Source of the DNA: Xiphias gladius
Taxonomy: Eukaryota > Chordata > Actinopteri > Istiophoriformes > Xiphiidae
Length of the DNA stretch: 64,000 bases
Assembly (NCBI RefSeq): GCF_016859285.1
Contig: NC_053400.1
Coordinates: 29,474,001 to 29,538,000, forward strand
Reading direction: 5' to 3'
Shown here: piece after piece, positions 1-64,000 of the stretch
Position numbering within the stretch: the first letter of the stretch is position 1
Layout: each line of letters begins with the position of its first letter
Notes under the pieces: generated by a model
Told to the model about the DNA's origin: nothing
The model's database searches: none
What the model saw: the letters and a program-made list of their open reading frames with translations, nothing else
Made by a program: the position numbers and the translations under genes

Positions 1-689
1 AGACTGCAGTCATATTGAAAAAAAAAAACCCAATCGTTTTAAAAGCTGTTCTCCAGCCGGTGTAATTATGAATCCCAGATCACTATTTAGTAAGCCCATC
101 GATAAAGTGTTAGTCAATCTCATTATGAGGACAGTTTTTTTTTTTTTTTAAATACCTGAAACTGCAGGTAAAACCAGCTGCGGTGTTCAACACTTGAAGG
201 CAAGGCTGACAAGATGTGTGAGAAAGTGCGATTAGAAAGATGAAACTCTGCTCGGTGCAAAGTTTTTGGCTTCAGGCAAATTGTCGCGATGCAGAAGAGA
301 CGTGTCGCACAGGAACACATATTACTTTGAATGTAATTACAAATAGAGTAAGTGTTATTGCATCCTGAACCATCTGCAGTATGCGCTGGAGGATCCAGCC
401 TACTTGGAAGCTTTAGACAACCCGGCGCTGGACTGTAGATGTGTGAAGCACTGACTGGAGAAGTGATGGGGCTTTCCTGAAATGTCTCGGCACCTTCTGT
501 TCACGGTCGATGACTTGGGGAACCTGGTAAAGATGGGTAAGAATGCTTCAACTCGATTCGCATGTATCAGCAAGTAAATAGGGATCGTGGACGAGCGTCT
601 AGTCGTCTGTAGCAGGAAAAGTTTCTGTGTACTGCATGTCCCGAAGCAGACTGCAGAAAATGCAATGAGCACAAAATAAGCCGTACAGC

Positions 690-1199
690 TAGTATCGCTG
701 ATGAGACAGTTTATTGAAAATGCAATGTTTGTAGGCATTTACAAGGTTCCTGATCTGCATCTCAGTTAATTTAGGGGAAAAAAAAAAAAAATAGTGCTTT
801 TTTTATACAGTTGACAGAAGCAGCTCAGTACATCACATTAAGATGAAATGAAATATACAGGAACAAAAATTCATCCAGTCGTTTAAATCGTTTCTCGAAA
901 CCTAAAACAGTGATGCTGATGAAAATGATGAGAAAAAACAAAAACATCTTGATAAGTTAACAAACATGTTCGTGACATCACCGGCAAAGAAAATGGAAAG
1001 ACATTAAATAAAAAAACAAGTGTCCATAAATAAAATAAATAACACAAAATTGCAAAGATTTCATCCCAGGCACAAATACCTAAACTAAACAAAAAATAAA
1101 ATTAAAATAAAATCCCTTTGGTGCAGTGAATAGGCCTCGGTCCAGTCCATCAAAGTGTATGTAGGAATATAAAGTACAATTCCACTTTCAGCAGCATGT
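690..1199 (-). other. cdkn1c: putative 3' UTR of cdkn1c
   Basis: This AT-rich stretch follows the cdkn1c stop codon on the minus strand. A minus-strand AATAAA (710-715) about 485 bases past the stop would place cleavage near 690. The extent is inferred only from that hexamer. Bases 1-689 hold nothing I recognise beyond A/T runs. Confidence 0.45.
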
Positions 1200-1843
1200 T
1201 CATCTTATTGTTTTGCACAGAGCTGCTTCACTGGAACTTGTGTGTAAAGGATTCAGGATGCTCTTGGTTTCTGTCGTCCTCCTCCTCTTTGGGAAAAAGT
1301 CTGCCAAGAAAACAAGAAGACGTTTGGTCACGTGATATATTTATAATTTAATTATATTATAATTTAATGAGTGGGGGAAAAAAAACGCTCTTTGTGGATC
1401 TGCAAGACCTGTTACTCACCTGTAATCCGCGCGTTGTTTCTGGGCTTGGCTGCCGGTTTGGAGAGAGTCTTCTTCCTCCGGACGGGCGTCACTTCAGCGG
1501 GACGCTTGTGCGTGTTGGAGACGCGGGAGCAGTTCTCCTGGTCGGTCCCCTCGCTGCCGTCGCGGCCGCTCAGCCCGCCGTGCCCCTCGGCGTCCGGGGC
1601 GCAGACGGCGTCCTGCGGCCGCGCGGACCCCCGGTAGAAAGCCGCAGCGCAGCCTGCGGGGATTTCCTCCCACTCGAACCTGCCCGGGAGCGGCGTCTCC
1701 GCCTGGAAGTGAAAGTTCCAGCGGCGGCTGTCCTGCTCGGCGATCTCGTTCAGCTTCAGCTTCAGGTCCCGGCGCAGTTGGTCGTGGTCCACGGGGCCAA
1801 ACAGACGCCTGCAAACCGGCTCCCTGCGCCTGGCGGAGTCCAT
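1200..1843 (-). CDS. cdkn1c: cyclin-dependent kinase inhibitor 1C-like (p57/Kip2 family)
   Basis: Cip/Kip inhibitor that binds cyclin-CDK complexes in the nucleus and restrains G1/S entry. There are two coding exons on the minus strand: 1843-1420 (ATG at 1843) and 1300-1200 (TGA at 1200-1202). The donor is CAG|GTGAGT and the acceptor is TTGGCAG. The product is about 174 aa. Residues 11-61 are the CDI domain: the cyclin-docking RRLFGP motif at 12-17, then W-N-F-H-F and F-E-W-E-E for CDK binding. The junction codon completes a T-D-F-F-P-K-R-R-R segment (141-149), a PIP-like/nuclear-localisation tail typical of the family. The protein is much shorter than human p57 (316 aa) and has no Pro-Ala repeat region. 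The family call rests on sequence. The choice of 1C over 1B rests mainly on linkage to trpm5, its 11p15.5 neighbour in human, so a 1B-like identity is a weaker alternative. Confidence 0.92.
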
Positions 1844-1962
1844 CCCCGTCCAATGGCTGTGGTTGAGTTAGGTCGGTAAAAAGTCTTGGTCCTGGTTGAA
1901 AGGGAAGCCGTCGCCGTCGCCGTCTCCCTCCGGCCTGCTCTGGTCGACACGCGGCTGCAGGG

Positions 1963-2027
1963 CTACTTAAAGGCTGCGGGGCGCACGATGTTCTGTTTGT
2001 ACACAATGAGCAGAAGCTGTTGATTGG
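1963..2027 (-). promoter_or_regulatory. cdkn1c: probable cdkn1c core promoter (CCAAT box and TATA-like site)
   Basis: Reading the minus strand, a CCAAT box (2023-2027, context CAGCCAATCAA) is followed about 55 bases later by a TTTAAGTAG TATA-like element (1963-1972). That gives a start site near 1935-1940 and a 5' UTR of about 95 bases before the ATG at 1843. The flanking sequence is GC-rich. Spacing and orientation fit an RNA polymerase II promoter; no transcript evidence is available here. Confidence 0.5.
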
Positions 2028-3533
2028 CTGCAGCTGTCTGAAGTGGAGGAATGATGATGATGATGATGGTGATGGTGGGGGGGCGGTCACACAATTCATT
2101 CATTGTGTGATGAGGACCCCTGACAGCATCAATGAAAGCCTCCGCTTCCGTTTGGGTTACTTTGTGTAACGATGTGATAAAGTCTGCCCCCACAAGGAGA
2201 GAGAGCAGTTTTAGGATGGCTAAGTGTACGGTCTAAAAGGAAAAAAAAAGTAGTTCAGATGGAGAGGCGAGATTTAGTTTAAGTCACATGCAGGTCAGGA
2301 TTACGGTAATTAAAAAGCCATTGCATTAATTGCTTCTCGTCCCCACTGAAAGAGGCGTTTTCTCCTCGGGTTGGATCTGTGAAAAAGGTTCTCGGAGAAG
2401 AGCATTGACATTAGAAACCCGAACCAGTTTTCCCGCTCTGAGTTAATTGTGCTGTAATTCCTGCTCGATTAAATTGATTTCGCTTTTAAACTTTGGCTGA
2501 GAAACTTGAGGAAGGCCCTGTCCTCACTCACACTGCTAAACACTCTGATGGCTGCCGCTTAAGCCTCAGTCTGATTGGCTTGGCACTGGGCAGCTCCACC
2601 GGGGAAGATGGGGGTTGGGGGTGGTTGGGTGGGGGTGGGTGTGAGCTTGGGGGGGGGGGTCATGGGCCTTGCACAAGGCCCCCTTAGTGATGGTAATGCC
2701 GAACAGGGCCATTCACTTTCCCCACCTAGGTTCTGCTGATCACTTTGGTGGCTTTTAAGGCCCCCCACCTCCCGTCTCCAAGCTTTTGTCCCCCCCCACT
2801 GACTGGATTCACACCTGCACAGGGCCGGTTTTATGCCAGTGGTGTGATAAAATGTCGGGCATATTGGACCACGGTCCGGACGAATCGCGGCTTATCTACG
2901 TATCCGCCGTGCTACGATGACGGCTGAGCAAAGGAAAGTAGCCGCAACACGTGTGTGGAGCCACTCGAGCCGCCATGTGATGATGGCACACAGCACTGAT
3001 CTGGAATTGGTCGGACAATCCCTCCGATATGTGCCGCACATTTGTCTCCCTTCAGCCCATATTGACTAGTGCAAAGCTGTCGCATTGACAGAGTGGTGAT
3101 CAATGCTAAAGCTAATGGGGAAAAAAAACAACACTTTTTATGTTCATCTGTTTTCCATTCTGCTGTTTTGAAATTTTGATTCATAATTACGTGTCGTTCT
3201 TTGGCTGCGCGCCAATGCCGAAAAAATTCAGAGAGCAACACAAAAGTTGTCCAGCAAAGAATCCTCCTGAAGCCCGAAGCGTATCTTTGGGCAGCAGGAG
3301 CGTTTGGTCCTGATGAGGAGGGAGTGCAGCGGCCCGGCCGACGATGCAAAGTAATGCAGCGAGGCCGCGCCAGGATTGGCCCGAGGGAGAGCCCCACCTC
3401 TGTCCCACTTCCTGGTGGCCCAGGGGGTTCACCTGAAGGGATGGGAGGGGAAAAAAAAAACACAAAAAAAAAAATCCCTCAGTCCGTACAGGTGTGGTTT
3501 GGCAGGAGGAGTTGAGGAGCGTTCATTTCAGCC
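2028..3533. other. cdkn1c-trpm5 intergenic region
   Basis: No gene is recognised. The stretch contains G-runs (2604-2660), a segment with the look of degraded repeat (2660-2820) and A-runs just before the trpm5 start (3440-3475). Being only 1.5 kb between divergently transcribed genes, it must hold the trpm5 promoter and upstream cdkn1c control sequence. I saw no TATA box close to 3534. Confidence 0.4.
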
Positions 3534-23858
<20,325 letters not shown>

Positions 23859-24267
23859 AAGCAATATTAGTAGCTGGTAGCACGCAGACAGCTAGTTGTG
23901 AATGATCATACTATACGAAAGATTTTTAGAATATTTTGAGGTATGATGGTGTAATTGGGGGGGAAAGGGAACACTGACTTGATTTGGACTCTAAATTAAT
24001 AAAATGATGTTGGGTGTATTCACAGATGTTTCCATGGTTTTTGATTGGTGCTAAATTTCGGGACACATTGACACTTTCTGTGGTTGTAAGACTCTCTAAA
24101 CTCTAAACATGTTCTCAGCACTACTGTAACTGTACCTTTCTTATAGGAAACATTTTACCAGGTTCCTTCAGTGCAACAAAAGGCAGAGGGAATTATCAAA
24201 TGAGTCACTTACAGATGGCATACCATTTTAGTTCCTTGGTTATATAACAAAAACATACAGGAATAAA
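23859..24267 (+). other. trpm5: probable trpm5 3' UTR
   Basis: Follows the TAA at 23856-23858. AATAAA hexamers occur at the stop itself (23855-23860), at 23998-24003 and at 24262-24267. The second or third gives a more usual 3' UTR length. Which one is used cannot be told from sequence. Confidence 0.4.
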
Positions 24268-26142
24268 ACTCAGCTTTTTTTTTTCCCCCGCCAATGTATC
24301 AATGTATTGTCTAGAACAGTAGAAGACAATAAATGTTAGACACCACAGTGGCTGTGATTTTATGTATGCTTAGCTTTAATTTAAGGCTATTTTCATCAGC
24401 GTTGGATCATATGCTAAAATTCATGACAATAACTGTTTATACAGTCAAATCACTGAACGGCATCATATCAATACAGTGTAAAAGCAAAAATACAATCTAC
24501 TATCCACATCTGTAATGTTTTAACAGGCGGAATATTATCTTAAAGTAAAGACACGGTCCCACGATGTTGGATTTATGTCTACGCCTGTAATATTTTACAG
24601 GTCATATTAGACAGCAGCTTGTGTGAAAGGCACCATGAATTCTGTCCAAAGCAAAATGAGCAACATGGTGACAAATCTGCTTCGCTGTAATGTATTCAGC
24701 AAAAGTATACAGTTCTTATGAAACTTAGTAAACAGAAAAATCCTCCATGTTGAAAAAAGGTGTTGTCAGTTTTTTGCTGATTATGTAACGGTGACACCCT
24801 AAGGACAGTCAATAGAGAATCATGAAATGCTGAGTTGGAAATGCATACGAATTTGACTAATCCTTACAATAATCTTCGTTTAAAAAAAAATACCCTGTGG
24901 AGCTTTTGTGTGAACGCAACATGTTTACATTCAGTGTTTCTCATCAAAAGTGTGTCCATGAGGTCCAGCAAATGTGACGAATGCATTTCCTTCCTTACAA
25001 AATATTTGCAAACCAGTGTTTTGAATATTTTGAAACTTGCATTGTTTCCAAATATCCCCGGATACATCAACTAGTAGTCCTCTTCTTCACCCTTTCTTGG
25101 AACGTTGCTAAACTGCTTACAATGTTACTGCCACCAAATATCGACCATGAAACCAGGGGATGTCATATAGCCATCCTTCTGTTTGATGAACATGGCCAGA
25201 CACGTTTCTTTTCTTTGACTACAGCCTCAAACCTCCAGTTGACATAATACTCCTCTGTATCTTGTTTCACCCGCAGATATATTAAATAGAAATGTTCCAA
25301 GACAGCACCCCATTTATTCTGATGAATATTGGTCAACTGACACATACACAAAAGATATTTCTCCTGGCTCCCATGTTTTTGGCATAAAAAAATATATACT
25401 TGGACTAAGGTCTCATACCGTGATAAGAGGAGTAATTTCAGTGTGTTTGCAACACTTCTTCTTCGTTGTACAGCCATTTCTTTTCGAGGATCTGATACCG
25501 GAATATTTGTTTTTGGACCCAAACACGTCACGTTTCTCACAATTCCAACTGTGGCTCCGTTTCACCACTTCACCTTTCTCCTCATTTTTTATGGACTGCA
25601 TGAACTACTCACTTTCAGTACCGCCCTCTGCACAATGTGTGTCACACCACTCCCATGCCCCTAAACCTACATGCGGATCCTTGTGTTTGTGCTGTCAGAG
25701 GATAACATAAAAACTAAAATGGGGATTTGCTTGTCGCAAACACTGCTCCATAGTGCCACTAGAGGTAAAAAACTCTACAGGGTATCTTTAACATTCGGTG
25801 CTGCCTCCAACAACAACAAGTAGAGACTAAGTTAAACCGACTATTTCTACAATTTGAACATAGGCTTACTGAATGTTGGTACCGTATAGCTGAGTACGTA
25901 CATTTGGAAAGTTAATTAAAAGGTTTGTGCTGTATGTATCTATTAAAAACAAAAATTATACTGACATTTAAACGTTAGCAAAGAAATAAATACTAGCATA
26001 CTTGCTGTTTCCAAATTTTTGACTGTGAACATGAATCCCCCTTCTCCTGATCTCTGCCAATTAAAATGAGCTGAACAGTATTGGGGGATGTATTGTACTG
26101 ACATTTCAGCATAACGATGATCCCGTAGATATTAGTTTGATT
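24268..26142. other. trpm5-traf6 convergent intergenic region
   Basis: The two genes end toward each other here. No additional gene is recognised. The interval includes repeat copy B (24893-25800) and AT-rich sequence that should carry the traf6 3' UTR on the minus strand. Confidence 0.5.
24893..25800 (+). repeat. dispersed repeat, copy B
   Basis: 24893-25050 shares ordered blocks (TTTACATTCAGTGTTTCTC, GTCCAGCAAATGTG, GCATTTCCTTCCT) with 8521-8690 in trpm5 intron 6. The right part (to about 25800, with GTGCCACTAGAGG and CTCTACAGGGTATC) has the look of a common fish repeat, but I cannot delimit it firmly. Confidence 0.5.
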
Positions 26143-29100
26143 TTAGTCCCTTGAAACTGATGCCTCAGGCCCTCTAGGCTGCACTGTTGGTCCCTCCCGG
26201 TGAGGCATATTGTCGTCAAAACGTGGTGTCACATCACAGCGGATAAGTAGGGTGTCGTCTTTGACAAAGGCTCTCTGGTTCAGCTGATGCAGGTGCATAA
26301 AGGTAACGTAGCCGAATCCTTTGGGGTTGCGGTGGATGGTGGGCTTCTGAAAGGCTTGCAGGTCTGGCTTAGTTTCCATCACCTCCATGTGGTGCTGACC
26401 CTCGGGACCCTGATCTAAGATGGCAAGCCGGAAGGTGCCTTGAAATGGCCAGGTCAACTGCCCGTCGAAAGCTCCTTGCATGGTGTGGACAAAGAGTGAG
26501 ATGTAGTTGGAACAGCGCAGGGCATTTGGGGTCTGCAGGTGTAAACGCAAGCATAACTTGTAGCCTGGAGAGCCTGTGTAGAAGCTGGGGCTGTGCTCAA
26601 CCACAGGCAGGCCTGCTTCTTGGTTTCGCAGATGGGCAGAGAAACCTTTGAGGCGCCAGATGAAGATACCGCGGCACTGCTGGGCCTCCAGCTCTTTCAC
26701 TGTCTCCTCCAGCATCGACACCCTACGCCTGAGCTCTGCAAGCTGGCCTGCCTGTGTAAGAGATCAGACAGGGGCTTAAAGACAATCGTGACAAGATCTA
26801 AAAAAGTCTCAAACAGCCAGAGACAAGATGCTGCTGACAAAAATGAACTATCAGGAAAGGAAAAGGAGGCAAAACTCTTGCTCTTTAGAAAAAAATGTAT
26901 ACTTTTGAAGGTCCATGATGGCTTAAGCAAAATGTTTAAACTGATGAATGTTCCTACAGTATATTTTTCTACAAGCCAAGCTATACATCACCCCATTTAT
27001 CTCCTTAAAATGTGGATACCTCCCCCAAAATGACCAAAGCCTAATTAAATAATAGTGACAACAAAAATAAAAATAAATTTAAAAAAGGGGGGCCCAAGAA
27101 GGTTCTGGGTTTGACCCCCCCCCGCCGGTTTTGCAGGGGCGTTCCTGTCTAGAGTTTGCATGTTCTACCCGTACCTGTATGGGTTTCTTCCGGGTACTCC
27201 GGCTTCCTCCCACAGTCTAAAGACATGCAGGTTAGGTTTATTTGGCAACTTTAAATTTCCCGAAGGTGCGAATGTGAGCGTGACTGGTTGTTTGTCTCTA
27301 AAGTGCGAGCCCTTTGACAGACTGGCGACCTGTCCAGGGTGTACCCCGCTTCACGCCCAATGTCAGCTGGGATAGGCTCCGGACCCCCCACGCCCCTCAA
27401 AAAGATATGCGGTATAGCTGATGGATGGATGGATGGATAGATTAAAAAAAAAAAAAAAAAAAAGGGTATCCCTGATTCAAATGTAATCTAGATGTAATCT
27501 TAGACATCCTCTACCTGTGTTTCTTTTAAGATGATGAGCTCACGTAGCTGGTGATCCTGCTTCACCAATCGTCCATCCATCTCTCTGAGCCTCTGCATCT
27601 CTTCACTAGGCTGAGATGGAGCACAGTTGCTGCTACAGCTTACAGCTCCTCTGGGCCCACTAGAGGCTGAAACTGATGCTGCAGCTCCTTGATCTTCAGA
27701 GGAAACAGAAGGTCCAAGCGCCCACAGGGATTTGGGTGTGGTGCCGTTGAGGCTAAGGCCACGCAGGAACTCAGCCATGTAGCGCATATGCATCTGCGTG
27801 AACTCCTGCATATGCTGAGCCAGGTTATGGCGCTGCATCTGCAGAGGCAAGCAATTTGTTTTTGTGACATCTGGTCTGCGGGGCTGATAGGACTAACAGT
27901 CGTGCGACAAACCAAGTTCTCAGGGATTCTTCTCTCAACAGTGTGTAAGAAGATTTGTAACACAAGAAACTTTGAATTTGATCACCTACCCTCTCCTTGC
28001 ACCCAAAGGTGCTAAAGTTGCAGGCGATGGGTGCTTTTGGGCAATCTGTATCACAATGAGACTCCATCTGAAACAAAAACCTTCATGAGCTTGGTTTCAT
28101 TCATGTTTATTTATTCAAATGGGGTTTTCAACAAGCGTTTCAAGAAGTCAGTTATTACTGTATGATTTTAGACAAATGTAATGAAGTAACCCTCTTGGAA
28201 GGAACTGATTTCCCACAAAGTTTCATACAAAACTCATTTAAACATCACTGTTTCCACTTAATATTGCAGAAGTAGTGGGTGCCCACAACAACTCTGACAT
28301 ACACTGTGACTGGATCTGGAATGGTTCCCCATTGTTTAACTAAAAGAGAAGTTCTTGTGAACAGACCTTAGTGTAAATGATTAACAATTCACTGCGTTGC
28401 ACTAGAAACATTTCAATTGACCGTGGGCCTTTTTCATGGCAGACACTGTGGCACTCACCTGGTCTCTGATGAGATCCATCTCACAGTACTGGCACTTCAC
28501 GCTGGCAAAGGGACACTGCTGCTCGTGAAGCTGCAGGAGCAACCAAAACCAGATTTTAAGGAGACTAATCCTCACTGATACACAGTGCAGCTATGTGACT
28601 TTGCTACGAGAACTATTCTGGAGCAATTACATAAGGAAGTCAACAGTACCTCTTTCTCCTCATAAACAAAGGCTGCCACACAATCTGGACATGCCACGGG
28701 TCTCCTTCGGCACTCGACATTCGTGTGCTCCTCTAGGTGGCTCTTTCTCACAGACTGTTGGCACTGTGGGCAAGGCGCAGTGGCAAACTGACACTGTGCC
28801 AAATGATTCTGGAAGGAAAACAATATATTGAAACAATGCAGTTAATTTTATTCTGTAGAAGGACAACAGTGGCTCATATATAACAATCTCATTGTCTACA
28901 CCAGAGAAAGATGCAGCTCTTTACTTGACACCTATCCCATTTTTTACATGTCAAAACAAGGACGTATAGTGGGACAGGCCCCGAAAACCCTCATTACTCC
29001 TCAGTTGTGATCTACGAAGATCCTTCACCAACAATCCCTTAAGGTTCACCAGAGGTATCAGCGGTCCAGCATTTGCACATTTGTAACTCATACCTAAACT

Positions 29101-30334
29101 AAACAACGGTGGTGTTGACAGGAGAAGAGGCAAGCTGATCTGCCAGTATTTAACTTGTTGTAAGTTTTCTTTTAAAGTCATCTTATGGAGACCCTTCTGA
29201 TTTGTTAAACTACAATCACAGAACTACACTAACCCTTTAAACTATGGTGCTATCCAAACCAGGCCATTCCAGCATAAAACACACACTTGTTCCATCGGAA
29301 TCTCAGTGTACATACAAACTTTTGAAGACTTCTTCCTCATCTTTAGAGGCTGATGGTCAATGATGGTCTTCTGTGATTATTTATGGTCTATACAGTAAAA
29401 TATCGCTGTAAATCACACTGACCTAAATATCATTTAAAACTTATCGTGCAATCCAGGGTCATATTAAAATCCTGGCTTTTTAACCAAAGTTTCCCGTTTC
29501 CATGTTCTTGGTTGAGCTGCATTCAGAATCAGAGATGACTGCCACTCGTAAAATTCTCACCTCTAAATGTCGTAGCTCCATTTTCTCAGCACAACCAGAG
29601 TTTGGACAGCGAACCGTTAGTGATAGAATCTCCCGTTTGGCAAAGTTATCAGGAAACAGCTGATCTTCTGACAGCATTTCATTGTCCACAGGGCATCTCT
29701 GTCCTGTATCACTGTTTTGCAAGAGGAAGAACAGGAATCATTTAGGCTGAGCATTAAGATTATCAGTTTCTGCACGTTGCTTTATATTTTAGCAGGAAAG
29801 CTATTGTCACTAAAAATATGGCATCATTTAGACACATACCTAGAGGACATTTATTTCTTAATTACTACTCAGAAATTAGACAGATTGTTCTGTTGCTAAT
29901 AAAGGATTAACAGCTCTTCGAGAATGTGCCATGAAGCTGGTGATACCAAATGCATCATAAACCTGAGTTAGTCTTCTGTGTTATTTGGAGAGCTGCACAA
30001 TAGCATACCGAATGGACTTCTCAATGCAGTTCTTGCAGAAACGGTGACCACAGGGTGTTTGAATGGCATTCCTCAAAGCCATTAGGCAGATAGGGCACTC
30101 ATATTTACTCTCTAGGGGTGGGTCAAATTCCACGTCGTAGCCCTGGACGGGGGCAGATGCCTGAAGACTAGTGGAGGTGCTGCTGATGAAGGTGCCAGGG
30201 CTCTCTGACGGGCTGAGAAGGGATTCCCGCTCCTTTTCCAGCATTGCCAAGGCACAACCGGACAGCTCTCCACCAACAGCTCCTTCATAGCTGTCCTCCC
30301 CCAAACTGCCTTTATTGCTGTCAAAGCAAGCCAT
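26143..30334 (-). CDS. traf6: TNF receptor-associated factor 6 (7 coding exons)
   Basis: RING E3 ubiquitin ligase that builds K63-linked chains downstream of IL-1R/Toll-like and TNF-family receptors, acting in the cytoplasm. Minus-strand coding exons: 30334-30009, 29711-29561, 28808-28650, 28530-28459, 28067-27990, 27838-27515, 26751-26143. All phases join, giving 1719 nt and about 572 aa (human 522). Residues 64-79 are the conserved [16 protein letters not shown] block, followed by the RING (C80-P-I-C...C-G-H-R-F-C...C-P-V-D-N-E). Then come TRAF zinc fingers (C-P-Q-C, C-P-D-C, C-Q-Y-C, F-G-C), a coiled coil in the last two exons, and the MATH/TRAF-C domain (I-F-I-W..., [13 protein letters not shown]). 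The ATG sits directly after an acceptor (CCTCCACAG|ATG), so an upstream non-coding exon is required. No damage is seen. Confidence 0.97.
27085..27475 (+). repeat. SINE-like element with LINE-type tail and (ATGG)n end
   Basis: Lies in traf6 intron 6, oriented opposite to the gene. It begins with a degraded promoter-B-box-like GGTTCTGGGTTTGACC and continues through GGAGTTTGCATGTTCT-like, CTCCGGCTTCCTCCCACAG and GACTGGCGACCTGTCCAGGG blocks. It ends in GGATGGATGGATGG and an A-run (27448-27466). This block series is seen over and over in fish genomes; the exact family name is uncertain. Confidence 0.75.
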
Positions 30335-30546
30335 CTGTGGAGGGTGGGACAAAAAATTTGCAATTTATTGAAAAATTGACCTAGGGCAGCCAGGTTCTGT
30401 AACAGCACATATCCAGTGACTCCTTAACACCTAAAACACCAGAGGTGTAATTACTCTCCAACGGAAGATACTGTAATGTTATGTACACAATAGTACACAT
30501 CATAGTTGGTTTATGGCGTTAATAGCGTTTCTATGGAAATGCTTTA

Positions 30547-30865
30547 GGGCTTCAACTAACGATTATTTTCCATTATTGAATAATCAGCAGATTTGTTTTT
30601 CAAATAATCGATTCACCATTTTTTTTCTTTAAATTGTCAGAAAATAGTGAAAACCTTATCTTCACAACATAAAGCCTGAGGTCACGTCTTCTAGTGGCTT
30701 TTTTTTTGTCCGACCCCCACATATTTAGTTTGCTATCACATAAGACAAATAAATACAGAAAAGTCTCACAATTGAGAACCTGGAACTAGGGACGTGTTCT
30801 AGTTTTACTTTGCAAGAGACTTGAATAATCAATTTTCTGTCGACCGTTTCAGCTCTACAATGCCA
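30547..30865. mobile_element. short inverted-repeat (MITE-like) element, copy 1
   Basis: It starts GGGCTTCAACTAACGATTATTTTC and ends with the near-inverse (ATAATCAATTTTCTGTCGACCGTTTCAGCTC). The inner sequence TTGTCAGAAAATAGTGAAAACC is typical of a very common fish foldback element. About 320 bases, non-coding, upstream of the traf6 ATG in its 5' intron. A related copy lies at 53775-54080. Confidence 0.65.
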
Positions 30866-31649
30866 TGGTCATTTTTTTCATGACCTTAGTCAAACAATAA
30901 AAACCATTCATGTTTTTGACAATTGTCTTCTGTGTCACTGAGGCAGGGCATGTGAGGTTTCTGTTTTGCTATTGTTTCACGTGAGGTCGGCCAAATGCCA
31001 AATACAGCACGGTTCTGAATCTCGAATCCCGAATCCTGAATCCAGGGTTTCTGCGGGCTTCACCTGGTTACATTTTTACGACTTTCGAAGACCTATTTAA
31101 TACCGCACGGGATGCAATTCAATATCAGCTTCACGGTCATAATGGCCTCAGCGTGAAAAACGTGAGTGAAAACAGCAAGAATGACAAGGCCTAGACTTAA
31201 TCACAAAGTGCACTAATTTACAGATATTTTTATGACATTTTTAGCGCAGCGTGTAACAGTAATTCCTAATGATATCATTTATTAAGCATTAACGATGACC
31301 TCGGCCCAGGTAAGCGGAACTAGCATCACTGCCTGCAGCAGGCTTAAAAGAAATGTTCTAACATTGTAACATGGCCTTATGTACATAAAAATAAGACTTT
31401 TTAATACCTTTAAAAGGACCTTATTGAGCAAAGAAGGTTTTTATGACTTTTCCAGACCGGCATCTGTGAATCTTGAGCCCTGAATTTGAGCAGAAAACCC
31501 TTTTCTGTTCATGGTACCTCTTCTTCTATGGGGAAGGATGCTGTAGATTTGTAGCTTAACACACAAAGTAATGTCAGCGCAACTGCACAGCTGCTGGCAT
31601 AAATGAATAGCCGTAGCCGTGCGTGTACAAAACCACATATACTACTCAC

Positions 31650-31760
31650 GCTGTTGTCCGGCGACTTAGGATCCTAAACTATTACCGTCGAGGCGTCGGA
31701 ACCGTAGGGCTGAGGTCCTGACACCTCCGCCTAATAAACAGCGTTGGCAATGTTGTCACT
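31650..31760 (-). other. traf6: putative non-coding first exon of traf6
   Basis: A strong minus-strand donor (CAACAGC|GTGAGTAG) has its last exonic base at 31650. Spliced to the acceptor at 30335-30340 it would supply the 5' UTR that traf6 needs. The upstream limit near 31760 is a guess; there is no transcript evidence. Confidence 0.4.
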
Positions 31761-32210
31761 TGACGGACAAGTCATGCCCCTGGATGCGGAACTGCAACTT
31801 CGAGCCTGGCTGTGCCTAAAAGAGATTAAAAGAACGATACTGACCAAAAAAAAAAAAAAAAAAGGAAGAAGAAGAAGGCGGCAAACACGCGTCCTCATCA
31901 GCGACGCAGCAACGACAGTATTAAACTTCTGACGCACGTTTGTAAAAGTATATATTATTCTCAGAGTATACGCACCTTTGACTTGAAAACGTCTCACACT
32001 TTTCGTTTCTAGAGTTTCCTGTTTTTTTTTCCAAACGTCATCATAGACAACCGGTTGATTTTTTTTTTTTCAATTTATTTATATATTTATTTTTTATTTT
32101 TTTTATTTGCCCAGTGAGGTCATGAGCAGCGCCACCGCCCGACCGGAGGCTGTTTTTTTTTTTTTTTTTTTTTTTACTGTTACTGCCACAGAGCAAAAGA
32201 AGACAGAAAA
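31651..32210. promoter_or_regulatory. traf6/ttc17 head-to-head promoter region
   Basis: The putative traf6 non-coding exon and the ttc17 ATG are about 560 bases apart and diverge. The interval contains CpG-containing segments (31650-31730, 31880-31980) and poly-A/poly-T tracts (31848-31863, 32061-32070, 32152-32175). A shared bidirectional promoter is inferred from geometry; no TATA box is evident on either side. Confidence 0.45.
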
Positions 32211-35200
32211 ATGGCGGACCTCAGGAAGATCTGTCCTGAGGCTTTGCCCTGTCGTGTCAGCTGTTCACGAAAAACATCATTCCAGGGGAAGCTTTTCATC
32301 CTTCTTTGCATACTGATAGTGGACACCGGAGGAGCTACGACTCACTGGGTTGTCACGGAGGATGGAAAAATTCAACAACAGGTATGTCAGTTAGCTAGCT
32401 AATTGCCCTGCTAACGCCTGCGTTAGGTGGCTAGCTTGTAACAGCTAACTATTTTTGTTAGCATTGACGGTACCGTTTTGTTTTGTGGGTTTTTATTTTA
32501 GCAGTTTAATCCGAACTCAGCAAGACTCATTGGTCGGGTTAGGCAACGTTACATACTACGAGAAAGTAGCATTAAAAGTCGTTTTGCTTGGCTGAGTCAG
32601 TTAGCTCAAACCAGCTACCTTTAAACTGACGTTATCGTTAGGTGTTTGAGGTCAACATGACCATAATATTCTAGGCCCATGTCAACGTCTGCGATGGAAA
32701 TCGCTTATAAAGATGCCAGATTTTACGTTAATGTTGGTTGGTGCCAACTGCCAGAAAGGTCCCACCTAAATTTAGAGAGAAATAAGCTCAGAGTTTATAA
32801 GTGTTTTACATCTGCACTTAAGTTGGATGGACCATTTCTTACATGTCTAAACAGTACTTGAATCTTCTCATATCATTCGATTAATCCGCTGGTAGAATAT
32901 TTTTCGCAGTCACTGAGACTGACATGAATAAGCGTACTGTATGTCAGACCTTACGGCACTTTTGTTTTTTTGTTGTTGTTTTTTTTTAAGGTTGACTCAC
33001 CTTTGAATCTGAAGCATCCACATGATGTTGTGATCTTCATGCGGCAAGAGACTCGTGTTAACTACCTCAAGAAGCTGGAGGTGTGTGGGTTTCATTTTAT
33101 CTCTCATGTGCAAGGATGTTGTCAAAGTTATTTTTCGCTGTTACGTTTCATTCTGGTCATAGAACTTGTGTGGTACCTATTCTGTCAACTGTCATCTTCT
33201 CTGCATTCATGTCGTTACTGATTGATTGTCCTTGTTGTTGTTGTTGTTGTTGAACAGAAGCAGCTAGTGGCACAGAAAATTCACATCGAGGAGAATGAGG
33301 ACAGAGACACAGGGCTGGAGCAAAGACACTACAAAGAGGATGCAGACTGCATCATGGCTAAGGTCCCCCTGGGGGACCTGGACCTGTACGATGGCACTTA
33401 TATCTCATTGGAAGGCAAAGACATCAGGTAAGTTCTCCTTAATAAAACGTATCATTGCCAACATTCATATTGTTATCTCTACAGTGTTTTTTTTAAAAAG
33501 TGGATAGGGAACCATTTAAATAATGCATAGCCCAATCATGGAGGTATTGTGTGTCTAGTGTGTGTTTATGATTATGATGAACTTGTCATCCTAAAGTTTT
33601 TTGTTTATTTTTCTTCCTGCCTCTCCATCCTGTAGTCCAGAAGACTATGTGGATTCCCAGTCAGCTCTGCCCCCAGATCTGGAAAAGCCTGACTGTGCAA
33701 AAGTGTTCGAACTACCTTATAGTATCCATGCTTTCCAGCATCTCAGGGTAAGTGGAGGTCAAACTTGTCAACACTTTTTCTTCAAAATTGAGCAAGATGG
33801 AAATGAATCATCTATTTAAGTTGCTTTTTTATTTATTTATTTATTTATTTTTTTTGTGTAATAATCTGTATGCTAACAGCAGTCTTGTCTCGATCAGTTC
33901 TGGCACAGGGTTACTAAAGCCTTAGCTAGTCACTGGAGCAAGTTAAGCATGGACCAGAGTTCAAGGACACAAAAGATGATGTATAAGATGGCCATTTTCT
34001 GGCATAGACTTAGCAACTAAACGCATACCAAAGGTTATTAAGTATCTCAGTCAGGGAAGCCCAGCCAACCTTATCGAACAAAATGCAGCAGTTAGTGTTG
34101 TAATAGTAAATAAAGTCTAAAAGGCTGATAGTGGTGGCAGCTGCATATCGGTAAATTACATCCCTCCTTGTGCCAGATGTCAAGAAATTTATATTCTGCG
34201 ACCCCTTTAGAATAAAAAATGCGTTTGTGAAGATATGCACCTCACCGTAATCTACAACATGATTTTATCTTAAGGTTGCATTCAAATCCAACAACAGTTT
34301 TATAAGTGAGGACCTTGGGTAAAGAGTAAAGGGCAGTGTTGTTTTTGTGGGCAAGTACCAATTAATAAAGTTGATATTTGGCTACAGTCAGAGTGGAAAA
34401 CCCCGATAACTCCAACACATCCATTTATCGTTTTCACTGACGTCATCTGGTTATTCGACTGCGTGGTCACCAGCACATCGTATCATATTTATGTGTGTAT
34501 AGTTGCAGAGACATGTCAAGTTTGTGCTTACGAAATTAGTATGCTGTTTATGTAGTTGGGAAAAACTTCAGAATCTTAGTTAGCCTTGCTGCCAGGTGAG
34601 GTCATTTGTGCACTGCATATTATGTGCACTGCATATTATGTGCACTACAGAGATGTAGCGTTTGTGTTTGATTGATCACACGCAAAAATTCCAAGCAATT
34701 GATTCTTCCCATCTTTCCGTTCCAGGGTGTGCAGGAGAGGGCAAACTTGACCTCCCCACTTCTTTCTAAGGAGGATCCCATTTTTAGTTCACTGTCTCAT
34801 AAGCTGGGTCGTAGTGTTGATGAGGTGGGCCACCGCATCCATCAAGGTTTACTGAGGGTAAGGTCGTCCTGTACCACTTTGCCTCACTAACCTACTTCCC
34901 TTTTGTTGCTATTGCACAAAAGAATAGAGGCCTAACAGTTAGCAGTTCGTCCTTAGAAGAAGTTTATAAAAAAAAGTATATTTGTGCATGTCTTTATGAT
35001 TGTGTTTTCCAGAATTCGTCGTCCTGGGTACTGTACAATATGGCGTCATTTTATTGGCGTATGAAGAATGAGCCTCAGAGGGCGGTGGACTGTGTGGTGC
35101 GTGCTCTGCATTTCTCCCCAAGGTACTGTCAGGCTGGTCCGAAACCAACTGCACTAGTATACTGTACTGCATTATATGAGACTGCTCACAGGTGTCCACA

Positions 35201-38200
35201 TTCTCATGCTGTGTGTGTGTGTTGTACTTGTAGGCAGCACAAGGATGTGGCCCTGGTCAACATGGCCAACATCCTGCACCGTGCACATTTCTCAGCAGAT
35301 GCTGCCATTCTCGCCCACGCTGCTTTGGACCTTACCTCGGATCTCTTCACCAGCCACTACACCTTAGGAAACATTTATGCTGTAAGTCGAAGAGAAACCA
35401 TTCCACTGCAGTAGAGGGTTGTGTATTTAAACCACAGACTTACCAACTGGTTAATCTAATAGTTAACACCATAGTATCACAACTTTTGTCTCCTGGATTT
35501 GTCAGGGCACTCCAAAAATCCACGTTCATAAGCTTGAAACTCTTTATCAGTAAGGTTTGAATGTGTTACAGTAAAAGCTTACTAAACAGAATAGTTTAGA
35601 CTCTTGTGGTCTACCATGAAAACCATTTGAAAGTAAAATTATCCAGTGAACTGAATAATTTTTGTATGTAATGGTAGCGCAAATGTAGAAATGGTTTCTG
35701 TTTCCCTTTTTTTTTTCTTTCTGCTGCCCACCTGTCCTTACCGTTTTTAGGTGTTGCTAAGAAATAAATAGCTAATAGAGACTTAACCAATTAAATAACA
35801 GTAAGCTGAGTTTTCATCCCTTTTCTTTTTTTTTTTTTTCCTACTATTGAGAGAGTAGCTCACAGGAGAGTGTTGTGTACCTAATGTGGTGGCAGATTTA
35901 TTGATAACGATTTTTGCTATCTCACTATCTGTAGCTGAGGTTCGGGGTTCCTGAAAAACAAACGAGATAGAATTTAGCTGTCAGTAATTTCTTTTCCCAC
36001 TGGGAAGTATATAGTATATACTATTTACTGAATATAAACGTACAGTGTATTGCCAGCCAAGACCCCAAAATAACATTGTTATATTTGAAAAGGACTTAAT
36101 TAAATCACCAGCATTTTACCAAACTTGTATCTATATAGTTTAATGGTTATTTTTGAGGTCCCCAGAGCTTTATACCAGTGTGTAGTACTCTGACATTTTT
36201 GGTCTGTTGTTTTATTTTTGTCCTAGTATGATTCCTACATGAAACAAATCAGTGTTTGACCTCTGCCATTTCTGTGGTCTTTACATCTCCTTTTCTATCG
36301 CTGTCTGACCAGATGCTTGGGGAATACAATCACTCGGTGCTGTGTTACGAGCAGGCACTGCAGGCCCAGCCAGGGTTTGAGCAGGCTCTGAGGAGGAAGC
36401 ATGCTGTGCTCTGTCAGCAGAAGCTGGAGCAGCGTCTGGAAGCCCAGCACAGGTAGGCAAACACACACACACACACACACACACAGACACAATGACACAC
36501 AGATAACTGAGACACACAGACACACATATAACTGAGAGACACACAGATAACTGAGACTCACAGACACACAGATAACTGAGAGACACACACACACACACAC
36601 ACAGATAACTGAGAGACACACACACACACACACACACACAGATAACTGAGAGACACACACACAGACACACAGATAACTGAGAGACACAAACGATAAAATA
36701 TCATTATACCAGTATACCGTTTGATCCTTGGTTAAGGCATTTGAGTAGGCATTCTAATAATTGTTTCTCTTCTTTTCTCTTTCTTTTCAATGTTCACGGT
36801 TTAAAAATATTATATTTATGGTCATGACCTATTCTTTACAAATGGGCTTGTAAGCACGAAAACAGGTTGTAGTACCTGAGGCTGTCTACCATAATTCTGT
36901 TTGAACAATGATTGGTTGGTCAAGGATTTCAACCTACAGTGGCTTGCAAGGAAAATGTAATGTATCATTCAGTATGTGTTGGGGATTTTTAATGATTACA
37001 GCAAAATCAAAATAAAGTCACCCTGTAAAGTAAAAGAATAGTACCCAGAGCTGGCAGAGAGTCAGTGTTATGTTCATGAATGTAGTGGATCTTTTTGCAG
37101 ATAACCTGCTATGTATTTCTCCCAACTGTCCTGTTTTCCCCGTCCTCATTTTTCTATATTTGTAGATCCCTGCAGCGGACGCTGAATGAGCTGAAGGAGT
37201 ACCAGAAGCAGCATGACCACTACCTTCGCCAGCAGGAGGCACTGGACAAACACAAGCTGCTGCAGGAAGAGCAGATCCTGCGCAACATTATCCATGAGAC
37301 CCAGATGGCCAAGGAAGCCCAACTTGGTAGGATGCCATGCACAGCAACTAGACCACGGCATGAATGAGAACACTTAGAACAATCCTGAGGTGTGCAAGTA
37401 GTGTTATCTCGCAATTCAGTTGACCTGAGTATTGTGTGTCATGTGTGCTCCAGGGAACCATCAGATGTGTCGGCTGGGTCAGCAGCAGCGCAGCCTCTAC
37501 TGCCCCTTTGACCTGCCTGTGCGCTATCACCGGGGCGATATTTTTGAACATGTCCACTATGTCCAAGTGAGTTTTCAAGATATTACAATGTAGGATGTTT
37601 ATAAGAAGGAGGTGATTATTAGCCCTGGGTTTCCCCTGCAGGGAGAATTTAAACCACAATGCACTGTTCTTTCAACACAAAAAGAACATGTTGTGTGGTA
37701 CAGCTTTCAGTGGATATTTATCAATGGAAGCGAGTAAAAAGAAAATAATTTATTTTTCACACATTACTGGGCAAAAGCTTTTGCTAGTTTCTGTCTCTCA
37801 GTTCTTCCTGTCTTTCTCTTTTTTCATAGTTTGCAGAGGAGGTGTCAGTGGCATCCAGTGTGGCGCTTGTGTCAGAGCGTAACTCAAACCAGACAGCGGC
37901 CAGCCCCCAGCTCCATCCCTCTGTGTCTGGAGACCAAGACCCTGCTGCTGCCCTCTGGGGCAGCCATCAGGATTACACACAGGCAAGAGAACTGCATGCA
38001 AATTCATTCTTTGCAGGTCAACTCCGTGACTTCAAAGTACACCATCAAGTTGACACCAAAAAAAAAAAGAGACATCTCTGTAATGCTAATGAACATTCAA
38101 CAACATTCAGAGACCACATTGGACCTATCAAACAACGTAATACAACTGTAGGGATGCTGGATCCCATTTGATTTTGCATATGAATGTAAGGAGAGTCCAA

Positions 38201-41200
38201 AAAAAATTTTTTTTTAAGAAAAATTTGCTTCTAAAACATTAGATTAGTTGAAATTTTGATTAAACAATCACAAACTCCTGGAGAGACATTTCGTGTGTAT
38301 TACCTCTATACCTCGGTATTGTTTAGGAGATCAAGAGTTGCTGACAGTACGTTTTTTGCTTTAGGACATTCAGAGGATGTTGTGGCCTCAGAGGACTGAC
38401 TGTGCCCAAGAGTACCCAAGTGTTCCCCCTGCTCACCTGCTCCCAACCTACTACCTTCCACCTGAAACACAGGCCCTCAGGTCAGTACACATTACTGAAT
38501 GGGGGTATTTCGTGGATTCCTAGTAGCAGGAAAGCTACATTCCACTTAAGTTTGAATCCTCGCAGTGATCTTCAAAACTACACCGCACGTCAAAGCAAAG
38601 GATAACAATTTAAAGCTATGTGAGAAAAGATTTACCACATAAAAATTGCTTGTGAGTGAAATAATTCTAATTGTGTATAATCAGCCCAGTGGCAACTCTA
38701 CTGTATGGGAAGAGCAGTCCTCCTCAGACAGCAGCTCTGCCAGACTGTGGTCCCATCCCCCAACCATATCCAGCCCTCCTGCCAGCCTCACTAGACTGGC
38801 CGCTGGAAGAAAAGGAGCTGCCAGATCCCTTTGCCTCCCAGGTATCTGTCTGCCTGTTTGTTTACTGTATGTCTGTTTGTGTGTGTCAGTTTTAATAGGA
38901 AAATGATTGAGATAGATAGATACTATGTTGCAGTATGTTTACAGAATTATTTTGCCTTTACTTTGTTTGTCGGAGTGTGTGAGTGTTTTGTATGATATGT
39001 GGAACTGTGCAGAAGAATATCCACTCGTGAATATTACTTTGTGTGATTACAGATACTGCAGTTGCGCAGTGGAGGATGGACACTGGAGCAGATTGGCTCC
39101 AGAGTAGCTCAAGCTATGAAACAAGTAAGAGAGCTCCTGACTCCTCTGTTCTCGTAGCACAATAATGTATCTCACTACCTAGTATAAAAAGCTTGAAGGG
39201 CTGAATTTGTAGAGAGTGGCACATAAAAGGTTTTCTGTCTTTAATAATTGAATGGGAATTTACGCTTTATTGAGGCCATGCTCACACTCTAACTTAAGTT
39301 GTTGAGTTGATAATAACTGTCCATCACATCTCAGATTTGGGAATTTGATCATGAACCACTCCAGCCACTCTAAAGTGCTCAAAATTCAACCCATCTGAAG
39401 TCTCTCTCAGAGCTAACAGAAGTTTGTTTGTATATATAGGCCACTATACCCAGCTGGCAGGTCCACAACGAGGCAGCTCTATTTTGGCGGGCCAAAGGCA
39501 ATGGCAGCCGTGCCCTACAGTGCCTGCGCCAAGTGTTGAGCTCGGCTCCGCCCTCCCACCGCCACTTGCCCCTCACCAACGCCGCTAACCTGCTGCTACA
39601 CCATGGTCTGACCACCCACGCACACACACTGCTGGAGCAAGCATTGACACTTAATGCATCAGAGGTAAAGGCACTTTGGTAAATAACCGTTTACCATTTT
39701 TTTTACCATCTTGGAGTTGCACACATACGCTGTATTACGTGTACTCTACACCTTTGGCCCAATATAGGTACATGTTTGTTGACACAAATAAGCAGCTCCT
39801 TCAGACAGCCAGTCATATGTTTGTTGCTTTTTGGAGTATACAACACTCAATACATCAATACACCAGTGAATCAGTATCGGTAAAACCCCAAGATCATAGT
39901 AGTTATCACACTCTTCATCTTCTCTTGCTTAATATGTTTGTATAAACAGATTCTTATTCCTCAGGTTAGCAAAAAACACTTTTCCAATTCTACCATTATA
40001 CCACACACTATTATGTCACATTAACTGTGGATCTCTGTGGTAAGAGGTAAAGATGTTTGAATGTTAATAAAAATAGAATTGTCGGATCATTGCTTTTTTT
40101 TAAACATTTATTTATTTATTTTTATTTCACTCTACAAGCTTATGCATGTAGTAGTTATGCAAGCCTATATATGACATGTGTCTGGGACAAAATGTACTTT
40201 GTCCAAACTCCTCACCAACCATACAAAAGATACCCTTTCCTTAATACCAGTTGAACAATACGTCTCATCACGCAAACGATGCTGACTAAGTGCATCTTGT
40301 AATAGCCATACACTGATCTCTTTGTCAAATGGAGTCGTCCAGCGGTATGCTGTGCCATGTCAAAAAGCACTCATCACGTCATGTTGATTCCAAGAACACC
40401 AATTTAGTGCTCTCCAGTACACTGCAGATTGTTCACATTTTAAACCCAAAAGAGTAACACGGGAAGATTTAAAGCATGAGTGTGTGGCTGGAAAATGTGC
40501 TCAATCTGCAAGATGGTATCTGGTCAGTATGGAATAAAATCGATTGGGGACATTTCCAAAGTGTCAGTAAATCAAGCCTTGAAAAAAAAACAGGGACTTA
40601 AAAGTAAAAGGGGTGTACCCAATAATATGGCCATAAGTGTATACAATTCATGTTGATTATATACCAATCCAGGAAACACAGGTAGAGAACTATGTAAGAA
40701 CTGGAGATGGTAAGCTCTGGTATGGAATTGCAATGAGTCATTAATATATGACTCAACCAATCGCCATAAACTGCAAAAGTGTTGTTGCAGTTTCAGAAAA
40801 AAATGCATATACCTTGTTTTGTCCCTATATCACTGTAGGATGTATAGCGATGTCTGCTAAAGCTGAGTGTCAGTTTTCACTCTTTACCCATCAGCTTTTT
40901 TTTTTTTTTTCTCCCTCAGCCCCACACTCTGCTCAGCCTGGTGAGTTTGCAGTTGGCCCAGGGCAATGTGACAGGTGCTCTGGCCTTGTTCCGCCACATT
41001 CTGGTGATGGCCCTTTCCTCCTCCTCTTCCTTCTCATCCTTTGCTGCCTGTGAACAGTGTCGCACTAGCCTGCCTCTGCTGCGTTGTCTGCAGTTCTACC
41101 CGTTCCTTTACAATCTTTCACATCGACAGCCCTGCTCAGGTGAGTAACACAAACACATACAGGTGTATTTTACAGTATCTCTGAAGTATAAAGGACTTGA

Positions 41201-44200
41201 TCCCTAGGATTTACTACTTTTAAAGGCATATTCCCTGATTTTTGTTCAACTGAACTCTGAACAGCAGTACAGATTCAGAACATCAGCAATGATCTGAAGG
41301 CACTGGGGAGTTACAGCAAGATCAAGCAAAATTTTTTTAAAGAGGGCTTTGCACGATAAAAACAATATGTATTGTGGGTTTTTTAAAGTCTAACAATTGC
41401 TAAATTGTACGGTGTTAAAGATGTGGGGGAGCCTGAAGGATTTGTAGGTTTCTTAAACCTAAGCACTATCGTTGCTTAATCTTTCTATATGTAACAAAAA
41501 TGCAGAGATAAGAGTGGTGATGAGCATCATTCCCTGAAGTTTCATCGAAACCTGAGCTGTGTGGACAGATGGACAGATCTAGGAAATGAATCCCTTTCCG
41601 ATATTTGCCCTATATTACGAACAGTTTACATATAAAGCGCACTATATTTGGAGTATTGACATTTGGCTTTGATTTCAGCGGTGGTCATAACACATTAATA
41701 TGCAATATAGCCACTTAAGCAGAACCTGACAATTTGTTTCTAAATTTTTTTATTTGTTTTCATTATTTCTAAAAACATTACTTAATTTTTTTTATTTTTT
41801 ATTAACATTCAGTAAAAGAATGAATGCACTACCCTGCAACCTCATGGTGTTTATTAGAAGCTGGTCAGTCTATCCCTCTGATTTTAAAAAAAGTAGTTTT
41901 GCAAAGTAATTTCATCACAGCTTACAATTAGAATGGCACTCAGAGGAGCGCATACTTTGCCAAGGAGAAAAATGCCCTATCTAGTCAGTTACGGAAAGTG
42001 ATTAAAAAAAAATCCCTGGATCCACCCTTTTAATCGGATCCGGGCCAAAATTTAATGGGTTCTTTTCTGGCCCATGCCCCATCCCCTTCACCAAGTTTGG
42101 TGCAAATCCGTTCTTCACTTTTTGCGAAATCCGGCTGACAAATAAGCAAAACAACAAACGCACAAACCAACAAACAGACCCGGGTGAAAACCCAACCTCC
42201 TTGGTGGAGGTAAATATTGTTTTCTGTAATTCCCAACTCTACCAGTGGGCTATACTGAAACTGAAAATTAGCCATGGACTCAAAATGCACTCACATGCTG
42301 TGGGCCTTACACTCAAAACCCCCATGTTGTCCATTGAAGCTGCAAGAGTGGCTGTGAGAAACAAGTAGTATGTTGTGATTCTGATTTGAGCAGCGACTGC
42401 AACTGCTTCTTTATTCATATCAGTGGGAGTGAAAAGAAAAGTGCTTTGAAGTGGAGAAATTTTGCCACTCAATAATTTAAGCTGCAGAAAATAGCTGATG
42501 CCAAATTTAGAAAGGTCTATATTTTATTCTCCAAAGCTAAATATTGCTGAGGTCACACAAGCACTTTTAAAACATTCACCCACCTTAAGTTGGGGCAAAA
42601 GTTTAAATAAACGCACAAAAAAGAATTAAAAACCTTTCTCATATTAAATTTTCTCATACATTTTATGGTGGCTGCAGTTTCTCCCACATGTTTTGATCCT
42701 TTTAGCAGTATTGCTACAGTCAAACAAATTTTTTTCAAGGTTGTGGAAAAACAAGCTATGATACATAGATTCATAATCTTGGTCAGTTGCAGATTAACTA
42801 AGAAAATGAGTGCCGTCATAACAAATTTTGACTATGTGAAGCACTTCACCTTGGCCCAGCTGTCTGTCAAGCTTCAGTTCAGTACAGTTTTTGAGATAGT
42901 ACGGATTTTATACATTCCTCATTAAAAAATTAATAACTCATTAATTATAAGAGATAAACAAGCTGTTCACAAGCTAATATGGCATAGTCATGCTTGGATA
43001 TTTAAAGTGGAACCATGTTTCTAGTCATCTCTATCTGGGGGTAGCAATGGTTCGTATTCAGCGATTTTTAGATCCCTGCAAAAAAAAAAAAAAAAAACCA
43101 CATGGGCAATGTTTGGGGCCGTACACGCATGGTATGTACCAAGTTTAGGGAAGGGTGGATGAAGGATGTAAGATAGTGAGTCAAAAATATGTCTAGCAAA
43201 AAATTTTAAATGGTGGAACATTTTTTTTTATGATGCAAATGGGCGTGGCCTATATCCGATGGCATCACCCACTGACCCCATAGACACCAGACATTTTCTT
43301 CTACACCTCATAGTTGCTGAGATACTAGCCAAAACATTTTTCAATATTGGTTAGCCCATTTCTCACCACATATTGGCAGTATTGCCACAATTTTTGGGTA
43401 TGTGAAGCACTGAAATATCTGTAAGTATGTCAACAAGTTTCAGGCTTGTAGCCTTTTATAGTTTTTGTGACATTCAGCATCTTTTATCATGTTTTGCTTA
43501 TTCCCCACAGAAAACCATTAGAAAAAATGTACTAAAAAAAATTGATACAAAGTCAACTGTGACAGATGTCATCACCAACTGTAATAGCGTCAATCTCTTC
43601 AACACGGTTAACATTTAATCTTTGGAACTCTGTGTCTAGCTGCAGGCGCTAAGAACTAGTAGCACGCCAAAAAGAAAGGACTGATTTGTTTGGTAAAGTA
43701 AATATCCAAACTGCCTTAGTAACTTGTCTGTAATAACTTGATCACAAAATTCCACACACAAGAGAGGGATAATTTTTCAAGTCTCTGAATATTTATTTTA
43801 TTCCAAATTTACTATTTCACTAATGTACATTACTATGATATCTATGAATATACAGAACAGTGTTTGGGAAGACGTTTAACATTTGTGTTTCTTTCATGCT
43901 ATACGTCTTTTGTACCAGTCTTTGTTAATTAATTTGCCAATTGATTACGAATACAGTTGTTGTCAGTGCCACCTAGTAAATGTCTGCTCCAGGTCTACTA
44001 TCGTGGTTAGATTTGGAGTAATAATTTTCCCTTGACTTGTGTTCATCCAGAGGGTGCTGCCTGCATGGCTGAGGAGGACCTTGGTATACAGCTGGAGGAA
44101 TGGGAGGGCAGTGAAGAGAAGCAGGAAGCACCAACCATTTCTGCAATGGAGGACTCCTTGCTCTTCGAGAGTAAGAATATGATGATGATATGAAACGGAC

Positions 44201-47200
44201 TTTCAGTTCAGTGCAGTTCCACGTGGCTCAAATTTGCACTACAAAATGTCACTGAGAATTAGACCACATCAGTGTCATATGTAACTTGACCTAATTGTCT
44301 GCCCTGAAAAAATATTTATGAGACTCCAAAAAGGGTTTCTCTCTCGCTCAGTTTGGTAAGTCCTCCTGTAGCTCAACACTACTGTAATTAAATTCTTTCA
44401 TTTGTTTTCAGAGCTAATCTTGGACAGTAATGGGTCAGGTGAGGCAGCTGGACAGCACCAGGCTTCCCCCTCTGCCTCAGGGACAGCTAAAATGGCCACC
44501 CCATTTGGAGGTGGAGGAGTGGAAGGGGAGGAGGAGTGGCAGCTGAAGGAGGACCTGATGGGGGCTTTTGAGGGAGCACTGGATGTTGGAGGCAAACGAG
44601 GGGACCTGCGAGGTATCCGGGTGCTAAAGAATGACCGTGTCATGGGTGCCCGTGCAGGTGGTGGGCCCTGCTTTGGAAACTGTGAGGACGATGAGGGAGC
44701 AGAGTGGGTAAGTGTGAAAACTCACCCTTTTGACAACAAAGTTGAGTTTGATTAGCAGTCACCAGTCTCCTGTAGTTATGAGTGGAACTGATGTGACTGA
44801 AGTGTGTAGAGTTGATCTGAAGGTTCGAGTGCCTTTTTGTTGTTGTTCATCAGATCACCTTCCAGGTAAAACGGGTCAGGAAGGCTAAGGTGGATGGGAC
44901 AGAAAGTGTTGCTAACTCTGATGACAGCCAGAACGGGGAGTCACTGCCTGGGGGACACTCTGTCTTGGAGATCAGCGGGCCAACTATCCCATCGCCTGGC
45001 CCTTCAGGTACCGCAAACACCTACATTTCAGGGTTGGGTGGTGGTGGGTGGTGCAGCATGTGACCGATGTGCATGCAGAGACTCATGCAGTTTAGAGGGA
45101 GAGTGTAACCCAGGTTTTTTTCTGGAGCTAAAATTTACAGATGTTTCCTAAACGCGTCACAAGCAGGCTATCGGTAGACTCTAGCCAGGCGGCTGCACAC
45201 AGAGAGGCCTGTAGTCCCCACTATGTCACTGCAGCGCACGCAACTCACAGGTGTGTTGCCAAAAATTAATTACTTTGAAAAGGGTAAAATACAGCGTTCG
45301 GTTGAAACTGAACGATTTTATCTACCTGGGCGGGTATAATCTACCTGGACACGCTGCCCAATTAGAGCCTTTGTATGAGAAACGCTGCTATCTCTAAGAA
45401 TGCTCCTTCGGTTGTTTTCAACAACAATGAAAGAATGATTAAAATTAAGTACAACTACAGTTATATTTGACAGTGTGGACGGGCGCGGCGTCTCCCTCCG
45501 TGTTTCGGGAGAACTTGTGAGCGAGTGGTTGGGCATTCGCACAGATGCAGAGGGAAAGTGGGGGCGGGGTTGTGCGGAGACTGGCACGGCTCTATGGAAG
45601 AAACGGGCTATGTAACGCAACATCCAACTATATCAATTCAAACAGTATTGTCTCATCCTATATCTCATTTGAAAATATATACCGATTATACCTTTTAAAA
45701 AGTTGATAAACCATCCAGCGCTATTATATTTTACACAGAATAAGCACCAAGGTACTGGACTTAAACCAACTGAGAGAGATGTCTTTGTGGTTTTTGTGTT
45801 TCCGGGCAGGTCGCTGGAGGGACTACACAAGTCTTGGCTGGCCAGGGCCAGAGGAATGCCAGCGAACACGAAGGGTTGACCTCACCACTGTAGCTAGCAC
45901 CTGGTTGGCTGTCTCTGCCAAGAACATTGAGTAAGACTCCCACTGTCCTGATCATGGTCTCGGTTTCATCTCATGTTATCTTACAACAAGTCAGTTCCAG
46001 AAGAGGATTTATGTACCTCATTATTATATAACTGCGAATTTAGTAGGTGCTGAAATATTGACCATGTACACACAAATTTGTTTGAAAAGTAATATCCACA
46101 AAGCTTTTAAGATACCTTAGATATGTGTGGAGTGGTTTTTAAGAAATACCTGTTGAGTGTTTTGAATTCGAAAACAGGAGTAGGAAATAAAAGGTAATAT
46201 ACAGGCGTCAATTTGCGGGTTCTAACCTCAATCGCCAAAAAAATTAAAGCCGCAAGCAGCAACGAGCGGGTTTCAGGCCTGACAAAGACGAGCAAAATCA
46301 CTTCAGCTAGTTTAATTCTGTTTAAAAGTGTCCATGTAGTAAATATATTGAGGAACTCAGTGATAGAAAAAAATATACTTTAGTGCTGTTTAGTAATATT
46401 TTCCTCCAAAAAGAATTAGGAAAAGAAAATACTTTGACTGGAGTTAATGACGGGCAATGAAGAGAGAAAAAGGGTATTGTAACGGAAGGTACTATTATGA
46501 TGCCTAGCTGTTTTTTGTTCTGTTTCAGCTACAATTGATCCAGGTTGCATGGTATGCGTATATGTTTTTTGATTGATTGACAGCCATGTTTTTTTGACCG
46601 AACGTGTCCATTCATAATAGAATTGTGTATCTCAGTCCCAAAAGACTATCTACTGAATTTGTTGTTGATACAGTCAAAATCCAAAAAGTAGCTGTCACTT
46701 TACAGTCTTTTCAAATTGTGCAATTTAGCAAAAATTAAAAATCCAGCATGTTGGACTTTAATGGTTCAAGGGGCTTTTTTTGTAGAGCACAGCGAGCTGG
46801 ACTGGTATGTCAAATTTCAAGTTGGTCGGACTTACAGTGTGTTTTTGTGTTTTTAGGCCTTAATTACAGCGCCGCCATCTGGCAGATTGGGGTCTTGTTT
46901 CTTGGGAAGCGCTTGCCCCTCATTTCCAGTTGTTTTATTCATGTTTCTAGCTCGCTCCAACTCAGCAGTCTGAGCCACAGGAGCAGACAACAAATAATCA
47001 TAAACCAGCACAAATGCAATTTAAAAAACTAATAATAATAAAAATTATTACAACAAAAAACCCCATTGTTGACTCATTGACATTCTTGCATCATAGCACA
47101 TCAGAAACTAAAATTCAGTAAATACAGTTTTTAGTCTTTTATGTTTTAATTTTACGTTTTCCCTTCACTGTCTGTCTTTAGCATCACAGAACACATAGAC

Positions 47201-49746
47201 TTTGCCACTCCACTCCAGGAGCCAGCTGCTGAACCTTTATGTAACGCCAACCTAGCTGCCAGTATGCACACCCTCGACCACCTGGCAGGGGTAGCCAATC
47301 GTGCCGCCATCCACTACACTGGAGAGAGTCAACTGCGTGAGGTAGGCTGAGGCAGAAGCCATAGATTACAAGAATTAACATGCATCTTCTTCCCTTCTAA
47401 AGAGGTTGTCATCTCTATCACAGCAGTAATAAACAGAATGGTAGATAAAGTTATAAAAACTAATGAGAAAATACTGCACACGTCTAACATTCGCATTCAA
47501 ACGAGTTTGAATTCCACAGATATACTTCTATAAACCATGTGTATATATATATATGAATATGCAAACTTAATTTGAAGAATTCAGATTTCAGGAGGAAATG
47601 ACAACTTGTGCTGGGTGCCACAAAAAAAACCAAAGAGCAGGTCCAGTAGCTAATGTTAGAATTTGCAAAGCCAAGGTTTAACAGCCAAGACAGTCATAGG
47701 TTGATTTAAAGAATATGCAACAGGGGTAGGTAATGCATGCCCAGAGACAGTCCTAACGTATAGAAACTGTCAAATGGAAAATCATTGTTACACTCTATAG
47801 AAAAAACGACCTCATTGACAGTCACACTATTAAATAATCAGCGTAGCAACACTTCTTAAGCCTCAATTATACTCCCTTGTGGACGTGCACACAGACACCT
47901 GTGGACACCACGGACGGTGGTTTTCATTATAACACTTCCTGGTCTGTTTGGAGTCACCTCGGTGCGGACCATGTGCAGTCGGTGCCCTTGTAGCGTAGTG
48001 GGTCACAAAAAATTGGAGGGTACCCTGACGTCTGCACAGAGCCTAGCGTACTCCCCCTGATGATGAAATTTATGTCACTCGGACCCTAGTGGACCCTCGC
48101 GTACTCGCAGATGCAGAAAGTGTAACACTAGCCTTAGTTAATAGTCTCACACGTGTCTTTTCATGTCCTCACCCACAGGTCCTGCAGAACCTCGGCAAGG
48201 ATAAGTTCTCCCCTCAGTCCTTTGAGCAGGTGGGGACAAGAATCGCTAAAGTACTGGAGAAGGTAAGGGCTCTCTGGTGGTCCCAGTTTCGGTAGAAACA
48301 TTTGCATTAAAATAACTTGTGTTTTCACAACTATCACCAGAATGTGCAACAGCACAGCAATTTCATATACCCACAATCTTGGCTGCGTATTTTTTTTGGG
48401 GGGGGGGGGCGGTCAAGATCAAATTTTCTTGTGTTCCTTCCTACAATGCTGCATACCGCTCCACAGTTAAGCATTACTAAACCAATAATAGTTATGTGCA
48501 ATTTGAAATGGTGACATAACACATTGCATTCTGCACTATATAAAATACACTCAGTTGCGTAACATTTGCTCATTTGCAAACTTTCAATTTGTCTTTGTCT
48601 TGAGCTGTATGAATTAACTCTTCATCACTCTTCTTTTTCTCCAAATGTAGGATATAGGTATATCAGGAAACCAAACAATCAAAGTTATTAAGGCAGATTT
48701 TCCCACTGAGGAAAGAGGCGAAATGCCACTAAGTAAGGACGGGAGTACACATTCAAACTTTTAAACGTGTCTTCAACGGTGTTTGAGAGACGCCGAAGGC
48801 TGCTCAGTGTCATTAGCCATCCCAACCCTGATCATGCACTTACGACAAGCATGTTTTTGTGCTATTTTGTGGTAAATTGAAATAATGATGAAAAATTGCA
48901 GGAGTGCAAGAAAGAAAGAAATAGTTATTTGGAGAAGGTGCCATTACTGTGAATAATTTATTAGCAGTAACACCCAGCTCTTATAGCCTTGAACTACAAC
49001 ACCAATAGCACTCAACCAATTCAATTTCAATTGTACATGTTTTTCCATTGTCTAATCCCTGAAACTGCAGAATCAGACATCATGGATATTATCCAGCATG
49101 GCTGCACTGTACTGGAGGGTGAAAGGTCAAGGCAAGAGAGCCATCGACTGCCTACGACAGGCTCTCAACTACGCCCCCCATCATATGAAGGCAAGTTAGA
49201 CATCAGCTGTTCCCAACACTTAACCTACCTAGTACGTTTACTAAATAAAGGATTGTTTTAAACATTCTTTTTCCTCCTGAATTGTTAACCAGGATGTGCC
49301 CCTTATCAGCCTGGCCAACATCTTCCAGAACGCTCGGCTATGGGACGATGCCCTCACAGTCGCCCGTATGGCAGTGGAAATTGCCCCGCACTTTGTTGTG
49401 AACCACTTTACCCTCGCCAACGTCTACATAGCAATGGTAATGCCTACCTCTCTGTTACTATTTGGTCGTTATTTGTTTCCTTGTAGTGACATGACCTACT
49501 GCTCAGTTCCTCAAGATTGCCCAGTGCTATAGCAGAACGTCAAAGCATTTATCGAGCAGTAGCGGAGGTCGTGCGTCCTAACGGTGACGTGGTTGTTCTG
49601 TTTCGTGACGACAGGAGGAGTTTGAGAAAGCCATGCGCTGGTACGAGTCTACGTTGAAGCTGCAGCCGGAGTTCGCCCCTGCCAAAGATCGACTGAGAAC
49701 CATTCAGTGTTACCTGCTCACCAAGAGGGAACGCCGTCAGCCCTAG
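32211..49746 (+). CDS. ttc17: tetratricopeptide repeat protein 17 (25 coding exons)
   Basis: TPR protein; the mammalian orthologue is linked to actin organisation and primary cilium formation. Coding exons: 32211-32381, 32991-33080, 33258-33427, 33636-33747, 34726-34857, 35013-35122, 35234-35381, 36313-36452, 37166-37326, 37454-37566, 37830-37982, 38365-38480, 38685-38841, 39053-39124, 39440-39664, 40920-41139, 44051-44170, 44412-44707, 44854-45007, 45810-45930, 47182-47341, 48179-48262, 49071-49190, 49293-49436, 49615-49746. All phases join, giving 3621 nt and about 1206 aa (human 1141). The N-terminus has a hydrophobic stretch (L-F-I-L-L-C-I-L-I-V, about 28-37) before the conserved T-T-H-W-V-V-T-E-D-G-K. 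TPR clusters lie near residues 226-370, 616-740 and 1076-1190. A charged coiled-coil-like segment (about 360-405, K-E-Y-Q-K-Q-H-D-H-Y) follows the first cluster. Residues 450-615 are poorly conserved against mammals. Introns 11 and 23 use GC donors. Confidence 0.96.
36461..36690. repeat. composite minisatellite in ttc17 intron 8
   Basis: About seven copies of an ATAACTGAGA(G)AC core are separated by (CA)n runs of varying length, beginning nine bases after the donor of exon 8. It looks like a CA microsatellite that trapped and amplified an 11-14-base core. Confidence 0.9.
37983..38364 (+). other. ttc17: ttc17 intron 11, GC-AG type
   Basis: Exon 11 ends Q-D-Y-T-Q at CACAG|GCAAGA and exon 12 starts after TTTAG with D-I-Q-R-M-L-W-P, matching mammalian D-K-Q-H-I-L-W-P. 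Only the GC donor keeps the frame. The nearest GT (after TTTGCAG at 38018) joins in the wrong phase and runs into a TGA. Confidence 0.75.
41985..42215 (+). repeat. dispersed repeat in ttc17 intron 16
   Basis: The ordered blocks CCCTGGATCCACCC, AATCGGATCCGGGCC, AAAATTTAATGGGTTC, CCAAGTTTGGTGCAAATCCG and AACCTCCTTGGTGGAGGTAA are those of a repeat seen very often in fish. No coding capacity. Class left open. Confidence 0.65.
42800..43420 (+). repeat. probable dispersed-repeat fragment
   Basis: Phrases such as GTATGTACCAAGTTTAGG, GCAAATGGGCGTGGCC and GTTGCTGAGATACTAGCC recall an abundant fish repeat family. This copy is diverged and interrupted by A-runs (43081-43098). Boundaries are approximate. 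Confidence 0.45.
46235..46900 (+). repeat. probable dispersed repeat in ttc17 intron 20
   Basis: It begins AATTAAAGCCGCAAGCAGC and AACGAGCGGG and ends near GCGCCGCCATCTGGCAG, both seen often in fish interspersed elements. The middle is AT-rich and unrecognised. Family unknown to me. Confidence 0.5.
49191..49292 (+). other. ttc17: ttc17 intron 23, GC-AG type
   Basis: Exon 23 ends A-P-H-H-M-K at ATGAAG|GCAAGT, a perfect GC-donor consensus, and exon 24 follows GTTAACCAG with D-V-P-L-I-S-L-A-N. Frame and homology leave no alternative GT donor. The intron is only 102 bases. Confidence 0.85.
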
Positions 49747-49874
49747 TCCACTCTCCTGGTTTGATCCCAGGTGTACCCCGCGATCATGCACACGCCGGAT
49801 AAGGAACACTAGGAGCACAGGCACACGCACACACAGACACTACCTCACCTGGAAACCACAGATAACTTAAACAA

Positions 49875-49880
49875 AATAAA
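49875..49880 (+). terminator. ttc17: candidate ttc17 poly(A) signal
   Basis: First AATAAA after the stop codon, 129 bases downstream. Further hexamers or near-matches occur around 50262 and 50468, so longer 3' UTRs are possible. Confidence 0.5.
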
Positions 49881-50682
49881 GTGCGATGAGACTTGAATGT
49901 GGTTAAAGGTGAGGTATCAAGATTCATATGCAGACATATATGGCTTTTTCTCTTTGAGGTCTAACTTCCCAAAGAATTAGTAAACGTCACAGAGTACAAC
50001 TGTAGATAATTTTGCCCCACAATCTATCTGTTAAATGCAGGATGCCTCCTGTTATCTAACAATCAAGAAGTTAAGACTGTCAAACTCAGTTTTTTCTGGG
50101 TTTGCCTGACTTGCAAAATGGAAGAGGGATAAAACTGAATAAGGCTCTAAAGTTTCTGTTAATTCTTCTGCAATATTTTGATCTCAATCTGGGATAATTG
50201 GAAGAATAGCTCACACAGTCATTCTTGAAAACCTTTTAGCATTTTGGTATGTGGAGGTGGCATCTAAAATAAAGGAAATACAAGAATATTGTTCCATTGT
50301 TCTCAAGAAACAAACATAATACAGACTGGAGTTGCTGCCATGTTGTAATTGAACGTTAAATTGGGTTTTGTTTTGTTTGGAAAAGGATATTATACAGTAT
50401 TTGCATAAATCTTCTGCTGAGATGGTAAGGAATGTGCTTCTCAACTCAGAGGTTAAATGAGTTGAACAATAAATGCTGTCACTATTTCTGCCTCATAAAA
50501 TGGACGGAAATTCTCAGTTTTTGCACTTTTTTTCTATAACATTCCTATTTATAAGGGCCCTACAAACTTTGATTTTGCTCAAAGCTAATTTAAATACAAA
50601 AGAGAGAACATGAAATATGCTATTACATTTGCTTCTTAACTTATGAAAAGCATCAGGCAGAAAAAGGATTTGCCATTGACCA

Positions 50683-50713
<31 letters not shown>

Positions 50714-52120
50714 TGGAATCTGTATTAAATGTACAGTATTAAAGGCAATGTGTGGATTTCATTGGTTCGTTTCTCTTCATCAGTTCTTCGTCTCGTTGGG
50801 AATTAAAAACCAAGTGTTTGGAGTCCTTTAAGCTTAAACTGCGGATGTTGTAACATTCCACTATTATCACTTTACCACACCACACAGTATGAATCCCTGA
50901 TTGAAAACTCTGCATAAACACAAACGTGACTGCATTTTTTATTTATTTTTTTTTCTAGTGAAGATTTTAAAACCAACCTAACGGTGGCACTCTCCAAGCT
51001 TCTCAAGACTCATTTTATCAGCTCCTACAGTCTCCCTATCTGATGATAGTCCAAAATGCATTCTAAATCCGGTTCACTTTTGTGATCAGAAACAAAAAGA
51101 AATTCGCATAGGTTGTAATATCTCGCATATTTTTAGGGAAACCAGAAGCCACAAGTCATCAGTTCTGTAATGACTGATACATGAAGTCAAACGTCCAAAC
51201 TGTAGCTTAGTTATCACACTCAAACATGGGAATACTTTGATTTTTTTTTTTTTTTTTTTTTTCCAATTTAGTGTTTTATTTTTTTAATAGAATGGAGAGT
51301 AAGTAATGTCCACCCGACCTAGACTTGTATTTTTAGTTATGATGGTAAAACTCTTTTACATCCACTAATCAGATCATTTCAAAATCTGTGTATACAGTAC
51401 AAACACGTACGTGTAAAGTACACTGTATCATTTCACTCTGGGTAGAAGTCATTTTTACACCTTTGAAGTTTGGCAACCATAAACCTGAAAGTGATAGTAA
51501 GTCATTAGTCATAGCACTGTGCCAAACGAAATGCTTTTACTTCCAATCTCACACGTTTAAAGCAATAAACATGGGAGACGTAAATTTAAACCTGGCAGCT
51601 CAACGCTGTTCTATTTGAATACCATACTGCCGAAGCAGCGTGGAGCACCCATCCAAAGATGGAACAGCGTGTCCGTTCACATAAAAAAAAAAAAAAAAAA
51701 ATAAAAATGCACCCATGTGAAACAGCACTTTTTTTTTTCTGCTGCCTTTTTTTTTTTTCCCCTCTCACTTTAAATTGCAAGACCTAAAAATGGCACAAGC
51801 ACAGTGTGCAGCCGGCTATTTTTAGAATCCTGTAAAGGAACAAGATGGTTGCAGCGGAGCTGAAGTGTATGCACAGACTCCTACAGTGTATAAATACAAA
51901 CGCAGCACATGAGGGGGCAAATTTGCGGTGCCCGCCCTTCTCCCTCAGATTCCACCACCGCTGAGGACAAAAGGGAGCTGCTGCATCATTGCTAATGGAC
52001 GCTGTTCATTGAGAGCCCCTCGGCCTATTCCCGTGCAGCCGGCCCCCGCTCCCCGCTCCGTTTCGGAACGTTTCTCAAGGAATAATTGACTGGAGTGGTA
52101 TTTTTGACCGGCCCAGTCTC
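49881..52120. other. ttc17 downstream region, no gene seen
   Basis: AT-rich sequence with homopolymer tracts (50690-50712, 51241-51262, 51681-51700, 51729-51760). It may include extended ttc17 3' UTR. No protein or RNA gene is recognised. Confidence 0.5.
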
Positions 52121-52130
52121 GGGCGCAGTA

Positions 52131-52139
52131 TATAAATAG
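52131..52139 (+). promoter_or_regulatory. isolated TATA box
   Basis: TATAAATAG lies in a locally GC-richer context (GGGCGCAGTATATAAATAG). No open frame or recognisable transcript follows, so this is only a candidate core promoter. Confidence 0.25.
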
Positions 52140-53774
52140 CTCATGCGTAGCAAAGCGTGCATGGATTTGCCAGGGGCGTGAGGCCCGGGAGTAGGAGCCC
52201 TGTTATGTAATAGCCATGTGAGTTGGCACACCATACAGACACTGCATTGAATGGGTGTGTGTGTGTGACGCTCTGTACCCATTGAGCGTTTTTGGAGTGA
52301 TAGTATACTCACTGGGAGTCCTTTTGTTGAGTCTGCTGCAGCTGAGGCAGCTGATTTCGTTACTGCATTCGCTAAACATGAAGTTACGTGCACCTTTTAT
52401 ACATTTACACAATGCACTTTATTTAGGTTTGCGCACACACATAAATTGGCAGTGGAGTGTGCTCATCCGTGTTAAATATCATCTAAATAAACAGGTTCAT
52501 CTTGAAAAACTAGCCTTAACATTCATTTGAGCTTATAGACTCCATGTATTTCACTTATAGTTGAACTACCTGCCGCCGCAAAAAGCAAATATCGATATTG
52601 ATGTAGAGCTGCTGTTGTTTATACTGTGTAATAATGTGCACTGATCTCACAATCTCATATTTATCAGTTGTTTGTTTGTAACAGGGCAAATGTTTTATTA
52701 GGTAAGTCATCTATTTTTGTGCAACACCCCGGACAGGTGGGATCAAGGTTGTTTACTTGAAAGCGTTATTTTTACTGACGCAATTTTGTAATGATCCAGC
52801 CCGGACATTTTTCGCAACTACCCATTTATGTGCCAGTCAGTCAGACTTTGCTGCTCTGGCTCGCCGCTGCTGAATATAGCAACGCCGAATGGATGTTGTT
52901 GCGAGATATTATATAATAATAGTAAATTTCCTACACGGACATGAAAGGAGAAGGCTATTTTAAAGGCACGGTGATGTAAGACTGGATCGAGGTTTCAACG
53001 CACGAGGGAACAGTGTCGGCTCATTCGAATGGGGCTGTCTCTCGTTGATGGTGTAGACTTACTGTTGCGTTATCGTCTGACGTGAGACGGTGGCTTCCGG
53101 GGCCGACCTGAGACGGGACATGTAAGATTCGGGGGATTTTCTGGGTATCAGAAGAAAACTACAGCTCATTGCTTCAACGCGTCAAAATAGTACACGGCCA
53201 GAGAGAGAGAATAGGATATGAAATAACCAATAATGAAACCGCGAAGTCAGGAGAGCATATGTGCCACATGAAGTCGCGGCTGGCTTTTCCAGCATGTCAA
53301 GTTGGCAATGGGAATATTTTGATACGTACATGTGAGTTCTTATTGCAAGTGTAGACATATTTATTAAGTCTGCATATACACACGTTGCAGTAAAACACCA
53401 TCAGAAGGGTTTTTTACGTGCAGAACACATGGACGGTCTCTGGCCGGTTTTGACCTGGGTTTTTGGGGGTTTTTAGGGTTGAAGATGTACATCCGAAGAT
53501 TTCGTGACCTGGAACACCAGTGTGGTGGCAGAAAAAGTCTTATTTTTCTCTCCACCGTCTTCCCTTGTTTTGTTTTGGCTAGAAATTCTGTGTCAATGAG
53601 GGGTTTTTCTGGGCGTTTCTTCAAAGTTCAGTGTGATAAGAATGTAACTGGCGGTGTGGAGACTGGCATTAGCACCACGGTCCCTTCTTCTCGTCTCCTC
53701 GTCCTCTTTGCTCTTTCTTTCCCTGCGGCCTGAATTTGTTTGGTTCTGTGGTTAGTTAAGTTAGTCCCCGTGTT

Positions 53775-54080
53775 GCTAGCCTAACGTAGGGCCGCAACCA
53801 GTGATTATTTTCATTATCGTTTAGTCTACTCTATTATTATTTTCTCCTTTAATCGTTAATCGTTTGTTCGAAGAATTTTTAAATGCTCGTTGCGGTTTCC
53901 CAGAGCCCAGAGTGACGTCTCCAAGTTGCTACGTTTTGTCCGACCAGCAGTCCGAAACCCCAAAGGCATTTCATCGCTATCATAAATGACAGAATGATGC
54001 AGAAGAGCAAAGAAAAGCAGCAAAATCCTGACCTCTGAGAAGCTGGAAGCGGAGAATGTTCTGCGCGTTTGCTTAACGCA
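53775..54080 (+). mobile_element. MITE-like element, copy 2
   Basis: It opens with AGGGCCGCAACCAGTGATTATTTTC and ATTATCGTTTAGTCTAC, paralleling the element at 30547. It continues with the family's longer internal sequence (GTGACGTCTCCAAGTTGC, TTTGTCCGACCAGCAGTCC, GAGAAGCTGGAAGCGGAGAATG). The right terminal repeat is missing or unrecognisable. Confidence 0.65.
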
Positions 54081-55988
54081 ACTGGAAAGAAGCCTGGAAA
54101 GCCTGGAAAGACTGCCCTCACCGTCCCTCCAGTACCACGGACAGCTCCAAAGCAATGCCATCACGCTCTCTCCTCAGCCCGGTGCTGTGCCACTGGAGTT
54201 ACAGAGCTGGAGCACACGGACGACGGACGGAAGAGGAAAAAAAAACAAAAACCAGCTGACAGTGCCTCAGCACGAGCTTCCAGGGCGGCTTCCATGCGCC
54301 TTCATGCTTAGGTCTCGGGAGTTCCACTGAAGAGGCGAACGCCATCCTTCCAAAGGATACTCCCTCACTTAGTGGTTTGGTGATGGCGGTGGAAGAGGGC
54401 GCCGTCTGACACTCAAAAAATAAATAAAAATAAGTGAATAAATAAAGTTTTGCCATGGGTGTTCCACTGAGCTGGGATCTGGGGGCTTGAGAATTACCAC
54501 AGGTTCACATCATTTTCACACTCGTCAAAACCACTCAGTGGCCTGCGGATGTGTCCCCTATGTGCACGGGTGCAGCGGCCTTAGCTTAGTCTAGAAACTG
54601 TCTGCCAGACCTGCTGTCAAAATATGTGGATATTGAACTTTTTTTTTTGTGTAAATTGTTCCTTTTGTAAAATCTGAGCTGAACCAAGTCATTGTTTTTG
54701 CAGGTCACCATTAAAACTGAAATATTTACACCGTGAGTCAAATTCCAGGTCAGGACGAGCAGGTTACAGTAATTCCTGAGTCACAGGCAGTCTTTGAATT
54801 TCAAGTCCTGGACTTGTCTGTAAACAAAGTGGCTTCCATTTGTAAAACTAAAAACAGAGTAATAGTTAGTAGTCTCTCAAATGGATGTAAATGCTTCGTA
54901 AAATTTGTGTTTACCACTTTTTTCCAACCTTTTACCACAATGCAAGGAGACCCTGATGGTGACATATCGCTACACCAGGAAAGGAGTGAAACTGCTGATA
55001 AACCTGAGACATCATAAAGAAATCCTGCCCCTGGCTCGCGGAGGGTACCAAGTCTACCATTTCAAAAGGCCCAGGTCTGAGCAAAGTCTGGCGTTATTGG
55101 TGTCGCAGTCAAGTTGGGAGTCTTTTTTTTTTCTTCTCTTTCTGCCCCGGGACCTCGAGTCTGGCTCTTGAGCCTGTTCCTTCTCCTCTCACTGTCGGGG
55201 CAGCTTTCAGGACCCTCTCAGACCTCAAAAGCTTCGGGGATGGAGTCTCCCTTTGGACAGTCATGCACTACATTAACCAGGCGGCTCTGTCGTTCTCAAC
55301 TGTGTGCCGGAGCCGCGAGGTAACCTGCGTCGGAAGAAACGTCCGATATTCGTACGGGGGACCTCTGAGCGCCTGGTATCGTGACCCCGGGCCCTCCCTT
55401 CATTGTGTTGCAGTTTCCAGCGGGACCGGTTCGTCGGCCTCAGCTCCTCGTCCGATCCCATAAGCCTGGAAAGACTCCCCGGGAAAAAGCTGAGCTCTTA
55501 AAAGCTGCGGGTGGACGGGTGAGAGCTGGACTACCTCACAGCATTCGGTGGAGCAGAGGTTTACGTGAACAGCAAAGCTGCCCGCCGCGGACTGTGAACC
55601 CTGCCAGGGAGCTCCGCCACTGTCGGATGGAATAAGACCACACTCAGCTTAAAGTCGGCGTCTTTAATCACTCCCACTTTCTGGCTGCGCAGTCTGGACC
55701 CGATCCATCTCTGGCAGTCCCACCGCCTTCCACGAATGACTTGCATGATGCCGGAGAGCAAAAACAGGGCAGGGTGACTTTCCTACCAAATAAGCCAACT
55801 AAAATTTCCTCAGTTTGGCCGGTGTGACCTTTTTTTTTTTTTTTTTTTTTCCACAGCAAAATATCACTCAATTCACCTTACTCAAGTATTTATCATACAC
55901 AGCACACCAAGGATCCCGCTGGTGTGCACCATGTGTGTGAGGTGTCTGTATTATGTATTACAAATAATATAATTTGATCATAAAATAA

Positions 55989-55991
<3 letters not shown>

Positions 55992-56029
<38 letters not shown>
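55992..56029. repeat. (AT)n microsatellite
   Basis: Uninterrupted AT dinucleotide run of about 38 bases. Confidence 0.97.
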
Positions 56030-56030
<1 letters not shown>

Positions 56031-56877
56031 CTATATAGTATTGTAAAAATATGAATATAAATCAATGCTTCAAGCATCACTGGTTATTACAGAACTTCAT
56101 AAAATGTCCAAATAAAACACATTCAGTAGAAAACAGTACAAAAGTTGAATCTCCTGCAGATGTGATGCCATGGAAATCCCACAGGTTGCAGCTTTAATGA
56201 ATGAGGCAGGGTCTCATTCTTAAAGAGATACAGTGAGGAGGAGGAAAAAAAACCATCTCGTTAATCTGACCGGGATTATTTTCTCGCCACCGGGTCCGGG
56301 CCGCTCCTCCGCCTGGAAGCTGTCCCGTGTTTACGTTTTTAGCCTCCCGCGCAGCGGTGGGGCCACCTTGAGCAGAAAGACAAACAAACAAACAAACAAA
56401 CAAACAACAACAACAAAAAACCCCGCAGCGCCAGGCATGTTGAGTACGAGGGTTAAAAATAGCATCATCGGTCGGCCGAGCGCCGCTCCGTTACTACGCG
56501 CTTCAGCATTCTGCCCTGTGCGGTGGGGGGGTGGGGGGGGGGTCTGCAGGACGGAGACCGCGGCAGCCTGTAATGAGCCCTCCACCTTTTCTGTGCAGCT
56601 CCGCATCATCACGCTGGAGGCCTCTCTTTTTTATGGGGGGGGGGCTGGGCTGTGTGTGTGTATGTGTGTGTGCGCGTGTGCATGCGCGTGCGCGCGCGTC
56701 TGCTGGAGGGTAAACCCAACCTGGAGTCGCTCTGCCCACCATCGCCGGCCTGCTCCTAGCGCTGCTCACCATCGTACTTACGGGTGTCGCGGACCGCTCC
56801 TCCGCTCCCGGTGACACGGGAGAGAGGTTCCACCACGGCCGGCTGACAGAAGGCCGGAGGTTTGGTCCCTCCGTCCC

Positions 56878-56908
56878 GAGGAGGAGGAGGAGGAGGAGGA
56901 GGAGGAGG
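56878..56908. repeat. (GGA)n trinucleotide run
   Basis: About ten GAG/GGA units in GC-rich sequence upstream of the mir-129 promoter region. Confidence 0.95.
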
Positions 56909-56999
56909 GCGGTCATCTGCAGCCGGCCGCTTCGCTGGGTTGCTCAAGCCCCATTATCGTTACGGCGGAGGCTCCAGCAGCCTCCACCTTCAAAAGGGG

Positions 57000-58660
57000 G
57001 AGATTCTCCACCTGACGTCAATGCCCAGTGACTGACGCATCGCCCGGGAGAAGGAAGTCTGTTCTCCGGTTCCACCGCGTTTTATTGCTATTTTATTTTT
57101 AGCCTCAGAAAGACGCCGCCTGAAGATGGCACAACGTGCCAATTAGCGACAGAATTATAGGCTCGTGTGTGCATTTTTTTTTTTTAATAATTTGAAAGGG
57201 TGGGGGTGCCTGTGCGCGTGTGTTTGTGCGTGCGCGCGCGCGTGTGTGTAGTGGGGGTGGGGTCATCGTGAATTAATAAAAAGCGAAAGTTCCGCGCGCT
57301 TTCAGCGACTCCGTTCAAACGATCTGCGCGCGTGCAGATCTCCACGGTCATCTCGTTATTAGGGAGACGCCGCCGTGCGCGCGCGTTTTTACCTCGCGAC
57401 GGGAGGGCGGAGCGACGGGAGCTCGCGCCGGTTCTCAAAACGCCGCACGCTCGAAATTCCTCCAAGGAACCTCTGCGAGCTTTTTTTTTTTTTTTTTTTC
57501 TTCTTCTTTTTTTTTTTTTTTTTCCATCACGCGCGGGCTAAAAATAGAAACGGGGTTGGATCGTGATCCAGAAATAGATAGGGGGCATCACTGCTATAAA
57601 AGGCTCGCCATTCAAGAGTACAGTGTGTGCACAGTTTGAAGAGGAGAAAAGCGAGGGCACGCTCTTAATGGAGGAACGAGCTTCGCTTTATCTCTCTTTT
57701 CCTCTCTCGTCCCTTTCTTTCCTTGTGTGGGGTCCGTTTGGTGTTTTCTTTTAAAAGAGGAGGCTCCTCTGCTACAACGGTGAGTTGTGTCAACCTTTCT
57801 CTAGCTGCTCCTGTTCCTTTGCTCTTCTTTCTTTTTATCAAAGCTTTGTTTTATATATATATATATATATAATCTTTTTTTTAATCCCACTGCAAAACAT
57901 TTCCAAAACGAAGGGAAGTTGCAAACGTGCTAGTTTAAATAAGGCGGGATTTGCGCGGAAAGAAACGCGATGTCACGAGTGTTTTGTGTGGATTTCTGCT
58001 TTTCTTTCTTTCTTTTCTTTTCTTTTTTTCGCAGTAGCGTTGGCAGCGTGCTTTGAAGAGCTATCAAACCGGGCTGCACGGGAATCACCCTCAGTTGTGA
58101 CTTAAAAAACAAAAACGGGGTGGACGTTGTTCTTCGGTTTCACTGTAGTTCCTATCGCCACTGTAGCTCCTGACATTAGACCCGCGAAAGCCCGGGGTTC
58201 TCGTGGACCCGCGTCGGAGCGGAGGCTGGTTTCCGAGCGGGGAGCTGTCCTCTTGTTGTGGTGCTGAAGCGGCGCGAGCCCGGGTCCGCCGCGCCGCTCC
58301 ACGCAGCGTCCTCGAGCCACCACCGTGGGCATTTCGGATAAGTTGGATGCAGCAGATTTCGCCTCGAGGGCTTCGGGCTTTTGGGGGTGTCTTCGCCTCG
58401 CGCTCTTTGACCGCGCGGAGCTCTCAACCTTCGCCTCCGGTTTCGGTGATTTTTTTTATTTTATTTTTATTTATTCATTTTTTTTTTACTCCTGCAGAAG
58501 CCGGAGGGCGAGCAGCTCCAGCAGCGTTTCCCGCCTCGGACACGCCGCTGCCTCAACAATTTCGACGCTTGGTTGCAGATTTTTTATTTTTTTTTTTCTC
58601 TCTCCTCATCCTTTTGTGCACTTTGAGTCTCGAGTCGTGACTGCTAAACGTGAGTAAGGC
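57000..58660 (+). promoter_or_regulatory. CpG-rich promoter region with TATA box at 57595-57603
   Basis: The segment is rich in CpG (many CGCG/GCGCGC, notably 57220-57480 and 58190-58440). A clean TATAAAAGG lies at 57595-57603 and predicts initiation near 57626. It sits 1.8 kb upstream of the first mir-129-2 hairpin on the same strand. Human MIR129-2 is likewise associated with a CpG island, so this is the most likely pri-miRNA promoter. That link is inference. Confidence 0.6.
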
Positions 58661-58895
58661 GCGTGCTGCGTCAGTGGCGTCTGGCTCCGGTGCGCTCGAG
58701 ACAGATGGGGGGGAATCGTGACCGGCTGGGAGACGCGTCCGCAAATGAAATGGCCGGACGGCCCAATGAAAACGGAGCGAGGGTGGGGCCCCTGCTCCGG
58801 CAGCTGGAGGTTTGGATCCAAATTAACCCTTTGCCAATAAGGAAAACTTTACAATTAACGAAACTAGAGGCACGAATCGTTTTCAACTACTGTTT

Positions 58896-60253
58896 TTTTT
58901 ATTTTTTATTTTTATTTTTAGTGTAACTGGATCCACAAACAGGAAACCACGAACCGGGTCACGATGCTGTCTCACGTCTTTTCATCTGAGAGGACTCTGT
59001 TGTTGGCCATTGTTTGGTATAAAGTCGCACTAGTGTCCACAGTAAATGGGGGGGGGGCTGTCAGGTGCTTTGGCCTCCTGCTTAGGTGTTCTTTTCCTCC
59101 GCTTCGCTATTGGCAGATGGCGAGTCGTCCTGCCCAATGAAATCGCGGCCACCCCTCTGCTGCGCGTTAAAGTCTGTAACGGCAACGAGGTGCCGCGTCT
59201 CCCCGTCGCCGCTTCTCTTTAATGACCAGGGCTGCGCGTTGCTGCACAGCGACGCCGGTCCGGCAGGGCTTCCGGCTCCGGCGGCTGCGCCTTCGGCGGG
59301 CTTGTGCAGGAACCACCCTCACGCACGGTGTGTTTTTTTTTTGTTATCTGAAAACACTCGGAGGACGGGCCCCCCGCGAGTCGTGGACTTGACCGGAGTG
59401 GATGTGGATGAGGATTTTTTGGGAGCCGCGGCAGTCGTCCGTCACGAATCTTTTTGCGGTCTGGGCTTGCTGTGCATACATGACTCTGGGAAGCCCTTAC
59501 CCCAAAAAGCATTTGTGGAGGACACGGACGTCGTTCGTGTTGTCCGGTGCCGAGAAAAAGTCGCCGGTGCCGCCGCCAAGACGGGGCCGAGGGGTCTGTT
59601 GTAAACACCGAGGGCCCGGACTCACAAGGTGTCCAAGTGTGACCCGTGCCTTCAACAAAACACGCGCGCACGCACGCACGCACACACACACACACGCACA
59701 CACGGATGAAGGACCGCTCAGTCAGTAGTGAAAACATGATGTAACACGTTTAAAGGCACTAAAATATTAATCACTTGCTTCTCCAGCTGTGGCAGATCAT
59801 GGAGGGGGGCACAGGTCAGAGAGGGAAACCCAGAAAACACGGAGCGTTGCCTGGCCACCTCTGAACACACGGCCCCCCGATCTGCGACCTCACGGCAGCG
59901 TGCACTTCTTCAGCAGCCCCCCCCCCCGGGTTGCCGGGTGTTGCGCCTGCGACAAGGCCCAGTTATGCACAGTGCTTGTTTCTGCTGTGCTATAAATAAA
60001 CACGTGTGAAGGAGGAACAGATGTGGGGGATTTTTCATCTTTCAACACTGTAAAAACTAGTTTTTTGTTTTTTTTTACTGATGAGTTATTCTGCATCAGA
60101 ATCACATCACCGGCGTAACAGCTCCTCCTCACGTGTGATGGCTTCCCATCGGATCGGCTGCTTTTCGTGGGAGCCTCAAAATGAGGCCCCCTTTTTGTCG
60201 CCTGAGCGAGCGGGAGAAAAGGGCGGACGGGTCCTTTTAGTGGAAGCCAGAAG
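58896..60253. repeat. tandem duplication, copy 1 (contains mir-129-2)
   Basis: Direct repeat of the next segment in head-to-tail order. It begins within a T-rich tract ending ...ATTTTTAGTGTAACTGG (GTG at 58921) and ends at GGAAGCCAGAAG (60253). I saw roughly ten base substitutions against copy 2 outside simple repeats, plus length differences in T, C and CA runs. Confidence 0.95.
59437..59523 (+). ncRNA. mir129-2: microRNA mir-129-2, copy 1
   Basis: Vertebrate microRNA precursor. The 5p arm (59450-59470) begins CTTTTTGCGG and ends GGGCTTGC, the known miR-129-5p. The 3p arm (59491-59512) begins AAGCCCTTACCCC, the known miR-129-2-3p. The arms pair across a loop of 20 bases, and the lower stem closes with GTCC...GGAC. 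The loop is shorter than and different from the human one. Position downstream of ttc17 on the same strand matches human MIR129-2. The family is strongly expressed in brain and endocrine tissue in mammals. Confidence 0.95.
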
Positions 60254-61649
60254 TTTTTTATTTTTTTTTTATTTTTAGTGTAACTGGATCCACAAACAGG
60301 AAACCACGCACCGGGTCACGATGCTGTCTCACGTCTTTTCATCTGAGAGGACTCTGTTGTTGGCCATTGTTTGGTATAAAGTCGCACTAGTGTCCACAGT
60401 AAATGGGGGGGGGGCTGTCAGGTGCTTTGGCCTCCTGCTTAGGTGTTCTTTTCCTCCGCTTCGCTATTGGCAGATGGCGAGTCGTCCTGCCCAATGAAAT
60501 CGCGGCCACCCCTCTGCTGCGCGTTAAAGTCTGTAACGGCAACGAGGTGCCGCGTCTCCCCGTCGCCGCTTCTCTTTAATGACCAGGGCTGCGCGTTGCT
60601 GCACAGCGACGCCGGTCCGGCAGGGCTTCCGGCTCCGGCGGCTGCGCCTTCGGCGGGCTTGTGCAGGAACCACCCTCACGCACGGTGTGTTTTTTTTTTG
60701 TTTTTTTTTTATCTGAAAACACTCGGAGGACGAAGACCCCCCCCCGCGAGGAGTCGTGGACTTGACCGGAGTGGATGTGGATGTGGATTTTTTGGGAGCC
60801 GCGGCAGTCGTCCGTCACGAATCTTTTTGCGGTCTGGGCTTGCTGTGCATACATGACTCTGGGAAGCCCTTACCCCAAAAAGCATTTGTGGAGGACACGG
60901 ACGTCGTTCGTGTTGTCCGGTGCCGAGAAAAAGTCGCCGGTGCCGCCGCCAAGACAGGGCCGAGGGGTCTGTTGTAAACACCGAGGGCCCGGACTCACAA
61001 GGTGTCCAAGTGTGACCCGTGCCTTCAACAAAACACGCGCGCACACGCACGCACGCACGCACACAGACACAAACACACACACACGCACACACAGATGAAG
61101 GACCGCTCAGTCAGTAGTGAAAACATGATGTAACACGTTTAAAGGCACTAAAATATTAATCACTTGCTTCTCCAGCTGTGGCACATCATGGAGGGGGGGG
61201 GGCACAGGTCAGAGAGGGAAATCCAGAAAACACGGAGCGTTGCCTGGCCACCTCTGAACACACGTCCCCCCGATCTGCGACCTCACACGGCAGCGTGCAC
61301 TTCTTCAGCAGCCCCCCCCCCCGGGTTGCCGGGTGTTGCGCCTGCGACAAGGCCCAGTTATGCACAGTGCTTGTTTCTGCTGTGCTATAAATAAACACGT
61401 GTGAAGGAGGAACAGATGTGGGGGATTTTTCATCTTTCAACACTGTAAAAACTAGTTTTTTTTTTTTTTTTTACTGATGAGTTATTCTGCATCAGAATCA
61501 CATCACCGGCGTAACAGCTCCTCCTCACGTGTGATGGCTTCCCATCGGATCGGCTGCTTTTCGTGGGAGCCTCAAAGTGAGGCCCCCTTTTTGTCGCCTG
61601 AGCGAGCGGGAGAAAAGGGCGGACGGGTCCTTTTAGTGGAAGCCAGAAG
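60254..61649. repeat. tandem duplication, copy 2 (contains mir-129-2)
   Basis: Second copy of the 58896-60253 unit. The offset grows from 1357 at the left edge to 1373 at the hairpin and 1396 at the right edge because of short insertions (for example an extra T-run near 60702 and extra C/G bases near 60737 and 61196). Beyond 61649 the sequence (TTTTGGGGTTTTTTTTCC) has no counterpart after copy 1. Confidence 0.95.
60810..60896 (+). ncRNA. mir129-2: microRNA mir-129-2, copy 2
   Basis: Identical base for base to the first precursor over all 87 positions. The 5p arm is at 60823-60843 and the 3p arm at 60864-60885. Both lie on the same strand, 1373 bases apart, so both could be processed from one transcript. 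Whether this is a true second gene or an assembly duplicate cannot be decided from the sequence. Confidence 0.92.
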
Positions 61650-62353
61650 TTTTGGGGTTTTTTTTCCATCTGGCAACGTGTGGTGTTGATTCCTGTGTCT
61701 CCGCTGACTGAACATTGGGGAACGTAGACTGGATATTGGACGGACAGATGTCAGGGAGAGCAAGATGGGGGGTTGTTTCCTAGTAATGTACAAAGCAGTG
61801 CCCCGACAATGTTACAGATTCAAGAAAAACTCTGAATTACTTTAATCTACTACCTGAAATCAGGATTACGGGGGTCTTGGGTCTTCTGCATAGAAGTAGA
61901 ATAGATGAACTAGAACTCCTTTAATCACTGGAGGAACCTGAAGTGGACTTAACGTCAGTTCTGAATTTTCTTCAGTCAAGAAAGTGCAAGAACCTCTATA
62001 CTGCATATTGACAGTTTACGATATACAGATGTTCTTATTGTTTTGAGTACAGTCTGCTGCATTTCTTCAATTTGTATTTGGAGCAGTTTCCCACCCCACT
62101 CACCTCGTATCACTGTGTACTAATTTCCAATCCGTTTTTTTTCCCCCCTTTTCTGGGGCTCAGCAAGTAAAAACAGTTCTCCGTACTATGAAAATATGTT
62201 TGCGTTTGCTTTTCTAATGTTATTTTTACTCTCTTTTTTTTTTTTTTTTATTGCCTTTCGAACTTACAGGTTCTCCACATCACAGACACACTCCGCTGGG
62301 AAACCGCAGCGGTGACCAAGCCCACAGCGAGGTCAGCAGGTGGAACCCACAGA

Positions 62354-64000
62354 GTGAGTGGGAAGAAGTATTTTAAGAGGGAAGTAAACGACAGTTTTTC
62401 ATCATATTCACTAACAACAGCTGCTAACACGCTTATGCGGCATGGATGTGACCCCCCCCCCCCGACACTGCATTTACCCTGTGTCAACCTTTGCTGTATT
62501 TTAAGTTCTCTTCTCCTTCTTCCCCTCCACCTTCTACTCTTTCTTCTTCTTCTTGGTCTTCTTCGTGTTTATCCCCACATATTCCAAGAAGGGAAATTCA
62601 TATTGTCTACTCAAGCTTTTCCCTCTTTTAAAAGCTGATTAGATGACAGCAGGCTTGCTTAGCATCATCATCTGCCATAAAAAAGGGGCCCTCCGCTTAT
62701 TTTTGGGCAGGGCTGGGGATGAGCCCGGATCACAATAGTTACCAGCCGTGGAAGTGATTCCACTGGTTCCTTTTCCGCCTCAGCACCAAAACAGAGCGCG
62801 GAGGCGCCGCGACATGACATCACGTTTTACTCTCAGACATTCGGAATATTTCAGTGTGCGGACACTTCGACTGGCAGCACACACGGTGACTTTAATCCCC
62901 CCACGCTGCCACGTGAAAACCAGCTGTTTGATCACATCCCCACAGAGCGGCAGAGTCTTCGGTTTATTGCATACTGTTAATAGAGATTAATAGACCTGAA
63001 CACCCTTTAGAAAATCTGAGGTGACACACGACGGCTCCTCTCTCGCGACGTCTCGGGAGTGAATGTTTGAGCGACCCTCTCGGTTTTAGGAATGTGCTTT
63101 TCGGTAATCTGCGTTTGAAACGAAAGACTGACCCCCTGCATTAAATCCTGAACCTGCACTGTCACTTCATACGAAGGCACTGGCCTAGGGGTCCCCGGCC
63201 CTTGGGCCCTGGGGTCTCACCCAAGCCCACGGCCAAGCGCTGGACGCCTCTCAGCTCCAGTGGAGCGGTCCAGCGGCTCCTGGTTTTTCGGAGAGTGAGG
63301 TTGTGTCTAAGCCTCCCTCTCACTGCAGTTTCCCAGTCCAGGCCATTTCTTTTTTTAATCAGCTCACCCGCTTACGGCAGAGGCCATAACAAATGCCCGC
63401 GCGCTGGTCAAGAAGGCAGTCCGTTTCTGGAGTTGTCCGTCTGGTGAGGTGTGGCGACAGTAACGTGGTAGAAAGGCAGAAGAAGTAAAAAGAGGACGTG
63501 ATGTCCACAGTGAAGGACAACCAGTTTCAAGTACGTCTGAAATTATTTATTGGGACATGCACAGAGTTTAGATCCAGGAAGTTAAGATGTTGCGCGCGTG
63601 TCCTTTTTCTTTCTACCGGCTCACTTTTTATGTGTCGCTGTCGACATATTTGGCGTGGAATCGTAAATCAGAAGGCGATTTGGGGTTTTTAGGTTGTAAT
63701 CTGCTGTAAAGGGTTTGGGACTGGACACACACTTCACACAGAGCTCAGCAAAGTGACATTACATCCATCTCCTTTTTGTCTTTGACTTTTGTTTCTGCCG
63801 TGCCAGTAGTATCACTGTTTAGTTACGACGGTGGAGACCTTTTCCTTTTTTTTTTTTTATGTTTATGGCAAAAACGTGCAAATATGTGAGGGTAATCATT
63901 TTGCAGATGTAGGAGAGTGTGTGTGTGAAGCGTGTGTGTGTGCATGCGAGAGAGGGCGAATTAGAAAGAGAGAAAACGTCTTTACAGTTATTAGTAAAAT
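62354..64000. other. right-end region, no gene recognised
   Basis: Holds C-runs (62452-62463), T-runs (63847-63859) and a GT-rich end (63918-63945). Open frames are short and unlike known proteins. The next gene presumably starts beyond the window. Confidence 0.45.

Follow-up and report, generated by a model that had tools for sequence, protein, structure and literature searches.

Does this fish carry two copies of the microRNA gene mir-129-2 side by side on one chromosome, or does the assembly present a single locus twice? The question is raised by a stretch of 64,000 bases (C1:29474001-29538000, hereafter the window) in an assembly of 690.8 Mb and 1,298 contigs, in which contig C1 is 35.6 Mb long. 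The most probable answer is that a segment of 1.36-1.40 kb containing mir-129-2 has recently been duplicated in place and that the duplication is real in the animal. Judging from the sequence, this reading has a probability of about 0.6.

Two mir-129-2 hairpins beside TTC17

The genes of the window are fish genes. The features that define the locus are:

32211..49746, + strand: TTC17, exon span approximate, from open stretches
about 26-30 kb, - strand: TRAF6, for which the nearest of the listed named proteins is that of Lates japonicus
59438..59524, + strand: mir-129-2 hairpin of copy A, with the 5p arm at 59450-59470 and the 3p arm at 59491-59512 (RF00486, fold, arms)
60811..60897, + strand: mir-129-2 hairpin of copy B, with the 5p arm at 60823-60843 and the 3p arm at 60864-60885 (RF00486, fold, arms)

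The original prediction of two identical 87-nt mir-129-2 precursors 1,373 nt apart, at a locus adjoining TTC17, was borne out on both points. The Rfam model of the mir-129 family (RF00486) matches the + strand at 59444-59515 and 60817-60888 with cmscan. Each match has a score of 81.9 bits (E 5.4e-16) and covers model positions 1-75 of 75, its full length, and both are above the cut-off of 48.6 bits. The two hairpins are identical over all 87 nt and lie within a larger identical block of 171 nt (59412-59582 in copy A numbering), with an offset of 1,373 nt from hairpin to hairpin. The sequences CTTTTTGCGGTCTGGGCTTGC and AAGCCCTTACCCCAAAAAGCAT, the two miR-129 arms, are each present once per hairpin and both are exact. 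The 3p arm of both hairpins ends in GCAT, and the GTAT form of this arm was not found in the 64-kb window; a 3p arm with GCAT rather than GTAT at its end is the form expected of mir-129-2. The fold of each hairpin has an energy of -37.3 kcal/mol (z -5.09), and none of 200 shuffles was equally stable. The joined exons of TTC17 match percomorph fish TTC17, with Dicentrarchus labrax as the top match. Hairpin A starts at 59438, on the same strand as the TTC17 reading frame and 9.7 kb downstream of its end at 49746.

Several other observations concern the window. The antisense of the hairpins (- strand, 59445-59515 and 60818-60888) gives a weak RF00486 match of 36.4 bits, which is below the cut-off of 48.6 bits. 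The TRAF6 protein agrees with that of Lates japonicus in 514 of 574 aligned columns, using a joined query that is without one 24-residue stretch. The + strand at about 6.7-22.4 kb has exon-like open stretches which, judged by eye, resemble a TRPM-type channel, and the open stretches at 18128-19908 on the same strand include what we take by eye to be fragments of a Tc1-type transposase. A minisatellite array of the ACACACAG type with several overlapping periods occupies 36461-36688.

The mir-129 family is also present elsewhere in the assembly. A whole-assembly Rfam search gave eight mir-129 matches, five of them above the cut-off, among the 59 of 41,183 candidates that were scored. The five are the C1 pair and one hairpin each at C2:7.70 Mb, C8:25.56 Mb and C8:15.07 Mb, the two C8 loci being 10.5 Mb apart. 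The remaining three matches are weaker and lie on the opposite strand at C2 and at both C8 sites. The alignment places the C8:25.56 Mb hairpin nearest to the C1 pair, with 91% identity over the hairpin, and shows that the flanks of C2 and C8:15.07 Mb are alike. The 3p arm ends in GCAT in both C1 copies and at both C8 loci, and in GTAT at C2. Since GCAT also occurs at the C8 loci, the 3p ending alone is insufficient to single out the mir-129-2 locus. We infer that the teleost genome duplication left two old pairs, to which the tandem event added one further copy. The 22-nt pattern of the 3p arm had no matches in the viral contigs and none in the collection of genome contigs, which is expected because this is a fish gene.

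The C1 locus resembles other mir-129-2 loci in its full-length family match, intact arms, GCAT 3p end and TTC17 neighbour. It differs in having two tandem copies, whereas C2 and the two C8 sites have one copy each.

The tandem unit and its edges

The hairpins lie within two head-to-tail units, as had also been predicted, and direct-repeat analysis and self-BLAST confirm the arrangement and the length of 1.36-1.40 kb in the assembled sequence. Their limits and the word at which they meet are:

58893..60253, + strand: copy A of the repeated unit, its limits placed to within about 5 bases (direct repeats, self-BLAST, edge letters)
60254..61649, + strand: copy B of the repeated unit, its limits placed to within about 5 bases (same evidence)
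60253..60257, + strand: junction word GTTTT, also present at 58892 (left edge) and 61649 (right edge), edges compared by eye

The self-BLAST of the window aligns 58895-60269 with 60254-61665 at 96% over 1,414 columns. With matches of at least 60 bases that pass the low-complexity filter retained, the only other matches in the window are three of 84 to 122 columns at 75-79%. The tandem repeat in the assembled sequence is far beyond chance. The start-to-start spacing in the direct-repeat analysis increases along the unit from 1,357 to 1,396, and the drift originates in the runs and the CA/CG array.

Alignment of copy A with copy B gives 11 mismatches in 1,355 columns. Of these, 59368 and 59369 fall in a short stretch of rearranged G/C and 60067 in a run of T; with these three set aside, 8 substitutions remain, at 58952, 59411, 59583, 59704, 59795, 59829, 59872 and 60181 of copy A. 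The divergence is 8 substitutions in 1,177 unmasked bases, or 0.68% (interval 0.29-1.34%); position 59704 sits in a masked array, and without it the remaining 7 substitutions give 0.59%. Because the copies differ by about 0.6-0.7% outside runs, the event that produced them is probably recent. Selection on the hairpin was considered as a reading of the identity of the two precursors and was rejected, since, at the rate of the unit, 87 nt would show no difference with a probability of 0.55.

The copies also differ in length. In all eight length differences inside the unit (60252-61650 vs 58895-60251) copy B is the longer, by 8, 5, 3, 6, 10, 4, 2 and 1 nt. At the left edge, a ninth difference within the T tract goes the other way, with copy A longer by 2. 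The pattern was noticed post hoc; in a sign test, 8 of 8 corresponds to p = 0.008 and 8 of 9 to p = 0.04.

The right edge reads ...CCAGAAG TTTT GGGG, the left edge ...CAACTACTG TTTTTTTTATTT and the junction ...CCAGAAG TTTTTTATTT. Joins made by end joining or template switching usually show short shared words of this kind. The join sits in a T-rich low-complexity tract, so the sharing of GTTTT comes cheaply. Assemblies, too, may break in a tract of this sort. There is no gap at the join, and the window has 0 N in 64,000 bases.

Origin of the second copy

The serious rival to a real duplication is that the assembler placed two alleles of a single locus consecutively, a false haplotypic (heterotype) duplication. 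It is serious because a divergence of 0.6-0.7% is allele-sized, as are the differences in repeat length, and because the join falls within T-rich sequence. In one study, errors of this type touched 4 to 16% of the sequence in the older assemblies it describes, and some of the pairs had been joined by wrong gap filling, which leaves the gap invisible (PMC9516828). Ko and colleagues recognise false duplications there by read depth reduced to half, by gaps that separate the two copies, by discordant linked reads and by k-mers present in one copy; the same source also reports a true allele-specific tandem duplication with haploid depth. The C1 pair resembles the false duplications it describes in its adjacent copies and allele-like divergence, but differs in that no gap intervenes and no leftover haplotig was found among the scored candidates. 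The search for the unit with its flanks gave no second full-length match outside C1 among the 40 of 1,391 candidates that were scored. The other matches listed are short, namely the C8:25.56 Mb hairpin and, for the rest, matches to the CA/CG arrays of both copies. The flanks are not duplicated together with the unit, and the unit edges share a 5-nt word, which also argues against two misplaced alleles. A comparable repeat is furthermore absent from 24 stretches of 10 kb. A direct repeat of at least 200 bp at 85% or more was found in none of 20 random and none of 4 chosen stretches of this length, nor in the 10 kb around each C2 or C8 mir-129 locus. The 20 random stretches amount to a small sample, 200 kb of the 690.8 Mb, and all were taken within the first 18 Mb of contigs C1-C24; by the rule of three, a count of zero still leaves room for about 15 such repeats per Mb. 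One of the random stretches (L039 1-1893) opens with 1,893 N, representing a scaffold gap or a withheld stretch. As a further control, mir-124 has six loci above the cut-off in the assembly and no tandem pair. Taken with the evidence on both sides, two alleles placed in succession is the less probable explanation, though one that deserves to be taken seriously.

The pair could also be an older tandem duplication in which gene conversion has kept the copies alike. Near-identity of neighbouring copies does not in itself date the event, and the identical 171 nt around the hairpin would be consistent with conversion. However, the two copies are closely alike from end to end of the unit, simple sequence beyond the hairpin included, and the three other mir-129 loci are single. 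An old, homogenized pair is therefore very improbable.

The gap-free join, the single full-length match to the unit among the scored candidates and the repeat-free random stretches favour a real duplication. In that event, a replication or end-joining error at the short GTTTT match would have copied the unit in direct tandem. Such a duplication may be fixed or still polymorphic, and the C1 pair may be confined to a single species or a single individual. A bolder reading is that a percomorph fish lineage very recently doubled mir-129-2 in place, each unit carrying along its CpG-rich upstream region, with the doubling perhaps still segregating; this is tentative and somewhat short of an even chance.

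Local tandem duplication has been described as a frequent source of microRNA genes, giving head-to-tail clusters that are typically carried on one transcript (PMC1388199). The clustered tandem duplicates of that account are mostly old and diverged, whereas the C1 pair is nearly identical. Recent tandem gene duplicates are described as common in fishes, and in zebrafish above all (PMC3464592). The mir-129 duplicates presumably left by the teleost genome duplication are likewise extra mir-129 genes of fish, but the copy at C8:25.56 Mb is on another chromosome, whereas the C1 pair is local and recent. Among the matches listed from the open-access literature, none describes mir-129-2 in tandem in a fish, which is weak evidence of absence.

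Putative transcription and predicted consequences for dose

The sequence around the hairpins has candidate signals for transcription and splicing:

59101..59400, + strand: CpG-rich stretch upstream of hairpin A, a possible promoter, with ATTGG at 59109 and CCAAT at 59134
60501..60700, + strand: the same CpG-rich stretch as it lies upstream of hairpin B, a possible promoter, with ATTGG at 60466 and CCAAT at 60491
59995..60000, + strand: candidate AATAAA hexamer after hairpin A (sequence)
61390..61395, + strand: candidate AATAAA hexamer after hairpin B (sequence)
58650..62269, + strand: putative intron around both hairpins, from splice-like sites, with the acceptor before 62270 read by eye

Each unit has a CpG-rich stretch and CCAAT-type boxes, the boxes being about 300 to 345 nt upstream of the hairpin, and an AATAAA about 470 to 495 nt downstream of it. 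That both hairpins lie in one shared intron, as originally suggested, is a guess from these letters. The donor-like site at 58650 comes 73rd among the 3,898 GT sites in the window. On a rough weight table it is outscored by the donor-like AAAGTGAGG at 61577 in copy B, which is the top site of 57.8-63.0 kb. This site was made by one of the 8 substitutions, and copy A has AAAATGAGG instead. Its presence inside copy B would count against a single-intron arrangement. The AATAAA after each hairpin would equally allow two separate short transcripts. Human mir-129-2 is tabulated as intergenic in one published list (PMC3123655).

The source of the microRNA could be one primary transcript or a promoter carried by each unit. 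Drosha and Dicer would process each hairpin to the same miR-129-5p and miR-129-2-3p. Since the mature products are the same in both transcript arrangements, the predicted effect is one of dose and not of new targets, and the outcome would be more of the same microRNA without new target specificity. A real gain of mir-129-2 dosage in the animal is likely on this reading of the sequence. In tilapia the miR-129 family is reported at a high level in ovary (PMC3900680); therefore, brain is not the sole tissue of interest for miR-129.

What stands out is the youth of the duplicate in a family that otherwise has one copy per locus in this genome. Should the pair prove to be an assembly error, it would call for care when microRNA genes are counted in draft fish genomes. 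If the duplication is real, a deeply conserved microRNA has here a young duplicate, and the copies have not yet diverged. The pair would then be a natural copy-number experiment, offering a direct test of whether the dose of a microRNA is tolerated, buffered or selected.
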